Shown here piece after piece: positions 1 to 64,000 of a DNA stretch of 64,000 bases (its first letter is position 1; the number at the start of each line of letters is the position of its first letter). Source of the stretch: an uncultured Fibrobacter sp. (GTDB lineage: Bacteria; Fibrobacterota; Fibrobacteria; Fibrobacterales; Fibrobacteraceae); NCBI RefSeq assembly GCF_947305105.1, contig NZ_CAMZCS010000015.1:1-64000 (forward strand), given 5' to 3'. The notes under the pieces are model-generated. The model worked only from the letters and a program-made list of their open reading frames with translations, had not been told where the DNA came from and did no database searches. The position numbers and the translations under genes are program-made.

Positions 1-109
1 GGGCCGTCACTAAGCACATCTCCGATTCCTTCAATCTGCCCGGCGGCCTCTCGGGCCTCCGTCCCAGTCCCGTTCGGCCGTTCAGGCGTCTCGTTCGTGG
101 GTGAGGCCA
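1..109 (-). other. 5' part of a leftward transcript, probably a stable-RNA leader
   Basis: This GC-rich stretch lies directly downstream, on the minus strand, of a consensus promoter at 110-137 and contains several short self-complementary segments. No start codon with a ribosome binding site is seen. All that can be said is that it is transcribed out of the window. A promoter this close to consensus with an A/T-rich upstream tract is typical of rRNA or tRNA operons, so a leader of such an operon is my inference. No mature 16S 5' end is recognisable in the 109 bases present. A short plus-strand frame (3-104) is also open but has no visible start. Confidence 0.35.
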
Positions 110-137
110 ATTATAGAATTTTCAGGGAGAATGTCAA
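110..137 (-). promoter_or_regulatory. Consensus sigma70 promoter reading leftward
   Basis: On the minus strand a perfect -35 TTGACA (132-137) and a perfect -10 TATAAT (110-115) are separated by 16 bases. Upstream (141-180) is an almost pure A/T tract resembling an UP element. It points out of the window, away from the symporter gene, and is the strongest promoter match seen here. Confidence 0.8.
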
Positions 138-258
138 GGGGTTTTTTGAAAAAAAATGAATTTTTTTAATTTTTTTTGAATTGACCGGAAATAATCCACG
201 TTATATCCAGCTTATCAACATATTGTCAACGTTTATCGTTTTTATTCGCATTTTCGCA

Positions 259-1614
259 TTATTTGGAAACACGCCCAAACGCCAATATAATGGCATTCAC
301 AGCGAACGCAGCGACCATAAGTATATCTCCCGTGTGCGCACCAAGCGTTCCAGGCAGCGCAGGGCACAGTTTTCCGGCCAAAGCAAGCGCGCCGCCAGCG
401 ACAATAGCCGCCGCAACGAACCTCGGCTTGGCCCTAAGCCCGAGAAGCCCCCATAATATAGGGACAGTGAACGCGCCCGCATATACAGCAAGCGCAAGCA
501 GCAACGTGCCGATGATGTCGGTAAATACAAGCGCAAGCAACAGCGCCACGATACCGTTCAAAAGAATCACGATGCGCGCACGCGCAACGCCCGCCGAGCG
601 CTTCTCTACGCCGAACAGCCCGCAAATGATTACGGAACTGCTGAGAAGCGTAGTGTCGGCACTGCTCAAGACAACGCTGAGCAAGGCAAGTGCAAACAAC
701 GGAATGAGAAACGGCGGCAATACTTTGTCTGCAATAGCAGTGATACGCGCGCCAGACACATCGCCAAGCCCAGCACCATACACAGCCAAGAAGCCAATGA
801 CGAACGCAACCGGGATAAGCGTACAAGCCGCAAACGCAATGCCCTTCTTCGCCGTGGCCACGTCCTTCGCGCAGAACATGCGGCTAAAAATGTCGGGACC
901 CGCCGTGTACGTAGTGCCGTAAGTAAGCACCAGCAAGAACAAGTCGAACGGAGAGAAGTTTGTACTAAACGGGAACGCCGGAGCAGAAGAACCGCTCAAG
1001 AGACTATCCGCAAAGCCGACCGACGGCCCGCCCACGCCGAACAGCGCAAACCCCGCCACAAGCAACAACCCGGCAATAATCAGGCAAGCCTGGAAAAAGT
1101 CTGTACGCAAAATCGAAAGCTGCCCGCCCGCAAGCGTGTAACCCGTAAAGACAGCCGCCGCCACAATCGCCGCAGTAGTGTAGCCCATAGGAGTAAAAGT
1201 CATCAGGAGCTTTGCCGCCGCAATAATCTGGGCCGCGACAATGCCCGTCCACGCAACAGGAATCACGACGGAGGCCACCAAACGCGGACCCTTACCGTAG
1301 AGATTCTCCACCAAATCCGGAAGCGCATACTTTCCGTGACTATACGCGCGGCCCGCAAAAGGAATCAGAGCCAAGAGCCCGAGCGCCCCCACGAGCATGA
1401 ACCAGCTGGCAGCCCCGCCAAGCCTTGCGCCGGAATCCACCGCACCGATCACCGCCGACCCGCCGAGAATCGTCGCGACGAGACTCCCCGCCACCGCCTT
1501 GGCCGACGCGCCCTTGCGCGCCACGAAGAAATCAGGAACATCCTTGACACGCCGCGCACTGCGAACCGCAATCAATAAAAGGAACACGAGATAGACAATC
1601 AAGGCAATAGTCAT
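259..1614 (-). CDS. Sodium:solute symporter (SSS) family transporter
   Basis: A polytopic inner-membrane protein of about 451 residues with a dozen or more hydrophobic segments, consistent with the SSS/SLC5 fold that couples uptake to Na+. Recognisable features are the N-terminal segment followed by a DFFVARKG-like motif near residue 30, the glycine-rich SLVATILGGSAVIG stretch in the second helix, and LSSADTTLLSSS in the region of the conserved SSS serine/alanine signature. The start is placed at 1614 because GGGAG precedes that ATG; an upstream in-frame ATG has no such site. The substrate cannot be deduced. It is divergent from the lyase gene at 1697, so uptake of a degradation product is possible but unproven. 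Confidence 0.8.
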   Translation of the reverse strand: MTIALIVYLVFLLLIAVRSARRVKDVPDFFVARKGASAKAVAGSLVATILGGSAVIGAVDSGARLGGAASWFMLVGALGLLALIPFAGRAYSHGKYALPDLVENLYGKGPRLVASVVIPVAWTGIVAAQIIAAAKLLMTFTPMGYTTAAIVAAAVFTGYTLAGGQLSILRTDFFQACLIIAGLLLVAGFALFGVGGPSVGFADSLLSGSSAPAFPFSTNFSPFDLFLLVLTYGTTYTAGPDIFSRMFCAKDVATAKKGIAFAACTLIPVAFVIGFLAVYGAGLGDVSGARITAIADKVLPPFLIPLFALALLSVVLSSADTTLLSSSVIICGLFGVEKRSAGVARARIVILLNGIVALLLALVFTDIIGTLLLALAVYAGAFTVPILWGLLGLRAKPRFVAAAIVAGGALALAGKLCPALPGTLGAHTGDILMVAAFAVNAIILAFGRVSK

Positions 1615-1696
1615 AAGAATCTCCCTTTTGCAAGAAATATGCAAAAATTCCAGCGCTCCTCGCAAAAAAAGCTATAGATTAATACATAGAAACAAT

Positions 1697-2788
1697 ATGA
1701 AACGATATATATGCACCACCCTGTTTGCCGCTGCGGCCACCTTCGCACAATCCGCGCAAGGGGCCAGCGACACCGTCTCGTTTGTCGACTTCGAAAACCG
1801 CGAAGTCGGCGTGTACGGCAATGCAGAAGCAAAAGAAGACTTCAAGCGCAACGACTACGACAAAAGTTGGTGGTACGCCATGGACAAGAACAATGGCGAA
1901 AATTCCAAAATCGTGTACGACGGCGAAGAACACGGCAACGTACTGCAACTCAAGTACCCCAAAGGCTGCGTGGGCCCGAGTGACAACGACACCCCTGCCT
2001 GCGCCGCGCAAATCATCCAGCCGCTCGTGAAAACCGCCGATACCATGTGGAGCGCCTACGACATATTCTTCGAAGACGGATTTGAATTCCAGCTGGGCGG
2101 CAAACTCCCCGGCCTATGCGGCGGAAAGTGCTACACCGGCAACGCCCTCCCCGAAACCGGCGACGGCTGGAGCGCACGCATCATGTGGCGCAAAGACGGC
2201 AACGCCGTGCAGCTCATCTATTTCATGGGGCAAAGCTCCGAATACGGCGACGATTTCAAGTGGGACCTGAACGGCACCATCACGCAAAAGCAGTTCACCA
2301 CCGGCACGTGGCACCGCATTGTGAACAAGGTAAGCATGAATACCATAACCGCGCCCGGCAACGGCGACAAGAACGGCCGCGTGCAGGCATGGCTCGACGG
2401 CGAACCCGTACTCGACGTAGACACGCTCAGGCTCCGCGACTACGACACCGTGAAAGTCGACAAGTTCTACCTCTCCACCTTCCACGGCGGAAGCAGCGCC
2501 GAATGGGCCCCCACCCACGACTGCTTTATACGATTCGACAACTTCACCGTTTCGACGGACTCAATTGCTGTTACAGCAAGCGCTGCCGACACCAGCGAGA
2601 CCTGCGGAGGCGAAAACTGCGGCCAAGGCACGGACCGCATCTGGACGCAACAGCAGGACCACTTTATGCAATGGCAATACCGCGCGGGAATAACGCCGGC
2701 AAGAACAGCACCCGCCAAAATGTTCCGCATCAACGGAAGCCGCCTCGGCGAGAAGAAAGCGAATTACGAAGTGAAGGTGGGAAGATAG
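1697..2788 (+). CDS. Secreted PL14-like polysaccharide lyase
   Basis: A protein of 363 residues with a Sec signal peptide (cleavage near AQGA, about residues 20-23). The core from about residue 30 to 290 carries the pattern of polysaccharide lyase family 14-type beta jelly rolls: the GGKLPGLCGG motif, GWSARIMWR, TGTWHRI, VQAWLDGEPV, STFHGGSS and WAPTHD. Family members depolymerise uronate-containing glycans such as alginate or glucuronan by beta-elimination, so an extracellular role is likely. The last 75 residues are a Cys-containing linker and a short basic tail (KMFRINGSRLG) of a kind common on Fibrobacter exported enzymes. No strong ribosome binding site is visible; the start was set by the signal peptide. 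The exact substrate is unknown. Confidence 0.7.
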   Translation: MKRYICTTLFAAAATFAQSAQGASDTVSFVDFENREVGVYGNAEAKEDFKRNDYDKSWWYAMDKNNGENSKIVYDGEEHGNVLQLKYPKGCVGPSDNDTPACAAQIIQPLVKTADTMWSAYDIFFEDGFEFQLGGKLPGLCGGKCYTGNALPETGDGWSARIMWRKDGNAVQLIYFMGQSSEYGDDFKWDLNGTITQKQFTTGTWHRIVNKVSMNTITAPGNGDKNGRVQAWLDGEPVLDVDTLRLRDYDTVKVDKFYLSTFHGGSSAEWAPTHDCFIRFDNFTVSTDSIAVTASAADTSETCGGENCGQGTDRIWTQQQDHFMQWQYRAGITPARTAPAKMFRINGSRLGEKKANYEVKVGR

Positions 2789-2817
2789 GACCTAGTTACA
2801 TTTCAACTGAAGATCCT

Positions 2818-3828
2818 TTAATTCTTCTTTATATTCCGCACCATCTTGTCGAAATCGGAATCAATCTTTTGCGTACGATTGAAAATATCGTATTCACCAA
2901 AAGCCTTTTCATCCGCCTGGTCCCTACTGATCTTCCCGTTGCCATCGAGAATGTCGTATTTTCTGAATTCAAGGAACTCATTCACGCTGGCAGCAAACTG
3001 CTGCATGTTGAATGGAATTTCGCGTTCAATCAAGTCTTCGATATAGTCAAAGTAGCCGCTCACCGCCCGCTCTAGCTGGCGAATCTGCTTTTCCGACAGA
3101 TAATTCTTGGCAATATTCACATCGCTTTTCAGCACACGACCATTCGGCGAATTTTTCCAGGTAGTCAAGCCCATATGGTCTTTTTTATGGTCAGCTCGTT
3201 CATACACAATTTCTGCCGCAGTCTGGCCCGTAATTGCGTAATGGAACTTGTTCTGGACGGTAGCAAAAAACTTTTTCGTTATTTCGGAATCCTTACTGTA
3301 ATCTATAGAGCATTCCGCAAAAATATCCGTTATCTGCTGCCAAATGCGACGTTCGCTCGCACGGATAGAGCGAACCCTTTCCAAAAGTTCCTTGAAATAG
3401 TCCTTACCAAAAACCGCCTTGCCTTGCTTAAGCCGTTCGTCATCCAGAACAAAGCCTTTTTTTATGTATTCCTTCAGGATTCCCGTTGCCCAAATGCGGA
3501 ATTTCGTCGCTTTTGCAGAATTTACGCGGTAGCCCACAGAAATGATCGCATCGAGATTGTAGAAGGATACATTGCGCTTTACAGAACGAGAACCCTCTTT
3601 TTGAACTACCGAGATTTCCTCGGTAGTTCGATTTTTTTCCAACTCTCCGCTTTCATAAACATTTTTCAAATGCAATCCAATGTTATCAGCAGAGCAATCA
3701 AACAGCTCGCTCATCGCCTTTTGCGTCAGCCAAATGGTTTCGTCCTTGACCAAAGCCATGACCTTGACATCTTCTTCTGGACTGCTATAAAGAATATATG
3801 ATATTTGTTTGGCCAATTCGTTTGACAT
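2818..3828 (-). CDS. RhuM family protein
   Basis: A protein of 336 residues matching the RhuM family first named from Salmonella pathogenicity island 3, whose biochemical role is unknown. Visible family features are the N-terminal WLTQKAMSELF helix-turn-helix-like segment (about 35-45), the KRNVSFYNLDAIISVGYRVNS block (about 85-105), FRIWATGILKEYI, and the C-terminal TGQTAAEIVYERAD and SDVNIAKNYLS motifs. It has a clear GAGGG ribosome binding site. It starts 17 bases after the AbiEi-like gene on the same strand, so the two are probably co-transcribed from the operator-bearing promoter at 4494-4533. Confidence 0.85.
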   Translation of the reverse strand: MSNELAKQISYILYSSPEEDVKVMALVKDETIWLTQKAMSELFDCSADNIGLHLKNVYESGELEKNRTTEEISVVQKEGSRSVKRNVSFYNLDAIISVGYRVNSAKATKFRIWATGILKEYIKKGFVLDDERLKQGKAVFGKDYFKELLERVRSIRASERRIWQQITDIFAECSIDYSKDSEITKKFFATVQNKFHYAITGQTAAEIVYERADHKKDHMGLTTWKNSPNGRVLKSDVNIAKNYLSEKQIRQLERAVSGYFDYIEDLIEREIPFNMQQFAASVNEFLEFRKYDILDGNGKISRDQADEKAFGEYDIFNRTQKIDSDFDKMVRNIKKN

Positions 3829-3845
3829 TACAAACCCTCTTTTCT

Positions 3846-4487
3846 CTAAATATACATTCCCGCTAAGACATATTTTGACATTTCGATTTTATTTGGAATG
3901 GGAGGAGCCTCTACCCAAACCTCCAGGTACTTTTTCAGCGTAGCAGCGACTCGAAGTTTTTTTGCGTATTCCGTAAGTTTAGGGAGGTTCCTGCCGGGGC
4001 GACGTAGATATGTCCTGAGGATTTCGGCACACACGTCCAACCCGATTTTATTGCGGTATTTGATGGCATCGCAAACAGACCGTTCCAAATCAGTGATATG
4101 AACATTGTGCCCGTGGACCTCCGCCTGTACAGTTCCAAATTCAAGCAAATGATCCGACCAGTAATACAGCGTTATCGGAGGGAATTCGGGCAGTACAAGT
4201 TTGCGCTTGCGAGGAATTGCGACGCAAAACGCATTCGGAACTTGCGTAGAAAGCTCATAATGTTCCCACGCCGAGTACATGCAAACCACACCGCCAGGAA
4301 TAAGAACATCCATATCGAGCATCGTATCTGCCAACGAGACGGGTTCCGCAAACACACCCGGACGCAGGCGAAGCAGTTCGCCCGCCTGAACCTTTTGCAA
4401 GGTTTGGTGATATTGGTAGACGCTCATGTTGTCGCGAAGCATGAACCCTTCCGTGTGGCGAATTTCCTTTCCATCATATTTGGGCAT
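3846..4487 (-). CDS. AbiEi-like antitoxin/transcriptional regulator
   Basis: A protein of about 213 residues with the layout of AbiEi/type IV antitoxin-like regulators: an N-terminal winged-helix domain (VYQYHQTLQKVQAGELLRLRPGVF), then GGVVCMYSAWEHYEL, and a C-terminal domain with VHITDLERSVCDAI and YRNKIGLDVCAEILR. AbiEi proteins repress their own operon and neutralise the nucleotidyltransferase toxin AbiEii. No AbiEii gene follows; the downstream partner is RhuM. The start is placed at the ATG ending at 4487, because the predicted transcription start falls there; an ATG two codons upstream (4493) directly abuts the -10 box. Confidence 0.7.
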   Translation of the reverse strand: MPKYDGKEIRHTEGFMLRDNMSVYQYHQTLQKVQAGELLRLRPGVFAEPVSLADTMLDMDVLIPGGVVCMYSAWEHYELSTQVPNAFCVAIPRKRKLVLPEFPPITLYYWSDHLLEFGTVQAEVHGHNVHITDLERSVCDAIKYRNKIGLDVCAEILRTYLRRPGRNLPKLTEYAKKLRVAATLKKYLEVWVEAPPIPNKIEMSKYVLAGMYI

Positions 4488-4493
4488 ATTCAT

Positions 4494-4533
4494 AATATAA
4501 CAAATCTACGGCACTTTTGCAAATATGCCGTAG
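4494..4533 (-). promoter_or_regulatory. Promoter with embedded 8-bp inverted-repeat operator of the AbiEi-RhuM operon
   Basis: A perfect inverted repeat, CTACGGCA (4506-4513) and TGCCGTAG (4526-4533), is separated by 12 bases. On the minus strand the loop holds a -35 TTGCAA (4517-4522). Seventeen bases on is a -10 TATATT (4494-4499). The arms therefore overlap the spacer and flank the -35, which fits autorepression by the AbiEi-like protein. The predicted start of transcription is at or next to the ATG at 4487, suggesting a leaderless mRNA. Confidence 0.65.
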
Positions 4534-4651
4534 AAAATTACCATTTTATCGATAGCAATGCGTATTGTTGAGATTTAGTCCATTTTCAACATTGCCTTTT
4601 GTTGGAAGTGATGTAATAAGGGTATATTTCATATTAAATATGAGGCCGACA

Positions 4652-4873
4652 ATGAAATTGAAGCTCCTGTCCATATTGTTCCTTTTGGGATGTTCACTTT
4701 CGTGGGCGTACAGCCTTCAGTACCATCCCCTATTGCTGAAGGTCAGCGACAAGAAGGGCAAGACCCTGGCAAAAGCGCTGGACGAAGTTTACGGGGACAA
4801 GATCAAAGTCAAGGACGGACGCTGCTACTTCTTCGAGAAGCAATCCAAAACGGCGAAGAAGCCGGCATCGTGA
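4652..4873 (+). CDS. Small exported protein or lipoprotein
   Basis: A product of 73 residues with a hydrophobic N-terminus ending in LLGC, a possible lipobox, followed by SWA, a possible signal peptidase I site. The mature part (about 50 residues) is basic and lysine-rich, with a repeated short pattern around KGKTLAKALDEVYGDKIKVKDG. No family is recognised. It lies 48 bases upstream of the NERD-domain gene in the same direction and may form an operon with it. In-frame ATGs also exist at 4640 and 4565; 4652 is chosen because it begins a typical signal sequence. Confidence 0.45.
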   Translation: MKLKLLSILFLLGCSLSWAYSLQYHPLLLKVSDKKGKTLAKALDEVYGDKIKVKDGRCYFFEKQSKTAKKPAS

Positions 4874-4921
4874 TCCAGGAAAGTGAATCCGGCAAAATCG
4901 TCATACAGGAAAGCCGGTAAT

Positions 4922-5524
4922 ATGATAACGATTCTCTTCATTTTAGCTGCGATTGTCTTTTGCATGTGGTTCTTCCAGAACCAGATTGTCGGGCATATCG
5001 GCGAGAACTATACGGCAAACAACATCAAGTCCGTAAGCAAGGGGATTATCTTTAAAGACGTCTATGTGGACGGGAGTCACGGGGTTCAGCAAATCGACAT
5101 CATCGCCGTAACCGAGAAGGGCGTCCTCATCGTAGAAAAGAAAACGTACATCGGGCTGATTGTCGGCAGCGCCTACGACAAGCAATGGACAGTAATCGTG
5201 AACTGGGGAAAAAAGAAGTTCTCGATGAAAAATCCTCACCACCAGAACTACGGGCACATCCAGGCGTTGTGCGAAAAGTTCCCGAAACTGAAGGACAAGT
5301 TCATCGACCTCGTGATTTTCGGGAACAACGCAAAGATGGGCGACAGAATCCCCGAAGGGACCATCCGCGACAAGGATTTTGAGAGGTACTACAAGAGCTT
5401 GCCTGCAAGACTAAACCCGACCGAAATAGAAGCGATTGCACGGGATATTGCTTCGCTCAACGCAGACCGAGCAAGGCTAAAGGCGATGCACAAGGAAAAG
5501 ATTAAGGGGATGAAGAGGGGGTAA
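4922..5524 (+). CDS. Membrane-anchored NERD-domain protein
   Basis: A product of 200 residues. It starts with one transmembrane helix (about residues 2-20), followed by a NERD (nuclease-related) domain: GENYTANNIKS, a DIIAVTEKGVLIVEKKTY block carrying the acidic and lysine residues expected of this PD-(D/E)xK-like fold, then GSAYDKQWTV. The C-terminal 40 residues are helical and basic. NERD domains are predicted to cleave or bind nucleic acid. The start at 4922 has AGGAAAG upstream. Its place between a small lipoprotein and an IetAS-like defence pair suggests, but does not prove, a role in the island. Confidence 0.7.
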   Translation: MITILFILAAIVFCMWFFQNQIVGHIGENYTANNIKSVSKGIIFKDVYVDGSHGVQQIDIIAVTEKGVLIVEKKTYIGLIVGSAYDKQWTVIVNWGKKKFSMKNPHHQNYGHIQALCEKFPKLKDKFIDLVIFGNNAKMGDRIPEGTIRDKDFERYYKSLPARLNPTEIEAIARDIASLNADRARLKAMHKEKIKGMKRG

Positions 5525-5551
5525 AAAGCCCTTCAATGCTATTTTTCACTA

Positions 5552-5595
5552 TTTGTCCCAAAATACTTGACTTTTGTCCCAAGATTATTTATATT
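5552..5595 (+). promoter_or_regulatory. Promoter with 21-bp-spaced direct repeats before the IetA-like gene
   Basis: A -35 TTGACT (5567-5572) and a -10 TATATT (5590-5595) are separated by 17 bases. The 10-mer TTTGTCCCAA occurs twice, at 5552-5561 and 5573-5582, that is 21 bases or two helical turns apart, bracketing the -35 box. This spacing is typical of tandem sites on the same DNA face for a regulator. The regulator is unknown. Confidence 0.6.
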
Positions 5596-5618
5596 GATGA
5601 GCAAGGTAGGTCAAGTCC

Positions 5619-6659
5619 ATGAAAAAGAAGAATATTATCAATCTGATTCGCTATTACGCCGAAAAAAACGATCCCGCTTTCCGCGAGGAGGCATACGAAA
5701 TTGCCCGGGATTTTGATGCTAGCGGCGATTTCCAGCTTTCAGAATACATCATGGCCCTTATGTCGAGCGCGAACGCCTTTGTGCCACAGATGCACGAAGA
5801 CCAGATGACCTTTTTCAAGAAAATGAGCCCTTCTCAAGAATCGCTCCCACTCCCCACTTCCATCGAAAAAGACATTCTCGGAATCATCAACGCCATCCAG
5901 CGGAACATGGGCATCAACAAATTCCTGTTCCAGGGAGCCCCCGGAACGGGCAAGACCGAATCTGTCCGGCAAATCGCTCGCATCTTGGAACGCGACCTGT
6001 TCTGCGTGGATTTCGACACCATCATCGACAGCAAACTCGGCCAGACGCAAAAGAACATCGCCGCACTTTTCGACGAGCTGAACCACTTTGCACACCCAGA
6101 AAAAATCCTCGTGCTGTTTGACGAAATTGACGCCATCGCACTTGACAGAACCAATTCGCAAGACCTTCGCGAAATGGGCCGCGCCACATCGGCAATCCTC
6201 AAAGGCTTCGACAACCTCAACGAGCAAATCACCATCATTGCAACGACAAACCTTTTCAAGCATTTTGACAAGGCGCTCTCCCGCCGTTTCGATTCCATTG
6301 TTGATTTCAACCGATACACGCAAGACGACCTGCAAGAAATTGCAGAATCCATTTTGAATAATTTCCTGACCAAGTTCAAGATAGCAGGACGCAACACAAG
6401 ATTGTTCTTTAAAATCATCAGCAAAAACGGAAGTCTCCCCAATCCCGGCGAACTCAAAAACATCATCAAGACTGCTGTCGCATTCAGCGATGCAAGTATC
6501 GAATGCGATTACCTTAGACGCCTGTACGAAAAATTCATTGGGCACATTCCTAGCGACCTGCAACAATTGCAAGAACAAGGCTTCACCGTCCGCGAAATTG
6601 AAATACTTTCCGGTGTATCCAAAAGTCAGGTCGCCAGAGCTCTACAAGGAGATAAATAA
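5619..6659 (+). CDS. AAA+ ATPase, IetA-like
   Basis: A protein of 346 residues. The N-terminal 85 residues are helical. The AAA+ core follows, with Walker A GAPGTGKT (about 109-116), Walker B VLFDEIDAI (about 165-173), sensor-1 ATTN and a downstream SRRFD arginine-finger-like segment. The C-terminal lid ends in a short helix-turn-helix-like segment (VREIEILSGVSKSQVARAL). The stop codon overlaps the start of the subtilisin-like gene (TAATG). An AAA ATPase translationally coupled to an S8 protease is the hallmark of IetAS, first described for plasmid exclusion and later shown to protect against phage. Assignment to that system is from architecture and order, not close sequence comparison. Confidence 0.75.
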   Translation: MKKKNIINLIRYYAEKNDPAFREEAYEIARDFDASGDFQLSEYIMALMSSANAFVPQMHEDQMTFFKKMSPSQESLPLPTSIEKDILGIINAIQRNMGINKFLFQGAPGTGKTESVRQIARILERDLFCVDFDTIIDSKLGQTQKNIAALFDELNHFAHPEKILVLFDEIDAIALDRTNSQDLREMGRATSAILKGFDNLNEQITIIATTNLFKHFDKALSRRFDSIVDFNRYTQDDLQEIAESILNNFLTKFKIAGRNTRLFFKIISKNGSLPNPGELKNIIKTAVAFSDASIECDYLRRLYEKFIGHIPSDLQQLQEQGFTVREIEILSGVSKSQVARALQGDK

Positions 6660-8875
6660 TGAATGATGTTCTCCTTTTAAAAGGGCGATTTGAACACGCT
6701 CAAAATCCAACAAAACCAGGGGCTCCAAAGCTCCCCAGTAAAGGTTCTGTTTCGGCAGAGCACGTCGGCTCATTAATCCAAGGACTAAAAATAGAACAAT
6801 CAAGATGGTTGCATGACTCAACGCTGCCCAAAGCCTTGTTAGACGTTCACTATAATCGTATTATCGCCAAAAGCAACCGTATGCGGAATATTTTCGCATT
6901 TGACTGCGACGAACATATTGTGGGCGCAAAATTTGACAAGACAAAGACGAAACACATTATCACCTATTGTTTTGACAAAGACGAATTCACCAAGGCAATA
7001 GAACGCCTTGACGATTGCCAAAAAATCATTGAAAATAATTTCGGAGGCGAAGTCACTGCTGAAGATTTAGAGCAATTGTCTACGGGCACTTGGCCAATTA
7101 AAGTCATGTCCAAAACGATGTTTATGCAGTGCGTCAAAGACTGCTTTTATATAAGCCACTTCGCAAAGGACAGAGCACCTAAAATATTAGACGAGACATC
7201 GCTCATTTCCATCTATGATATAGGCGAAGATACCACTGATTTATTGAGAGGTTTCGGCATTGTTATAACCAATGACAGAATTATCAACGGAACCACACTG
7301 CAATTATTGCCACACGAAGTGAATATCTTGAACAACAAAGCACCATACCTTATTGCGATGGTTGTTTCTGATATTTCTAAATACACTAAGGATGACTTTG
7401 AGACAACAGAAGGCGTAATGCCCCATATTGCAGAACCGACAAACGAACCGATTATCGGTGTTATCGATACAGTATTCGACACAGGTGCCTATTTTTCGAA
7501 ATGGGTCGACTATGTCAATATGGTTCCCGACGAAATTGACATCAAGAAAGAAGACTCTGAACACGGAACCACCGTCTCTTCGATTATCGTAGATGGTCCG
7601 GCACTCAATCCAGAACTTGATGACGGTTGCGGCCGCTTTCGTGTTAAACATTTTGGTGTTCTTGCCGGGAGTGTCGGCAGTACATTTACCATACTAAAAG
7701 CCATCAAGCAGATAGTCTCCGAAAACAAGAACATCAAAGTTTGGAACCTTTCGCTCGGTTCAAAACAAGAAATCCCGGAAAACTACATTTCTCCCGAAGC
7801 AGCCATTCTCGATAAAATCCAATACGAAAATGACGTAACATTCATTATCGCAGGAACAAACAAGGATGTCAGCGAACAAGGGGAAAAGCGAATCGGCGCA
7901 CCGGCGGATTCCATCAATTCTATTGTTGTAAATTCGGTAGACTTTGAAAGAAAACCGGCTTCTTACACGCGTACAGGGCCCGTCCTTTCTTTCTACAATA
8001 AACCGGACATATGCTATTACGGTGGCGACTATAAGAAAAAGATTGCCGCGTTCGGCCCCAAGGGCAAAACGCTCGTTTCTGGAACATCTTATGCCGCCCC
8101 CTGGATTGCCCGCAAAATGGCCTACCTGATTTATGTCATGGGATTGCGCCGTGAAGTCGCCAAGGCTCTGCTCATTGATTCTGCCGCAGGATGGGATCCA
8201 AATGAGGAAACATCAATAAAAATCGGCTATGGATTAGTTCCTAGAAGAATCGAAGACATTATCCGTAGTAAAGATGACGAAATTCGCTTCATTTTAACAG
8301 AAAAAACAAAAGAATACTGCACATATAATTATGGCATCCCCATACCTATTGCAAACGGAACACATCCCTTTGTGGCAAAGGCGACTCTCTGCTATTACCC
8401 CAATTGCGAACGAAACCAAGGTGTTGATTACACCAACACCGAAATGGAGCTTCGATTTGGGCGAATAAATGACAGAGGCAAAGTTCAAAGTCTCAAGGGC
8501 AACAAGGAGGAACCCGAAGAAATCGAGGACTTGTATGATTTTACCGAAGAACATGTTCGTCGGTATTTCCGCAAATGGGATAACATCAAGTACATTTCAG
8601 ATCACTTGACAAGCCGAAGCAAGCCACGCAAGGTATATGCCAACGCCAATGGGAACTGGGGAATCAAACTCACCACAATGAACCGTTTAAGACAAAACGA
8701 TGGCGAAGGGCTCCCCTTTGGCGTGGTTATTACACTCAAAGAACTCAGCGGAAGGAACCGCATTGACGAATTTATCCAGCAATGCAGCCTACGCGGCTGG
8801 CTTGTGAGTCGCGTAAATGTTCAGAACCTTATGGAAGTTTATAACAAGGCAGAAGAAGAAGTGGAATGGAAATGA
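6659..8875 (+). CDS. Subtilisin-like (S8) serine protease, IetS-like
   Basis: A protein of 738 residues. The catalytic triad of peptidase family S8 is complete: Asp270 in GVIDT, His302 in EHGTTVSS, Ser477 in SGTSYAAP, with the oxyanion-region Asn in AGTN. The first 260 residues form a large N-terminal domain, and about 200 residues after the protease domain form a C-terminal extension rich in charged residues. There is no signal peptide, so the protease is intracellular, as expected for a defence effector controlled by its AAA partner. It overlaps the ATPase gene by one base and is followed after 49 bases by the TIR/base-modification genes. Confidence 0.75.
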   Translation: MNDVLLLKGRFEHAQNPTKPGAPKLPSKGSVSAEHVGSLIQGLKIEQSRWLHDSTLPKALLDVHYNRIIAKSNRMRNIFAFDCDEHIVGAKFDKTKTKHIITYCFDKDEFTKAIERLDDCQKIIENNFGGEVTAEDLEQLSTGTWPIKVMSKTMFMQCVKDCFYISHFAKDRAPKILDETSLISIYDIGEDTTDLLRGFGIVITNDRIINGTTLQLLPHEVNILNNKAPYLIAMVVSDISKYTKDDFETTEGVMPHIAEPTNEPIIGVIDTVFDTGAYFSKWVDYVNMVPDEIDIKKEDSEHGTTVSSIIVDGPALNPELDDGCGRFRVKHFGVLAGSVGSTFTILKAIKQIVSENKNIKVWNLSLGSKQEIPENYISPEAAILDKIQYENDVTFIIAGTNKDVSEQGEKRIGAPADSINSIVVNSVDFERKPASYTRTGPVLSFYNKPDICYYGGDYKKKIAAFGPKGKTLVSGTSYAAPWIARKMAYLIYVMGLRREVAKALLIDSAAGWDPNEETSIKIGYGLVPRRIEDIIRSKDDEIRFILTEKTKEYCTYNYGIPIPIANGTHPFVAKATLCYYPNCERNQGVDYTNTEMELRFGRINDRGKVQSLKGNKEEPEEIEDLYDFTEEHVRRYFRKWDNIKYISDHLTSRSKPRKVYANANGNWGIKLTTMNRLRQNDGEGLPFGVVITLKELSGRNRIDEFIQQCSLRGWLVSRVNVQNLMEVYNKAEEEVEWK

Positions 8876-8924
8876 TTTTAAAATTTTGCTAAAACAATAT
8901 TCATAAATTAAGTTTGGAGGAAAT

Positions 8925-9389
8925 ATGAAAGAACCTGAAAAAAAGAATGTTTTCATTAGTCACTATCATGGTGACGAAGAAAACATAAAAAAATTAAAAA
9001 ATCTAATCGGAGATAAATACGATCTTCGTAACTACTCAGTCACCTCAGAAAAATTCAATAACGCCAAAGATGACGACTATATCAAAAGTCTATTACGTCC
9101 TCTAATTTCTAAAGCAGGTGATTTTATTTGCCTAATTGGTCCACATACACATGATAGCGATTGGGTTAATTGGGAAATTGAACAAGCTATGAAAATGGGG
9201 AAAAACATTGTCGGCGTTTTTTGCAACGGGGCCGCAGATTCAGACATTCCTGAAAATTTACAGAAATTCGCAAGTTCAATTGTCGGATGGCGAAGCGATA
9301 AAATAATAGACGCATTAAATGGAGTTCCATCCTTTGAAAATGCCGATGGAACACAAAGAGTTAGTCAATCACACAGGGGGGTATGCTAA
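8925..9389 (+). CDS. ThsB-like TIR protein (first of seven TIR proteins)
   Basis: A single-domain protein of 154 residues with the MTH538/ThsB type of TIR fold. The first strand is NVFISHYHGDE (about 8-18), and the SDWVNWEIEQA segment near 85-95 carries the conserved Glu in the position of the TIR NADase catalytic residue. In Thoeris, ThsB proteins use NAD+ to make a signal molecule that activates an effector. No ThsA gene (SIR2-SLOG) is adjacent. A strong GGAGG precedes the start. Its stop overlaps the start of the Nmad2 gene (TAATG at 9387-9391), tying this TIR to the base-modification genes. It is the closest relative in the window of the TIR gene at 16685. Confidence 0.8.
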   Translation: MKEPEKKNVFISHYHGDEENIKKLKNLIGDKYDLRNYSVTSEKFNNAKDDDYIKSLLRPLISKAGDFICLIGPHTHDSDWVNWEIEQAMKMGKNIVGVFCNGAADSDIPENLQKFASSIVGWRSDKIIDALNGVPSFENADGTQRVSQSHRGVC

Positions 9390-10027
9390 TGAAAAACTCT
9401 AATAATGGATACGCATATATCGTTTCACGAGATTACGGTTTTGCCCCTAATCCCTTTTATAATGTTTTAACATTAGCCACATGCAAGCCAGTCATCAGAA
9501 AAAATGCAAAAATCGGAGACTTTATTATTGGAAATGCACAAAAGAAAAATAATCACAAACTAATTTACATCGCAAAAGTATCTAAAATATTATCATTCGA
9601 TGAATACTGGAATTCTCCAGAATACGCCTGTAAAAAGCCCGTAATGAATGGAAGTTTGATGAAATTATATGGAGATAATATTTATCATCATTCAGACTCA
9701 GATAGCAGTCAATGGATTCAAGAAGACTCCCACCATTCTTTAGATGACGGCTCTCCCAATCCTAAAAATCTCAATCGAGATACTGGCAAAACTGATCATG
9801 TTTTAATATGTACTGAATATTATTATTTGGGAAAATCAATGATTTTATTGCCCGACAAATTTTCAAAATGTATTTGTAAAAACAGAGGACATCAAAAAGT
9901 TGATTATGCAGATTGCGAGAAGCTTTGGAATTATATATCAAAAAAATACTCCGAGAATGGCTTAATAGACATCCCCTTGAAATTCAAATTTGAGGATTTT
10001 AAACGATATGAAGGCGAAGCGAAGTAG
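9389..10027 (+). CDS. Nucleotide modification-associated domain 2 (Nmad2)-like protein
   Basis: A product of 212 residues opening with the family's characteristic pattern: YAYIVSRDYGFAPNPF, then LTLATCKPVIRKNAKIGDFIIG. Nmad2 proteins were defined by genome-context analysis of DNA base modification loci; their biochemical role is not established. The start at 9389 is preferred to the ATG two codons earlier because the G-run at 9376-9381 is then about 7 bases upstream and the ATG overlaps the previous stop. The gene overlaps the next one by 20 bases. The AT-rich codon use matches the rest of this block and differs from the flanking chromosome. Confidence 0.7.
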   Translation: MKNSNNGYAYIVSRDYGFAPNPFYNVLTLATCKPVIRKNAKIGDFIIGNAQKKNNHKLIYIAKVSKILSFDEYWNSPEYACKKPVMNGSLMKLYGDNIYHHSDSDSSQWIQEDSHHSLDDGSPNPKNLNRDTGKTDHVLICTEYYYLGKSMILLPDKFSKCICKNRGHQKVDYADCEKLWNYISKKYSENGLIDIPLKFKFEDFKRYEGEAK

Positions 10028-11006
10028 AATTCAGCCAAATGAAGAAATACTTAAATATTACTTTTATTTCATTCAAGAAAGAATGAATGTTTTTTGGCAT
10101 AAGTTAAATGGCGAATCAAATCTAACAGAAGACCCAATTCTTAAAAAATATAAATTCACTAACGTATATAGAGCTTGCGATAGAACAAGTCAATATCTAA
10201 TAAAAAATGTAATTTACAAAGATATTTCCGCTTATTCCGCAGAAGATGTTCTATTAAGAATTCTCATTTTCAAAATTTTTAATAAAATTGAAACGTGGGA
10301 TTATTTGAGCAAAGCCCTTCCTGAGCCCATTACAATAAAAAGCTTTGACCCTCATTTTATTAGTCAGATATTAAGTAAAAGGCAAAAAAATTATCCTATT
10401 TTCAACAACGCCTATATGATGACAGGCAGTCACCAACTATATAACTATTTGTCTTCAAAGCACGAAAAATGGTTGACAATGGTGAAAAAAGAATTCATTG
10501 ATACATCTACTTTTTCTAGAATACTTGAAATATCTTCCTTGGGAAAATTATTTAACCTATTGCGAGCAAAATCTTTCCTTGGAGACTTCCTAGCTTACCA
10601 ATACTCAATAGATTTCAACTATTCTCCCTTTATTAATTTCAGTGAAAATTCATTTGTCAAAGCCGGCATTGGTGCAATTAGAGGTATAAAAAAATGCTTT
10701 AAAAGCAATGGGAATAATTTTGAAGATGCTATAATTTACGTCCATGAAAATTTTGATGACTTACAAAAAAAGTATGGTTATACAGAATTCAAGCCCATCC
10801 CTGGACATCTCCCAACCTTAATTGATTTACAAAATTGTTTTTGCGAAACAGACAAATATTTACGAGAAAAGAAACCTGAGTTGGTTGTTGACAATGTGCG
10901 AATTAAACAAAAATATACGCCTCAAAAGAAATCATTATGTTTATTCTTTCCGCCTAAATGGAATGTTGGAGACAAAAAATGTATACTGCAGAATTTCCAG
11001 GAATAA
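10008..11006 (+). CDS. Thymine-hypermodification helical-domain protein (HMUDK / aGPT-Pplase-like)
   Basis: A protein of about 332 residues, mostly alpha-helical. The N-terminal third resembles the helical domain shared by phage 5-hydroxymethyl-dU DNA kinases and alpha-glutamyl/putrescinyl-thymine pyrophosphorylases: a TNVYRACDRTSQYLIKNVIY block (about 48-67) and DVLLRILIFKIFNKIETW (about 78-95). In phages these enzymes install bulky groups on the thymine methyl. No kinase P-loop is seen, so transferase-type activity is more likely than kinase activity. I infer the family from the DR.SQ and RI..FK.F patterns only. The start at 10008 is chosen because GAGG lies upstream; 9990 is an alternative. 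Confidence 0.55.
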   Translation: MKAKRSRIQPNEEILKYYFYFIQERMNVFWHKLNGESNLTEDPILKKYKFTNVYRACDRTSQYLIKNVIYKDISAYSAEDVLLRILIFKIFNKIETWDYLSKALPEPITIKSFDPHFISQILSKRQKNYPIFNNAYMMTGSHQLYNYLSSKHEKWLTMVKKEFIDTSTFSRILEISSLGKLFNLLRAKSFLGDFLAYQYSIDFNYSPFINFSENSFVKAGIGAIRGIKKCFKSNGNNFEDAIIYVHENFDDLQKKYGYTEFKPIPGHLPTLIDLQNCFCETDKYLREKKPELVVDNVRIKQKYTPQKKSLCLFFPPKWNVGDKKCILQNFQE

Positions 11007-12037
11007 ACACCTTTTTAAGAGACACATGTAGGCTTTTATTAAAAGAAGGCATTCGTCGAGAAACACGTGGGAAAGTATGCTACGAGCTACCTGAGCCCTA
11101 CATGTTTAAAATAACCAACCCTACTGCTCGCCTGATTACAATTTCAGAAAGACGAAATAGTCTTGTTCTCCCCTATGCAGAATCATTGTGGTTAGCATCA
11201 GGACGAAACGACATGGCTTTTGCCAGATTTTATTGCCTAACATTGAATAATTTCTCAGACGATGGATTATTTATGAGGGGAGGGTATGGTCCTAGACTAA
11301 GGCACTATAATGGGAGTAATGAGGATTATAAGATTAACAACCATCTCATTACTCAAACCCAAGACATAGATCAATTTCTTTTCGTTTCAAAATGTTTTGA
11401 AAGAGATCCAGAAACAAGACAAGCTGTAATAAATATAGGCGACCCAACAAAAGATTGTTTTGAGACAGACAAAACGACAATAAAGCGAACGAAGGATTTT
11501 CCATGCACACGGATGCTTCACTTTATAAAAGACGCATCTGAAAATAAATTAAATCTTATTGTTACTATGCGATCAAATGATTTAATTTGGGGTGCTAGTG
11601 GCGTTAATATATTCAACTTTACTTTTATGCAAGAATACTTTGCATCTATATTAGGTTTAAAATTAGGGAACTATTATCATACAGCGCACAATATGCATTT
11701 CTATGAAGAGAAAAAAGACCTTGTCGAACGAATTGCTGCCATTGAAAATGTGAAAGACGAACCTTTCGAATACAAGACAACATTTTCATCTTTAAACGAG
11801 TTTGATGCATTACTTAAAATTTTATCTACAGAAGAAGAAAAAATGCGTCAAAAAGCGCCTGATTACCATTATTACAAATTTGAGGACGATTTCTTTTGTG
11901 ATTGGTATAATGTATTATATTACCGCCATACAAAGAAAAAAGTAAAATTCATCAATCCCTTTCTTGATGATCGAATAAAAGAATTAAAGAACAGGAATGA
12001 TCAAGAAACACTTCCTTTTCACGCATCATCCTTATAA
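10979..12037 (+). CDS. Thymidylate synthase-family protein
   Basis: A protein of 352 residues. The C-terminal half carries the thymidylate synthase signature in altered form: the active-site segment DFPCTRML with Cys176, then TMRSNDLIWG and an Asn-containing GVNIFNF, corresponding to the RS.D and PFN motifs that bind dUMP. The normal PCH is PCT, and the N-terminal half diverges, as in dUMP/dCMP hydroxymethylases and other TS relatives that make modified pyrimidines. The product could be a 5-substituted dUMP used by its neighbours. It overlaps the upstream gene by 28 bases with a GGAG site. Its last 19 bases overlap the 3' end of the convergent SLOG gene. Confidence 0.65.
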   Translation: MYTAEFPGINTFLRDTCRLLLKEGIRRETRGKVCYELPEPYMFKITNPTARLITISERRNSLVLPYAESLWLASGRNDMAFARFYCLTLNNFSDDGLFMRGGYGPRLRHYNGSNEDYKINNHLITQTQDIDQFLFVSKCFERDPETRQAVINIGDPTKDCFETDKTTIKRTKDFPCTRMLHFIKDASENKLNLIVTMRSNDLIWGASGVNIFNFTFMQEYFASILGLKLGNYYHTAHNMHFYEEKKDLVERIAAIENVKDEPFEYKTTFSSLNEFDALLKILSTEEEKMRQKAPDYHYYKFEDDFFCDWYNVLYYRHTKKKVKFINPFLDDRIKELKNRNDQETLPFHASSL

Positions 12038-12612
12038 TCTTTTAGCAAGTCGTTAAAAATTTGATAATACGCAAAGCTTTCTGTCAATTCAATTTCATCT
12101 ATTTTTTCTCTTTCAAAGACCTCCTTTGAAACTCCTCCAGTACTTGCAAAAGGCAACATTCTTGTTTTAGGAGACATATCTTTAAGCATTTTGTATTCAG
12201 TACGAACACCATCTGATCCACCAATAAAAATTGCTGCTATCGTCTCATTTTCACTAAACATTTGCTTTCGCAATTCCCTAATACTATCATTTTTATTATT
12301 TCCAATACTTTTAGTCCATACAATATTTTCAAAATAATCAACCTCACGAGGAGTACTGCCCTCAAAAAATCGAGACTGATATATTGTGATAAGAGGTTTT
12401 TTTTCTTCGCTAAAATCTTTTGCTACAGACCACACTAAAGGTGTAATTGCAGGCTGTCCACCAAAATAGAAGGGAATACTATATTCTGCACATACTCGTG
12501 TAAACGCCATAACAGCTGCAGCCACAGCAGCTCGATTTGTAGTTTTAAAACCTTCTCTGCCTTCGTCAGGAATTCCTGCTGAAAGAAAAATTCTTGTATT
12601 CTTATTTAGCAT
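12019..12612 (-). CDS. SLOG-superfamily Rossmann protein
   Basis: A product of 197 residues with the pattern of the SLOG/LOG superfamily: RIFLSAGIPDEGREG at the first strand, FGGQPAITPL near 48, AAIFIGGSDGVRTEY near 130, and PFASTGGVSKEVF near 150. SLOG domains bind nucleotides or nucleotide-derived signals. In Thoeris ThsA, a SLOG domain senses the ADP-ribose signal made by the TIR protein. This one is a stand-alone domain with no SIR2 or other obvious effector fused. It is the last gene of the minus-strand operon and its start overlaps the preceding TIR gene by 11 bases. It is a good candidate sensor for the TIR proteins encoded upstream, by inference. Confidence 0.7.
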   Translation of the reverse strand: MLNKNTRIFLSAGIPDEGREGFKTTNRAAVAAAVMAFTRVCAEYSIPFYFGGQPAITPLVWSVAKDFSEEKKPLITIYQSRFFEGSTPREVDYFENIVWTKSIGNNKNDSIRELRKQMFSENETIAAIFIGGSDGVRTEYKMLKDMSPKTRMLPFASTGGVSKEVFEREKIDEIELTESFAYYQIFNDLLKDYKDDA

Positions 12613-13687
12613 TGAGATCCCTCGTTTGAATTGTATTTGGCATTTGTATATTTAACCATTTTAAATGTTTAAACAAATCTCTTCTACAGAACTGAGCATC
12701 ATATAGTAAAATCTTATTACACATCAATCCATTTTTAGAACAATAAGCGCTCAAGTCCATTTCATTTTTTTCTAAATCTGTAGATTTCGGGATGTGTACA
12801 CAAAATGCCGATAATTCGCATCCATCCAATACGAAATTATTTCTCTCTCCAACAATCTTAGCCGCAGGATGTAAAATTCTATACGTATCAATTAAAGCCT
12901 TTCTCCTATACTCAAAAAATGCAGCACGTTTTTCTTCGATTTTAGCAATAATATCCATTAACAATTCTTTTCGAATCCCTAGCCTATAATTCATATTTTT
13001 CCTAGGTTCTATCACGACTTTTGCACAATTCAATATATTCCATTCTTCTACACACCCATCAAAATCTATTTGAACAATACCCAAATTTAATTTTTGAGCA
13101 CATTCAATTTCCTCTATGGTAAATTGACTTTTAGGATAATTTTTCGAATTCAAAAAAACAAAAACATCGGAATCAGACAATTCATGTTTTAAGTATTCCT
13201 GAAAATCAACACCAGGTTCTATTGAGTACGAATCCAAGAAAGGACGATATCCTAATTTTGTAAGTTCATCAAACAACTGAATCGCAACGCCACTAGTGTC
13301 CGAACGCTTATACGAAATAAAAACTTTTCTATTTTGCTCTATTAAACCAAAGTAAGCCAAAATGTGATTTTCTAATTTTTTATCTCCATTAGCATCATAT
13401 ATAAAAGCATGCACACTTTCTAATGCTTTGGGGACAAAATCTCTAAATTTAGCAGCATCTTCTACTATCGGAAGAATTGAGCCAGCACATACCATTTTTC
13501 CAAAATCAACGGGTCCGTTATATTGAGAATCGGCGTTACTTGCTCCCCAATACAAATATAGACATGGATAATTACCATCTACATTTGCGTCTTCCACAAA
13601 ATCAATATTATGGCTAGACAATTCTTTTGGAATGTCTTTCCATTTAGGAGTTCCCAAATTAACAATTTGATATAATACAGATTTCAT
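12602..13687 (-). CDS. TIR-domain protein with unique N- and C-terminal regions
   Basis: A protein of 361 residues. Residues 1-115 form an unrecognised domain (YQIVNLGTPKW at the start). A TIR domain spans about 118-245, with RKVFISYKRSDTSG, FLDSYSIEPG, SDSDVFVFLNSKNYPKS and the conserved Glu region FTIEEIECA. About 115 residues of unknown type follow. It differs from the other TIR proteins here, which have little beyond the TIR domain. It lies 2 bases after the previous TIR gene and overlaps the SLOG gene by 11 bases, so all three should be made together. Confidence 0.75.
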   Translation of the reverse strand: MKSVLYQIVNLGTPKWKDIPKELSSHNIDFVEDANVDGNYPCLYLYWGASNADSQYNGPVDFGKMVCAGSILPIVEDAAKFRDFVPKALESVHAFIYDANGDKKLENHILAYFGLIEQNRKVFISYKRSDTSGVAIQLFDELTKLGYRPFLDSYSIEPGVDFQEYLKHELSDSDVFVFLNSKNYPKSQFTIEEIECAQKLNLGIVQIDFDGCVEEWNILNCAKVVIEPRKNMNYRLGIRKELLMDIIAKIEEKRAAFFEYRRKALIDTYRILHPAAKIVGERNNFVLDGCELSAFCVHIPKSTDLEKNEMDLSAYCSKNGLMCNKILLYDAQFCRRDLFKHLKWLNIQMPNTIQTRDLNAK

Positions 13688-13689
13688 TC

Positions 13690-14439
13690 CTATTCTCTCT
13701 TATTTTTTTCATTTTTTTGCACAGTATTGAAAAAGTTATCATTCTTACACAACCAATCTTTTAAAGGTACAAATAAATCCCAATTTCCGCGATCTTTATA
13801 ATATCCAACAAACAAATCGTTTTCATCCGATTCAATGTCTAAAACTTTTTTGTCCCAGATAAACGGATACAATCCAACATACTCATTTTTATCATAAATA
13901 CCACTTTTGGCAGGATGATCGTTCATTACAAAAAAAGCAAGATGTCCTTTTAAGTTCTTATTATTGGCAATGCCAAGTTCCCAATTACACCATTTCGACT
14001 TAAATGAATTCTTTGTACCAACAAAGATGAATCTATCATAGGTTTCTATTTTTTTACTCAATCTTCTAGCAGTATCTGAATTCGTTGATGAAGGCATTAA
14101 AGAATCAAGTTCATCAATATAAACATCAACATTGTAGTTCTTTTTCAAATATGAGCCCACACGATATGTATATTCAAAATCTTCATGACTATGCGATAAA
14201 AAAACTTTCTTTTTTCTAGAATTATTTGATTCACTAATTATATTCTCCAGTCTATCATTTAGTACTTTATATAATTGTTTATAAAAGTCATTTTTTTCCT
14301 CAGAAAAATTTTTATCATAAAACAAGTCGTAATCACAACAATGAATCCGGTAATAATCATAAACATCTTGAATTGAAGAAGAATTTTCTACCCAATTAAA
14401 GCGTTCAAGAATTGAATCAATATCCATTATTTTGCTCAT
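13690..14439 (-). CDS. TIR-domain protein (paired with 16079-16681)
   Basis: A protein of 249 residues with an approximately 75-residue helical N-terminus and then a TIR domain: KKVFLSHSHEDFEYTYRVG, DVYIDELDSL, FIFVGTKNS, and SKWCNWELGIA with the conserved Glu. After the TIR core is VGLYPFIWDKK, closely matched by LGIYPYISETK in the TIR protein at 16079-16681. Together with the similar middle segment this shows the two are diverged paralogues. An alternative ATG lies four codons in. The gene is 21 bases downstream of the TIR gene at 14461-15390. Confidence 0.75.
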   Translation of the reverse strand: MSKIMDIDSILERFNWVENSSSIQDVYDYYRIHCCDYDLFYDKNFSEEKNDFYKQLYKVLNDRLENIISESNNSRKKKVFLSHSHEDFEYTYRVGSYLKKNYNVDVYIDELDSLMPSSTNSDTARRLSKKIETYDRFIFVGTKNSFKSKWCNWELGIANNKNLKGHLAFFVMNDHPAKSGIYDKNEYVGLYPFIWDKKVLDIESDENDLFVGYYKDRGNWDLFVPLKDWLCKNDNFFNTVQKNEKNKRE

Positions 14440-14460
14440 AAAGTTCCTTATTATTGTTGT

Positions 14461-15390
14461 TTAAAAAAGAGGGCGACCACTTAGTGTGCCACCTAATCCA
14501 ACATTACAAATAGATTCTTCTTCATCTGTTTTGGCACTATCGTATAAGAGTTTAAAACAATCTTCGTTTCTAGAAATACCATCCTGCTGATAATGAGGAT
14601 GAAAAGCATATTGCAAGTTTGCTAGCGTAACATTTTTCAAATGACTTGTAGTTACATCGCTATAGCCCATGCGTAGTTGAACCGAATCCAACAAGATGTT
14701 TGACTTGTTATCCGAAGCTTTTGAGTGAGAATATAGAATATCCGACATAACACGGCTCATGCACAATTCCGAGTAAATCCATGACGAATATGTCCAATCA
14801 TCGGCAGTCATATGTTTTTTTTCTAAAGAATTATTTGTTTGCAAAAACAAAAAAGCTGTCGCAGACTGCATCGTTTTCATCAGAGCTGAATTTAACATAA
14901 TATGGACATGAGTCACAATGGCATTATAGAGTCCCTTATCAATTTGTTCTTTCGCTATGTAATACTTTTTCATTTTTTCTATCAATGTATCCGCATAACC
15001 CCAAGTACACGAATCCACAAAACATTTCAATTGGAATTTTTCTTGTAAATAATATGAAATCGCAATTGACATTTTTTCGTCATCATCATTATGCGAATGA
15101 GAAAGAAAAATATCCCATTTTTCCACAGGAAACCAATCATTCATTACTTTTGACAAATCAACTTCATTTACATTTTCAGGAAATGAATATGCCTTCAATC
15201 TTTCTTCTATCTCTTTCTTTTTTTTACGTACCTCCAATAATCCCTGTTGATAAGATTCATCAAAATCAAATGTATAATCAATATTATTCACATTTTCCTT
15301 GTCGCCATTACAAGCATCCTCCTTTACCTCAATTTTAAAAACATCACCCGCATCCTCAATCTCTTTTATTTTAAAGAAATACTTAGCCAT
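14461..15390 (-). CDS. TIR-like protein (paired with 17179-18072)
   Basis: A protein of 309 residues. The N-terminal 90 residues are charged and helical. The TIR-like domain begins at KWDIFLSHSHNDDDEKMS, then CFVDSCTWGY. It contains a long THVHIMLNSALM helix and the SWIYSELCMSRVM segment with the presumed catalytic Glu. The same THVHIML and W[I]..EL.M pattern occurs in the TIR protein at 17179-18072 but in none of the others, so these two form a paralogue pair. ATG at 15390 is used, with AAGGAAAG upstream; an in-frame GTG at 15396 overlaps the preceding stop. Confidence 0.7.
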   Translation of the reverse strand: MAKYFFKIKEIEDAGDVFKIEVKEDACNGDKENVNNIDYTFDFDESYQQGLLEVRKKKKEIEERLKAYSFPENVNEVDLSKVMNDWFPVEKWDIFLSHSHNDDDEKMSIAISYYLQEKFQLKCFVDSCTWGYADTLIEKMKKYYIAKEQIDKGLYNAIVTHVHIMLNSALMKTMQSATAFLFLQTNNSLEKKHMTADDWTYSSWIYSELCMSRVMSDILYSHSKASDNKSNILLDSVQLRMGYSDVTTSHLKNVTLANLQYAFHPHYQQDGISRNEDCFKLLYDSAKTDEEESICNVGLGGTLSGRPLF

Positions 15391-15392
15391 AT

Positions 15393-16040
15393 TCACTTTC
15401 CTTTTTTTATCAAACTTTTAGTCTTTACCGTATCAACAATTTGAATATCCATTCTCTTTAATTCATCAATTTTTAAAATTAACGAATCAATCTTATCTAA
15501 ATTAACTTTTATTGAATCAAATTCTTTCAACTTTACTTCTAAAGGTATACCATCTTTTTCATTGGTCACTTTTATCTTTTGCGTATCATCTCCATTTATA
15601 CAAAATGATACTACTGACAAGATTAAAGTACCAACAAGCATGCATCCATAAAAAGGGCCAATACTAGGAGATTTCAAAACTTCTTTGAAAGATTCTTTGT
15701 CTTTATAATCTTTTATAGATGTGCTATACAAAGAAACAACTTTTGGCGGTTGATTATCATTCCCTATTTCAACAACATCATTATACAAACGCCGAAAGCG
15801 GCGTTCTAGTTGTAAATAGAATACATCTAAGTATCCAAAAAGAATAATAACTAATATCGTAATAGTACATAACCAAGGAATATTCACTGTAAAAGATATT
15901 CCAACAACTCCGGAAACCAAAGCAATACACCATTCTTTCATTTGCTTTGAATTTTCACTCATTCTGGTTATGATAGCTTCAACAATATCAATATGTTGTC
16001 TTTTTTTTTCTTTTTCACCAAGACTTGTTGTGTCACTCAT
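15393..16040 (-). CDS. Three-TM membrane protein with C-terminal coiled coil
   Basis: A product of 215 residues. A charged N-terminal helix (about 1-35, containing HIDIVEAIITRM) leads into two closely spaced transmembrane helices (about 37-75, WCIALVSGVVGI and ITILVIILFGYLDVF). An FYLQLERRFRRLYND segment follows, then a third TM helix (about 127-148) and a predicted coiled coil to the end. The LDVFYLQLER-FRRLYN motif is common in small membrane proteins encoded beside TIR and CBASS-type genes, but I cannot name a family. It is the only membrane protein in the TIR operon and is therefore the best candidate for a membrane-acting effector. It ends 2 bases before the TIR gene at 15390. Confidence 0.6.
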   Translation of the reverse strand: MSDTTSLGEKEKKRQHIDIVEAIITRMSENSKQMKEWCIALVSGVVGISFTVNIPWLCTITILVIILFGYLDVFYLQLERRFRRLYNDVVEIGNDNQPPKVVSLYSTSIKDYKDKESFKEVLKSPSIGPFYGCMLVGTLILSVVSFCINGDDTQKIKVTNEKDGIPLEVKLKEFDSIKVNLDKIDSLILKIDELKRMDIQIVDTVKTKSLIKKGK

Positions 16041-16078
16041 TATCGACTCCTTTTTTTGACGCTACAATACGCTTTTTA

Positions 16079-16681
16079 TCAACGTAAATATGGATTACAT
16101 CCTTTAAGCCATTCTTCAAAAATTATATAGTGTCTTTCGTCATTATTCACCCACAGAGCATTTTGGCCTTTATCTGTTTTAGTTTCAGAAATATAAGGAT
16201 ATATCCCTAAATATTCTTGTCCCCGATAAGCATCACTTTCATATACCTCTCTTGTTAAAGGGCATACAGCAACTCTATCTTTTAACCCATCCATTAGTCC
16301 CAATTCCCACGGCATCCATTTAGAACTTGGAGCATTTTCGGAAGTTACATAAAAAAGACATTTGCAGTTTTTCATCCGAGTTTTAATAACATTCGCAGTT
16401 TCTTTTGTCACACGAGAACGATCTAATGTATTATCTTCAATCCAGTCAACATATATTTCATAACCATATTGCTTTTTCAAATATTTCACCAATCCCGCAA
16501 CAGCTACTCGATCCTTATAGCTATGCGACAGAAAAATATCATACTTTTTTGAATCATCAAACTGAGAAAAACAATACATCTCAGAATTGAGTCTAGCAGA
16601 TTCTTGTGCAACACTTTCAACAATTTTACCGCGACTTTCACTTGCAATTTTTTCAAAGCGATTAATATTAAATAAAGCCAT
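16079..16681 (-). CDS. TIR-domain protein (paired with 13690-14439)
   Basis: A protein of 200 residues. A short N-terminal helix (about 1-45) precedes the TIR domain: KKYDIFLSHSYKDRVAVAG, IYVDWIEDNTLDRS, CLFYVTSENAPSSKW and MPWELGLMDG with the conserved Glu. The segment after the TIR core (LGIYPYI) is shared with the protein at 13690-14439. It begins 3 bases after the ThsB-like gene at 16685 and ends 38 bases before the three-TM gene. The architecture, DIFLSHS with D..D....R, is common among TIR proteins of Thoeris-like loci. Confidence 0.75.
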   Translation of the reverse strand: MALFNINRFEKIASESRGKIVESVAQESARLNSEMYCFSQFDDSKKYDIFLSHSYKDRVAVAGLVKYLKKQYGYEIYVDWIEDNTLDRSRVTKETANVIKTRMKNCKCLFYVTSENAPSSKWMPWELGLMDGLKDRVAVCPLTREVYESDAYRGQEYLGIYPYISETKTDKGQNALWVNNDERHYIIFEEWLKGCNPYLR

Positions 16682-16684
16682 TCT

Positions 16685-17182
16685 TTAACCTCTCGCCTTA
16701 ACTGCTTGTTCAACCCATTCTTCCAAATGTTCCGCTATATCATTATACGCATCGGACGGATTTGGTCTATAACACGGAACAATAGACGACAACGGTCGCC
16801 CATCTTTAAAGAATATTTTATCAAAGGGGTTTTCACCCATGTTTGAATACCCAGAAAAACCTCGCCGACAAAGCAAAGGGTCTTTTATTCGATGAATATA
16901 TATACCAAAAACACCCATTCCCTTATTCCATGCTTGTCGAATTTCGTAATCAACCCAGGGTCTTTCTGAAGTATGTTCTCCAACAAGAACAATTAAGCAA
17001 GATCGGTATTGCAAATTGGAATCAATCCATCGACAAATTGCATCATCTCCACCTTTTTTTACTTCTTCCCAATCATTGTCGGATACAGGAGCATTTCCTT
17101 CAATAGCCCCAATATTTCGAATCTGAGCAACTCGACGAGAATCTTGTTTGTAATGGAAACTGTAAAAAACCTGATGTTTCAT
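16685..17182 (-). CDS. ThsB-like TIR protein
   Basis: A compact protein of 165 residues, the clearest ThsB/MTH538-type TIR protein here. Diagnostic blocks are VFYSFHYKQDSRRVAQIRNIG at the start, SDNDWEEVKKGGDDAICRWI, SCLIVLVGEHTSERPWVDYEI (with the conserved Glu) and GMGVFGIYIHRIKDP. In Thoeris this family converts NAD+ into a signal. It overlaps the preceding TIR gene by 4 bases (ATGA at 17179-17182), indicating coupled translation. With the plus-strand TIR protein at 8925 it forms a third related pair. Confidence 0.85.
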   Translation of the reverse strand: MKHQVFYSFHYKQDSRRVAQIRNIGAIEGNAPVSDNDWEEVKKGGDDAICRWIDSNLQYRSCLIVLVGEHTSERPWVDYEIRQAWNKGMGVFGIYIHRIKDPLLCRRGFSGYSNMGENPFDKIFFKDGRPLSSIVPCYRPNPSDAYNDIAEHLEEWVEQAVKARG

Positions 17183-18072
17183 AAGTCATCCCCTTTGGGT
17201 GGAAATTTTTCATAAAGCCAGTTCAATGATTTTTCCCATTTTTTCATTGGGGGATATGTATTGTCTGGTTCAAATAGTCGTTGTAATAAAGAACTATCAT
17301 GAACATCAGAACAACATGACTTCCAATTTTCAAGATTTTTCTTTGCTAAGGGAACAAGTCGCTCACATGACACTGGATAAAAAACTTTTATTTTTTTCAT
17401 TCCTTCATCACATTCGAGCCTCCTTGAAGAACAATTCAGCTGCAAATGTTTTGGTATAGAATCTCTATTTTTATTTTTTCGCATTATATCCATCATGGAT
17501 AATTCATGGAAAATCCATGGAGAAAATGTTCCTTTTTTACCACTTTGATTTGAATATGAATTAGATGATCCCAGAAATATAAAGCACTCAGCTCTATCAA
17601 TCATATGTGTTAATGCTTGACATAGCATTATATGAACATGCGTAGTACTTTCATATTTATTTGCATTAAAAGGAGTCCCCGAACAACGTGATTTAATGTA
17701 TTGTTCTAACCATCGCTTACTCGCATTCTCTTTACATTCTTGATCAATTTCCCGTTGTAAATCCGTTATGCACCCCCATAAATCTGAATCAATAAATGAA
17801 TTTATTTCAAAATTTTTCTTCAACCATTGCGCAAACTGTTCAACTCTACTTTTATCTGAACCTGAATGAGATAAAAAAACAGGACAACATTTAGATGGAA
17901 AAAAAAGTTTTATTAATTCATCTCCGTTCAAAAAAGTTGCATTAGCCTTTAAAATATCTTTTAAAGAAGAATTGATTTTTTCTCTATCTACATTATCATA
18001 AATGGATTCAATAGATTCATCCGCTATTAAAGAACCTATTTCATCTAAATCTAACGCATAAGCTCCAAACAT
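17179..18072 (-). CDS. TIR-like protein (paired with 14461-15390)
   Basis: A protein of 297 residues. The N-terminal 60 residues are acidic and helical. The TIR-like domain starts at PVFLSHSGSDKSRVEQF, with SFIDSDLWGCI, a long insertion containing the KRWLEQYIKSR helix, THVHIMLCQALTH, and SPWIFHELSMMDIM carrying the presumed catalytic Glu. It is a paralogue of the protein at 14461-15390. It is the first TIR gene of the operon and lies only 18 bases downstream of the restriction-modification gene, so read-through from that gene is likely. Confidence 0.7.
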   Translation of the reverse strand: MFGAYALDLDEIGSLIADESIESIYDNVDREKINSSLKDILKANATFLNGDELIKLFFPSKCCPVFLSHSGSDKSRVEQFAQWLKKNFEINSFIDSDLWGCITDLQREIDQECKENASKRWLEQYIKSRCSGTPFNANKYESTTHVHIMLCQALTHMIDRAECFIFLGSSNSYSNQSGKKGTFSPWIFHELSMMDIMRKNKNRDSIPKHLQLNCSSRRLECDEGMKKIKVFYPVSCERLVPLAKKNLENWKSCCSDVHDSSLLQRLFEPDNTYPPMKKWEKSLNWLYEKFPPKGDDL

Positions 18073-18090
18073 AAAAATTCTCCATTTATA

Positions 18091-21000
18091 TTACCGTTTC
18101 TCCACGGATTCGATTTCTTCGGGATCGGTGATATCGTAGAGTTGATAGACTAGGGTGTTGATTTGTTTTTCGAGGTCAGCGGTGCGATTCTGGATTGTTG
18201 CTGACGGCCCTTCGGCAAGCTCAGGGACCTTGTTCTCTTGCGATTCATCACTAGATCCTTCGACTTCGCTGACTCTCCGCTCAGGATGACACGAGGCTTG
18301 CTTCTTTGCAGCGATGATTTCATCGGCCAATGTGGCGAGTTGCGAAAGGAGTTCGGGGTTGTCGAGGGGGATGCGGAAGTTTTCGAAATAGACTTTGCGG
18401 ATTTCGCGGGTGCCGCCCATGAGTTCGGGGCAGTTGTACCATATCCAGAGTTTGGCGAGGTTTGAATTAAGAATTGCGAGGAGGGGTTTCAGGATGGATT
18501 GCTTCACCCCTTCGGGGTTCGCAATGACGTTTTCCGTAGCATTCGGCCCTTCGGCAGGCTCAGGGACCTTATTGTTTTCCGTGATGATGAAGGCTTTGTC
18601 GTTGCAGAGGGAGCCGATTTCGTCGTAGGTGAATGGGAACACCGAAGTCATATTCGGATAAACAATTTTCGGCTTCGCAAATTCCTTGTAATAATCTGCA
18701 GCCCAACGCTGTAAAGCATACCATTCGTAACGAATGCCTGTTTCGGCTTTATTTCGTGCAGAGAGTTTTTCTTTGTGACTCAACAGATGCTTGTAAACAG
18801 CAGGATATTCCTTTTCAAATTCTAATTCAGCCTCTTTGGAACACCCGACAATGTTCGGATTCAAATGTAACGGGAAATGCCAAGGAACGAACAAAATATA
18901 TTGATCTTCTTTTTCCGTACTCCAAGCTTCAATATCTCGCCCTCGTAATAGCGGCTTTATTATTTCAGCACTTTTCGCATCTTCAGATATCAACGCGTCT
19001 CTTGTTTTACCATCAATAAAGAAAGCGTCATTATAACCAGTCTTTAAGCCGTAATTAATCGTAATCGGCATATCCTTCAGCGGAGTTCCAACTTGCATTT
19101 TCTGCAAAACGGAATCATGGAGTTTATTTCGAATACTCCATTCACTTGCTCCAAAATTATCCGCAGGGAATTCAAATGATGACGCGTTGATTTCCTTCTC
19201 AAAATCGCCCTGATAGTTCTTGCTGTTCAACGAACATGCCAATACAGGAGCCTTCTCGTCAGATTTCTGGGCTACGAAAATGCACACATAGATGGTCGCA
19301 TCCGCAAAGAACTGGATATCGCCAAAGTTGAGGATTTTCTTGAGCGAAACCTGGCTCATGAACTGTCGCAGTTCTTTACCATAATCCACAAGCATCCATT
19401 TGTTCGGCATAATGAACGAGAAATGTCCATTCTTTTTCAACAGGCTATGGGCGCGTTCCACAAAAAGGCAATACAAATCTGCCGACTTGTTGTAGCAACT
19501 ATAATCTCGCTTGCTATAAACATCGCTCATTTCGCCCATGCTCTGAAGCTGCACATACGGCGGGTTACCAATGATAGCGTCAAATCCGGTGAAGCGGCCT
19601 TCGTCATCAAGGATTTCCGGGAACTCGAACATCCATTCCAGCGAATTCGAAAAGTCAATGGTTCCGTCAGCCTTGTTGGCATATTCCTCGAACAGTTCAA
19701 GGGAGCCGCTTTCTACGATACGGCTCTTGAGGCTCGCAATTTTTTGGCGGAGCATGACCTTGGAATTCTGCGAACCGCCCGACTTGTAATCATATACACA
19801 TCGCCTGTACTCGGCAAGGGCGTTTTTCAGGCTGTCTTTTTTGCGGTCGCTCTTTTCTTCTGAACTCAGGTAGTCCGCAATCACATGCCCGTTATGCACC
19901 GGATACTGCGATAGCAACGAATCGCCGACTTTGATATTGATGTCAATATTCGGGAGTGTTTCAAGTTGCTTGTAGCCACTTTTTTCGGTGTAGTAGGCGT
20001 TCTTCAACAATTCAATCCACAGACGCAAACGGCAGATGTTTACAGAATTCGGGTTGATATCCACACCGAAAAGGCAATTCTCGATAATGCGGCGTTTCTC
20101 GTTGAAAAGAGCCTCTTGAATGCGCTGGCGTTCCGGGTTTCCGGGGCGGTATTCAAAGGGTTCGCCTTCGTCATCAAGAACAGAGAGTTCATCATTATCG
20201 ACTTTCAGCACCAAATCGGTGCGGCGAATACGTTTACCATTTACATCGCACAAAATGTTCAGTTCAGACTTGACGGCAAGCAGACGATTCAATGCAGAGA
20301 CAAGGAAATGCCCCGAACCAACAGCGACATCCGCGACACGGATGGAGTCAAAAATTCGGTTCGCTTCGGCAACCCTGTTCTCACTATCCATATCCGCTAT
20401 CTTGTCTGCAACGTTCTCAAGATTCTTGCAGTTCCAGCCTTTTTCTTCGTTGAACTTTTGGACCACCGAGCGTTCCAAAACTTCGCGAGCCATGTAGTCG
20501 GTGATGAACCCCGGCGTAAAGAAACTGCCGTCTTTGTAGCCGTTGATTTTTTCAAAGATGAGTCCGAGAACCGACGCGTTGATGAGCGTCTTGCTCGTAG
20601 AGGTCACGCCGCCTTGGGCATCGCTTGCAAAGTTGTACGCATCGAGGAACTTGAAGATGTAATCCAGATTCGGGAGCGTGCCTTTTGCGCGTTTGCCGCG
20701 TTCGTCCTTCAAAACGGTCTTGTTGAAAATTTCCATCTGGGCATCGGGAATGCCGCGGATTTTCAGGTGCTTTTCGTCTTCGGTCGGTTCGAACAGCGAA
20801 CTATTCAGGTAAGGGACATTCGGGTAACGTTTGAGTATGTCTTCGTCGCGGTCCTCGATTTTCTTGCCGAGCACCTTGAAAAAGAAAATGTTCAGTTCGT
20901 CGAAGTTCGCTATTTTGTCTGTACTCATGAACCGATACGATGCATCGCCCTTTTGATACATGAGGATTTGCGATTCGACAAGTTTCAGGAACAGCAGGCG

Positions 21001-21978
21001 GTTCACCCATGTGATGCAGAGACGGAGTGCCATTGCCTCGCATTCTTCCTTGTTCGGGAAATCGTCTTCGAGCTGGTAGATGGCACTTTCGAGGAGGCTC
21101 GCCTTGTCGCGATTTGCGGGTTTCTTGCGTTGAATGACTTTCTTGCCGCCTTTGTCTTCTTTCACTTCTTCGAGGCCAATGATGTGCAAGAGTTCCGCAT
21201 AAAAATTGCGGTCGAGACTGTTGCTGTCGTTTGCGAAAGGCTTCGCGAGGAGAGTCTCTGGGGAGAGAAATTTGTAGAGAGGGAGGAGCGGTGTGGAGTG
21301 CGAAATGTGAGATGTGAAATGGATTGCTTCGTCGCTTGCGCTCCTCGCAATGACGTCTAAATTAAAATGCACAACGTTGATGTCGCAGGAGGCGAGGAAA
21401 TCGTCGATGGCGGGTTTCGCGATTTCGTTGTAGAAGTCAGATGTCTTGTTGCCGCTCATCTGATTCGCCTTGAATTTTAGGAACTGATCGTATATCGGTT
21501 TTGACTTGTTCCCAAAATAGCGGATAAAGTCCTTAACGTCGAAGAAATACCATTCGTCAAAATTTGTGATGGCGAGCCACTTGATTTCGTGATTGCCCGA
21601 ATGCACGTATTCCAGCATAAAGTAATAGACGAGTTCCTGCAACGATTTTACGTTCGGATGCTCCGCCGAAAACATTTCGGCCGCATTCGTCGGCGACTTC
21701 GCTTCGATAATCACTGCCGGCTTTGCACTTGCCGTATTGCCGTTAAAAATCGCAAGGTCTATCGGGCGGTTGACCTGCACCGAATAATCAGGTTCAAAAA
21801 TCTTGCGTAAAAAGTTCCAGATTTCGCCCTTGTGGTATTCTTCGTCCTGTACCGGATTCCGCTTGCTATAAAGATTCTTGAGCGAAAGCTTGAAATCCTC
21901 CATCTTTTCGACAGAAACAGGCAACTTGAGGAACGCGGAATTGACGGACCTTTTCGGCGAAATTAATTTAAATGACAT
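18091..21978 (-). CDS. Type IIG restriction-modification enzyme (Eco57I-like)
   Basis: A bifunctional endonuclease-methyltransferase of 1295 residues. A PD-(D/E)xK-type nuclease motif is visible near the N-terminus (Asp74; Glu92-x-Lys94 in IIEAKS). A helical connector follows, then an N6-adenine methyltransferase with motif I ADVAVGSGHF (near 550) and motif IV GNPPY (near 804). The C-terminal third is the target-recognition region. Three stretches (about 207-227, 1129-1166 and 1226-1266) look like in-frame insertions of dispersed repeat DNA, for example ARSASDEAI and KVPEPAEGP. It heads the operon that continues into the TIR genes after 18 bases. No strong ribosome binding site is visible before the ATG. 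The recognition sequence cannot be read from the protein. Confidence 0.85.
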   Translation of the reverse strand: MSFKLISPKRSVNSAFLKLPVSVEKMEDFKLSLKNLYSKRNPVQDEEYHKGEIWNFLRKIFEPDYSVQVNRPIDLAIFNGNTASAKPAVIIEAKSPTNAAEMFSAEHPNVKSLQELVYYFMLEYVHSGNHEIKWLAITNFDEWYFFDVKDFIRYFGNKSKPIYDQFLKFKANQMSGNKTSDFYNEIAKPAIDDFLASCDINVVHFNLDVIARSASDEAIHFTSHISHSTPLLPLYKFLSPETLLAKPFANDSNSLDRNFYAELLHIIGLEEVKEDKGGKKVIQRKKPANRDKASLLESAIYQLEDDFPNKEECEAMALRLCITWVNRLLFLKLVESQILMYQKGDASYRFMSTDKIANFDELNIFFFKVLGKKIEDRDEDILKRYPNVPYLNSSLFEPTEDEKHLKIRGIPDAQMEIFNKTVLKDERGKRAKGTLPNLDYIFKFLDAYNFASDAQGGVTSTSKTLINASVLGLIFEKINGYKDGSFFTPGFITDYMAREVLERSVVQKFNEEKGWNCKNLENVADKIADMDSENRVAEANRIFDSIRVADVAVGSGHFLVSALNRLLAVKSELNILCDVNGKRIRRTDLVLKVDNDELSVLDDEGEPFEYRPGNPERQRIQEALFNEKRRIIENCLFGVDINPNSVNICRLRLWIELLKNAYYTEKSGYKQLETLPNIDINIKVGDSLLSQYPVHNGHVIADYLSSEEKSDRKKDSLKNALAEYRRCVYDYKSGGSQNSKVMLRQKIASLKSRIVESGSLELFEEYANKADGTIDFSNSLEWMFEFPEILDDEGRFTGFDAIIGNPPYVQLQSMGEMSDVYSKRDYSCYNKSADLYCLFVERAHSLLKKNGHFSFIMPNKWMLVDYGKELRQFMSQVSLKKILNFGDIQFFADATIYVCIFVAQKSDEKAPVLACSLNSKNYQGDFEKEINASSFEFPADNFGASEWSIRNKLHDSVLQKMQVGTPLKDMPITINYGLKTGYNDAFFIDGKTRDALISEDAKSAEIIKPLLRGRDIEAWSTEKEDQYILFVPWHFPLHLNPNIVGCSKEAELEFEKEYPAVYKHLLSHKEKLSARNKAETGIRYEWYALQRWAADYYKEFAKPKIVYPNMTSVFPFTYDEIGSLCNDKAFIITENNKVPEPAEGPNATENVIANPEGVKQSILKPLLAILNSNLAKLWIWYNCPELMGGTREIRKVYFENFRIPLDNPELLSQLATLADEIIAAKKQASCHPERRVSEVEGSSDESQENKVPELAEGPSATIQNRTADLEKQINTLVYQLYDITDPEEIESVEKR
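18208..18291. repeat. Dispersed palindromic repeats inside the restriction-enzyme gene, C-terminal site
   Basis: Two different repeat elements lie side by side inside the coding region: CCCTTCGGCAAGCTCAGGGA (from 18208) and, at 18252-18291, an element with the core CTTCGACTTCGCTGACTC and ends GATCC and CAGGATGAC. Both add codons in frame between a conserved AAKK segment and the C-terminal TADLEKQI helix. The first core recurs at 18547. Confidence 0.65.
18497..18568. repeat. Dispersed palindromic repeats inside the restriction-enzyme gene, second site
   Basis: An element with ends GGATTGC (18497) and GCAATGACG (to 18529) is followed by CCCTTCGGCAGGCTCAGGGA (from 18547). The first family recurs at 21321, 23312 and 31368; the second at 18208. 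In the protein they appear as VIANPEGVKQSIL and KVPEPAEGP, interrupting the otherwise conserved junction between a DKAFIIT segment and LLAILNSNL. Confidence 0.65.
21321..21355. repeat. GGATTGC...GCAATGACG repeat inside the restriction-enzyme gene, N-terminal site
   Basis: A 35-base imperfect palindrome with the same ends as the elements at 18497, 23312 and 31368. It is translated as DVIARSASDEAI in frame within the restriction-enzyme gene. Confidence 0.7.
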
Positions 21979-22074
21979 ACAAGTGAAATATACCCTAATT
22001 TCGTGTCACAAGAATTATTCCATTGGTATTTTTTTGCGATTATTACCCCTTCAAAAAAAATCCAATTCCCTCTC

Positions 22075-22103
22075 TTGACAAATAGTGCACAAAAGTGTAG
22101 TTT
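22075..22103 (+). promoter_or_regulatory. Promoter of the ORF6N gene
   Basis: A -35 TTGACA (22075-22080), 17 bases of spacer, and a -10 TAGTTT (22098-22103). Transcription would start about 70 bases before the ATG at 22182, which has an AAGGAG ribosome binding site. It lies in the 203-base region divergent from the restriction-enzyme gene, which otherwise shows only A/T-rich sequence. Confidence 0.5.
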
Positions 22104-22181
22104 TAAGTAGAACCTTTAACAAAATATTCTGCGTCCCCGTCTGTTAAGCCCCATTCGCATGTACGCAGGAAGGAGCACAGA

Positions 22182-22839
22182 ATGTACAGCACTGCCAATG
22201 GCGTCGTCACCGATGCCAAATCCGCCGAAAGCGCAACAATCCATCCGCTTGCAGAGTCAAGTGTCGGCAAGCTGATCCAGGTCATCCGCGGCAAGCAAGT
22301 CCTGCTCGACCGCGATCTGGCAACACTCTACGGAGTGGAAACAAAGGCACTGAACCAAGCGGTTAAGCGAAATCAAGAACGTTTTCCTGAAAGAAATTGC
22401 TTTCAATTGAACAAAAATGAATTGCCAAAATCTCTAAAGTCACAACTTGTGACTTTAAACGAAAGCGGCAATAAACGCGGCCTCCACATCAAAAAAATGC
22501 CCTTTGCGTTTACCGAGCAGGGCGTCGCCATGCTAGCCTCCGTTTTGCGCAGTGAGACTGCAATTCGGGTTTCGCTCCAAATCATGGACGCTTTCGTCGA
22601 GATGCGACACTATCTGATGCAAAACGGAGGGCTGGTTCACCGTCTTTCCAACATAGAAACAGAGGTTTTAGACCAAAGAGCCAAGCTTGTCGACCACGAC
22701 CGCAAACTAGACGAAGTCTTCGAGGCGATGGACCGCGGCGAGCTCAAGTCAAAGGGATTGTTCTGTTGGTGCCGACAAAAACGGCTATTGGAAAGTTTCC
22801 GCAATTTTGTCCAATTTTTCCATATACCCCTTCGTATAG
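22182..22839 (+). pseudogene. ORF6N-domain protein, frameshifted near its end
   Basis: The first 190 codons encode an ORF6N (KilA-N-related) protein: VIRGKQVLLDRDLATLYGVE, LNQAVKRNQERFPERNCFQL, FAFTEQGVAMLASVLRS, then AIRVSLQIMDAFVEMR and a coiled-coil linker ending ELKSKGLFC. After about 22760 the frame loses resemblance and would run to 23033 across the cupin gene. The +1 frame reads GADKNGYWKVSAIL and stops at 22839, a more sensible end. I read this as a +1 frameshift. ORF6N proteins are DNA-binding proteins typical of phages and islands. AAKGAG-type ribosome binding is good, so the N-terminal product may still be made. Confidence 0.6.
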
Positions 22840-22906
22840 ATTTCGGGCATAATCGCGACACGGTTTGCAAAAGTCGCGAACGAAACACTAACATAGGAGT
22901 AAAATC

Positions 22907-23311
22907 ATGGAAAAAGCTATCCTCGGCAACGATATTTTCGAAAAATTCAACGAAGGCGAGCTCAAGCTCCCGGGCAAAACAATCGCTTTTAAGGACATCG
23001 CCTGGTCCAAGCACCCGACTTTCGAGGGCGTAGAACTCAAGCATATCATCACCGCGAAAGAAACCGGCGGCATGTTCAGCTATCACTTGGTGAGAATTGC
23101 GCCGAACAAGAGCATCAAAACGCACATTCACGAAACCCAGCTCGAAACGCATGAGGTTATCGCAGGCAGCGGCACTTGCATCAATGACGGCGCCAAGCTC
23201 GAATACACTCCGGGAGTCATCTCGATTATGCCGGCGAAGGTCCCGCACCAGGTTGATGCAGGCGATCAAGGGCTTTATCTGTTCGCGAAGTTCATGCCGG
23301 CCCTGTGCTAG
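22907..23311 (+). CDS. Small cupin-domain protein
   Basis: A single-domain beta-barrel protein of 134 residues. The cupin motif 1 region is KSIKTHIHETQLETHEVIAG (about 67-86), with the His and Glu residues that usually hold a metal. Motif 2 is around PGVISIMPAKVPHQVDAG (about 104-121). The ligand or reaction is unknown. The start has TAGGAG 8 bases upstream. It converges on an AraC-type regulator that also carries a cupin-like sensor domain. A dispersed repeat (23312-23345) begins at the base after its stop codon. Confidence 0.75.
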   Translation: MEKAILGNDIFEKFNEGELKLPGKTIAFKDIAWSKHPTFEGVELKHIITAKETGGMFSYHLVRIAPNKSIKTHIHETQLETHEVIAGSGTCINDGAKLEYTPGVISIMPAKVPHQVDAGDQGLYLFAKFMPALC

Positions 23312-23345
23312 GAGATTGCGTCGCCCCTACGGCCTCGCAATGACG
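23312..23345. repeat. GAGATTGC...GCAATGACG dispersed repeat
   Basis: An imperfect 34-base palindrome between the convergent cupin and AraC genes, of the same family as those at 18497, 21321 and 31368. Its position between two 3' ends would allow it to form a hairpin on either transcript. Confidence 0.6.
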
Positions 23346-23347
23346 TA

Positions 23348-23983
23348 TTAGTCATCCGTCTTCACGGCACGTTTATATTCCTTCGGAGAAAGGCCGACAA
23401 CTTTTTTAAAGCAACGATCCATGTGGCTTTGGTCGTAAAATCCGGCGTCATACGTCACCTCGGCCGCGGGCCTTTCTTCGAGCAATCTTTGCGCCTTGCG
23501 GACTTTGCACTGCATCTGGAACTGGTGCGGCGTGAGTCCGAAGGCCTTCTTGAATTCGCGTATCATGTGAAACGGGCTGATACACGCGTCATGCGCCATT
23601 TGCTCTATCAAATAAATGTTCTCGGGATTTTCGAGAATGCTTTTTTGCAGTTCATCTAACCGCGCGACGGTACTTTCATAATCTCGCGCGCAGCCCTCGG
23701 CAACAATCTCGTTGGACTCCAAGGCGATACACAGCACCACCATCGAATAGCATTCATCATCTACGGTCTTGATTTCGTGCAACGTATTCGGCGGAATCTG
23801 GAACTGTTCCCCGGCGCCATAAATTTTCGCCTCGCCGTTCAGCACAATGCAAACGCGGCCCTCTTCAATATAGCCCACAGTCATGTGCCCGGTATGCGTG
23901 TGCGGCGGGTACGACTTGCGCCAATCCTTGTAACGCACGCATTCAATATGGTCGTTCTTTTTGCTGTACGAAATCTCGCTCAT
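23348..23983 (-). CDS. AraC-family transcriptional regulator
   Basis: A protein of 211 residues. The N-terminal part (about 1-90) is a cupin-like effector domain with HTHTGHMTVGYIEEGRV and FQIPPNTLHEI. The C-terminal pair of helix-turn-helix motifs (about 115-205) follows the AraC pattern: IEQMAHDACISPFHMIREFKKAFGLTPHQF and then FYDQSHMDRCFKKVVGLSPKEYKR. It is somewhat shorter than the usual 270-300 residues. Its target may be the neighbouring cupin gene; this is inference from position. Confidence 0.85.
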   Translation of the reverse strand: MSEISYSKKNDHIECVRYKDWRKSYPPHTHTGHMTVGYIEEGRVCIVLNGEAKIYGAGEQFQIPPNTLHEIKTVDDECYSMVVLCIALESNEIVAEGCARDYESTVARLDELQKSILENPENIYLIEQMAHDACISPFHMIREFKKAFGLTPHQFQMQCKVRKAQRLLEERPAAEVTYDAGFYDQSHMDRCFKKVVGLSPKEYKRAVKTDD

Positions 23984-24003
23984 TTTCTATCGCCATAGAT
24001 AAC

Positions 24004-24034
24004 AAAAAGGCGCCAGGAGAATTTTTCCTGACGC
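24004..24034 (-). terminator. Rho-independent terminator of the esterase gene
   Basis: On the minus strand a 9-bp stem with one mismatch (24026-24034 with 24010-24018) is followed by a run of five U (24008-24004), 28 bases after the esterase stop codon. Confidence 0.7.
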
Positions 24035-24061
24035 TTATTTATCCTGCTCTGGATCCTTCGC

Positions 24062-25558
24062 TTAGAACTGCGTGATGAATTCCCAGGCGGTGGGTGTTGT
24101 CCACACCTTGCCGTCGTCGTCGCGGGGGTTGTATGAGTGACCGCCGTCGAATGTGCACCACTTCACGGGGAAGCGCGGATCAACGGTCTTGTAGTCGTAA
24201 CACACGTGCTTGCCACCGGAGTATTCCTCCGCCTTTTCGCCCCTGGCGTCGGTGAAGTTCCCTTCGGCGTCAGGTATTCCGTTGTTCTTCAGGATCCTGT
24301 CGCGGGAACTGCGCCCGAGCTCTGGCGTACAAAGTTCGTCGCTCATGCCGACGGTTCCCATCCATGCGATGGGGAGTCCCTTGTTCTTGGGGATGTAAAT
24401 CACCATGTCCATGGTCGAGAAGACCACCACGCCGCGCAGGCGGTGCTGGAAATCCTGCGCAAGCGCATTGCTGAACATGGCGCCGAAACTGAACCCGACG
24501 GAGAACACGCGCGAAGTATCCACGCAGAGGTTCTCGTTCAGGTAGGTAAGGAATTCATCGAAGAAGACGTGGTCCTTGTCGTCGCCGCAACGCCAAGGAT
24601 TGCTTTTTTCTTTCCCAGATCTATCTGTTTCGGTCGTGTAGCCGTGCGGAGCCACGAAGATGGTGTTCTCCTTGGCGCCTGACTGGTTTCGGAGTCCGTA
24701 GTAGGCTTCCCTCTTTGCCACTGCCTCGGCGGAACCGCCCATGTAGTGCATGCCGAACACGAGGCGGTAGGGCTTGTTCTTGTCGTAATTTTCGGGCATG
24801 GTGAGGTAAATTTCGTGATCGATGCCCTCGCTGGTGAACGTGAAGTTGTCCTTGAGCGTATTGTCCTTGCCGCAGCCCTTGCTAGGCGTGGGCGCATTGC
24901 CCATCGCGTAGCCGAAGGCGTATGTCTGCTCGCCAGGTTCTGTAGAAGCCGCTTTTTTGAGCGTGAGGCTCAATGCGGTGTCGAGGTTGGGCAGGGCAAC
25001 TTTGAGAGGGGCGAATCCGGAAGCGACAACACTGAGTGTGTCCCCTTCACCGGGTTTCAAAAGGGCCTTGTGGCCGCGTCCCTGATAGGTGGCGGAACTA
25101 ATGCGAGAGCCGTTCACGGTAAAGCGGACCGTCTCGACGGCGTTCCCTACGCGGACTTTCGCGAAGTATGTACCTCGGGCTGTCACGCCCTGCCTCAAGT
25201 CCACCTGGCCCGAACCGAGCAAATCTTGGCGGAGGACAAGGTTGCCCACCATGTCGAAAATACTCACCTGCACGGGAGCGTTGCTGCTCTGCGAAAAGCG
25301 GAGCACGCCATCGACAATGTCGATATGGCCGGGCACGAAACCGCCAGAATGCAGGGCCAGCTGATCTTCACTTTTTATCGTGAATTTGCCGTCTTGGTCT
25401 GTAGAGGTGGAGTCGCCCTTGGCGAGAAGTTTGACGAGTGCGCCCGAAATAGGGCCTCCGGCTTCGTCGTTTACGGTTCCGGTCAGCGTAAATGCTGATG
25501 CCGTAGTGAATGCTGTCGCCAGCGCAATAGGAAATACGAAAAAGATTACCCTTTTCAT
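24062..25558 (-). CDS. Secreted CE1-type feruloyl/acetyl-xylan esterase
   Basis: A protein of 498 residues with a signal peptide (about 1-22). Order: a carboxypeptidase-regulatory-like beta domain (about 25-70), a beta domain resembling a type IX-type sorting region but internal (FDMVGNLVLR, ARGTYFAKV, about 98-150), then an alpha/beta hydrolase esterase from about 215 to the end. The nucleophile is Ser357 in GFSFG; His474 in DGGHSY is the likely catalytic His. The oxyanion region is FGMHYMGGS. CE1 family enzymes remove ferulate or acetate from arabinoxylan, fitting a plant-fibre degrader. ATG at 25558 has a good AAGGAG site. It is probably transcribed alone and ends at the terminator at 24004-24034. 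Confidence 0.8.
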   Translation of the reverse strand: MKRVIFFVFPIALATAFTTASAFTLTGTVNDEAGGPISGALVKLLAKGDSTSTDQDGKFTIKSEDQLALHSGGFVPGHIDIVDGVLRFSQSSNAPVQVSIFDMVGNLVLRQDLLGSGQVDLRQGVTARGTYFAKVRVGNAVETVRFTVNGSRISSATYQGRGHKALLKPGEGDTLSVVASGFAPLKVALPNLDTALSLTLKKAASTEPGEQTYAFGYAMGNAPTPSKGCGKDNTLKDNFTFTSEGIDHEIYLTMPENYDKNKPYRLVFGMHYMGGSAEAVAKREAYYGLRNQSGAKENTIFVAPHGYTTETDRSGKEKSNPWRCGDDKDHVFFDEFLTYLNENLCVDTSRVFSVGFSFGAMFSNALAQDFQHRLRGVVVFSTMDMVIYIPKNKGLPIAWMGTVGMSDELCTPELGRSSRDRILKNNGIPDAEGNFTDARGEKAEEYSGGKHVCYDYKTVDPRFPVKWCTFDGGHSYNPRDDDGKVWTTPTAWEFITQF

Positions 25559-25666
25559 TTTATACTCCTTAGCCATACCGCCATTTTGCCATCGATTTTA
25601 TTCGATAGTTATTACAAATAAATATAATGCCCAAAGAAGGGGAAAGTACAACGTAAACAAAATTTT

Positions 25667-26515
25667 TTATAAAATCATGCCGCAGCGCAGTTGCTGCACG
25701 CGCTCGCCCAAGATTTCGCGCAATATTGCGTAGGCGCGGTCACCGGTACAATGCCCGGTGTAAATCCTCTGCACATCCAGTTCGCGCAGCCTTTCTGCGA
25801 AGGCGCGCACTTCCGCATCTTTATAGCGAAACAGGTGAAAACCGCCCAAAATGGCGTAAATTCGCTTGTCAGGGAATGTCATCTCGATTTCTTTCACAAT
25901 GTTATCTGCACCGGCATGGCTGCAGCTGTTCATAATGAAGAGTCCCTGCGGCGTGTCGAAGACCAGGCTCTGCTCGTGGTCAAAACTGTCGTAGCGGTAC
26001 ATGCCGTTTTCCTTGACGGAGAGGCCTGCCGCAAGCCCGATGCCGGCGCGGCTTTCCGGATTCATGACGTTATCTTTGTGCGGTACCAGGTAAACATTCG
26101 GTGCTATCTGCATGTCGCCTTCGGCATAACGGATGCGGTCGGCAAAGCGTTTGAGCCATCCTTTATGGATTCCGATGTACTCGTGGTAGGTCAGGCGCCC
26201 GAACAGTTTATGTGCATGGTAGCAGTTCTCGGCGGCTCCTTTGCGCAAGTAAAAAGGCGCCGTCTTGTTAAGCGAAAAAAATTTGGCAAGTCCGTTCGCG
26301 TGGTCGTAATGGGCGTGGCTCAAGATGCCGACATCCACCTTCGAGAGGTCCACCCCCATAACGCCGGCATTTTTTGCAAACAGGTGAGACGCGCCGGTAT
26401 CTAAAAGATAGTGCTTGCCCTCAAATTCCACATATACGGAAAGCCCCCACTCGCCGAAGAGTTTGCGGGAGCAACAATAGCCTTCGATGTTGTCTATAAG
26501 GACGCGGACTTCCAT
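25667..26515 (-). CDS. Metallo-beta-lactamase-fold hydrolase
   Basis: A product of 282 residues with the binuclear metal site of the family: SHAHYDHANG (about 66-75) gives HxHxDH. Later ligands are in NSCSHAG (near 197) and GGFHLF (near 225), and TGHCTG (near 255). The start with a short LLDTG strand and the C-terminal TGHCT motif resemble the archaeal/bacterial group annotated as dihydropterin-ribofuranosylaminobenzene-phosphate synthase-like. The true substrate is unknown. It lies 12 bases after the lipoprotein gene and 2 genes after the flavin reductase, likely one operon. Confidence 0.75.
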   Translation of the reverse strand: MEVRVLIDNIEGYCCSRKLFGEWGLSVYVEFEGKHYLLDTGASHLFAKNAGVMGVDLSKVDVGILSHAHYDHANGLAKFFSLNKTAPFYLRKGAAENCYHAHKLFGRLTYHEYIGIHKGWLKRFADRIRYAEGDMQIAPNVYLVPHKDNVMNPESRAGIGLAAGLSVKENGMYRYDSFDHEQSLVFDTPQGLFIMNSCSHAGADNIVKEIEMTFPDKRIYAILGGFHLFRYKDAEVRAFAERLRELDVQRIYTGHCTGDRAYAILREILGERVQQLRCGMIL

Positions 26516-26527
26516 GGCGCTACAAAA

Positions 26528-27172
26528 CTACTCGCAGTTAAGGCAGGTCCATTCCACGATGCCGTCGCAACCTTCCTTGGACCCGGAGAACTTCTCGCAA
26601 GTATAGCTTTCGATGTCGATGAGGAAGTCGAGCTGGCCCGCGTTCTGCGTGCAGCATCCGTCGCAGTCGCTGTCGGCGCACTTGTCGTAAACAACGGCGT
26701 CGATGGTATGGCCGTTCTGGCGCAGTCTGAACGTTTTCCCGTTGTACTTGTCCCAATCTTTCTCGTGGATGGAGATGATGTTGTGCTCGCTGACCCATTG
26801 CTCGGTTTGCTGGCCCTCGATGCCCGCAAAGTAACCCGCCCATTCGCAACCGTTGTACTTGACGCACTCCTCGCTGCCGGGGTCCGGCCAAGAAATGTAC
26901 CAGGTCAGGTAAGCCTTGTTCCATACGGTGTCGGCGGGAGCTGCTGCTGTGGTGGAACTGCTGGATTCAAGCACTGCAGAGCTTTCGGGAGCCGCAGAAG
27001 ACGGGTCGACCGTACCCGCAGACGATACGGCGTCACTTGACAAAGCCGTCTCGCTCGATGCCGGCGTATTCCCTGCGTTCACATCAGTCGAGACGCTGCT
27101 GGAACTGCTGTCGGCGCAGGCAGCAAAAAAGAACAATGTCGAGAATATACAGACAAGAGAAATTTTTTTCAT
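26528..27172 (-). CDS. Lipoprotein with Ser-rich linker and DPBB/expansin-like domain
   Basis: A protein of 214 residues. The signal peptide ends in a lipobox (FAAC, Cys19). Residues 20-85 are a low-complexity Ser/Ala/Thr linker typical of Fibrobacter lipoproteins. From about 88 the domain contains YLTWYISWPDPG, CEWAGYFAG, KTFRLRQNG, IDAVVYDKCADSDCDGCC and LDFLIDIESY, with eight or more cysteines. The Gly/Asp/Cys pattern around VYDKC-D-DGCC resembles barwin/expansin-type double-psi beta-barrels, which bind or loosen polysaccharide. This is a fold-level guess. It is probably surface or periplasm anchored. Confidence 0.55.
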   Translation of the reverse strand: MKKISLVCIFSTLFFFAACADSSSSSVSTDVNAGNTPASSETALSSDAVSSAGTVDPSSAAPESSAVLESSSSTTAAAPADTVWNKAYLTWYISWPDPGSEECVKYNGCEWAGYFAGIEGQQTEQWVSEHNIISIHEKDWDKYNGKTFRLRQNGHTIDAVVYDKCADSDCDGCCTQNAGQLDFLIDIESYTCEKFSGSKEGCDGIVEWTCLNCE

Positions 27173-27203
27173 AAGATACTCCGTATCAGCTATGAGCCTT
27201 GAG

Positions 27204-27767
27204 TTATGGGCAGAAGGTCTTGCCGTCGCTGAAGGCGTTGCCGACTCGGCGTTCCATCACATAGTAGCCGTGCCCTGCTGTGTCGTAGCACACCGGCGCA
27301 AGCTTTTCGACGGAGAGTTTTCCATCGCTGTCCAGCACGGATTCGTCGGCAGTCACGTTCACGATTTCGCCGAGCAAAAGTTCGGATTCCTCATCGTAGC
27401 TCACCATCTTGCATTCCAGCGCGAGCGGGAGTTCGGCAATCAGCGGGGCATCCACGTTTTCGCTCTTGACGGCGGTGAGGCCCGACTTTGCAAACTTGTC
27501 CGCGACCTTGTTGCCGCTGGTGACACCCAGGTAATCAATAGCCTTGATGTTCTTCGCCGTCGCCATGCTCACGGTGAAGGCCTTGCGGGCAAGGATGTTC
27601 GGCATGGTCTTGTGACTCTTGGCCACGTAGATGGCAATCTGGTTCGTATCGCTGACGCTGCCCCAGGCGGCCACCATCGCGTTCGGGGTGCCGTCTTCGT
27701 TGTATGTCGCGATGACGAGCGTCGGCTGCGGATAAAGGTAAGTCTTGACTCCGAGATTTTTGCGCAT
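27204..27767 (-). CDS. Flavin reductase-family protein
   Basis: A product of 187 residues with the FMN-binding split-barrel pattern of flavin reductase-like proteins: a TYLYPQPTLVIATYNEDG start, PNAMVAAWGSVSD near 30, KSHKTMPNILARKAFTVSMA near 50-70, and DYLGVTSGNKVADKFAKSG. These proteins bind FMN and often reduce flavins with NAD(P)H. The start has GGAGG upstream. It appears to head a three-gene operon with the lipoprotein and the metallo-hydrolase; a joint function is not evident. Confidence 0.8.
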   Translation of the reverse strand: MRKNLGVKTYLYPQPTLVIATYNEDGTPNAMVAAWGSVSDTNQIAIYVAKSHKTMPNILARKAFTVSMATAKNIKAIDYLGVTSGNKVADKFAKSGLTAVKSENVDAPLIAELPLALECKMVSYDEESELLLGEIVNVTADESVLDSDGKLSVEKLAPVCYDTAGHGYYVMERRVGNAFSDGKTFCP

Positions 27768-27904
27768 GATAAATCCTCCAGTTGGTCAGGATGTTCTATT
27801 GACAAGATACAAAAAAAGAATTTAAATGGTCATTTTTTATCAAGAACAAGCACCAAATTGACTGCAATATAGCGTTAAGCATTGTCTTTTTTACATACAT
27901 CCTA

Positions 27905-27933
27905 TTGACATACAAACTATCAATTTATATTCT
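27905..27933 (+). promoter_or_regulatory. Promoter before the unknown gene at 27947
   Basis: A -35 TTGACA (27905-27910), a 17-base spacer, and a -10 TATTCT (27928-27933). The predicted start of transcription (about 27940) is only a few bases before the ATG at 27947, which supports that ATG over the later in-frame TTG. Confidence 0.55.
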
Positions 27934-27946
27934 TATAAACAGTCCC

Positions 27947-29004
27947 ATGAAAAGGCTATACGTCTTATTTTGATTAACTATTGCTTAAAATATTTTGGAA
28001 TTTCTTTGTTTTTATATTATGGGATTGCATTCCCTTCAGAAAACAAAAGAGATCCGTCTATCGCGGAATTTTGCGCAAATATTCTGGATGTTAACAAGTA
28101 TGAACTTGTTTTAACGAAAAATATTGAAATTCCAAAAAATAAAAAATGGAACATTCCAGATTCACTTGATGGAGGTTGCACTTCTTGGGAATACAATTAT
28201 CTTCTTGAGGCTCCGCAATCCACAAAAGAAGATGATTTCGAGTTGTTCATGCGAAAGGGTGGACATTTCTGTTTTTCAGCGAATTTCCCAAAAAAGCGGA
28301 AAGTCGAGCCATTAAAGACAGAGTTGGTAAAAGGAAATTCCTATTTGGGTTATTTCTTGGAAAATGCGAAAGAGTCGTTGAAAAATTATTATGGGAAAAA
28401 GATTAAAGGCCAATGGCTTGCTCAGCTTTATAATAGCAAAATAAAGCTGTCTGCCAATTTTACAGCGGTAATTACTGGAGAATGTTCAGAATTTCAAAAT
28501 ATTGAAGAACCCGATAAAAGAAACATTTCTTCCTCAGAAGATGTGTTTGGTGAATATTGCTTCACAGAGGACGATGACAAAACGGATTATTGGGTTTTGG
28601 AGAAGTATAAGTCGAATAAACCGTATTTGTTTTCGTATTCCCAATGCTCGTATGATTATCGTCATTCCATACTTCCGGATTATGATTACTTCTTTTCAGG
28701 TCCTATATCGATGATTGTGAATTCGCTATTTGACAAGGCAAAACCGGCAAGGTGTATGCCGAGCTATTATTCAGAGAAAATGGTTTATGAATCTTATGAA
28801 AAAATTTTATGGTTCTCAAAAAAATATGAACTTGAAACAGACAGCCTATTTGGACACTACTTTAATATAAGATGGAATGTCGATTATGATTCAAGTTATG
28901 TTCGGTTAAACGCTTCCGGCTCCGCAAGATTCTACATCTCCGGTTTCTGCACCGAAGAACAGTTGGAAATTATCAGGAAACGGAAAAAAGAAAGTAGCAA
29001 CTAA
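27947..29004 (+). pseudogene. Unknown exported protein with an apparent one-base frameshift in the signal peptide
   Basis: From the ATG at 27947 the frame reads eight codons (MKRLYVLF) and stops. Adding one T in the T-run at 27967-27970 joins it to the long frame that continues to 29004 and completes a signal peptide (LINYCLKYFGISLFLYY...). The mature part, about 325 residues, is rich in Tyr, Lys, Glu and contains several cysteines; no family is recognised. As written, translation could only begin at the TTG at 27970. The last 24 residues (ISGFCTEEQLEIIRKRK...) recur at the end of the next gene. Either a real disabling deletion or a sequencing error in a homopolymer is possible. Confidence 0.5.
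28936..29000 (+). repeat. Direct repeat, copy 1 (3' end of the unknown gene)
   Basis: About 65 bases nearly identical to 29399-29463, encoding the shared C-terminal sequence YISGFCTEEQLEIIRKRK. Differences are mainly silent third-position changes. Confidence 0.8.
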
Positions 29005-29028
29005 ATGCAATACGATTAATGGATTAAA

Positions 29029-29475
29029 ATGACTTGTAAACACTTTAGTACCCCACAAAAAAGCAACATTACTCTTTCCTGCTATGCATTAACAAAAAAA
29101 ATGACAGATTCCATTACCTATAGCGGTCATAAAATTGGTGAGTCAGTTGTTGCCAAAGTACAAAATGCCGATTCTGTATTAAGTCCGTACATATATCTGT
29201 CTGACGGCATTACGAATCTTGGAGAAAAAACAATTACAAAACAAATTCCCATTAACCTTGAATCCATGTCTTTTCATTATTTTTCTAAGGATTCTGCATT
29301 TGTAAAGAGAATGTTCAACACGCAGCAATATGTTTTGTGGAATTACTATCTCAATACTGATTCATCAAAACAAACCATATCAGGAAAAGAGCCCATTTAC
29401 ATCTCCGGTTTCTGTACTGAAGAACAGCTGGAAATTATCAGGAAACGGAAAAAAGAAAGCAGCAAATTAGAATAA
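29029..29475 (+). CDS. Unknown protein, probably a truncated paralogue of the preceding gene
   Basis: A product of 148 residues without a signal peptide, in contrast to its neighbour. Only the C-terminal tail (YISGFCTEEQLEIIRKRKKESS) is clearly shared with the gene ending at 29004. The upstream part contains DSITYSGHKIGESVVAKVQ and SSKQTISGKEPI, with no known family. The lack of an export signal and of a good ribosome binding site suggests a 5'-truncated duplicate. It lies 24 bases after the preceding gene. Confidence 0.4.
   Translation: MTCKHFSTPQKSNITLSCYALTKKMTDSITYSGHKIGESVVAKVQNADSVLSPYIYLSDGITNLGEKTITKQIPINLESMSFHYFSKDSAFVKRMFNTQQYVLWNYYLNTDSSKQTISGKEPIYISGFCTEEQLEIIRKRKKESSKLE
29399..29463 (+). 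repeat. Direct repeat, copy 2
   Basis: Second copy of the 65-base segment at 28936-29000, at the 3' end of the following gene. Confidence 0.8.
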
Positions 29476-29541
29476 ACGGAAAATGCCCTTAAGGGGTAAA
29501 ATGAATTTATTCTAAAATTTAGATTTCTTCTAAAGGTATTT

Positions 29542-31293
29542 TTACCGCCCTTCGCGGAGGCGGAAGGCAACGCAGGCGATGTCCACTTCACGCGGCAGGC
29601 TCATTTCGCGACTCAGGCCCTGCGGCAAGTTGCGGAACCCGACGTTGCGGATGCTTTCGCACAACTTGCTTGCAGCATCCGAAACCGAATCGCTTGCCAT
29701 GCTGTCGGCATTGCTCGCCGCGTTCTGCAACAGGTTCAAGAGCAAAAAGCCGGCACCCAGGCGCTGCGACTTGTCCACCAGCGTGTTGAGGCGCGAAGTG
29801 TCCGAGACGAGGAAGCCGATTTGCAGCAGGGAATCTCCGGCAAGCTTCACCTTGACCTGGCGCTCCACGGCAGAGGCGGGGCGCACGGATTTTTGCAGGG
29901 GCTGCATGTAGTCGGCGAAGGCGCGGGGCGCAGGCAAGTCCACTGAGCTTGCCGAAGCGGACTTGGCTGTTGCGTTCGCTTCGGCGGGCTCAGCGAACTT
30001 ATTTGCCGAAGCGGACTTGCCTGTTGCGTTCACTTCGGCAAGCTCAGTGAACTTTGCGCATTCGGCCTTGTAGTTCGCCATGACGACGATGTTGTCCGCG
30101 AGGTCGAGATAGTCGCCGCAGGCGCCCGCCACCAGGATAAAGCTGTAACCCGCCTGCGCAATGGCGCGGATGCGGTCGGTCAGCGGTATCAGGGGTTCGC
30201 GGTCATCGCCCAGGAGTTTGCGGACGCGGATGTCGCGGATGAGGAAGTTCACCGCCGAGGAATCCTCGTCGATGAGGAACGTCCGCGAGCCCGCCTCGAT
30301 GGCTTCGAGCAGGTTCGCAGCCTCGCTCGTGGAGCCCGAGGCCGAGAGCGTGGTAAAGTCCTTGGTGCTCACGCCACCCGGAAGGTCGCGCACGAATATC
30401 GAGAGGTCGGTAGCGCGCACACTGCGCCCGTCCTCGACGCCGACGCGCAGGGCGGTCTCGTCCACGACGATTCCCTCGCGGCCGTCACCCGGCACATGCG
30501 GGAACACCGAGCGCGTGAGCGCTTGCAGCAGCGTCGACTTTCCGTGGAAGGCGCCGCCCGTAATGACGGTGACTCCCCTGGGAATGCCCATGCCGCGAAT
30601 TTCGCGGCCACAAATTTCAAGTGTCACCGCCATTTCCGGCGGCGCCACGAACGGCACCGCGTCCTTGAGCGGGGCCTCGCTCAGGCCCGAAGCCCGCGGC
30701 AGAACCGCCCCGTCGGGCACAAATGCACAAAGGCCGCGTTTGTCGAGTTCCGCAAGGATCTCGACGCGATCGGCGAGCACTCCGTAATGCGCTTCCAGTT
30801 GTGCCGCCCGCGACGAATCGTTGTACAGGCTCGCCGACACGAGGTCGGGCAGCACCATCGTCAAAATTTCGGCCGCAGCCTCCGATTCTATCTTGCGACC
30901 CTCGCCGGGCAAGCGCACCTGCAAGCAGACGCGCAAATCGCCGTTATCGACCCACAGGGAGTTCCGCACCAGCATCTCGGGTCCCGGATTCTCGATGGCC
31001 ACGGGGGCATTTTTCTCGGGGAAATGCTCTTGCACAACCGCACTCAGGCGGCGTAACAAAAAATCCGAAAGCGCAAGGCGCCGTTCAAAACTGTTCCCCC
31101 AAACGGGGGCATACCCGAGTTTTTGCAAACTTATCTTCAGCAGCACCCTGGAGGCAGGAGCAAACGGGTCGCCTTGCACATGCAGGAATTCCAGTACAAA
31201 GTCGCCAAAATCCCACGATTTTTCGGCAAGGGACTTGTATAAACCGTAATTTTTTCCGTTTAATGCGCGGATTTTTTGGTAAAGGGCCTTCAT
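29542..31293 (-). CDS. ABC-class ATPase (COG3044/DUF2791 type)
   Basis: A soluble protein of 583 residues. The N-terminal domain (about 1-230) has the IRALNGKNYGLYKSLAEKSW start and FLLRRLSAVV typical of this uncharacterised ATPase family. Walker A is GGAFHGKSTLLQAL (about 243-256). Downstream are DLSIFVRDLPGG, then TTLSASGSTSEAANLLEAI (signature-like) and TFLIDEDSSAVNFLIRD (Walker B). Residues about 411-451 are an Ala/Ser/Glu-rich insertion made of two near-identical units (KFTELAEVNATGKSASA, KFAEPAEANATAKSASA) that correspond to repeat DNA at 29940-30055. The cellular role of the family is unknown. Confidence 0.75.
   Translation of the reverse strand: MKALYQKIRALNGKNYGLYKSLAEKSWDFGDFVLEFLHVQGDPFAPASRVLLKISLQKLGYAPVWGNSFERRLALSDFLLRRLSAVVQEHFPEKNAPVAIENPGPEMLVRNSLWVDNGDLRVCLQVRLPGEGRKIESEAAAEILTMVLPDLVSASLYNDSSRAAQLEAHYGVLADRVEILAELDKRGLCAFVPDGAVLPRASGLSEAPLKDAVPFVAPPEMAVTLEICGREIRGMGIPRGVTVITGGAFHGKSTLLQALTRSVFPHVPGDGREGIVVDETALRVGVEDGRSVRATDLSIFVRDLPGGVSTKDFTTLSASGSTSEAANLLEAIEAGSRTFLIDEDSSAVNFLIRDIRVRKLLGDDREPLIPLTDRIRAIAQAGYSFILVAGACGDYLDLADNIVVMANYKAECAKFTELAEVNATGKSASANKFAEPAEANATAKSASASSVDLPAPRAFADYMQPLQKSVRPASAVERQVKVKLAGDSLLQIGFLVSDTSRLNTLVDKSQRLGAGFLLLNLLQNAASNADSMASDSVSDAASKLCESIRNVGFRNLPQGLSREMSLPREVDIACVAFRLREGR
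29940..30055. repeat. In-frame tandem repeat inside the ABC-class ATPase gene
   Basis: Two units of about 51 bases carrying the core TTCGGCAAGCTCAG or a close variant, related to the CTTCGGCAAGCTCAGGG element in the restriction-enzyme gene. They are translated in frame as an Ala/Ser-rich insertion. Confidence 0.6.
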
Positions 31294-31627
31294 GATAAGG
31301 AAGATAGTAATTAGGGGTGAGGTGAGTAGGAAGTAGACAGTGATTAGTGGTTGGTGGTTAGGGATTTGTCATTGCGAAGGGCGAAGCCCTGAAGCAATCT
31401 CCGTCAGAGAATCTAGGGGCTATGAGATGCGAGGTCGGGGCTAAAGCCCCTCTGAGCAGTCAGCGATGAGTAGTAAAACAAAAATTATACATCACACCTC
31501 ACTGCTCACCGCTCATAGCTCACTGCTACCCCCCCCTTTTTTCCTTTAGTTACCAAACTTTTGCAAAAAAAAATTATAAATTCGTAGAAAACTTTGTATT
31601 TTAAGAACAAACAAACAGGAGCAATCC
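31294..31627. other. Intergenic region with short-period repeats and one dispersed repeat
   Basis: No gene is seen in these 334 bases. They hold a G/T-rich quasi-repeat (31310-31365, with AGGAAGTAGACAGTGATTAG and GTGGTTGGTGGTTAGGG), similar in composition to sequences at 32873, 53505 and the complement of 56320-56380. A copy of the GTCATTGC...GCAATCT element (31368-31400) follows, then a stretch rich in CTCATCGCTGACTG-like words. The last 60 bases are A/T-rich and should contain the promoter of the PEGA gene. Confidence 0.55.
31368..31400. repeat. GTCATTGC...GCAATCTC dispersed repeat
   Basis: Imperfect palindrome with the inner arms GGGCGAAGCCCT, in the reverse orientation relative to the copies at 18497, 21321 and 23312. 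Confidence 0.6.
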
Positions 31628-32167
31628 ATGAAGAAACTGTACATTTTTGCCCTTATGGTGGCTTTCCTTGTAACCGCAGCCGTCGCCGACGAAGATCCAC
31701 CTCCTCGTGGCAAGGCCGCTACCATCACCATCATCACCAACCCGCCTAACAGCGAAGTTTACTTGGGTGGCGAACTCCTGGGCAACAGCCCCATCGAGAA
31801 CCGCGCCGTCAAGTCGGGCCGCCAGACTCTCGTCGTGATTGACCAGGGTTACGAGCTCGTGAACCAGCGCGTGAACGTTTGGCCGGGCAACGACAAGCGC
31901 AACACCTTCGACTATGGTACCAAGATTCCTAAGGGCCATATCAAGGTGACGACCAAGCCGGGCAAGTGCCTCATCTTCGTCGACGGTGAAAACTCCGACA
32001 AGACCGATGGTGCTCCGCTTACCATCCACAACCTCGATGCCGGTGACCACGTGGTCCGCGCAGAATGCAGCAACCGCAAGTCTGCCGAAACCCTCGTGAC
32101 CGTCAAGGGTGAAGAAACTATCGAAATCGAACTTGACGCCACTGCCGGCGGCAAGAAGAAGAAGTAA
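31628..32167 (+). CDS. Exported PEGA-domain protein
   Basis: A protein of 179 residues with a signal peptide (cleavage near AVA-D, about residue 20). It holds two PEGA-like beta modules, the first around ITNPPNSEVYLGGELLGNSPI (about 37-57), the second around KVTTKPGKCLIFVDGENSD with GAPLTIHNLDAGDHVV. It ends in a lysine-rich tail. PEGA modules are thought to bind cell-wall or surface polymers. It has an AGGAG site and is closed by the terminator at 32201-32225. LpoB- and COG3014-type lipoprotein genes follow, a cell-envelope grouping. Confidence 0.8.
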   Translation: MKKLYIFALMVAFLVTAAVADEDPPPRGKAATITIITNPPNSEVYLGGELLGNSPIENRAVKSGRQTLVVIDQGYELVNQRVNVWPGNDKRNTFDYGTKIPKGHIKVTTKPGKCLIFVDGENSDKTDGAPLTIHNLDAGDHVVRAECSNRKSAETLVTVKGEETIEIELDATAGGKKKK

Positions 32168-32200
32168 TTTCATCGCCTTTCGGCAAAAAACGGAATTACA

Positions 32201-32225
32201 GGAGCCCCCCTTCGGGGCTCTTTTT
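32201..32225 (+). terminator. Rho-independent terminator after the PEGA gene
   Basis: A 7-bp stem GAGCCCC/GGGGCTC (32201-32207 with 32213-32219) is followed by six T. Confidence 0.9.
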
Positions 32226-32262
32226 TATATTTAAACCTGTAAAACTTAACCAGGAGAAAAAC

Positions 32263-32871
32263 ATGTCCAAATTGTTCAAAGTCTGCCTGTTCGCATCTCT
32301 CGCCCTCTTTATCGGCTGTAGCGACAGCGGCAAGAAGGTCACCCGTATCGACACGAACTCCGTGACGGACCTCTCCGGGGCCTGGAACGACACCGACTCC
32401 CGCCTCGTCGCCGAGGAAATGATCAACGACTGCCTGGGCCGTCCCTGGTACGACAACATGATCCAAAACAAGGGCGGTGTAGTCCCGACTGTCGTCATCG
32501 GCAAGGTCTCGAACAAGAGCCACGAGCACATCAACATCGAAACCTTCATCAAGGACATGGAACGCACGCTCATCAATTCCGGCCGTGTTGACTTCGTCGC
32601 TAACGCTCAGGAACGTGCCGAACTCCGCAACGAACTTGCCAGCCAGGCCGGCAACGCCACGGCCGATACCCAAAAGCAGGCCGGCCAGGAAATCGGCGCC
32701 GACCTCATGCTCACGGGCACCATCACCTCCATCGTCGACCAGGAAGGCGGCGATCAGGTGGTGTACTACCAGGTTGACCTCGAACTCACCGACATCCAGA
32801 GCCACCGCAAGGTCTGGATCGGCGACAAGAAGATCAAGAAGTTCATCTCCAAGAACGGCGTGAAGCTGTAA
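32263..32871 (+). CDS. LpoB-like outer-membrane lipoprotein
   Basis: A lipoprotein of 202 residues; the lipobox FIGC places the acylated Cys at 19. The mature part matches the LpoB/COG3417 family: DLSGAWNDTDSRLVAEEMI, PTVVIGKVSNKSHEHINIETFIKDMERTL, ELRNELASQAGNA, GADLMLTGTITSI and a YYQVDLELTDIQSHRKVW strand. LpoB activates the bifunctional penicillin-binding protein PBP1b in enterobacteria; in Fibrobacter the partner is unknown. It lies 34 bases before a COG3014 lipoprotein gene, a pairing seen in other bacteria, and is probably co-transcribed with it. Confidence 0.8.
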   Translation: MSKLFKVCLFASLALFIGCSDSGKKVTRIDTNSVTDLSGAWNDTDSRLVAEEMINDCLGRPWYDNMIQNKGGVVPTVVIGKVSNKSHEHINIETFIKDMERTLINSGRVDFVANAQERAELRNELASQAGNATADTQKQAGQEIGADLMLTGTITSIVDQEGGDQVVYYQVDLELTDIQSHRKVWIGDKKIKKFISKNGVKL

Positions 32872-32904
32872 ATTAGTGGTTAGTGGTTGGTGATTAGGAA
32901 CGTC

Positions 32905-34311
32905 ATGTCCATAAAACGGATTGTTCTTCTAGCTTTCTCGTTGTCACTCCTTGCGGGTTGTGCGAACAAGTCTATGACCCGCTACGAGGAGCTTGCGCAA
33001 CCCCTCGAAAAGAAGGGTATCGACGCGACAATCGAGAAGATGAAGGAAGACCAGGACGATCTGTACGGATCGAACAGTGAATTCCTCTACTATTTCGACC
33101 TCGGTTGCCTTAACCACTACAAGCGCAATTTCAAGGAAAGTGCGGCAAATTTCGCCAAGGCGGAGCAAATCTACGAAGACCTCTACACCAAATCGGTGAC
33201 GAACGAGGCCGCGGCCATCGTCACGAACGACAACACGCGCCCCTACAGGGCAAGGCCCTTCGAACTTTTGCTCATGTACGAGTTCCAGATACTCAACTAT
33301 CTCGCCATGATGGACTTGGACGGGGCGATGGTGGAGGTCCGGCGCTCCCAGATAGCGATGAATGCTCTCTATCAAAAGGACCAGAAGAAGGTCAACGATA
33401 ACGGCCTTTTGCGCTACCTTTCGGCCATGGTTTACGAACTGGATGGGTCACCGGACGATGCGGCTATCGCCTATATCAACACGGTAAAGGCGTACAAAGA
33501 AGGCAAGCTCAAGGTACCCAACGAGGTGCTGGAATTTGTTACCGAGGGCTTGCGCAGTGCCGATCGCGAAAACGATCTCGTTGCACTTGGTACACCGGTG
33601 CCCGGCATAACGCCCAAGGCTTCCGCTGTCCGCCAAAATGGCCAGGAAATCATCGTCATCGGGTATGCAGGCCATAGCCCCATACTGGGCGAGCTTTACA
33701 TGTCGGGCACATTCATCAGTGGCGGCGTGATGAACCTCTACTACAAGGACGGCGAGACCGGCGAAAGGAGGACCTTCACGATGGTCGCTCCGCCCGTTTC
33801 GGGCGCAGGCACTGGCGAATCCTTCCATGTCGGCTTTGCGCTTCCCGAGATAAAGAAGCTCTACAACAGGGTGGACCATTTCGAGGTATCGTTGGATGGC
33901 TCCCCGCGAATCCGCCCTGAGAAGGTGATGGCCGTAGACGAGGAACTCAAGCAGAACATGGAAGACGAGAAGTCCTCGACAATCACGCGCACGGCCGTCC
34001 GTGTCATTTTGCGCACCATTGCGGCGCAAAAGGCCAAGCAGGCCATGAAGACGGATAACATTCTCCTGAATTTACTCACAAGTATCGGCACCGACGTGGC
34101 ACAGAGCCAAATTGAGCAGGCTGACCTCCGCGTGGGGCTCTTTATGCCTCATTCCCTGCACATGACGCGCATTCCTGTTTCCGTCGGCACACACAAGGTC
34201 GTCGTTACGGCAAACGGCTCCGCCGGCGAAACGGTTGAGTTGTTCGAATTCGACAAGCTGAACGTCGCCAAGGGGCAGAAAGTCTTCCTCATCATCCCCT
34301 CGATACGGTAA
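32905..34311 (+). CDS. COG3014-family lipoprotein
   Basis: A lipoprotein of 468 residues (lipobox LAGC, Cys19). A TPR-like helical N-terminal half includes EFLYYFDLGCLNHYKRNFKESAANF (about 58-82) and ALYQKDQKKV-LLRYLSAMVYEL. The C-terminal half is beta-rich and binding-domain-like, with VGTHKVVVTANGSAGE near the end. The LpoB-COG3014 gene pair suggests an envelope or peptidoglycan-related function, as inferred from neighbourhood. The start at 32905 is chosen because it begins the lipoprotein signal; an ATG six codons earlier is also in frame. Confidence 0.75.
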   Translation: MSIKRIVLLAFSLSLLAGCANKSMTRYEELAQPLEKKGIDATIEKMKEDQDDLYGSNSEFLYYFDLGCLNHYKRNFKESAANFAKAEQIYEDLYTKSVTNEAAAIVTNDNTRPYRARPFELLLMYEFQILNYLAMMDLDGAMVEVRRSQIAMNALYQKDQKKVNDNGLLRYLSAMVYELDGSPDDAAIAYINTVKAYKEGKLKVPNEVLEFVTEGLRSADRENDLVALGTPVPGITPKASAVRQNGQEIIVIGYAGHSPILGELYMSGTFISGGVMNLYYKDGETGERRTFTMVAPPVSGAGTGESFHVGFALPEIKKLYNRVDHFEVSLDGSPRIRPEKVMAVDEELKQNMEDEKSSTITRTAVRVILRTIAAQKAKQAMKTDNILLNLLTSIGTDVAQSQIEQADLRVGLFMPHSLHMTRIPVSVGTHKVVVTANGSAGETVELFEFDKLNVAKGQKVFLIIPSIR

Positions 34312-34498
34312 GACGCACCAACCAAGCGACCCCACGCCACCCCGAGCGTGGTCCCCTCCCGCATTTTTATAAAAAAAAATAGCCTTTAGGCAACTTTCCA
34401 CAAAAAAAGAGGTATTTTTAACCCGGCCTGTGTTCCGACCGGCAAATTTTCTTTATTTTTAATTTGAAAATAGGAAAGTATTTAATCAGGAGCGCAAC

Positions 34499-35299
34499 AT
34501 GAACTTCAAAATTATCGCTACAGCGGCAGCACTGCTTGCAACTCAGTCGTTTGCAATCATTGGCGTCGGCGCGCATTATGCCCCCGGCTTTGGCACAAAA
34601 ATGAAGGCCGGCCCCAAGGCCCCCGTTAATAAGGAAGGTTCTATCAAATTCAGCCACGAAGGCTTTGACGAGATGATGCAGGGCTTCGGTTTCAAGCTCT
34701 GGATAGACCTGCTCCCGATTATCGACATCGAAGGAACCTTCAACATCCAGTTCGGTTCTTACGATGCAAGTCTTTATGTTTTGAACCCGACTTCCGGCGT
34801 CGAATCGGAAATCCCTCTCGAAATCGAACTGGGCGGGACCCCGTTCGCCAAGGCCAACCCGAAGTACGTGGCCATGAACGGCGACCTCTCCATCACCTAC
34901 CCGATTACTTCTCTCCCGATCATCCGTCCCTACATCGGCGGTGGTCTCACTGTGTTTGCCAACAGCTTTGTGTTGAACCAGGCCTACGTTTCCGCCCTGG
35001 TTGACGACCCGGCCATCCAGACATTGATTGCAGATGCCGCCGCCGGAGCAACTCCAGAAGCACAAGCTAAACTCCAGGAAGCCGGTGAAGCTCTCAAGCA
35101 GCGCGTTCAGGACAAGGCCGCGAAGGAGAGCATCAACACTAGCATCGGCGGTCATGCCCTCGTCGGTTTCCGCCTGAAACTCCCCATTATCCCCATCGCC
35201 GCGTACTGTAACTTCAAGTACTACTTCGGCGGTGAATATCCGAAGGAAATTGATGCCGGACACATGACTCTCGAAGTCGGCGGCGGCCTAGCTATTTAG
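34499..35299 (+). CDS. Exported beta-barrel-like outer-membrane protein
   Basis: A protein of 266 residues with a signal peptide (cleavage near SFA, about 19). The mature protein has alternating hydrophobic strands (IIGVGAHYAPGFG, FKLWIDLLPIIDIEG, IIRPYIGGGLTVFA, NTSIGGHALVGFRLKL) and ends in an aromatic-poor but hydrophobic GGGLAI strand. A roughly 45-residue Ala/Glu-rich helical segment (about 175-215) interrupts the barrel. No family is recognised. It has an AGGAGCG site and precedes the two-component genes by 26 bases. No terminator is visible between, so co-transcription is possible. Confidence 0.6.
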   Translation: MNFKIIATAAALLATQSFAIIGVGAHYAPGFGTKMKAGPKAPVNKEGSIKFSHEGFDEMMQGFGFKLWIDLLPIIDIEGTFNIQFGSYDASLYVLNPTSGVESEIPLEIELGGTPFAKANPKYVAMNGDLSITYPITSLPIIRPYIGGGLTVFANSFVLNQAYVSALVDDPAIQTLIADAAAGATPEAQAKLQEAGEALKQRVQDKAAKESINTSIGGHALVGFRLKLPIIPIAAYCNFKYYFGGEYPKEIDAGHMTLEVGGGLAI

Positions 35300-35325
35300 A
35301 ATTGAGGTCAAATAAAGGAAAAACA

Positions 35326-36054
35326 ATGACACAGAATACGAGCAGCACGAATATTCTCATTATCGAAGACGAAATTGCAATCGCCGAAGGTCTGGTGGAC
35401 CTTTGCGAATTGAACGGCTACAGCGTCAAGCACGTGGCCGACGGTGAAAGCGGCCTTAACGAAGCCTTGACAGGGCAGTATGGTCTTGTTCTCCTCGACC
35501 TCATGCTCCCGGGCATGGACGGCTTTACTGTCTGCGACAAGATTCGCGAAAAAGACAAGAGCCTCCCGATTATCATCCTCTCTGCAAAGAACGCCGATGA
35601 GGATATTATCAACGGTCTCAAGTACGGCGCCGACGACTACGTCCCCAAGCCGTTCTCCGTCCCGATGCTGCTCGCCCGCATCGAGGCTGTGCTGCGTCGC
35701 AGCCGCCAGACCATGGAAAACGAAGGCAAGCTCGTTGCTGGCAACCTCCGTGTGAACTTCCGCGAATACACCGGTACCCGCGGTACCGAAGAACTCGCGT
35801 TCACCCGCAAGGAAATTGAAATTCTCGAATATCTGTGGAACAACCGCGACCACGCCGTTCCTCGTGCCGAACTCCTCAAGAAGGTCTGGGGCTACGAGAA
35901 TGCCGAATCCGTGGATACACGCACGGTCGACATCCACATCACCAAACTCCGCAAGAAAATCGAAGACGATCCCTCCCACCCGAAACTGCTTGTCACGTTC
36001 CGCGGCGAGGGCTACCAGATGCGCTCTACGCCTGAATGCGAAAAATCCACCTAA
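35326..36054 (+). CDS. OmpR/PhoB-family response regulator
   Basis: A protein of 242 residues. The receiver domain (about 9-125) has the acidic pair ED near 17, phospho-acceptor Asp58 in LLDLMLPGMDG, the conserved Ser/Thr in IILSAKN, and Lys in VPKPFSV. The winged-helix DNA-binding domain (about 140-235) contains LAFTRKEIEILEYLWNN, DTRTVDIHITKLRKKIE and FRGEGYQM. The start has AAAGGAA upstream. The stop overlaps the sensor kinase gene by 19 bases, so the pair is co-expressed. Confidence 0.92.
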   Translation: MTQNTSSTNILIIEDEIAIAEGLVDLCELNGYSVKHVADGESGLNEALTGQYGLVLLDLMLPGMDGFTVCDKIREKDKSLPIIILSAKNADEDIINGLKYGADDYVPKPFSVPMLLARIEAVLRRSRQTMENEGKLVAGNLRVNFREYTGTRGTEELAFTRKEIEILEYLWNNRDHAVPRAELLKKVWGYENAESVDTRTVDIHITKLRKKIEDDPSHPKLLVTFRGEGYQMRSTPECEKST

Positions 36055-37844
36055 TATTCGTCGCGATATTTGTTGCCATTGCGATACCGGTCATCGTCTT
36101 GTTGGCCCATTCGTATTCGCAATTGCAACAGAATGCGCAATACGCCTACAGGGAACATGCCTTCCTGGTTCTGCAGATGCTGAACCAGCGTTTTGTCGAT
36201 GACATGACCATCGAGGACCAGCGGTCGTATTCCGAATACCGCTTTATCCGCGCGGTCCCCGTGATTGGCGGCGAAGAGATTACGCTCTCGGAACTCGCGA
36301 ACTTCCCCCTCCGGAGCCACTTCAAGGGAATCGTCGGGCATTTCCAGATGGACCCTGACGGCACACTCCGCACGCCTATCCTCCCCGATGGTGTCCTTGA
36401 GAAAATTCCGATGGCCGACCGCAACAAGCGCGAGGCGGTGCTCTACAAGATCCAGACAATCCTCATGAAGCAGAACTTCAGGATTGGCGAAATCAACAAC
36501 ATCAAACCGCAACCCCGCGACTCCATCGAATCCATCCTCGACCAGATTTACAAGCAAGACCTTGGGCTTTCTGCAAGCAAGAACCAGAAGAAACCATACA
36601 CGCCCAAAAGGGAAAAGCGTTTTGAACAAACTTCCGAAAAGGAATCGTTTGCGTTCAACGTCGAATCGACCCGGATGGACGCTTACGGCCTCTTGCGCAC
36701 CAATATCGATACGACCCATGTAATGGAAGTAGAAATCGAGCCGTTCCAGGCAACGTTCGATAACACGTACATCATCTTCTACCGTAACGTCAAGCGCGGC
36801 TCCGAGATATTTGTGCAAGGCTTCATCGTGGAACTGCGCACCTACCTCACGAACCTCGTCATGAACGAAATCAAGTTCTCCCCTCAAGAACAGAACCTGG
36901 TTATCGAGTTCGTAGGCCAAGACAAACCGCTCGTCTCTTACGGCGACCTCAACAAGTCCTCTACACTGTTATTGAGCACACCTCTGCCCTCGCCGCTCGG
37001 CAGCATCTCGCTCAACATGTACGTCACGCAAAAGCAGAGCGCACCGGGTAGCGGAATCCTCCTGTTCCTCGGCATCGCCATGTTGGTCGTGTTGGGCGGC
37101 GGTCTCATCTGCATCTACAAACTCACGCAGAGCCAGCTCGCTCTTGCTTCCAAGCGCCAGGACTTTGTCTCTGCAGTCAGTCACGAACTCAAGACTCCGC
37201 TCACCGCCATCCGCATGTACGCAGAACTCCTGCAGAATTCCTGGGTGGCCAACGAAGACAAGCGGCAGAAGTACTACAACCAGATTGCAAGCGAAACGGA
37301 ACGCCTCACGCGCCTCATCCAGAACGTGCTGAACCTCTCCAAGCTGGACGGCAACCGCTGGAACGTGCAGCTCCGCAAGGAACGCCCGAAGGGCGTACTC
37401 GACGACTTTGTCGCGACATACAGCAAGAACGTGGAAAAGCAAGGCTTCGAGCTCACTGTTTCTTCTGATACCGACGTCAAGGACATCACGCTGATGATGG
37501 ACCGCGACGCCATCATGCAGATTCTCATGAACCTGGTGGACAACTCGCTCAAGTTCTCGAAGAACGCGGACTACAAGATGATCAACATCGAGTTGCGCCT
37601 CAAGGATACGGACCTCTACCTCGCCGTGCGCGACTACGGGCCAGGTATCCCGCAGGCCGAAATGACGAAGGTGTTCCAGGAGTTCTACCGCGTCGAAAAC
37701 GAGATGACGAGGCAGACGAGCGGTACGGGTATCGGCCTTTCCATGGTCAAGAAACTTTGCACGCTCACCAACATGAAAATCGAGCTTGAGAACGCGAATC
37801 CCGGCCTGCGCACGAAGATTCACTTCCCGCCTCTGTCCATCTAG
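36036..37844 (+). CDS. Membrane sensor histidine kinase
   Basis: A protein of 602 residues. TM1 is at about 4-26 and TM2 at about 345-367 (LLFLGIAMLVVLGGGLICIY), enclosing a large extracytoplasmic sensor domain of about 315 residues with no recognised fold. The H box is AVSHELKTPLTAIR with phospho-acceptor His383. The ATP-binding domain has the N box LMNLVDNSLKFS, G1 VRDYGPGIP, and G2 SGTGIGLSMVKKL. There is no HAMP domain evident between TM2 and the H box. It pairs with the preceding response regulator. The unusually large sensor region may detect an envelope or polysaccharide signal. Confidence 0.9.
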   Translation: MRKIHLIFVAIFVAIAIPVIVLLAHSYSQLQQNAQYAYREHAFLVLQMLNQRFVDDMTIEDQRSYSEYRFIRAVPVIGGEEITLSELANFPLRSHFKGIVGHFQMDPDGTLRTPILPDGVLEKIPMADRNKREAVLYKIQTILMKQNFRIGEINNIKPQPRDSIESILDQIYKQDLGLSASKNQKKPYTPKREKRFEQTSEKESFAFNVESTRMDAYGLLRTNIDTTHVMEVEIEPFQATFDNTYIIFYRNVKRGSEIFVQGFIVELRTYLTNLVMNEIKFSPQEQNLVIEFVGQDKPLVSYGDLNKSSTLLLSTPLPSPLGSISLNMYVTQKQSAPGSGILLFLGIAMLVVLGGGLICIYKLTQSQLALASKRQDFVSAVSHELKTPLTAIRMYAELLQNSWVANEDKRQKYYNQIASETERLTRLIQNVLNLSKLDGNRWNVQLRKERPKGVLDDFVATYSKNVEKQGFELTVSSDTDVKDITLMMDRDAIMQILMNLVDNSLKFSKNADYKMINIELRLKDTDLYLAVRDYGPGIPQAEMTKVFQEFYRVENEMTRQTSGTGIGLSMVKKLCTLTNMKIELENANPGLRTKIHFPPLSI

Positions 37845-37951
37845 GGCATTGCAGTTCCCGTAACAAAAAAGTTTCACTGGCATGGCAATACAAGCCTGCC
37901 AAAAAATTTGTATTTTCATTACGGCTTTCAAGTGCATAGCCAGAGGTATTT

Positions 37952-39295
37952 ATGACACAGGAAGATATTCTGCAGAACCCGGAAAAGTATGACCTTTCTA
38001 TTGAATCCGTTGGCCAAGGGACGCTTCGCTCGCCCATGAGCGGCGTGCCCTTCGTCTCCGATTCAGACCGCGTCGCGCTCACTACCGACACAAAGAAATT
38101 GCAGGATTTTTTCAGCAAAGGTATCGAAGTCCCCTCGCTCGAGACGGCCGGCCCGCGCGAAACCATTTTCCACGACCCGGCATGGACACGTGCCGGCATT
38201 GTCACCTGCGGCGGCCTTTGCCCGGGTTTGAACAACGTTATCAAGAGCCTCGTTACCGTGCTCTGGTTCGACTACGGTGTGCGCAACATCTTTGGCATCC
38301 CTTACGGCTACCGTGGGCTCAATCCCTCTTACGGCTACCCGCCCATCATGCTCAACCCGGACGTGGTTGACGCCATCCAGGACGACGGCGGCACCATCCT
38401 CGGCAGCTCCCGCGGTAACCAGGAACCCTCCGTCATGGTCGACACCCTGATGCGCCTGAACATCAATGTGCTGTTCTGCATCGGCGGCGACGGCACGCTC
38501 CGCGGCGCGCACGCCATCGCGCAAGAAGTCAAGAAGCGCAAGCAGCCCATCTCGGTCATCGGCATCCCGAAGACCATCGACAACGATTTGAACCTCATCG
38601 ACCGCACGTTCGGTTTCGAGACCGCCGTGCTCAGCGCGACCAACGTCATCACGAGCGCCCACAACGAGGCGAACGGCGCCTTCAACGGGCTCGGCCTCGT
38701 GAAACTCATGGGCCGCGACTCCGGATTTATCGCCGCCTACGCGGCACTTGCCACCACGGTCGTGAACTTCTGCCTCGTCCCCGAAGTCCCCTTCACGCTT
38801 GAAGGCGAAAACGGGCTCTTCAAGGCGCTCGAAAACCGCTACGACTGCGGCAAGACGCATGCCGTGCTCGCCGTCGCCGAAGGCGCAGGCCAGCACCTGT
38901 TCGACGGCCAAGAAGAACGCCGCGATGCAAGCGGCAACATCCTCAAGAAAGATATTGGTGAATTCCTGACGCTCAAAATCAAGGAACACTTCGAAAAGGT
39001 GGGCAAGGAAATCAACATCAAGTACTTTGACCCGAGCTACACCGTGCGCAGTATCCCCGCCAAGGGCACCGACGCCATCTTCTGCTACCAGCTCGCCGAA
39101 AATGCGGTACATGCCGCCATGGCAGGCAAGACGGACATGGTCGTCGGCAGCATGAACGGCACGTTCTCGCATGTGCCCATAGAATACGCCGTGAGCGAAC
39201 GCCGCAAAATAGACCCCAACGGAGCGCTCTGGCACGCCGTACTCGGCGCAACACGTCAAGTAGACTATTTCACAGGCAAACGCCGCAAAAAATAA
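37952..39295 (+). CDS. 6-phosphofructokinase, group III (TP0108/plant-like)
   Basis: A protein of 447 residues with an approximately 70-residue N-terminal extension before the PFK core. Motifs are GIVTCGGLCPGLNNVI, PYGYRGL, LGSSRG, GGDGTLRGAHAIAQE, PKTIDNDL (catalytic Asp residues) and GRDSGFIAAYAAL with NFCLVPE. The residue after GGD is Gly, as in ATP-dependent enzymes; pyrophosphate-dependent ones usually have Asp there. The PKTIDND segment is common to the long group III enzymes. It catalyses fructose 6-phosphate to fructose 1,6-bisphosphate in glycolysis. The phosphoryl donor is inferred as ATP, but members of this clade have been mis-assigned before. Confidence 0.85.
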   Translation: MTQEDILQNPEKYDLSIESVGQGTLRSPMSGVPFVSDSDRVALTTDTKKLQDFFSKGIEVPSLETAGPRETIFHDPAWTRAGIVTCGGLCPGLNNVIKSLVTVLWFDYGVRNIFGIPYGYRGLNPSYGYPPIMLNPDVVDAIQDDGGTILGSSRGNQEPSVMVDTLMRLNINVLFCIGGDGTLRGAHAIAQEVKKRKQPISVIGIPKTIDNDLNLIDRTFGFETAVLSATNVITSAHNEANGAFNGLGLVKLMGRDSGFIAAYAALATTVVNFCLVPEVPFTLEGENGLFKALENRYDCGKTHAVLAVAEGAGQHLFDGQEERRDASGNILKKDIGEFLTLKIKEHFEKVGKEINIKYFDPSYTVRSIPAKGTDAIFCYQLAENAVHAAMAGKTDMVVGSMNGTFSHVPIEYAVSERRKIDPNGALWHAVLGATRQVDYFTGKRRKK

Positions 39296-39329
39296 CCCAC
39301 TTTTCTGATTGTTTTACTAAGTTGTTTTT

Positions 39330-39473
39330 ATGCTGAAAAAAGAAGAAAGAATCCTCATTCGCACGGCACTTATGGAGTACAGGAAAAACCTGTTCAAGAC
39401 TTTCCACGGACTTGACGAGGAAAAAAAGACCCTCGCTGGAGTCAACCACATCTTGCAGAACTGGAAGGTCTAG
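39330..39473 (+). CDS. Small hypothetical protein, 47 residues
   Basis: A short frame between phosphofructokinase and the TPR-like gene, charged and helical (KKEERILIRTALMEYRKN, then FHGLDEEKKTLAGVNHILQNW). No strong ribosome binding site is visible. It fills the otherwise empty gap and ends 7 bases before the next start. No family is recognised. Confidence 0.45.
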   Translation: MLKKEERILIRTALMEYRKNLFKTFHGLDEEKKTLAGVNHILQNWKV

Positions 39474-39480
39474 CCCGCAA

Positions 39481-40254
39481 ATGAATGCCCGCATCCATCT
39501 TCTTTCACTGATTCTCCTTTGCGCAGGAGTCGCCACGGCAAACGAAGACCTCCGTTTTGCTGATTCCTGTTATGCAGCGAGAGCCGAACGCTCTGTCGAA
39601 GACAGGGCGGATGCAGAAAATGCGAAGAAGATGATTGCCGCCTACAAGCGCGCCCAGACAGACCCCGCAGTCGCCGAAGCCGCAACGGCGGGCGTCGTGA
39701 GGAGCATTTACTATGCCTTCCGGTTTGTCCCCTTCGAAAAGAAGCAGCGGGCTGCACGTCTCGACACGCTCAAGAACGTTTCCGAGGCCGCTTACGCCAA
39801 GTACCCGAAGAACAAGGAAATCGCCCACATCTACGCCTCATCGCTTTCGATGTGGGGGGCAGAACGTGGCCCGCTCATCTCCGTCAAGGAAGGCGTCGCC
39901 AACAAGGTCCGCGATATCGCGACTGCGGCAAACAACTACCAGATTCTCGGGCGAGCCCACCAGCTTTTGCCCTACATTCCCATCATCCTCTCGTGGCCCG
40001 ACAAGGCGCTTGCCGAAAAGTACCTGGTGATGGCACTGGAACAAGATCCCAAAGATTTGTACAACTACTTCTTCCTCGCAGAACTGCGCTTTGACCAGAA
40101 GCGCTATGCCGATGCGCTCAACATCATCAACCGCGGGCTTGCCAGAGGAATCCGCACCAGCGACTTCCTCGAAGACAAACGCGGACGCTGGAAGCTCAAA
40201 GAACTCCAGAAGAAAATCAACGCAAAGCTAGATAAGAAACAGGCGAAAAACTAG
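39481..40254 (+). CDS. Exported TPR-like protein (TatT-like)
   Basis: A protein of 257 residues with a signal peptide (cleavage near TANE, about 21). Helical hairpins follow, with YAKYPKNKEIAHIYASSLSMWG, ILGRAHQLLPYIP, KYLVMALEQDPKDLYNYFFLAEL and ALNIINRGLARG. The pattern SLSMWG with GAERGPLISV is reminiscent of TRAP transporter T-component (TatT) proteins, which are periplasmic TPR scaffolds. The start is chosen at the signal peptide; an earlier in-frame ATG at 39412 lies within the preceding small gene. Confidence 0.6.
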   Translation: MNARIHLLSLILLCAGVATANEDLRFADSCYAARAERSVEDRADAENAKKMIAAYKRAQTDPAVAEAATAGVVRSIYYAFRFVPFEKKQRAARLDTLKNVSEAAYAKYPKNKEIAHIYASSLSMWGAERGPLISVKEGVANKVRDIATAANNYQILGRAHQLLPYIPIILSWPDKALAEKYLVMALEQDPKDLYNYFFLAELRFDQKRYADALNIINRGLARGIRTSDFLEDKRGRWKLKELQKKINAKLDKKQAKN

Positions 40255-40403
40255 TTCTGGCCGGAGCCAATCACAACGGGTATGTCAGAAGGAAGGCTAG
40301 CTTCAAGCAAATTGCAACGAGGCTTTAAAACCTCCACCTTCATCTCGGGGGTGGTGTACTGCTTCTTTTGTTGTAAATCCATGTTCTTAAGAGCATTTTC
40401 CAT
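40251..40403 (-). CDS. Small peptide gene, 50 residues
   Basis: A minus-strand frame with GAGG 8 bases before its ATG. The N-terminal half is Lys/Gln-rich and charged, followed by QYTTPEMKVEVLKPRCNLLEASL and a polar tail ending GSGQN. The Y..PEM.V..L...C pattern recalls short leader-plus-core peptides with a Pro-aromatic motif that are abundant in Bacteroidetes and Fibrobacter genomes, with unknown function. Its 3' end overlaps the convergent TPR-like gene by 4 bases. Confidence 0.5.
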   Translation of the reverse strand: MENALKNMDLQQKKQYTTPEMKVEVLKPRCNLLEASLPSDIPVVIGSGQN

Positions 40404-40452
40404 ATAAAGCCTCACCTATTCATAAATAAAAATAATAAACAAGTGCGCGGCC

Positions 40453-40474
40453 ATGGCGGGTTCTGACCCGCCAT
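40453..40474. terminator. Strong hairpin downstream of the giant surface-protein gene
   Basis: A perfect 9-bp stem ATGGCGGGT/ACCCGCCAT with a TCTG loop, 22 bases after the stop of the minus-strand gene. A U-run does not follow directly, so its role as a terminator is uncertain; it may protect the 3' end. Confidence 0.5.
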
Positions 40475-40495
40475 CACCGGCACAAATTTCGCTAT

Positions 40496-43400
40496 TTAGC
40501 GCTTTTTCCCGACGTACACGCCCTTTGCCTTGGGCTTTGCGTTCAAGCTGCGGCCCTTGAGGTCGTATGTGCGGGTAACGGGCGTGAACTCACCAGTGCG
40601 CGTATTGATGCGGCCAATGACGGTCGTCTTCTTTTCGCTACCCGATTCGCCCGAACCGATACTGGCACGGCTCTTGCCTTCGACAACCACGACCTCGATT
40701 TCTTCGGGGAGTTCGTTGCTACGATCACGCCATACGGACACATGGCCTGCTGGGGCGGGCCTCGGCTCTCCATTGGGAGTGCTGTACTTCAGGTAGGCGC
40801 GCAACGGGCGGATAAAGGCGCCGGAACCCGCCTTGACAAACTGCCCGATTTCGGCACCGTTTGAGGCTGTCGCGGCAAAACCATAGACACTGCCTAGGTC
40901 GGTATCGCCCTCTTCCCATTTCTTGTACGCATAGGTTCCGATGAACTGCCAGTCACCCACCTTGGCCACTGCCGGCTCGGTCTTCTTGATGGTATAAAGC
41001 GAACGATTAAAGAAAAGCGTTGTATCGGTCATTTTCAACATGTAGGGCGTATTCGCCTTGATGAGGTTCCCCATGTAAGAACTGCAATCCCTATCGGGCT
41101 CACCGTCACGGCACCAAACCCGGTTCATCTCAACCTGCAATTTTCCATTTTCTTCAATCATCTGCGAGAATTCAAGGATATCGTCTAAGCCGCCGACGCT
41201 CGCGGGATGGAATCCAAACGGGAAAACAATCGTGGAATACTTGCCCGAATCATTCGCCGTTACCGCAAAATTACGGATAAATTCAATATCGGCAACGTCA
41301 ATGTCTTCTTCGATATTCACAGTATCCTTGCCATCGTACAAGCCATCGATACGGGCAAGCCTGTTTCCATTAAAGGATTGGTAAATTGCGATAGCAGAGG
41401 AACCCGATTTTTTCAAGACATCCACCTGCAAATCCGGATATTCGCCATTTCCTTCACCATTCGATTTCAGCTGGAATGCTAGGCTCCGGCCTGTACTGTA
41501 TACATTTTCAATGTAACTATTGCTATTAGACATTTTTGCGAGTACTTTTGCATCCGTATTCGCGCCGTCGTAAATGAACAAGGAGTCCTCTCCGTCAGCA
41601 AAATATGTGTTGCCTCTTACACGGAGCGAATAACCTTCGGGAGCTGTCAACACGAGGACGCCATCGCTATTGTTGCAATAATCCCAGTTCCCGCAATCTG
41701 TACGGACTGTCAATTCTCTGATACCTTCCTCTGGAATATCAATCCAGGACGTATCGGTTGCCGGAATCCACGTCGTGAAGTAACCATATATCAAAGGACT
41801 GAAATAGGCATCAATTTCAACATTGCCTTCCGGCATTACAAACTTGGCTTCGTTTCCAGAATACCATGTTCCACCTATCGGAGTAATAGTGGAGTATTTG
41901 CCATACACATCCCTCCACCATATAGCGAAATTATCGAGCAAATAGCCGTTATTAGGAGTCGCCACAAGCGTAACAGTATCGCCTACCATAGCCGAAAGCG
42001 TGTCAGCAACCATGCTACCGAAGCTCGCATCATTTAAGGTTATAGAATATATCCCGCTCGCATTTACAAGACGTATGTTAGCGTATATACCACGACCATT
42101 CCCTTCTCCATCCGATTTGAATTTGAATGTAAGAGTACGGCCCGTACTCCGCAATTCGTCTATTTCACCACCAATCGATACCTTTACGAGTTCTCGCTCG
42201 GCATCTATTCCATCTCCATCGTAAATAATCAAGGAGTCGCCTTCATCAGAAAGATCAACTTCCCCGTCAGTAATCATCAATTTATAACCTTCGGGAGCCG
42301 TCAAGACGAGTACGCCATCGTTATTATTGTAATAGAAATAATCTTCGCGACTGTAATCATTATAGACCTGAACCGATGCCATTCCTTCCGGAATATCCAC
42401 CCTAAGTGTATCCGCTCTGGGAATAACCGCATCACCATATTCTGCTTCGAAGATATATACTTTGAGAGAAAGATCTTTTTCCGGCATTACAAACTTAAAC
42501 TGGTTCTCATACCATGCTGAAAAATTGCAGTTTTCAAATTCATACAATGTCGTTTTCAAATCATATGCTTCAACACAAACATTGTATGATTTTATGTCCG
42601 TCGTTATATTCAATGTGACCGTATCACCCGGCGCTGCGCTTTCTGGATAACCGTCAATTGTTCCACCCTGAACTTTGGCAAACTCAATCCTATATTTTTT
42701 ATTGGGATCAATAATCGTTACAAGCAAATTCATTCTCATATAGGAATCACTAGATTCATAATGGAGTGTCAATGTATCTCCAGAACTATTCAAATAGATA
42801 TCGTTACCTTGGTCCAGCTCCCAAATTTTTGTCGCACCTGTTCCGGAACCATCAAAAACCGCCATTCCAGCACCGTCGCCATAGGTTTTCACATCTCCAG
42901 TCAACTGGAACTTGCGCCCTTCGGGTGCCACCAGCACAAGCGTGCCTTTGCATGCATCATAAACACATTCACCATTAACATTAAACGACTCTACATCCGC
43001 AGGAATAGTGGCAAATACAGAATCCCGTTGCGGCATCTCGATAAAGAGCCCTTCGTTAGCCGTCGTCACCTTTTCGACAAATTCAACATTGACCCTGACA
43101 TCTGCATAAGGCATTGTGAAGGAATAGTCGTTACTTGTATACCATGTACCACCAGTTATAGGGAGAGACCACGATTCATCGTTCAAATCCAAATAAGCCT
43201 CCGCATAAATACTGCCTATCATGTAACCTTCGTTAGGTGTCGCCGTCAAATTAATCGTATTCCCCGTCGATGCCGATGAAAGGTCACCTCCAGCATAACC
43301 ATTCCCGCTATAATGCACATCGACATTGTGCGTAACACTTGCATCGACAAGCCTTACAGGTATAGACATGTCATATTCACCTGTCCCGACATAAACAAGA

Positions 43401-46354
43401 GTCAGGTCCCGCCCAGTCGTTATTCCCGACATCAATTCAGCACCCGAACCAACAGGGTCCGCGAATTCACCATCGTAAGCGTTAAATCCAGAAGTATATT
43501 CATGATTCATATTCTCAACTAGGAACCAATAACCTTCCGGAGCCTTCAATATGAGAGGCTTAGCCGCTTCCCACACGCCAACTCCCTGTCCATTCACGTA
43601 AAATTCTTCGAATCTAGCCGGGATTGTTGCCCTAATGGTTTCGTACCGGGACACAGCAATGTTTGGCGTTTCTGATTCGCTTGCAAAGTAAGGCTCAATA
43701 TTAACATCTTCGCCTGGCATCAAGAACGTCACCTCGTTCCCTTCGGAATACCATGTTCCACCTGTCTTAGAAATCTCCCATCCAGTATTTTCGCCCCAAA
43801 TTCTCACGTGATGGAGATAATACCCAGGATCAGGCGTCACCGAGAAAGAAACAGGCGTGTTCACCTTGGCAGAAACCGTATTGGGAACGATATTGCCATT
43901 ACTGTAATCCCAGAAAGAGACTGCATAATCTTTGTTCGGGTCGACAACAAGGAATATCAAAGCTAAACCATTGCGCTTTTGAATAGATTCACCCATTTCT
44001 TTATAATGGATTGTCAAATCATTGCTAGAAGCAACCCTGCTGCTAATATAAATCCCGTTAGGTGCCTTCAAGAGTGTATCGCTACTATTGTAGATATACA
44101 AGGAATCAGCGGAGCCTCGGCCCGAAAAATCTCCCATCACCTGGAGCACTTTTCCTTCTGGCGCAGTTAATGCAAAATAGGCGTCGATTTTTTCATCTGT
44201 ATAATCGTCAGAAATCGTGAACGTTTTTATTCCATCCGGAATGGTCATATTTTCTGTTCCCGAATGGTTCATACTTAAATAAAAATGCCCATAAGTAAGA
44301 TTTTCAAAATGCGGGGTAATGGTTACATCTGTTTGCGGCATCACAAACGAGATTTCATTATTGGAGTACCAACTGGCAGTATGCTCTACATTGCTCAAAT
44401 ATTCATCCCAGACATTTTCATCTTGAACAAGGGCCTTGTCAAGAATATAACCCGCATCGGGAGTTGCCGTCAAGGTCACCACTTCGCCAGGCATCGCCGT
44501 TGCCGGAGGATTGACAAAACCGCCATGTTCTGCTGTCTCGATATTGATGGCATGGGGACCATTCGGATCCACAACTGTTACGGTCAAGTCAAGACCATCA
44601 TAAGTCGTGCCGCCACTCGTTTGGAAACTGAGCATGACATTTTCACCTGTGCTCAATTTTTTCGGAACATTCCAAGTGCCATAAGAATCGGCCGTAAACC
44701 ATGAGCCCACATTGACATTATCTCCGTCATACGCGGATAATAGTCCCGTCCCAGAAGAGTTATTACCGCTCCGGACTTTTATTGTACCCGACAAGCGAAG
44801 CTTTTTCCCGCTGGGAGCAGTCAGCAACAGGTATCCATCACAGTTAGGGCTATACTTACCTGTTTCGCCTCCATTGTCATAGACCTTGATGGTATTGATT
44901 CCTTCAGGAATTGCCAGCTCGAAAAATCCATTTTTCAACATGTTGATGCTTGGGCCGTCTTCAATGCGAACAAATACAGGCTTAATCTCTACGGCCGAAC
45001 CGGGCATTTTGAAGGACATTTCACCGGATTCATACCAAGTGGCATTGCTTACTTCTACTTTCAATCCTTCTGCATCAAAGACTTCGACATAGTCAAGCAT
45101 ATAACCATTGTCCGGCGTCGCAGTCAAGGTGACAGAGGTATTTGCAGTAGCAGAACTGACTGACGGCGAAACCGTTCCTCCTGTGCCATTCGTGACGGTT
45201 ATATTATTAACTTCATTAGGATCTAGAACGGTCACGCGGAACGCATCACGGGAACGAAAACGTCCATCGGCCCTGTAATGCAGAGTCATAACATTTTGTG
45301 TGCTGATAAACCTTCCCATGTCACGAACCGGCACTTTTCCCAAAAGATTCGCATCGTCGTTGATTCCATCGTACACATAAAGAGAGTCGTTGCCACTGTT
45401 TGAATTATCTTCGCTCATTATCTGAAGAATTTTTCCTTCAGGGGCGTTCAACGCGATATCAATGTCTTCAGTTCCGTCGCCTTTCGGTTCAATCAAGAAC
45501 GTACTTACCTCATTTGGAATGATTACAGGAAGCATTCCCGATTCCGGCAAATCGTATTCTGATATTTTGAGATACTTGTCAATTTCTTGAAATCTTAATT
45601 CTACCGTAGCATCGGTATTTGACATTGTGAAAGTAGCGGTATTACCAGAATACCATTGACCACCGGTAAATCCTTCTAAGAAACGTCCGTAATCATCGTA
45701 AACTAAACTGTTGCCAAGTTCATCCACAACATTTATTGATTGCAAAACGTAACCTTCATTAGGGGTCACGGATAAAGAAATCTGCGTACCACCTACAGCC
45801 TCCGTATGTGATGCTGAAACACTCCCGTTCGCTACTTCACCAATTACAATGGCATGGGGTACAGTTAGATCGACTAGTGTTACAGTTAAAAACAAGCCTG
45901 CATTTGTGTAATCTGGTAATGTTTCAAAATTAATAAGCATACGCTGTCCAGAACTAAGCGTATTAGGGACATCTTCATATCCGTCTAAATAAGAGATCTT
46001 TCGCCGGCTTGCTATATTATCGCCATCATAGGCACTCAAAAATCCGTATGTCGTCCTTATATACCCCGTTAAACGGAGTAGATAATTTTGAGGCGCAACT
46101 AATACAAGGTTGGTTTCGTTACTAGAAGAGGGGATGCTGTAATTACCTTCCGCTCCACCATCATCATACACCTTGAACGTCGTCACGCCATCGGGGATTA
46201 CCAGCGTGTCGGTCCCGGTCGCGGACATGTTGATGTAGTAGCCACCATTGCCATCGTCACTCAGTTCTCTTTGTGCGGCCCATGCGTTTGTTACCGTCAT
46301 TGTGGCAAATGCTAAAAACAGGATTGCACTCCAAATTCCCGGTCTTGTTTTCAC
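40496..46354 (-). CDS. Giant repetitive surface protein with CUB-like and divergent InlB-B repeats
   Basis: A protein of 1952 residues with a signal peptide (about 1-26). It is built of alternating modules. One is CUB-like, recognised by LVLTAPEGYKL and DSLFIYDG-type strands with a ...G.D.L...Y.S.G ending. The other is a divergent InlB B-repeat, recognised by V.LTATP..GY.L and the WYSGNE..F.MP..DV.I...F close. I count seven B-type repeats and about eight CUB-like modules. The final 200 residues differ and end in TYDLKGRSLNAK and GVYVGKK, the pattern of type IX-type C-terminal sorting tails. It is likely an adhesin or surface-layer protein. The start codon is GTG with AAGGAG. Confidence 0.75.
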   Translation of the reverse strand: MKTRPGIWSAILFLAFATMTVTNAWAAQRELSDDGNGGYYINMSATGTDTLVIPDGVTTFKVYDDGGAEGNYSIPSSSNETNLVLVAPQNYLLRLTGYIRTTYGFLSAYDGDNIASRRKISYLDGYEDVPNTLSSGQRMLINFETLPDYTNAGLFLTVTLVDLTVPHAIVIGEVANGSVSASHTEAVGGTQISLSVTPNEGYVLQSINVVDELGNSLVYDDYGRFLEGFTGGQWYSGNTATFTMSNTDATVELRFQEIDKYLKISEYDLPESGMLPVIIPNEVSTFLIEPKGDGTEDIDIALNAPEGKILQIMSEDNSNSGNDSLYVYDGINDDANLLGKVPVRDMGRFISTQNVMTLHYRADGRFRSRDAFRVTVLDPNEVNNITVTNGTGGTVSPSVSSATANTSVTLTATPDNGYMLDYVEVFDAEGLKVEVSNATWYESGEMSFKMPGSAVEIKPVFVRIEDGPSINMLKNGFFELAIPEGINTIKVYDNGGETGKYSPNCDGYLLLTAPSGKKLRLSGTIKVRSGNNSSGTGLLSAYDGDNVNVGSWFTADSYGTWNVPKKLSTGENVMLSFQTSGGTTYDGLDLTVTVVDPNGPHAINIETAEHGGFVNPPATAMPGEVVTLTATPDAGYILDKALVQDENVWDEYLSNVEHTASWYSNNEISFVMPQTDVTITPHFENLTYGHFYLSMNHSGTENMTIPDGIKTFTISDDYTDEKIDAYFALTAPEGKVLQVMGDFSGRGSADSLYIYNSSDTLLKAPNGIYISSRVASSNDLTIHYKEMGESIQKRNGLALIFLVVDPNKDYAVSFWDYSNGNIVPNTVSAKVNTPVSFSVTPDPGYYLHHVRIWGENTGWEISKTGGTWYSEGNEVTFLMPGEDVNIEPYFASESETPNIAVSRYETIRATIPARFEEFYVNGQGVGVWEAAKPLILKAPEGYWFLVENMNHEYTSGFNAYDGEFADPVGSGAELMSGITTGRDLTLVYVGTGEYDMSIPVRLVDASVTHNVDVHYSGNGYAGGDLSSASTGNTINLTATPNEGYMIGSIYAEAYLDLNDESWSLPITGGTWYTSNDYSFTMPYADVRVNVEFVEKVTTANEGLFIEMPQRDSVFATIPADVESFNVNGECVYDACKGTLVLVAPEGRKFQLTGDVKTYGDGAGMAVFDGSGTGATKIWELDQGNDIYLNSSGDTLTLHYESSDSYMRMNLLVTIIDPNKKYRIEFAKVQGGTIDGYPESAAPGDTVTLNITTDIKSYNVCVEAYDLKTTLYEFENCNFSAWYENQFKFVMPEKDLSLKVYIFEAEYGDAVIPRADTLRVDIPEGMASVQVYNDYSREDYFYYNNNDGVLVLTAPEGYKLMITDGEVDLSDEGDSLIIYDGDGIDAERELVKVSIGGEIDELRSTGRTLTFKFKSDGEGNGRGIYANIRLVNASGIYSITLNDASFGSMVADTLSAMVGDTVTLVATPNNGYLLDNFAIWWRDVYGKYSTITPIGGTWYSGNEAKFVMPEGNVEIDAYFSPLIYGYFTTWIPATDTSWIDIPEEGIRELTVRTDCGNWDYCNNSDGVLVLTAPEGYSLRVRGNTYFADGEDSLFIYDGANTDAKVLAKMSNSNSYIENVYSTGRSLAFQLKSNGEGNGEYPDLQVDVLKKSGSSAIAIYQSFNGNRLARIDGLYDGKDTVNIEEDIDVADIEFIRNFAVTANDSGKYSTIVFPFGFHPASVGGLDDILEFSQMIEENGKLQVEMNRVWCRDGEPDRDCSSYMGNLIKANTPYMLKMTDTTLFFNRSLYTIKKTEPAVAKVGDWQFIGTYAYKKWEEGDTDLGSVYGFAATASNGAEIGQFVKAGSGAFIRPLRAYLKYSTPNGEPRPAPAGHVSVWRDRSNELPEEIEVVVVEGKSRASIGSGESGSEKKTTVIGRINTRTGEFTPVTRTYDLKGRSLNAKPKAKGVYVGKKR

Positions 46355-46451
46355 TTTTCTACTCCTTAGAAATGTTTTGTAATAAAATTATATCATCAAA
46401 GAAATGTTGTCAATAAAAAAATGACAATAGAGCGAAATTCCTATTGCATAC

Positions 46452-46478
46452 AAAAAAAGCCCGGAACTTTATCCGGAC
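46452..46478 (-). terminator. Rho-independent terminator of pta
   Basis: On the minus strand a 7-bp stem (46472-46478 with 46459-46465, one G-U pair) is followed by seven U (46458-46452), 43 bases after the pta stop. Confidence 0.8.
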
Positions 46479-46520
46479 TTCTTTGTGAATTTCTTGGCTT
46501 TGCCTGGAATGGCAGCTTGC

Positions 46521-47921
46521 TTACCCGGCCTGCACGGCGGTGAGCGCAATCGTGTAGACGATGTCTTCAACGAGGGCGCCACGGCTGAGGTCGTTCACGG
46601 GCTTGGCGAGGCCCTGGAGCATCGGGCCAATGGCGATGGTGCCATGGGCGCTGCGCTGCACGGCCTTGTAGCCGATGTTACCGGCAGAGAGGCTCGGGAA
46701 CACGAACACGGTCGCCTTGCCGGCGACGGTGCTGCCGGGGGCCTTCAGGGACCCGACACTGGGCACGGTCGCCGCATCGTACTGGAGCGGGCCGTCCACG
46801 AGCATCTCGGGGCGGGCTTCCTTCACAATCTTGGTGGCCTCGCGCACGAGGTCGGCATCGGGACCCTTGCCGCTATTCATGGTGCTGTAGCTCAGCATGG
46901 CCACGCGACTCGGCAGGCCAAAGGCCTTGGCCGTGTCGTCGCACTGCATGGCGATTCCTGCAAGTTCTTCGGCGGTGGGGTTCAGGTTGATGGCGCAGTC
47001 GCCGTAGATGTACGTCTTACCGGGCATACACATGAAGAACACGGAGCTCACGGACTTCACGCCCGGGGCGCACTTGATCACCTGCAGGGCCGGACGGAGC
47101 GTGTCGGCAGTGGAGTGGATAGCGCCGGAGACGAGGCCGTCCACTTCGCCCATCTTAAGCATCATGGTACCAAGCATCACGTTGTCGGCGAGGGCAGCGC
47201 GGGCCTGGTCTTCGGTCATGCCCTTGGACTTGCGGAGTTCCACGAGGGTCGGTACGTACTTTTCGGCAAGTTCGGCAGAGGGTTCGATGATTTCGATGTC
47301 GGCGGGGAGCTGAACGCCCTGTTCCTTGGCAACGGCGAGGATTTCGTCCTTCTTGCCGATGAGGACCGGCACGGCAATCTTGCGGTCGATCACGAGCTTT
47401 GCGGCCTGCACGGTACGCGGTTCGGAGCCTTCGGGGAGCACGATGCGCTTCTTGGCCTTGGAGGCCTTGAGGAGGAGGCCGGCGCGGAACATGGCCTGGC
47501 TCGTCTTGCGTTCGGCGGGCTCGGCGGCGAGGTCGGCGGCAAGGCACTTCCCGCACTTGAGCAGGCGGCACGGGCAGAACAGGTCGGCGTCTTCGCTGTC
47601 GGAATAGATTTTCGCATCCAAGGCGGTCGCGAGGGAGTCGTTGAAGCTCTGGGCGACCACGTCGCTCATGCCGGTGGCGCCTTCCACCACGACGGCGTCC
47701 ACGGAATCAAAGCCTTGCTGCAAGAAGTCGGCGCAAATCTTTTCCATGAGGGTGGCAGTCTTGCCGGCCTTGATTTCGGCAGCGGCATCGGCGGCGGCCA
47801 CGAGGGAAAGCGGATTGTAGGAACCCACCACCAGGCCAGCCTGGGCGGCGGCATCCTTGACTTCTTGGACCTTGGCGGCCATGCTAGAAGCGGCCGTCAC
47901 GACTAGGTAAACTCGATTCAT
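46521..47921 (-). CDS. pta: Phosphate acetyltransferase
   Basis: A protein of 466 residues that interconverts acetyl-CoA and acetyl phosphate, feeding acetate production. The catalytic PTA domain spans about 135-460: [93 protein letters not shown], and [18 protein letters not shown]. The N-terminal 110 residues are the shortened P-loop-like regulatory domain. Between the two is a cluster of four cysteines (116, 118, 123, 126; CPC and CGKC), not normal for Pta and possibly a metal site. The start at 47921 has GGAG upstream. It is a single gene closed by the terminator at 46452-46478. Confidence 0.92.
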
Positions 47922-48127
47922 TTTTAACTCCATTTTTGGAAAAATTGTTTTTTATGTCCAAAAAAGTAGCGAAAAATGGGCAAAAAAGTGTGAAGATATT
48001 CACCGAAAAGTGCCCTTTTCCCGACCCCTCCAGGAAGTCCACCCCGTTTCCCTGTTTGTTTTCGCAAAAACGGGTTCTCCCTTGAGGTTTTCTCAACAAG
48101 TTTTACCTTAGGCTACTTTTTGTTTGC

Positions 48128-48156
48128 TTGACTTCGCTATTTCTTGAATATATATT
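48128..48156 (+). promoter_or_regulatory. Promoter of the fibro-slime gene
   Basis: A -35 TTGACT (48128-48133), 17 bases, and a -10 TATATT (48151-48156). The untranslated leader would be about 70 bases long, ending in TAGGAGCG before the ATG. The remaining part of the 314-base gap between pta and this gene (47922-48127) is A/T-rich near pta and otherwise shows nothing I can name. Confidence 0.65.
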
Positions 48157-48235
48157 TAATATGTAATTGTATTTGGGTTAATCATTTATCAACGTAATTA
48201 GTCGCCCCACTGGTTGGGATTCTAGGAGCGCAATA

Positions 48236-51200
48236 ATGAAGAATAAACTTCTATTCGGTATTGCCCTATGCTTAGGGCTGTGTTCCATGGCCTCCGCGCA
48301 ATTTGGAGGTCCTGGAGGGCGAAACAACGGGCAGACCACCGAAGAACCGGCGGCCGATCGGGGCGGTGCAGGCACTGAAGCCGACGACCCAGCTGAAACC
48401 ACCACGCCTACGCGTCCTGGTGGCAACACGGGCCGTCAGACCTCCAATACCGTTACCATCCGTTTCATGACCCCGTGGACGAACTCCTCGGCCATCATGC
48501 ACGCAGGCAACGCCACCGACTCGATGAAACTCGTCAAGAACTATTGCGGTTGGTTCGAGTCCAAGGTCCCCGCCCCCGGCGAGGGCCAGAGCGCACAGAT
48601 TTACTTCACCCAGACCCTGGGCGGAACACCCTACGGCGCGGGCGGTCTCAACAACACCGACCCCATCTCGCTCGATAGTATCCTCGCTACCGGTGCAACG
48701 ACCGTCTGGATTAAGCCGGTCCCGTTCCCGAATGGTACCCCCACCCTCTACAGCGACTTCCCCACTGGCTCCCTGGGTGTTTGCACCAAGAAGCTCCCCG
48801 TCATGGTGTTCGACTGGTATCACGGTGAAAATGGCGATGGAGGCGTCAGGACATCAACAAGAACTAATAGAGACTCCACAGTCACAACAACAACAACGTA
48901 TGGCAATGGCGCCAAGGACCAGGACCCAACCCTCGGCCCCCTCTACGCCACTAGCAATGACTTTGGTTCCGGTGGCTGCGGTCGCCGTACCGCCGGCATG
49001 GTCGAACCCGTTCTCGGCCCGAACGGAGTCCCCGTCCGTGCTGCCGTGTTCCCCGAAAGCTGCCAGCTGACCGAACATATCAACAACTGGTTCCTGCCGC
49101 AGGTGGTGGCGCACGATGCTGCGGGCAAGGAGTACACGAACGCGACTTGCCGCGAAATCGAACTCGAAATGGACGAAAACGGCATGTGGCTCGGACAGAG
49201 AGACAAGAACAGCCCCGCAGGCGGACTCTTCCTGCTCGACGACTTCCAGTTCCTAGACCCAGCTGAAACAGTCAAAAACCCCTTCTACGACAACCTGAGC
49301 GGACAAGGCGCCAGGGGCGGCAAGCATAATTTCGGCTTCACCATGAAAATCCAGGCCCAGTTCGAATATGTTCCCGGTCAGTACTTCTCGTTCTTCGGCG
49401 ATGACGACGTGTGGGTGTTCATCAACAACCGCCTCGTCGTGGATATCGGTGGTCAGCACGCACAAGAAGAAGGTGCAGTCGACCTTGACACCCTAGGCCT
49501 CACTCCCGGTGTGACCTACCCGTTCCACATTTTCTATGCTGAACGCCACATTTACGAATCCAACTTCAAGATGCTCACCTCCATCGACCTCCAGACGGAA
49601 GCGAGCCTGCTCCTGAACGACCTCTCTACAGACGAACGTAACCTCCAGTACGACATTTGGCAGATTGTCCGCGAACAGCAGCTCTCCTGCGACTTCTCGA
49701 ACACCATGCAGACCAAGGATACCACGAGAGCGCCGTCTAACTTCAACCTGACCGGTGGTAACCTCCCGGCCAATGGCGTGTACCTTGACTCCGCAGGCAC
49801 CTGGTACGGCGGCATCATCATCAACAAGGATATGTCTGGCTTCAAGGTGAATGTCGACGCCATCAAGGAAGCTCGTGCCCTTGCTCCGGGCCAGTACTGT
49901 GTTCGCTTTACCCTCCAGGCCGACCCGACCCAGGGTGACGAAGTCTGGTTCGAAGTGGATGCCTACGCACTCCCGACCGTGGTATTCGCCGACGAAAAGT
50001 GGAAAATCCTCGGCAGCAACCTGAACAGCCAGGTGACCCCGATTGGCGAATGGGCTTTCCAGAAGTATCAAGTCAACGTCCAGTACGAAGAAGAATGGGC
50101 AGCAGAATACAACGACGAAATTCTCTACATCAACGCAACAGATGAGCTGATCAGTGTCGTTGACGAAGCTGGTAACCCGATTTCCTTCATCACGCTCACA
50201 GCAGGCAAGGGAACCTTCTATATCATCGGTAAGGGCGAAGTCGTGAACGCCACCTTGATGGTCAGGGGCGCCGCCTCTGCCAATACCGCCGCCTGGACAA
50301 ACATCAACCTCAAGCTCCCGCCCGTACCGCTTGTTGACTACGCCATCATGTACGACCGCGACGGTGATGGACGTGCCGATAGCCTTTATGTCAAGTACAC
50401 GAAGGAACTCATGGGCAAGAGCAAGATTGACTCGCTGCAGTTCACCTTCGGCGACCAGTTCCCGGTACGCACCACGTATAACCGTGCCGGAGACTCGGCC
50501 CTCGTTCTCGTCGCCGACAACGGCGGATTCGGAAGCGCCGTGTTCACAGGCACCAACGACACGCTTTACCATGGCATAATCGAGACCTGGTTCACCTTCT
50601 CCGATAACGGCGGCAAATCGGTATTCCCGGTTACCGGCGACATCATCGACCGTGTGAACCCGATTATCACCTCTGCCGAAGTTGAAATCACGGACCACAA
50701 CACGAACCTGGTCATTACCTTCAGCGAAGGCATCGCCGACAGCAGCAAGGGCTACTACCTGGATATGTTCTATTACAAGTGCTGGCGTGCTGGCTCGTTG
50801 AAGGACCCCATCAGTCCGATGTCTGTGAGAGCCGTGAAGCCGAATATTTGGAAACTGCCATTCAACGGCGGCTTGAACGATGTCGTCCCGGCTGTGGGTG
50901 ACTCCATCCGCCTTGTTCCTGGCAATGCTCCCTTGTACATCACTGGCACCAACGTAGCTTACGACTTGTCCGGAACTACGCCGCACTTGCTCAACCCCTG
51001 GGTCCGCATCACCGGCGACCAGGAAGTCCAAGTGACTAGCGCTCCGGTCGCATCGGTCAGCGCCGATAACGAATTGACCCGTGCAATCGTCACGAACAAA
51101 GAAGCAACGGTGCCCCAGCTGATTACGGATCTGACCAAGGACGTGAAGGAAATTGTCAACGAATACGGCGTGCAGGGCCACCTCATCGGCTTTGACATGG

Positions 51201-51733
51201 CGCAGCTCGCCCAGAACGAGAACGCGGCCGTCGTTGCCGATATCGACAAGGGCAAGCTCACGGTTGACATCCTCCGTCAGATTGAAAACAAGGAAATTTC
51301 CCTCAAGAAGGCAAAGAAGACTTACGGTTTGAGCGATGCTACCGTGAATGCCATCAAGGAAGGTACGCTCAACTCGAACAACTTTGCTGGAGTCAAGAAC
51401 GGCACCGTGAAGGTGATGAGCAAGGACAATATCACGCTCCACTACGAGACGACCTACTTTACGAGTCTCGGCCACTATGTGAACGGCGAATCCGGCACAA
51501 TCGCCTGCGCCGACACAATCTATAACGGTGACTGCTTGAACAACGGCGGCAACCTGTTCCTCGCCTGGAACATGAGAGCAACCGACAACCGCCTTGTCGC
51601 AACTGGCGTGTACATCGCCCGTCTGCAAATCAAGGTGAAGGCCGGCAAGAAGGTCATCTCCGAGATGACGCGTGACATGCTCTGGGGCGTACGCCGCGGC
51701 AAGGTCAATGCGCTCGACCTGGACATCAAGTAA
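48236..51733 (+). CDS. Secreted fibro-slime domain protein
   Basis: A protein of 1165 residues. A signal peptide (about 1-21, cleavage after ASA) is followed by a low-complexity Gly/Asn/Thr/Pro linker (to about 60). The fibro-slime domain, a PA14-like beta-barrel characteristic of Fibrobacter and slime-mould proteins, runs from about 65 to 455: DWYHGENGDGG, FSFFGDDDVWVFINNRLVVD (near 384), GGQHAQEEGAVDLDTLGL and FYAERHIYESNFKM. Beyond are beta-sandwich domains, including MYDRDGDGRADSLYV (a calcium-loop-like motif near 703) and DIIDRVNPIITSAEVE. The C-terminus (GVYIARLQIKVKAGKKVISEMTRDMLWGVRR) resembles export tails of this genus. These proteins are associated with adhesion to cellulose. Preceded by a good promoter and closed by the terminator at 51754. 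Confidence 0.88.
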   Translation: MKNKLLFGIALCLGLCSMASAQFGGPGGRNNGQTTEEPAADRGGAGTEADDPAETTTPTRPGGNTGRQTSNTVTIRFMTPWTNSSAIMHAGNATDSMKLVKNYCGWFESKVPAPGEGQSAQIYFTQTLGGTPYGAGGLNNTDPISLDSILATGATTVWIKPVPFPNGTPTLYSDFPTGSLGVCTKKLPVMVFDWYHGENGDGGVRTSTRTNRDSTVTTTTTYGNGAKDQDPTLGPLYATSNDFGSGGCGRRTAGMVEPVLGPNGVPVRAAVFPESCQLTEHINNWFLPQVVAHDAAGKEYTNATCREIELEMDENGMWLGQRDKNSPAGGLFLLDDFQFLDPAETVKNPFYDNLSGQGARGGKHNFGFTMKIQAQFEYVPGQYFSFFGDDDVWVFINNRLVVDIGGQHAQEEGAVDLDTLGLTPGVTYPFHIFYAERHIYESNFKMLTSIDLQTEASLLLNDLSTDERNLQYDIWQIVREQQLSCDFSNTMQTKDTTRAPSNFNLTGGNLPANGVYLDSAGTWYGGIIINKDMSGFKVNVDAIKEARALAPGQYCVRFTLQADPTQGDEVWFEVDAYALPTVVFADEKWKILGSNLNSQVTPIGEWAFQKYQVNVQYEEEWAAEYNDEILYINATDELISVVDEAGNPISFITLTAGKGTFYIIGKGEVVNATLMVRGAASANTAAWTNINLKLPPVPLVDYAIMYDRDGDGRADSLYVKYTKELMGKSKIDSLQFTFGDQFPVRTTYNRAGDSALVLVADNGGFGSAVFTGTNDTLYHGIIETWFTFSDNGGKSVFPVTGDIIDRVNPIITSAEVEITDHNTNLVITFSEGIADSSKGYYLDMFYYKCWRAGSLKDPISPMSVRAVKPNIWKLPFNGGLNDVVPAVGDSIRLVPGNAPLYITGTNVAYDLSGTTPHLLNPWVRITGDQEVQVTSAPVASVSADNELTRAIVTNKEATVPQLITDLTKDVKEIVNEYGVQGHLIGFDMAQLAQNENAAVVADIDKGKLTVDILRQIENKEISLKKAKKTYGLSDATVNAIKEGTLNSNNFAGVKNGTVKVMSKDNITLHYETTYFTSLGHYVNGESGTIACADTIYNGDCLNNGGNLFLAWNMRATDNRLVATGVYIARLQIKVKAGKKVISEMTRDMLWGVRRGKVNALDLDIK

Positions 51734-51753
51734 GTTTCTCTACACGACAAATA

Positions 51754-51782
51754 ACGCCTCGCTTTGCGGGGCGTTTCTTTTT
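51754..51782 (+). terminator. Rho-independent terminator of the fibro-slime gene
   Basis: A 9-bp stem (51754-51762 with 51766-51774, TTT loop) followed by a T-rich run starting at 51775. Confidence 0.85.
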
Positions 51783-51790
51783 TATACAAA

Positions 51791-51815
51791 GAAGGCCGGA
51801 CAATGTCCGGCCTTC
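51791..51815 (-). terminator. Hairpin/terminator after the RNase E/G gene
   Basis: A long near-perfect palindrome GAAGGCCGGACA/TGTCCGGCCTTC, 20 bases after the minus-strand stop codon at 51836. It is followed on the minus strand by TTTG, a weak U-run. It may act in both directions with its neighbour at 51754. Confidence 0.65.
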
Positions 51816-51835
51816 CACATAAACTAACAGAATCG

Positions 51836-53371
51836 TTACACGAAGTTGTACAAGTCCGTGATGTCTTCGTTGTTCTTGTCGTACATCCAGAACTGGTTCA
51901 CGTGGGCGCTTTCGTCTTCCACGAGAGAAATCTTCATGTTGTGCTTGTATTCCAGGTAGTTGAACATGCGGTTGAGGTCGCGGCAGAGCACGTCCACCAC
52001 GGCAGGGCTCACCACGAGGGTCACCTCGCGCAGCTTGCCCTTCGCCTTCGCACGCGCCATCCAGCGGTCGATCATGCCGAGCGTGGATTCCAGCGTAGCG
52101 ATACGTCCACCGCCGTTGCACACCGGGCAGCGTTCCGTCTTCTCGGTCATCAGGTTCACGCGGACGCGCTTGCGAGTGACTTCCATGAGGCCGAACTGGC
52201 TGATGGGGGCCGGGCTGATAGGCGCCTTGTCGCGGCGGATAGCTTTGCGGAATTCCTGGTACACGGCCTCGCGGTCGGCATCGGTCTCCATGTCGATGAA
52301 GTCGATGATGATGAGGCCGCCCACATCGCGCAAGCGGAGCTGCTTTGCGATTTCGTGGCAAGCGTCGATGTTTGTTTCGAGGATGATCTTGCTCTGGTCC
52401 TTGCCGTGAACCTTCGGTCCGGTGTTCACGTCGATAGACACGAGCGCCTCGGTCTGCTCGATCACGAGGTTACCACCGCGCGGCAGCGGGACCTGGCGTT
52501 GCAGGGAGCGCGCATAGTCGTTCTCGATCTTGAAGTATTCGAACAGGCTTTCGCTGCTGCTCCAGAGTTTCACCTTGTCGAGCTTGTCCGGCGAGAGCAC
52601 CTTGAGGTATTCGCGGAGGGCAAAATATTCGTCGCGGTTGTCGATATACACGTAGTCGGTATTATCGCTGAAGTATTCGCGGACGGTCTGTTCAATAGAA
52701 TCGGATTCTTCGTAGATGCAGGTTTCGGCAGGCTGGTTTTCGAAGTTGTACTTCGTCTGTTCCCACTTGCTTTCGAGTTCGCGCATCTGCTTGTTGATTT
52801 CGAATTCGGACTCGTTCAAACCGTTGGTACGCACGATATAGCCCACGTCGCGGCCCTTGAGGCGGCGGACCACCTTCTTGAACTCGCGGCGCTTTGCCGG
52901 ATCGCGTTCGCGCTTCGAAACGCCGATAAAGTTGGTGCCAGGCATGCAAACGAGGAAACGGCCTGCAAAGCTCAGGTGCGTCGTCAGACGGGCACCCTTG
53001 GTGCTGATCGGTTCCTTGACAACCTGGACCATGATTTCCTGGCCTTCCTTGAGCAGTTCGTCGATGGAAATTTCCTTGGACGGTCCCCCCTCGTCGTCGT
53101 CGTCGCCGTACTCGCGGCGGAGGAGCTCGTTTCTGTCCATCGCATCGTCCTGGTGCAGGAAGCCGGCCTTTTCAAGGCCGATGTCGATGAAGGCGGCCTT
53201 GAGTGCGGGGAGCACCTTCTGGACAACGCCCTTATATATATTGCCCAGAACTCGGTTAGACGAAACACCTTCAACAACTAGTTCAACGAGTTCGCCGTCT
53301 TCCATTATGGCGATACGCTTCTCGTAAGGTGTTTTGCTAATCAAGATTCCGCGCTTACACTTATTTGCCAT
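51836..53371 (-). CDS. rng: Ribonuclease E/G family protein
   Basis: An endoribonuclease of 511 residues that processes and degrades RNA. The S1 domain (about 35-130) is split by an acidic insertion (GDDDDEGGPS) as in many RNase G proteins. The catalytic core follows: GARLTTHLSFAGRFLVCMPG, VGYIVRTNG, the DNase I-like acidic residues in LVSIDVNTG (about residue 310) and IIIDFIDMETD (about 352), and the zinc-link CPVCNGGGR (about 408). There is no long RNase E-type C-terminal scaffold. The start at 53371 is set by AGGAG upstream and by the usual N-terminal KRGILIS strand; an upstream extension is open but unlikely. Confidence 0.88.
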   Translation of the reverse strand: MANKCKRGILISKTPYEKRIAIMEDGELVELVVEGVSSNRVLGNIYKGVVQKVLPALKAAFIDIGLEKAGFLHQDDAMDRNELLRREYGDDDDEGGPSKEISIDELLKEGQEIMVQVVKEPISTKGARLTTHLSFAGRFLVCMPGTNFIGVSKRERDPAKRREFKKVVRRLKGRDVGYIVRTNGLNESEFEINKQMRELESKWEQTKYNFENQPAETCIYEESDSIEQTVREYFSDNTDYVYIDNRDEYFALREYLKVLSPDKLDKVKLWSSSESLFEYFKIENDYARSLQRQVPLPRGGNLVIEQTEALVSIDVNTGPKVHGKDQSKIILETNIDACHEIAKQLRLRDVGGLIIIDFIDMETDADREAVYQEFRKAIRRDKAPISPAPISQFGLMEVTRKRVRVNLMTEKTERCPVCNGGGRIATLESTLGMIDRWMARAKAKGKLREVTLVVSPAVVDVLCRDLNRMFNYLEYKHNMKISLVEDESAHVNQFWMYDKNNEDITDLYNFV

Positions 53372-53711
53372 TAAAACTCCTAAAGGGTAAAGCAAAACTT
53401 GATAGATATCCCCAAGACAGGCCCAAAAGTATGGACCTCGTCCGAGCCTCCGGTGTTTCTTGACGGAAAGTACCGCCCGCCCGCATCGCAAGACCTGGGG
53501 ACTTTAAATATAATAAGTGGTTGGTGGTTGGTGGTTAGTTGTTAGGAGGAAATAGGGGTAATCAACCTAGATGAGGCTCGAGGCTCCAGGCTCGGGGCTC
53601 GAGGTGCGAGGTTCCAGGCCCAAGGCGGGGCGCGGGGTGCGTGCCGTGAATTGTGAGATATAAAGTTCCAGGCGCGAGGGCAGAGTTCGTGCCCCCGAGG
53701 GTGGGGTTACG
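53372..53711. other. Intergenic region with low-complexity quasi-repeats
   Basis: No gene is seen in these 340 bases. From 53514 a GTGGTTGGTGGTT-type repeat is followed by about 100 bases of degenerate repeats of GGCTCGAGGCTCCAGG and related words (53570-53690). The first 140 bases, upstream of the RNase gene, should hold its promoter, but none is obvious. Confidence 0.6.
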
Positions 53712-54548
53712 TTACTTTGTTATAAAAAAACCTTCCGGGTCAACCGGGGTGCCGTCGATGCGCACCTCGTAATGCAGTCCGATGCTGGACTCGCGGCCGC
53801 TCTCGGCAATGAGTGCAATCGGGTCGCCACGGGAAACCTTCTGGCCCGACTTGACCAGCGCGGAACCTAGGTGGGCGTAGAACGTGCGCACGCGCTTCGT
53901 GTGCTCAATTTTCATCGTGAGCCCGAACCCGCGATGCGAGCGAATTTCGACGACGGTTCCCCCTCCCGGGGCAAAGACGGTGTCACCCTCTGCCGCAACA
54001 AAGTCAATGCCTCGGTGCGGCAGGTTCTGCTGCGTAAACTGGTCAAAAATCATCTCGAAGCGGTTCTTGACTGTCGGGGAATTCTTGATGGGGTGCAACA
54101 CTGGGATGCTTGCTGCCAAAGCGGAATCGGCCTCCAGGAGCTTGACCGCCTTGCGCATGGAGCGCTCAATCTGGAGGACTCCCTTGCGGTCTTTCGCCAT
54201 CGGGGCCATCTCGTCGTCGGCACCGGCGTTCTCCAGCGAAAAGCCCATACCGCTCAGCACCACCGTGCTGTCGCGCAAAATGCGGGCCTCTTCGGCCTTG
54301 AGGATAGACTCGTCCACCTTCTCGCGGATTTGCTTAATCTGCTTCTTTATAAAAGAATTCTGCTTGTAAACATCAACAACGTTCCCGTCGGAAATGCGTT
54401 CGGCAATCTCCGCCGGGGAAAACAGGATAAAGCCGAGCAAGGCAATAATGCAGGCAACAACGCCCACGACCAACTTCCACACTGGGAACCTGTAGTTCCT
54501 GGTGCCCGACGTGTTCTTGGAAAAAACGTGTACTTCTATTTTCTTCAC
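53712..54548 (-). CDS. Membrane-anchored M23 family peptidase
   Basis: A product of 278 residues. One N-terminal transmembrane helix (about 25-45) is followed by a coiled coil (about 62-95) and a C-terminal lysostaphin-type (LytM/M23) domain (about 165-275). Metal ligands are visible: HRGIDF at the first His/Asp, and LHYEVRIDG for the last His. GGTVVEIRSHRGFGLTMKIEH is the typical beta hairpin. The topology puts the domain in the periplasm, where such proteins cut peptidoglycan peptides or regulate amidases. It lies 3 bases after the small coiled-coil gene, so both share an operon. Confidence 0.85.
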   Translation of the reverse strand: MKKIEVHVFSKNTSGTRNYRFPVWKLVVGVVACIIALLGFILFSPAEIAERISDGNVVDVYKQNSFIKKQIKQIREKVDESILKAEEARILRDSTVVLSGMGFSLENAGADDEMAPMAKDRKGVLQIERSMRKAVKLLEADSALAASIPVLHPIKNSPTVKNRFEMIFDQFTQQNLPHRGIDFVAAEGDTVFAPGGGTVVEIRSHRGFGLTMKIEHTKRVRTFYAHLGSALVKSGQKVSRGDPIALIAESGRESSIGLHYEVRIDGTPVDPEGFFITK

Positions 54549-54551
54549 GGC

Positions 54552-54803
54552 TTACCGGATACCCTTCAGTTCTCTGAGTTTTCTCAGGCGTTCCTCGATG
54601 GAACCCACCAATTCCACGATAGCCGGATCGCTCTTCATGACCGACACGAGGTCGCCCAGCACGGCGTGGTACACCTTTTCGCCCAGATTGCGGTAGTCGG
54701 CAGCCAGCTTAGCCTCTTCACCTGTAACATCGACGCGATTGCGCACCATGTCGGCATAAGACTTGGCTTTATTTTTCAGCATATTTAGAGGGATTTTGTG
54801 CAT
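54552..54803 (-). CDS. Small coiled-coil protein
   Basis: A product of 83 residues, almost entirely helical and charged (KNKAKSYADMVRNRVDVTGEEAKLAADYRNLGEKVYHAVLGDLV, then SIEERLRKLRELKG). No signal peptide or known family. GAGG lies 8 bases before the ATG at 54803. It is the first gene of a two-gene unit with the M23 peptidase, so a cytoplasmic partner of that membrane protein is a fair guess. Confidence 0.6.
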   Translation of the reverse strand: MHKIPLNMLKNKAKSYADMVRNRVDVTGEEAKLAADYRNLGEKVYHAVLGDLVSVMKSDPAIVELVGSIEERLRKLRELKGIR

Positions 54804-54866
54804 GGTTTTTTCCTCACCGCTCTCTAAAATAGTAGATTTTTGGACATAAAACAATGGAGATTCCCT

Positions 54867-55019
54867 ATGAGTCGTAGTGAACGCAGGCGTGCAAAGCAAA
54901 ATGCCAAGAATTTTGTCCCCAAGAAGTCCAACGCTCTTGATAAGCGCGTCATTGTCCTTCTAGCGGTTATCGCAGTAGTGTTTTTCGTAGGAACAATGCT
55001 TATACAAAGAGGTGCATAA
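54867..55019 (+). CDS. Small single-TM protein upstream of dnaN
   Basis: A product of 50 residues. The first 28 are strongly basic (SRSERRRAKQNAKNF, KKS), followed by one transmembrane helix (VIVLLAVIAVVFFVGTMLI) and a short tail; the positive-inside rule puts the N-terminus in the cytoplasm. GGAG is 7 bases before the ATG. It ends 3 bases before dnaN and should be co-transcribed with it. No family is recognised. Confidence 0.6.
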   Translation: MSRSERRRAKQNAKNFVPKKSNALDKRVIVLLAVIAVVFFVGTMLIQRGA

Positions 55020-55022
55020 TCC

Positions 55023-56144
55023 ATGAAGTTTTCTATTGACAAAACCGTTCTTCAGAATGTTCTGAAATCGGCCATTACCGCCGTGCCGAACAAGTCCACC
55101 ATTCAGGTGCTCAACAACTTCTCCCTGCGCCTCGAAGGCAATTTCCTCGAAGTCAGCGCAACCGACCTCGACCTCGGTATCAGGGTCAAGGTCGAAGTCC
55201 AGGGCGAACGAGATGGCGCGGTCGTCATTAACGCACGCAAGTTCTCCGACCTTATCAACAACTTGGTGGACCCGAGCATCACGACCATCAGTCTCGACGT
55301 GCAGGACTACCTCGCCAAGATCCAGTGGAGCGAGAAGGGTAAGGCCTCCATCACCGGTTTTGACGCAAGCGACTTCCCGCCGTTCCCCGAAATTGAAAAC
55401 GGCGAGACCTTGAACTTCGCGGCTAGCGAACTCGCATTCCTCGCCGAGAAAACCTTGTTCGCAACTTCCACCGACTCCACGCGCCTCAACTTGAACGGCG
55501 TCTATCTGGAAGCCAAGGACGGAAAGATTTCCATGGTAGCGACCGACGGTCACCGCCTGGGCCGCGCCAGCATCGACCAAGAAGGCGCCAACCTCGAGAA
55601 CGGCGTCATCATCCCGAAGAAGGTGCTGCAGCACATCCTCCATGTCGCCAAGAGCGATTCGAACATCGAAGTCCGCACCTCCGCGACGCACATCCTCTTC
55701 AACACGGATTCTACGCAGGTTATCTCCAAGCTGTACGAAGGTCCGTATCCGAACTACCGCGCCGTGATTCCGCAGAACTTCGAACGCACCATGCAGGCCA
55801 ACACTCAGGACTTGCAGAACAAGATCCGCAGCGTCATTTCCATGGCGAACGTGCGTACGCGCCAGATTCGCCTGCAGATGGACGGCAACAACCTCGAACT
55901 CAGCGCAACCGACCCGGATGTCGGTGGCGATTCCCGCGAAGCACTCGCCGTGACACACAACGGTGAAGGCAGCTTCTGCATCGGGTTCAACGGCCAGTAC
56001 CTGTCCGAAATCCTCGGTTTAAGCAAGAGCGAAGAAATCGTGATGAAGATGAACGCCCCCATCGGCGCCTGTGTCATCGAGCCTGTCGGCGAGAACATGG
56101 GATTCAGCTTCCTCCTGATGCCGCTGCGCCTCGTCGAGGACTAA
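55023..56144 (+). CDS. dnaN: DNA polymerase III beta sliding clamp
   Basis: A protein of 373 residues, the normal length, forming the ring that tethers DNA polymerase III to DNA. It has the three-fold repeated clamp fold, with recognisable segments VLKSAITAVPNKSTIQVLNNF, LEVSATDLDLGI, VVINARKFSDLI, LFATSTDSTRLNLNGVYLE, MVATDGHRLG, YEGPYPNYRAVIP, VRLQM-like IRLQMDGNNLELSA and FNGQYLSEIL. The C-terminal MPLRL is the standard MPMRL end. No dnaA or recF is adjacent, so the usual dnaA-dnaN-recF origin order is not kept. A terminator follows at 56167. Confidence 0.97.
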   Translation: MKFSIDKTVLQNVLKSAITAVPNKSTIQVLNNFSLRLEGNFLEVSATDLDLGIRVKVEVQGERDGAVVINARKFSDLINNLVDPSITTISLDVQDYLAKIQWSEKGKASITGFDASDFPPFPEIENGETLNFAASELAFLAEKTLFATSTDSTRLNLNGVYLEAKDGKISMVATDGHRLGRASIDQEGANLENGVIIPKKVLQHILHVAKSDSNIEVRTSATHILFNTDSTQVISKLYEGPYPNYRAVIPQNFERTMQANTQDLQNKIRSVISMANVRTRQIRLQMDGNNLELSATDPDVGGDSREALAVTHNGEGSFCIGFNGQYLSEILGLSKSEEIVMKMNAPIGACVIEPVGENMGFSFLLMPLRLVED

Positions 56145-56166
56145 CAAGGATAAAGAATAAACTAAT

Positions 56167-56197
56167 CGGGCTTCGCGAAAGCGAGCCCGTTTTGTTT
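56167..56197 (+). terminator. Rho-independent terminator of dnaN
   Basis: Stem CGGGC/GCCCG extended by TCGC/GCGA around a GAAA loop (56167-56189), followed by TTTTGTTT. Confidence 0.9.
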
Positions 56198-56199
56198 GA

Positions 56200-56385
56200 G
56201 ACGCGAGCAATGAGCAGTGAGCGATGAGTCTTTGAGAGACTAGAGAATAGAGGCTAGTGAAAAGAATCACGCACTTCGTGCGTTAGTAACAGACGGCGAA
56301 GCCGTGATATTTCTCCCTAGATCCTAACCCCTAATCACTTCCTACTGTCTACTTCCTACTGCCTACTTCCAACTTCCTACTATTC
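56200..56385. repeat. Intergenic palindromes and short-period repeats
   Basis: Between dnaN and ttcA. It contains a word-repeat GAGCAATGAGCAGTGAGCGA (56203-56222), the palindromes ACGCACTTCGTGCGT (near 56269) and ACGGCGAAGCCGT (near 56292), and from about 56325 a repeat of CTTCCTACTGTCTACTTCCT that is the complement of the word family at 31310. No open frame of interest. Confidence 0.6.
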
Positions 56386-57108
56386 ATGTCATCAGCAATT
56401 CGTAAACGTATCAGCAAAAAAATCACCAAGGCGCTTCACGATTTCAAATTAATCGAGGACGGTGACAAGGTGCTCGTCGCAGTGAGCGGCGGCAAGGATT
56501 CGAGCGTGCTGCTGATGGAACTGGCAAGCCGCATGGGCAAGTTTTTGCCGAACTGCGAAATAGGCGCCATCCATATCCAGAGCGACTTTGCCGACAAGGC
56601 CCCGCGTGAATTCTTGCAACGCATGGCAGAGCAATACCCGCAAATTCCCTTCTATTTCAAGGACGTGGCCGTAGAAGGACGTCTCAAGGAAGGCCGCAAG
56701 CTCAACTGCTACTGGTGCAGCACGCAACGCCGCACCGAACTCATCAAGTTCGCCCGCGAAAACGGTTACAACAAAATTGCGCTCGGCCACCACATGGACG
56801 ACATCGTGGAAACGCTTTTGATGAACATGCTCTACAAGGGCGAGTTCAGTGGCATGCCGCCGATGGTGCCCTACGAAAAATATCCGTGCAGTATCATCCG
56901 CCCGCTGTGCTACTGCGAAGAAAGTGAAATCATTGAATACGCCGAAGATGCCGACATCCGCAAGTTCACCTGCACCTGCGAGTTCTCGAAGGCATCCCAC
57001 CGCAAGAGCATCCGCGAAGAAATCAAGAGCCTCACCAAAGGCAACTCCACGCTGAAAGCTAACTTGTTCGAAAGCATGCGGAACATCCGCATGGATTATT
57101 TGCTTTAA
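56386..57108 (+). CDS. ttcA: tRNA 2-thiocytidine biosynthesis protein TtcA
   Basis: A product of 240 residues in the PP-loop ATP pyrophosphatase superfamily: the PP-loop is VAVSGGKDSS (about 31-40). Cys108-x2-Cys111 (NCYWCS) and a later cysteine in FTCTCEF give the three ligands expected for the [4Fe-4S] cluster of TtcA/TtuA enzymes, which thiolate C32 (or other positions) of tRNA. GHHMDDIVETLLMNMLYKGEF is a strongly conserved family block. The protein is shorter than E. coli TtcA (311) because of a compact C-terminus. No clear ribosome binding site is seen; the start follows the repeat region directly. Confidence 0.85.
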   Translation: MSSAIRKRISKKITKALHDFKLIEDGDKVLVAVSGGKDSSVLLMELASRMGKFLPNCEIGAIHIQSDFADKAPREFLQRMAEQYPQIPFYFKDVAVEGRLKEGRKLNCYWCSTQRRTELIKFARENGYNKIALGHHMDDIVETLLMNMLYKGEFSGMPPMVPYEKYPCSIIRPLCYCEESEIIEYAEDADIRKFTCTCEFSKASHRKSIREEIKSLTKGNSTLKANLFESMRNIRMDYLL

Positions 57109-57130
57109 AAAAATTTAGAAGGTGCGAAGG

Positions 57131-57739
57131 CTATATTGACTTCACCTTGATGTTGCTCTGTTCGCGAATGCAGCGCACGGAGCGGAGTTCGCCCCTGCCC
57201 GCAGCGTCCATCACTGCGGTGTTTCTGCTGAACTCCAGCATCAGGAATTCAGCGCGTTCCAGCGGTGCGCTGGAGGCTGTCCAAAAGTGTGCGTAACCGC
57301 CGATACCGTCGAAATCTCCGCCCGCCTTGCGGAAACCCGCAGGCAACGCCTTGAACCCGAACGCATCGGAACCGTTCTTTTTCTTGTACCAGCCACGCTT
57401 TGACTTGAGCGCCTCGCCGGCGACATCGGCGCCGCCCACGTTCGCGATGAGTCGCCCGAAATCCGCGCTGTTGGGCAAGCGCCAGCCCTCGGGGCAAAAA
57501 CTCCGCGCCATTTCCCAAGTGTAGAGGCGCCCGAACTTGGAACAGTTGCGCTTGTCGCCTTCCGGGCACACGCTCCCGTCGATATCGTAATTTAAGTTTT
57601 CGGCCATCCAGACATCCGAGCCGATTTGCACGATGTCGTAGCTCTGCTCGTCGCGCGGGTCAGTGAACGATTCGGAACAGGCAATAAACATTGCCGACGC
57701 GAAAAAAAGCAGAAATGTGCGATAACACCGAAACTCCAT
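57131..57739 (-). CDS. Lipoprotein with Fibrobacter succinogenes major paralogous domain
   Basis: A lipoprotein of 202 residues (lipobox FIAC, Cys21). The domain, abundant in Fibrobacter, is recognised by IVQIGSDVWMAENLNYDIDGSVCPE, GRLYTWEMAR, CPEGWRLPNSADFGRL, ALPAGFR, GGYAHFWTAS and LRSVRCIRE. The function of this FISUMP domain is unknown; it is found on many surface proteins of the genus. A promoter (57760-57788) lies just upstream. The transcript starts about 15 bases before the ATG, with AAGAGG as the ribosome binding site. Confidence 0.9.
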   Translation of the reverse strand: MEFRCYRTFLLFFASAMFIACSESFTDPRDEQSYDIVQIGSDVWMAENLNYDIDGSVCPEGDKRNCSKFGRLYTWEMARSFCPEGWRLPNSADFGRLIANVGGADVAGEALKSKRGWYKKKNGSDAFGFKALPAGFRKAGGDFDGIGGYAHFWTASSAPLERAEFLMLEFSRNTAVMDAAGRGELRSVRCIREQSNIKVKSI

Positions 57740-57759
57740 CCTTGACCTCTTATAAATAA

Positions 57760-57788
57760 AAATAATAAATAATAAGGGGGCTTGTCAA
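57760..57788 (-). promoter_or_regulatory. Promoter of the paralogous-domain lipoprotein gene
   Basis: On the minus strand a perfect -35 TTGACA (57783-57788), 17 bases, and a -10 TTATTT (57760-57765). Confidence 0.6.
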
Positions 57789-57799
57789 GTAAATTTTTT

Positions 57800-57883
57800 A
57801 AACCCAAAAATGGGATTTTAAACGCTAAAACAAAGTTAAAAACCTATTTTAGGGTTGTTTTGTAAATAGAAAAAATCTATATT
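57800..57883 (+). promoter_or_regulatory. hipBA promoter with two inverted-repeat operators
   Basis: The -35 is TTGTTT (57855-57860), the -10 TATATT (57878-57883), with 17 bases between. Two similar inverted repeats lie upstream and over the -35: AAACCCAAAAATGGGATTT (57800-57818) and AACCTATTTTAGGGTT (57841-57856), about four helical turns apart. Each has the form AACC-N(7-8)-GG.TT. HipB-type repressors bind comparable palindromes (TATCC-N8-GGATA in E. coli), so autoregulation is likely. Confidence 0.6.
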
Positions 57884-57908
57884 GAAGAAAGATAATCAGG
57901 AGGCCGAT

Positions 57909-58262
57909 ATGTACAGGGCGACACCGCTTACAGAAAAAACAGCTCTCAAGGAGCTTGGCGAACGCATCCGTGCGCACCGTATCGCCCTGAATCTTTCGCG
58001 TGAAGCCCTCGCCGAAAAGGCGGGAATCGGCAAAAATACGCTTGTCCGGCTCGAAATGGGCCAAAGCGTGAGCCTCTCGCACCTGGTCAAGGTCCTGCTC
58101 CAGTTCGGCTTCGCCGAAGCACTCGTCGACATTGTTCCCGATTACAGCCGTAGCCCCATGATGCTCCTCCGCGAATCGCAGAAGCTGCCCCAGCGTCAAC
58201 GCGCCGGCCGCAAAAAGAAGGATGTTGACACCGCCCCCTGGGTATGGAAGGAGGATGAATGA
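57909..58262 (+). CDS. hipB: HipB-like antitoxin/XRE regulator
   Basis: A protein of 117 residues. The XRE helix-turn-helix is at about 14-70: LGERIRAHRIALNLSREALAEKAGIGKNTLVRLEMG, then LVKVLLQFG. The C-terminal 45 residues are basic and end in a WVWKEDE tail. The start at 57909 has a perfect AGGAGG; an upstream in-frame ATG at 57882 overlaps the -10 and is unlikely. The stop overlaps the hipA start (ATGA). In HipBA, HipB represses the operon and holds HipA inactive. Confidence 0.8.
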   Translation: MYRATPLTEKTALKELGERIRAHRIALNLSREALAEKAGIGKNTLVRLEMGQSVSLSHLVKVLLQFGFAEALVDIVPDYSRSPMMLLRESQKLPQRQRAGRKKKDVDTAPWVWKEDE

Positions 58263-59548
58263 TTCCCGTCGAGGTCAAGCTCTGGGGAACGACTATCGGT
58301 GCCCTCTCCCAGGAGGACGGCGACGATTTCGCCTTTTTCGAGTACAATCCCGACTTTGTCCGCAGCGGCATAGAACCCGCGCCGGTCACCATGCCCGTGC
58401 GCGCCGGCACCATCTACCGCTTCCCGGACCTTTCTCCCGCCACATTCCACAAGTTGCCAGGGCTTTTCGCCGATTCCATCCCGGACAAGTTCGGCAACAA
58501 GATTATCGACCAGTGGCTCATCCAGAACGGCAGGGAACCCAAAAGCTTCACGGCCCTTGAACGGCTCTGCTGCACCGGCTCGCGCGGCATGGGCGCACTC
58601 GAGTTTTTCCCCGCCACCGGCCCCGACCCCGTCAAGAGCGAACCCCTCGAAATCGAGAGGCTCCGCGCCCTCGCGGCAAACATCCTGGACCAGCGCAAAA
58701 AAGTGAAAGTCAAACTCCGCGAAAAAGACGCGTTCGAACAAATTGTCCGGGTCGGTTCGTCGGCCGGGGGCGCCCGCGCCAAAGTGCTCATCGCCTACAA
58801 CGAAGCGACAAAAAGCGTGCTCTCCGGGCAAGTCCGCGCCCCCGAAGGCTACGGCTACTGGCTCCTGAAATTCGACGACATCGAGAACAACCGCGACAAG
58901 GAAAACGCCGACCCCGCCGGGTTCGGGGCGCTCGAATACACCTACAGCCAAATCGCGAAGGAAGCCGGAATCCAGATGACGGAATGCCGCCTGCTGGAAG
59001 ACGGCGAGCACAGGCACTTTATGACGCGCCGCTTTGACCGCACCGAAAACGGCGGCAAACTGCACTACCAGTCGCTTGCGGCCATCGCGCATTACGACTT
59101 CAACATTGCAGGGGCGTACAGCTACGAGCAGGCCTTCACCGTTGCAAGGCAAATCGGGCTTGCCACTGCCGACATCGAGCAGATGTACCGCAGGGCCGTA
59201 TTCAACATTTGCGCGAGGAACCAGGACGACCATACGAAAAACATCGGCTTTTTGATGGACAAGCGTGGCAACTGGACGCTCGCGCCCGCTTTTGACGTCA
59301 CCTACGCCTACAACCCCGCCGGCCGCTGGACCGGAACACACCAAATGACCTTCAACGGCAAGCGCGAAAAGTTCGCCCTCGACGACTTCAAGGCGGTGGC
59401 AAAAAGTGCCGGCCTCGTGCAAGGGCGCTACAAGCGCATCCTCGAACAAGTGCAAGATTCCCTCGCCAGCTTCAAGAAGCGCGCCAAGGCGAATGATGTC
59501 CCCAAGAAACTCGTGCAGGAAGTTGAGAAGAATCTGGTGAAGGTTTAG
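58259..59548 (+). CDS. hipA: HipA-family serine/threonine kinase toxin
   Basis: A protein of 429 residues, the usual length. The N-terminal subdomain (about 1-110) includes LWGTTIGALSQ, FARSL-like ATFHKLPGLFADSIPDKFG and GSRGMGALEF. The kinase part has the phosphate-binding SSAGGARAKVLIAY (about 167-180), WLLKFD with the catalytic Lys, FMTRRFDR, and FNICARNQDDHTKNIGFL (catalytic Asp/Asn, about 310-327), then LAPAFDVTYAYN for the Mg2+-binding Asp. E. coli HipA phosphorylates glutamyl-tRNA synthetase. All catalytic elements appear intact, so it should be active when freed from HipB. Confidence 0.88.
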   Translation: MIPVEVKLWGTTIGALSQEDGDDFAFFEYNPDFVRSGIEPAPVTMPVRAGTIYRFPDLSPATFHKLPGLFADSIPDKFGNKIIDQWLIQNGREPKSFTALERLCCTGSRGMGALEFFPATGPDPVKSEPLEIERLRALAANILDQRKKVKVKLREKDAFEQIVRVGSSAGGARAKVLIAYNEATKSVLSGQVRAPEGYGYWLLKFDDIENNRDKENADPAGFGALEYTYSQIAKEAGIQMTECRLLEDGEHRHFMTRRFDRTENGGKLHYQSLAAIAHYDFNIAGAYSYEQAFTVARQIGLATADIEQMYRRAVFNICARNQDDHTKNIGFLMDKRGNWTLAPAFDVTYAYNPAGRWTGTHQMTFNGKREKFALDDFKAVAKSAGLVQGRYKRILEQVQDSLASFKKRAKANDVPKKLVQEVEKNLVKV

Positions 59549-59558
59549 TCTTTTTTTG

Positions 59559-59645
59559 ATATTCGTCCGAAAAAGTGTCAAATTTGGTGGGATATTCGTC
59601 CGAAAAAATGTCATTTTGGGCAGTTTATTCGTCCAAAAAAATGTA
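59559..59645. repeat. Three tandem 33-34-bp repeats downstream of hipA
   Basis: ATTCGTCCGAAAAAGTGTCA, ATTCGTCCGAAAAAATGTCA and ATTCGTCCAAAAAAATGTAG begin at 59561, 59594 and 59628. The spacing of 33-34 bases is about three helical turns. Multiple repeats of this type occur at ends of IS21-family elements, but no transposase is present here. They may alternatively be protein-binding sites. Confidence 0.65.
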
Positions 59646-59652
59646 GTGGGAT

Positions 59653-59682
59653 TGAAAAAATCCCCAAGCGCGAGGCCTGGGG
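59653..59682 (-). terminator. Rho-independent terminator after the 32-residue peptide gene
   Basis: On the minus strand CCCCA...TGGGG (59678-59682 with 59662-59666) encloses a G/C-rich loop and is followed by six U (59660-59655). Confidence 0.65.
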
Positions 59683-59706
59683 AGTGAGCGGCAAGAGGTC
59701 GTTACC

Positions 59707-59805
59707 TCATTTGCCCTTAGGCGGAAGGTTGGTCCGTCCACCACCGGACTTGTTGCCCGTGGTGGAGGGGAGACCTCCTGGACCCTTCGTGCGGATCTGC
59801 ATCAT
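59707..59805 (-). CDS. 32-residue Gly/Pro-rich peptide
   Basis: A short frame with an exceptionally strong AAAGGAGG site before two ATGs (59805 and 59802). The peptide is basic and Gly/Ser/Pro-rich: MQIRTKGPGGLPSTTGNK followed by SGGGRTNLPPKGK. It begins 13 bases after the HicA-like gene and is closed by a terminator, so the pair is one operon. The near-perfect translation signals argue it is a real product. The function is unknown; a small antitoxin-like, signalling or export-related peptide are all possible. Confidence 0.55.
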   Translation of the reverse strand: MMQIRTKGPGGLPSTTGNKSGGGRTNLPPKGK

Positions 59806-59818
59806 CGAATTACCTCCT

Positions 59819-60097
59819 TTATGCAGCTAAAGGTGAATCAATTTCAGGAATGGAGTTGTTTTGAATCCATCCTGTTTGGATAAGGTGTTGTCGCAAATAA
59901 CGGAAATAGTCTCTCCGAAAATTGGCGAATGTCCTTGGATCACTCGGTGTGCTCGGAACCACGATAGTCTTTTTTGCTCCTTTCGCTATATGGCGAATGA
60001 TGACGTGTTTACCGTGTCTAACGATTTCCCATCGACCAGAACGTAGGATGTTCTGAACGAAATCGCGAATATTTTTGTCGCTGGATATGTATGGCAT
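59819..60097 (-). CDS. Small HicA-like protein
   Basis: A protein of 92 residues. The segment ILRSGRWEIVRHGKHVIIRH followed by KKTIVVPSTPSDPRTFANFRRDYFRYLRQ has the order of a HicA (double-stranded RNA-binding) fold: helix, RHGKH with the His that is catalytic in HicA, a basic strand ending in VVP, and a final helix. No HicB is adjacent, and the C-terminal 20 residues are additional. AAGGAG precedes the ATG at 60097. Tandem operator-like repeats (60145-60178) lie upstream. I give a family resemblance only. Confidence 0.45.
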   Translation of the reverse strand: MPYISSDKNIRDFVQNILRSGRWEIVRHGKHVIIRHIAKGAKKTIVVPSTPSDPRTFANFRRDYFRYLRQHLIQTGWIQNNSIPEIDSPLAA

Positions 60098-60144
60098 ATT
60101 TTCTCTCCTTGTTGAAGGCAATGCTTAGAATATATCTTTTATAT

Positions 60145-60178
60145 ACGAATTCTATGTTCGTACGAATTGTATGTTCGT
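60145..60178. promoter_or_regulatory. Two abutting 17-bp operator-like repeats between divergent genes
   Basis: The 17-mer ACGAATTCTATGTTCGT (60145-60161) is followed at once by ACGAATTGTATGTTCGT (60162-60178). Each is itself an inverted repeat, ACGAA-N7-TTCGT. They lie between the HicA-like gene (minus) and the RavA-like gene (plus) and could control either. For the plus gene a -10 TATATT is at 60228-60233. Confidence 0.65.
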
Positions 60179-60259
60179 ATTATGCCATTTCAATGAAAAA
60201 ACACTTTTATTCGTGAAAAATTTTGGTTATATTTAAAACCAAGGAAAAAGGAATCTACT

Positions 60260-62191
60260 ATGGCCGAAACCGACATCTTACAAAAACTCAATCAGGCTTT
60301 TACTGCCCTCTCTCAAGAACGAAAGAGCATCGTTGTGCCTCTTGCGGAGATGATTCAAAAAGTGGGGCTAGACAAAAAACAATCCTCAAAATACGAGCAG
60401 ATTCTCAAATCCTCAGGAAACTTTAAATTGGATTACAAGAAAGAGGGCATTCTTGTGAACCGCAAAATTTTTAAACCTATGGAGAAAACCATGACCACCC
60501 CCCAAAATACGACAAACAACAATGTGAAACTCCATGACAGAATCAAGGCGTTGCGAGACGCACTTTCTGGAGGTCTTTACGAAAAAGATGAAGCAGTCCG
60601 CCTTGCTTTACTTACTGCAATTGCCGGCGAAAGCATCTTTTTCCTAGGTAATCCCGGCGGAGCAAAGAGTATGATCGCCAGAAGAATCGTGAAGGCTTTC
60701 AAGGCAGATGGCGACGACAAGATCAAATACTTTGAAACGCTTCTCAATGCATACACGACTCCGGACGAGATCTTTGGAAACGTGTCTCTTAAAGGGTTAA
60801 ATGGCGATTTACCGGAGTACCCAAATAAAGAAGTATATCGTCGTCTTACTGAAAACATGCTTCCAAAAGCAGATATTGCTTTTTTAGACGAAATTTGGAA
60901 GGCTAATTCAACTATTCTTAACTCCTTGCTCACAATTGTGAACGAACGCAAGTTCCATAATGGAAATGAGATTGAGGATGTTCCACTGAAAGCCCTCTTT
61001 ACGGCTTCTAATGAACTTCCTGCCAAAGGCCAGGGCTTGGAAGCGTTGTATGACCGACTGATTCTCAGATTGATTGTATCGTTTATTGATGACGAGGACA
61101 ACTTCTTTGACATGGTCGATAGTCCGTCCTCGCTTGAATTTGAACTTCCGGAAGAAGTGAAAAAACTTCAGATTTCCAATGCCGAATTGAAGGAATGGAA
61201 AAAGATAATTGATGAAATATCACTTTCTGATGCAGCGAAGTCCGTTATTTCTGCGATTCGTAAGGAACTCGCGTCCCGCAATGACGCTATGAGTGAAGAA
61301 GACAAAGAAAGTGGAGAACTTTTTGAAGTCGGTGACCGTCGTTGGAAAAAGATCGTTCATATTTTGAAGACGTCTGCGTTCCTTAATGATCGTACCGAAA
61401 TAGACTTGATGGATTGCCAGCTTATCGAGTACTGTATTTGGAGTACGAAAAAACAGCAGAAGGTCGCTCGCGAAATTGTAGAGAAATGCATCCAGCAGAA
61501 TGGTTTGGATTGCGATACCGCAATAGATGAAATTAAAGAGCAAATTGAAAAATTTGATTCCGTAATTACAAAAAGATTTTTTATTGAGGCCGAAGAAAAG
61601 CCCATGAAATACGTTATGAATGATGGGTTACAAGCGTATAAAATCAAAAATCCTCAAAACATATACTTTGCCGACCATAATGTTAAACCTTTTTATGTAT
61701 GTAATGATTTTACTTGGAAAGGGTGTAATGACAGACAGGGAATGTTGTATGATTCCAACAAGAATCCTCTTGGGAGTAGTGCGAACTTTTCTTTTTCATC
61801 CTTTAAGATTGAACAAGATACCGTATCATGGACTGATTTTTGGCGCAATTGGAATGGATATAGTGATTCTTCCTATTCTATGAAAATCGAAACTACAACA
61901 GGAGGTTTCCAAAAGGATCCATATTTGTTTGCTCCAGACAAGGAAAATAATCTTCACGCTATTCAAAATGAAGTTGACCAGTCTAATTACCAGCCCATTA
62001 CAGACCTCATTTTTTCTGAAATTAAAAAGCTTGATAATTTCGCAAAGGAACAGACTGCACCATACAGGGCTAACCTTTTTGCAGACCAGCATTATTGCGA
62101 TGTCATCATGAACACCGTGACTGAAGCAAAAAGAGACCTTCAAAATGCTCAAGTTGATTTGGACAAGAAGCGTTCCCGTTATCAAGATTAA
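60260..62191 (+). CDS. MoxR-family AAA+ ATPase, RavA-like
   Basis: A product of 643 residues. An N-terminal segment of about 80 residues resembles a winged helix (VVPLAEMIQKVGLDKKQSSKYEQIL) and is not part of RavA. The MoxR core follows: RIKALRDALSGGLYEKDEAVRLALL, Walker A GNPGGAKS (about 130-137), Walker B IAFLDEIWKAN, LLTIVNERKFHNG and sensor FTASNE. The C-terminal half includes the RavA LARA-like region and a terminal coiled coil. An internal ATG at 60491 with GGAG is a possible second start just before the RavA core. In E. coli RavA works with ViaA; a ViaA-like gene follows after one small gene. Confidence 0.75.
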   Translation: MAETDILQKLNQAFTALSQERKSIVVPLAEMIQKVGLDKKQSSKYEQILKSSGNFKLDYKKEGILVNRKIFKPMEKTMTTPQNTTNNNVKLHDRIKALRDALSGGLYEKDEAVRLALLTAIAGESIFFLGNPGGAKSMIARRIVKAFKADGDDKIKYFETLLNAYTTPDEIFGNVSLKGLNGDLPEYPNKEVYRRLTENMLPKADIAFLDEIWKANSTILNSLLTIVNERKFHNGNEIEDVPLKALFTASNELPAKGQGLEALYDRLILRLIVSFIDDEDNFFDMVDSPSSLEFELPEEVKKLQISNAELKEWKKIIDEISLSDAAKSVISAIRKELASRNDAMSEEDKESGELFEVGDRRWKKIVHILKTSAFLNDRTEIDLMDCQLIEYCIWSTKKQQKVAREIVEKCIQQNGLDCDTAIDEIKEQIEKFDSVITKRFFIEAEEKPMKYVMNDGLQAYKIKNPQNIYFADHNVKPFYVCNDFTWKGCNDRQGMLYDSNKNPLGSSANFSFSSFKIEQDTVSWTDFWRNWNGYSDSSYSMKIETTTGGFQKDPYLFAPDKENNLHAIQNEVDQSNYQPITDLIFSEIKKLDNFAKEQTAPYRANLFADQHYCDVIMNTVTEAKRDLQNAQVDLDKKRSRYQD

Positions 62192-62199
62192 GGCAAATT

Positions 62200-62481
62200 A
62201 TGCAAACCCCTCAAGATGCAATAACAGCGTTGCGTCAGAAATTTCCTGACGGCATGCCAGATGTTCATTCTCTTTCGGATGAACAAAAGGCATGGTTGCA
62301 TATGAAAATCCAATCTATTGCAGAAGAGATTGTCCCCTCTCAAGTGATAAGTCAACTTGAAAAAATCGGAAATCGCTTAATACACGCGACGGAAGATCTC
62401 CCTGACGATGAAATGCAGAGGATTGTATCATTTGTGTTTGCTAATATGGATGAAATCGAAACTATGTCAAAGAAGGGATAA
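62200..62481 (+). CDS. Small protein related to the N-terminus of the ViaA-like protein
   Basis: A product of 93 residues. Its LRQKFPDGMPDVHSLSDEQKAWLHMKIQ matches IREKFPSGISDVAKISEESRAWVQMKIQ at the start of the next gene, and the later DDEM-RIVSFVFANMDEI matches DNEFLGLCDTLFPNIPKI. It is thus a stand-alone copy of the N-terminal module of its neighbour. It lies 8 bases after the ATPase gene and 2 bases before the ViaA-like gene, in one operon. It may compete with or replace the module in the complex. Confidence 0.6.
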   Translation: MQTPQDAITALRQKFPDGMPDVHSLSDEQKAWLHMKIQSIAEEIVPSQVISQLEKIGNRLIHATEDLPDDEMQRIVSFVFANMDEIETMSKKG

Positions 62482-62483
62482 AT

Positions 62484-64000
62484 ATGGCAAATAAAGGTTT
62501 TCGTTTAAATTGTCGTAAAGCTCTTGAGGCTCTTGATGCTATACGAGAAAAATTCCCGTCAGGGATTTCTGATGTTGCCAAAATTTCAGAGGAGTCTCGT
62601 GCATGGGTTCAGATGAAAATCCAACACTTTCGCGAATGCATAAAAGAAGAAGGTTTATCCTTATCTAAATATTCTTGGTGGAATTTGATGAGATTGTCAA
62701 GAAATAAAACAGCACATCAAAAGGAAGACTTTTCTGACAATGAATTTTTGGGCTTGTGTGACACTCTTTTCCCGAATATCCCCAAAATATTAAGTGATTT
62801 AAGAAAAAAAATAGGTCTCCATCGTCATCAATCCAAGAAAAAACGCAAATTTGAAAATTTTGCTTCAAGTAGCGCTTTTGGTACAGAAGCGGACAGGAAA
62901 CAACTTATTGATGCAATGGAGGATATGGCATCACCTGTTGAGCCCACCGATATTAAGATTGAATTTCCCCAGAATGATTATGCTAAGCTTGCTGAAAAAT
63001 CTTTTTCGGACATCCTTGACCACGACGACATAAAGGATTACATCCGGTCGCATGAAGGCGTATCTGAAAATATCCAGACCGATATTCTTGAATGGCTACA
63101 ACAAACAAAGGAATCCCTTGATAAGGAAGATCCATTCCTATATGAATCTATTTTTATAGAGCAACAAAAGAAATTGTCTGCTATAGATGTCGCTATAGAT
63201 TTAACGAATGAGAATTCAAAAATCCAATACCACTATAGACGATTGCCTTCTGTAAGCGAATCGAAACGGGGGGCAATCGCCCCAAGCAATCTTAATTTCA
63301 ATTTCTATAAGAACCAATTTGCAGAACAGAAAAAAGAGCCAAAAAAGGATGACAAAGATAAAGAGCCCGCCCAATGGAAATCTCTGGAGCAACTAGAAGT
63401 TCTTCGCAGGAATTTCATCGGTGACATGGAAAAAAGCTTTATTGACCGCAAAAATAAATGGGAACAAGAACGTATTGACGAGATGCGAAAGGCTTTTCTA
63501 GAAGAACTGTATAAAAAAATACAGAACTTCAAGCGTCTTGAAAAACTTCTTTCTCCGTTCATCAAGAATTTTGGACGACTCTGGAATTTGTCCGAAGGAA
63601 TATTTGAAACGAGTGGTTTTGAAATCCTAGGACAATTTGCTAAACTCCTTGAACAAGATCAATCATTGCAAGAACTTGCAGAAATCCTAGGTAAGCAAAA
63701 TCGTGTGCAATCCATTTTTGAAAAGGAACTTCGAGATAAGGTTGTCATAAAAACGGAATGGCACCCCCAAAATGCCTATCGTGGAGAGATTAAAGGCATT
63801 TGTTTTTCGAATGACATTTCCTCGGTATTGCCGAGTGAATTGGCGTTGATGAAAAACTCGGCTACAAAGAAACTTTTCCAGTTGCGGTTCGCCCAAAAGC
63901 AGCTGTTGTCTTTCAAATACCAAAGAAATGTTGAAAGGACAAGAAAAGAATCTACGCAAGAAGAGGTTTCCATTGAAAAGAAGGAACCCAAAGGTCCTAT
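62484..64000 (+). CDS. ViaA-like (VWA/CoxE-type) protein, 5' part
   Basis: The frame is open from 62484 to the right edge, 505 codons, and continues outside the window. Residues 1-105 share a module with the small protein upstream. A long helical, charged middle follows. The segment EWHPQNAYRGEIKGICFSNDISSVLPSELALMKN, then KLFQLRFAQKQLLSF (about 420-475), is typical of the region preceding the VWA domain in ViaA and CoxE-like proteins. The VWA domain itself would lie beyond 64000. It should act with the MoxR ATPase at 60260. Confidence 0.65.
   Translation, partial: MANKGFRLNCRKALEALDAIREKFPSGISDVAKISEESRAWVQMKIQHFRECIKEEGLSLSKYSWWNLMRLSRNKTAHQKEDFSDNEFLGLCDTLFPNIPKILSDLRKKIGLHRHQSKKKRKFENFASSSAFGTEADRKQLIDAMEDMASPVEPTDIKIEFPQNDYAKLAEKSFSDILDHDDIKDYIRSHEGVSENIQTDILEWLQQTKESLDKEDPFLYESIFIEQQKKLSAIDVAIDLTNENSKIQYHYRRLPSVSESKRGAIAPSNLNFNFYKNQFAEQKKEPKKDDKDKEPAQWKSLEQLEVLRRNFIGDMEKSFIDRKNKWEQERIDEMRKAFLEELYKKIQNFKRLEKLLSPFIKNFGRLWNLSEGIFETSGFEILGQFAKLLEQDQSLQELAEILGKQNRVQSIFEKELRDKVVIKTEWHPQNAYRGEIKGICFSNDISSVLPSELALMKNSATKKLFQLRFAQKQLLSFKYQRNVERTRKESTQEEVSIEKKEPKGP

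Follow-up and report, generated by a model that had tools for sequence, protein, structure and literature searches.

HicA toxins of the type II HicAB modules have been sorted into classes 1-14, and a hicA gene adjoining viperin is among the contexts already described (Gerdes 2024, PMC10865869). MoxR-vWA-beta-propeller ternary systems carry bpMoxR and vWA genes in one operon, vWA MIDAS sites bind extended or unstructured peptides, and some of the MoxR-vWA systems come with modules for peptide processing (Kaur et al. 2020, PMC7159879). In a third setting, a defence island is kept repressed by BrxR, a WYL protein that acts through inverted repeats (Picton et al. 2022, PMC9122601). The locus described here shares features with each of these. 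It lies in a 64,000-nucleotide stretch of a contig from an uncultured Fibrobacter sp. (NZ_CAMZCS010000015.1), referred to below as the window, where a HicA-like gene is followed by a gene for a 32-residue peptide that we call pepA (Table 1). The HicA-like gene alone is of a known kind; what appears to be new is the pepA family, a second peptide family and the swapping of such small genes within one slot. Other genomes and loci are cited by G and L numbers.

Table 1. Features of the HicA-pepA operon and of the divergent bpMoxR operon
Feature	Position	Strand	Remarks
Intrinsic terminator of HicA-pepA	59661..59683	-	9 pairs, then TTTTTT
pepA micropeptide gene MMQIRTKGPGGLPSTTGNKSGGGRTNLPPKGK, 32 aa + stop	59707..59805	-	family profile E=3.9e-10
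pepA Shine-Dalgarno AAAGGAGG	59813..59820	-	overlaps HicA-like stop codon
HicA-like gene P0001, 92 aa	59819..60097	-	ATG at 60097; PADLOC HicA-like PDLC02910 E=6.4e-14
Double palindromic operator TACGAACATACAATTCGTACGAACATAGAATTCGTA	60144..60179	-	17-bp register; in 5 of 80 genus genomes
Sigma-70-like promoter TTGAAA-16-TACAAT	60166..60193	-	weak: 1 found, 1.8 expected
bpMoxR AAA+ ATPase gene, 643 aa	60260..62191	+	Pfam PF20030 E=1.3e-42; 145.6 bits vs cut-off 27
93-aa ORF of bpMoxR operon	62200..62481	+	sub-cut-off Pfam match only
vWA protein gene, 688 aa	62484..64000, on to contig 64550	+	VWA_2 E=2.9e-11
WYL regulator gene, fourth in bpMoxR operon	contig 64537-65571, beyond window		PF13280 E=4e-7

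The HicA-like gene and its divergent neighbor

The initial annotation had called the first gene HicA-like, and the PADLOC profile agrees. The AlphaFold model (mean pLDDT 84.8) has the predicted order helix-strand-strand-strand-helix, which may correspond to the alpha-beta-beta-beta-alpha, dsRBD-like fold of HicA toxins; unlike them, the protein has longer N- and C-terminal parts and no Pfam HicA_toxin match at E up to 10, and the search of its own genome gave none either. HicA chains top the VIA structure list (Z 4.8 to 4.2), level with unrelated decarboxylase chains: HicA 6g26_F gave Z 4.8 (rmsd 2.9, 57 aligned) and 5yrz_B, from a Streptococcus toxin-antitoxin complex, Z 4.7 (rmsd 2.7, 55 aligned). 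The best Foldseek E was 0.34, with 6g26_F at prob 0.51, and the HicA profile had no meaningful match by sequence in the PDB. In the alignment, 18 of 18 relatives keep both H31 and H36, which are candidates for the catalytic histidine of HicA. Of 150 relatives' genomes, 27 hold relatives of the protein at E <= 0.01, and the closest matches in named records are Fibrobacter MAGs (99, 82, 79 and 78%). No HicB-like gene is present in the operon and no HicB-type (PF15919) match above cut-off anywhere in the genome. In contrast to HicAB, the partner here is a peptide that is not HicB.

The surroundings of HicA-like genes vary. Some stand 5' of B12-type radical-SAM genes (L019, L232) or of MkoA-like helicases (L233, L250), and for distant relatives the next gene matches a viperin query in 6 of 16 loci having 1.5-kb flanks only. 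The nearest relatives are followed by MSKHNGQPPINPHGAGWPSTTGGKSGGGRGGNPPKGK or close variants, none being seen behind L007. The words "peptide" and "Fibrobacter" are both absent from the available text of PMC10865869, and the gene, while of a known kind, is in a context class not listed in the literature compared, as far as its available text goes. In two genomes a HicA-like gene is divergent from a VWA-VWA-PP2C-like-kinase (TerY-like) cluster (L095 8299-12228; L113 5210-9128). A different, AT-rich double palindrome (TAAGAA...TTCTTA-type), perhaps another regulator's operator, lies 5' of HicA in L089, L091, L092 and L095.

Divergent from the HicA-like gene runs an operon whose fourth gene encodes a WYL regulator. 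Directly behind it, beyond the window, lies a gene for a NYN nuclease with an OST-HTH domain (G000:C15 65605-66321; PF01936 E=2e-36). The bpMoxR and vWA genes share one operon as in the ternary systems of Kaur et al. (PMC7159879), whereas the vWA match stops at about residue 642 of 688 and leaves no room for a C-terminal propeller, so the operon is not a full beta-propeller ternary system; a HicA-pepA cargo is also unmentioned in the available text of that paper. The FxSxx-COOH-type peptides of the peptide-processing modules in the same source offer another likeness, in that a MoxR-vWA operon has the gene of a small, fast-evolving peptide close by, but they travel with a metallopeptidase, of which none was seen here, and the pepA motif lacks an F-x-S ending.

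The double operator proposed by the initial annotation was upheld, the whole site being unique in the window, found in 0 of 100 shuffles at up to 3 mismatches, and conserved in related genomes. It consists of two 19-bp palindromes in a 17-bp register with 2 bp in common, and the -10 of the sigma-70-like promoter falls within it. A 17-bp half-site with 3 mismatches is not rare (2 found vs 0.71 expected; 18 of 100 shuffles reach 2). We nevertheless consider the operator real because G031, G044 and G033 conserve it in the corresponding position with palindrome-keeping changes, as does G070, though less perfectly. Among 80 genus genomes, 5 carry the pattern, each at a single site that lies at the bpMoxR divergent promoter, against one match in 80 genomes for a reversed-pattern control. 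Judged from the genome sequences, HicA-pepA shares this conserved putative operator with the divergent MoxR-vWA operon.

The other side of the same promoter is occupied by HicA-pepA in G000, G031 and G044, by pepA alone in G070 and also in G060, there without the operator, and in G033 by a DnaJ-domain/VWA-like pair, relatives of which are followed by the second peptide gene described below, pepB, in G024 and G058. The WYL gene and the operator occur together in four loci (G000, G044, G070, G033); the G031 contig ends before the expected place of the WYL gene, and G060 gave no WYL gene by clusters or by name search of the region and no operator pattern match. CapW is, like BrxR, a WYL repressor of defence islands. 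As with repressors of this type, the present locus combines a WYL gene in the operon with inverted repeats at a shared promoter, but the BrxR repeats are a single 11-bp pair around a 5-bp spacer (PMC9122601), where we find two overlapping palindromes in a 17-bp register.

At the other end of the HicA-pepA operon, the terminator predicted earlier was also found, just outside the interval initially annotated. Three imperfect direct repeats, TATTCGTCC(G/A)AAAAA-TGT, were noticed by eye at 59556-59650, between this terminator and a hipA-like gene. The latter is part of a HipB-HipA-like pair (57882-59548, named by sequence only) that adjoins HicA-pepA in the window and in G031 (L093), not in G044 (L090).

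The pepA family in Fibrobacterota and beyond

The 32-residue frame with strong translation signals that had been picked out from the DNA alone proved to be strongly conserved. A profile built from 15 peptides found pepA at 36 places in 30 of 167 Fibrobacterota genomes; in one search, matches with E-values above 0.01 were ignored before counting. The C-terminal block, P-S-x-T-G-x-x-S-G-G-G-R-G-N-x-P-x-x-K, always ends the protein, and the N-terminus varies in length and sequence across the family. A Shine-Dalgarno match of at least 5 nt precedes 53 of the 61 pepA genes with ATG. Ten full-length MSKH-type genes, a sister subfamily of the window pepA, differed at codon positions 1/2/3 by 142/140/698 (pN/pS 0.158), in a test that rests on a Fibrobacter set found by protein profile and hence mildly biased to synonymous change. 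We regard pepA as almost certainly a conserved protein-coding micropeptide. A chance ORF was rejected, as the frame, the motif, its C-terminal position and the Shine-Dalgarno are all conserved.

The peptide (P0002) has no family match in Pfam, NCBIfam or PHROGs, which excluded HicB or a known small antitoxin as its identity, and its profile had no meaningful match by sequence in the PDB. Within open-licence PMC text, the motif string GGGRGNNP gave no full-text match and the shorter GGGRGNN a single one, in what the matched text indicates is a pathogen-epitope paper. By the databases and open-licence text searched, the family is apparently undescribed.

Two DNA patterns run against IMG/VR returned 49 viral or prophage loci. 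Seven (L117, L124, L164, L171, L178, L182, L186) were dropped as chance by frame reading and 42 judged genuine pepA, 37 of them unfused to a known domain and five fused to a ubiquitin-like domain; as they were retrieved with a pattern set at the amino-acid level, these viral sequences lean towards synonymous differences. On plasmids, copies were seen in Hydrocarboniclastica, Cronobacter and Citrobacter, the first two without a gene call there, so that two of the three copies inspected have no annotated gene. The Citrobacter motif reads SGGNRGNAP; on this plasmid (Citrobacter amalonaticus Y19, L264 3023-5061), the tail WPSKTGNPSGGNRGNAPTRG ends a 101-aa protein directly behind an HNH-endonuclease-like gene.

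Other searches were less productive. With pepA, tblastn of plasmids and phages returned nothing even at E 10, which is not evidence of absence since the BLAST low-complexity filter probably masks the peptide, and DNA patterns and profiles did find it. Searches with pepA DNA stretches in phages and E. coli gave nothing, apart from one that matched phage DNA mostly outside the peptide, and a pepA-alignment search of viral contigs confirmed one locus among 35 candidate stretches, a yield explained by the weakness of tblastn for so short a query.

In the five fused cases (L116, L120, L122, L126, L159), the pepA motif is the tail of a small ubiquitin-like protein reading ...FATGSVKGN before the tail. 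The L120 protein was modelled as a beta-grasp fold; its best VIA match was ThiS 1zud_2 (Z 9.7, rmsd 3.0, 63 aligned), followed by MoaD and ubiquitin. A ThiF-family gene adjoins in L120 (PF00899 E=7.5e-25), with sequence look-alikes in L116, L122 and L126, and a gene in L120 and L122 carries H-S-H-x7-S-x2-D, spotted by eye, which we take to be a JAMM motif. The predicted fold and the ThiF and JAMM-motif genes are like those of ThiS/MoaD/SAMP proteins; in contrast to these, the viral protein ends in ...ATGSVKGN, followed by the pepA tail in some copies and by none in others, and tailless copies share loci with tailed ones in L116 and L122. For the ubiquitin-like protein, tblastn in phages returned nothing and the profile had no meaningful match by sequence in the PDB.

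A second micropeptide and the shared slot

A second micropeptide family, pepB (NHANQLNPNNxxY-type, about 43-49 aa), was found at 36 places in 29 of 167 Fibrobacterota genomes. It often lies directly before pepA or replaces it; examples are L097 7579-7725, L111 6748-6894 and L228 9281-9427. The family is apparently undescribed. Its strings gave no full-text match in open-licence PMC text, tblastn found nothing in plasmids, and a pepB DNA pattern matched 0 times in viral contigs.

The regions examined held 38 pepA, 37 pepB and 36 HicA-like genes, counts that combine genome-wide matches with a few weaker ones inside the regions, some genome-wide places lying outside. Pairs within 400 nt on one strand numbered 13 for pepA-pepB, 12 for pepA-HicA and 2 for pepB-HicA. 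Within 240 nt, pepB was 5' of pepA at 12 places and pepA 5' of pepB at one. The order HicA then pepA was tight in eight loci, with gaps of 45-54 nt between matched stretches, and G163, G164 and G167 have the peptide before HicA. L106 (600-760; G001:C37) holds a deletion-like remnant in which pepA, present as its 5' half, is continued by the 3' half of a HicA-like gene.

The same upstream genes are followed by one peptide, the other or both. Behind c35, itself located behind an MkoA-like helicase (c13, PADLOC E=5e-74) or alone, pepA is found in three loci and pepB in eight, 30-48 nt away. The c79/u452 family is followed by pepA alone (3) or pepB-pepA (3), u496 by pepB alone (2) or pepB-pepA (3), and the ankyrin protein by pepB alone (three at 177 nt; L248 at 1116 nt) or pepB-pepA (2). 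PADLOC matches gave the pVip and PDC-M26A identities, a match to PDC-M72A was obtained for the ankyrin protein, and no family was found for c35, c38, c79, u452 or u496; about half of the pepA neighbors are proteins of no known family. By gene order, pepA and pepB occupy one and the same slot behind operons of the MkoA-like, ankyrin and other kinds, and the HicA-like gene, pepA and pepB recur in differing combinations at the ends of unrelated defence-type operons. Since many of the loci are orthologues, the loci counted outnumber the independent events, and the pepA-defence adjacency counts are raw, not scaled to the rate for any small gene near defence genes. No recognised defence gene adjoins the pepA genes in G088 C16, G163 C28, G111 and G127, and the queries used did not find the parent operon of several others (e.g., L100, L101, L112, L230, L240).

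Possible roles of pepA

We favor, with some reserve, a reading in which the HicA-like gene and pepA form a two-gene accessory cargo of a conflict (anti-phage-type) locus rather than a self-contained toxin-antitoxin pair; for pepA taken separately, a cargo role is likely. By analogy with BrxR, the WYL protein would repress the operator and free both operons on infection, and the HicA-like protein may be an RNA-directed effector. The peptide might be a basic and disordered docking peptide, made in large amounts by strong translation and acting in trans, with a C-terminal motif for a partner that many such systems share. This docking role is tentative. In the window locus, a candidate partner would be the peptide-binding MIDAS face of the vWA protein, since MIDAS sites bind extended or unstructured peptides (Kaur et al., PMC7159879). 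A role as vWA ligand could not account for the pepA copies next to helicase, viperin or ankyrin operons, and for helicase and ankyrin operons an RNA or ribosome partner fits better with the basic Gly-Arg motif; RNA or the ribosome is a general candidate, the motif being RGG-like.

A broader proposal, which we likewise hold to be speculative, is that pepA and pepB are a widespread, interchangeable accessory of unrelated anti-phage systems, with a tail motif read by one common partner, and that the ubiquitin-like fusion with E1-like and JAMM-type genes reflects a tag/detag or tripwire logic linking peptide release to immune effectors. If this were true, many defence operons would carry a common component of 30-50 aa missed by annotation and defence-gene databases, as the two uncalled plasmid copies and the lack of a matching profile in PHROGs, Pfam and NCBIfam illustrate. 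A single peptide shared by operons of the helicase, ankyrin, MoxR-vWA and viperin kinds would suggest that systems treated today as unrelated have a step in common, e.g., the same sensor, tag or off-switch.

Among the alternatives to an accessory cargo, the one that survives best, though improbable, is that pepA is a phage or prophage counter-defence or superinfection peptide captured by host defence loci. Such an origin would suit its frequent occurrence in prophages as a lone gene with a strong Shine-Dalgarno, often beside lysis or late genes, and its place as the tail of a virus-borne ubiquitin-like protein; the Fibrobacterota copies, however, are mostly co-directional at the end of large-ORF operons and not in prophages.

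Slightly less probable is a bicistronic module without HicB, in which pepA would serve the HicA-like toxin as a new small antitoxin. The tight gene order, the overlap of the window pepA Shine-Dalgarno with the HicA stop codon and the missing PF15919 match in the genome are all compatible with it. Yet only 12 of 38 pepA genes have a HicA-like gene within 400 nt on the same strand (26 do not) and 24 of 36 HicA-like genes lack pepA, which makes a dedicated HicA antitoxin unlikely. The order is reversed in three genomes, and no HicA was seen among the called genes near prophage and plasmid copies. As its relatives follow several unrelated operons, occur in prophages and plasmids and tail a ubiquitin-like protein, pepA is unlikely to be just an antitoxin to this HicA. 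Of the two options in the initial annotation, a small antitoxin of a new kind and a peptide with no relation to the HicA-like protein, the former is weakened and the latter nearer the mark, yet the two genes are often neighbors, both being small components that recur in one kind of defence operon.

Still somewhat less credit goes to the idea that pepA is secreted or modified, as a RiPP precursor, bacteriocin or signal would be, and that radical-SAM or other neighbors sometimes mature it. The short Gly/Pro-rich sequence would suit this, as would the radical-SAM genes near some HicA-like/pepA loci and the peptide-processing modules of some MoxR-vWA systems (PMC7159879), but the strictly C-terminal conserved block behind a variable N-terminus inverts the RiPP layout of a conserved N-terminal leader and a variable core, pepA neighbors include no recurrent gene for a modification enzyme, and pepA is also the tail of other small proteins.

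That the conserved element is instead a structured RNA (a type III-like RNA antitoxin or sRNA) with an incidental ORF is highly improbable: the transcript 59650-59822 does fold better than shuffles (z=-2.73), an effect due mostly to the terminator and to a GC-rich hairpin that lies within the ORF, but Rfam gives sub-threshold matches only, which also excluded a known RNA family, the element's sequence has no repeat array like the tandem repeats that type III antitoxins carry upstream of the toxin gene and lies 3' of the HicA-like gene, and the coding features speak for the peptide, with Shine-Dalgarno sequences kept, pepA fused to other proteins, change falling mostly at third positions with the amino acids kept, and the same peptide encoded in other bacteria by different DNA.
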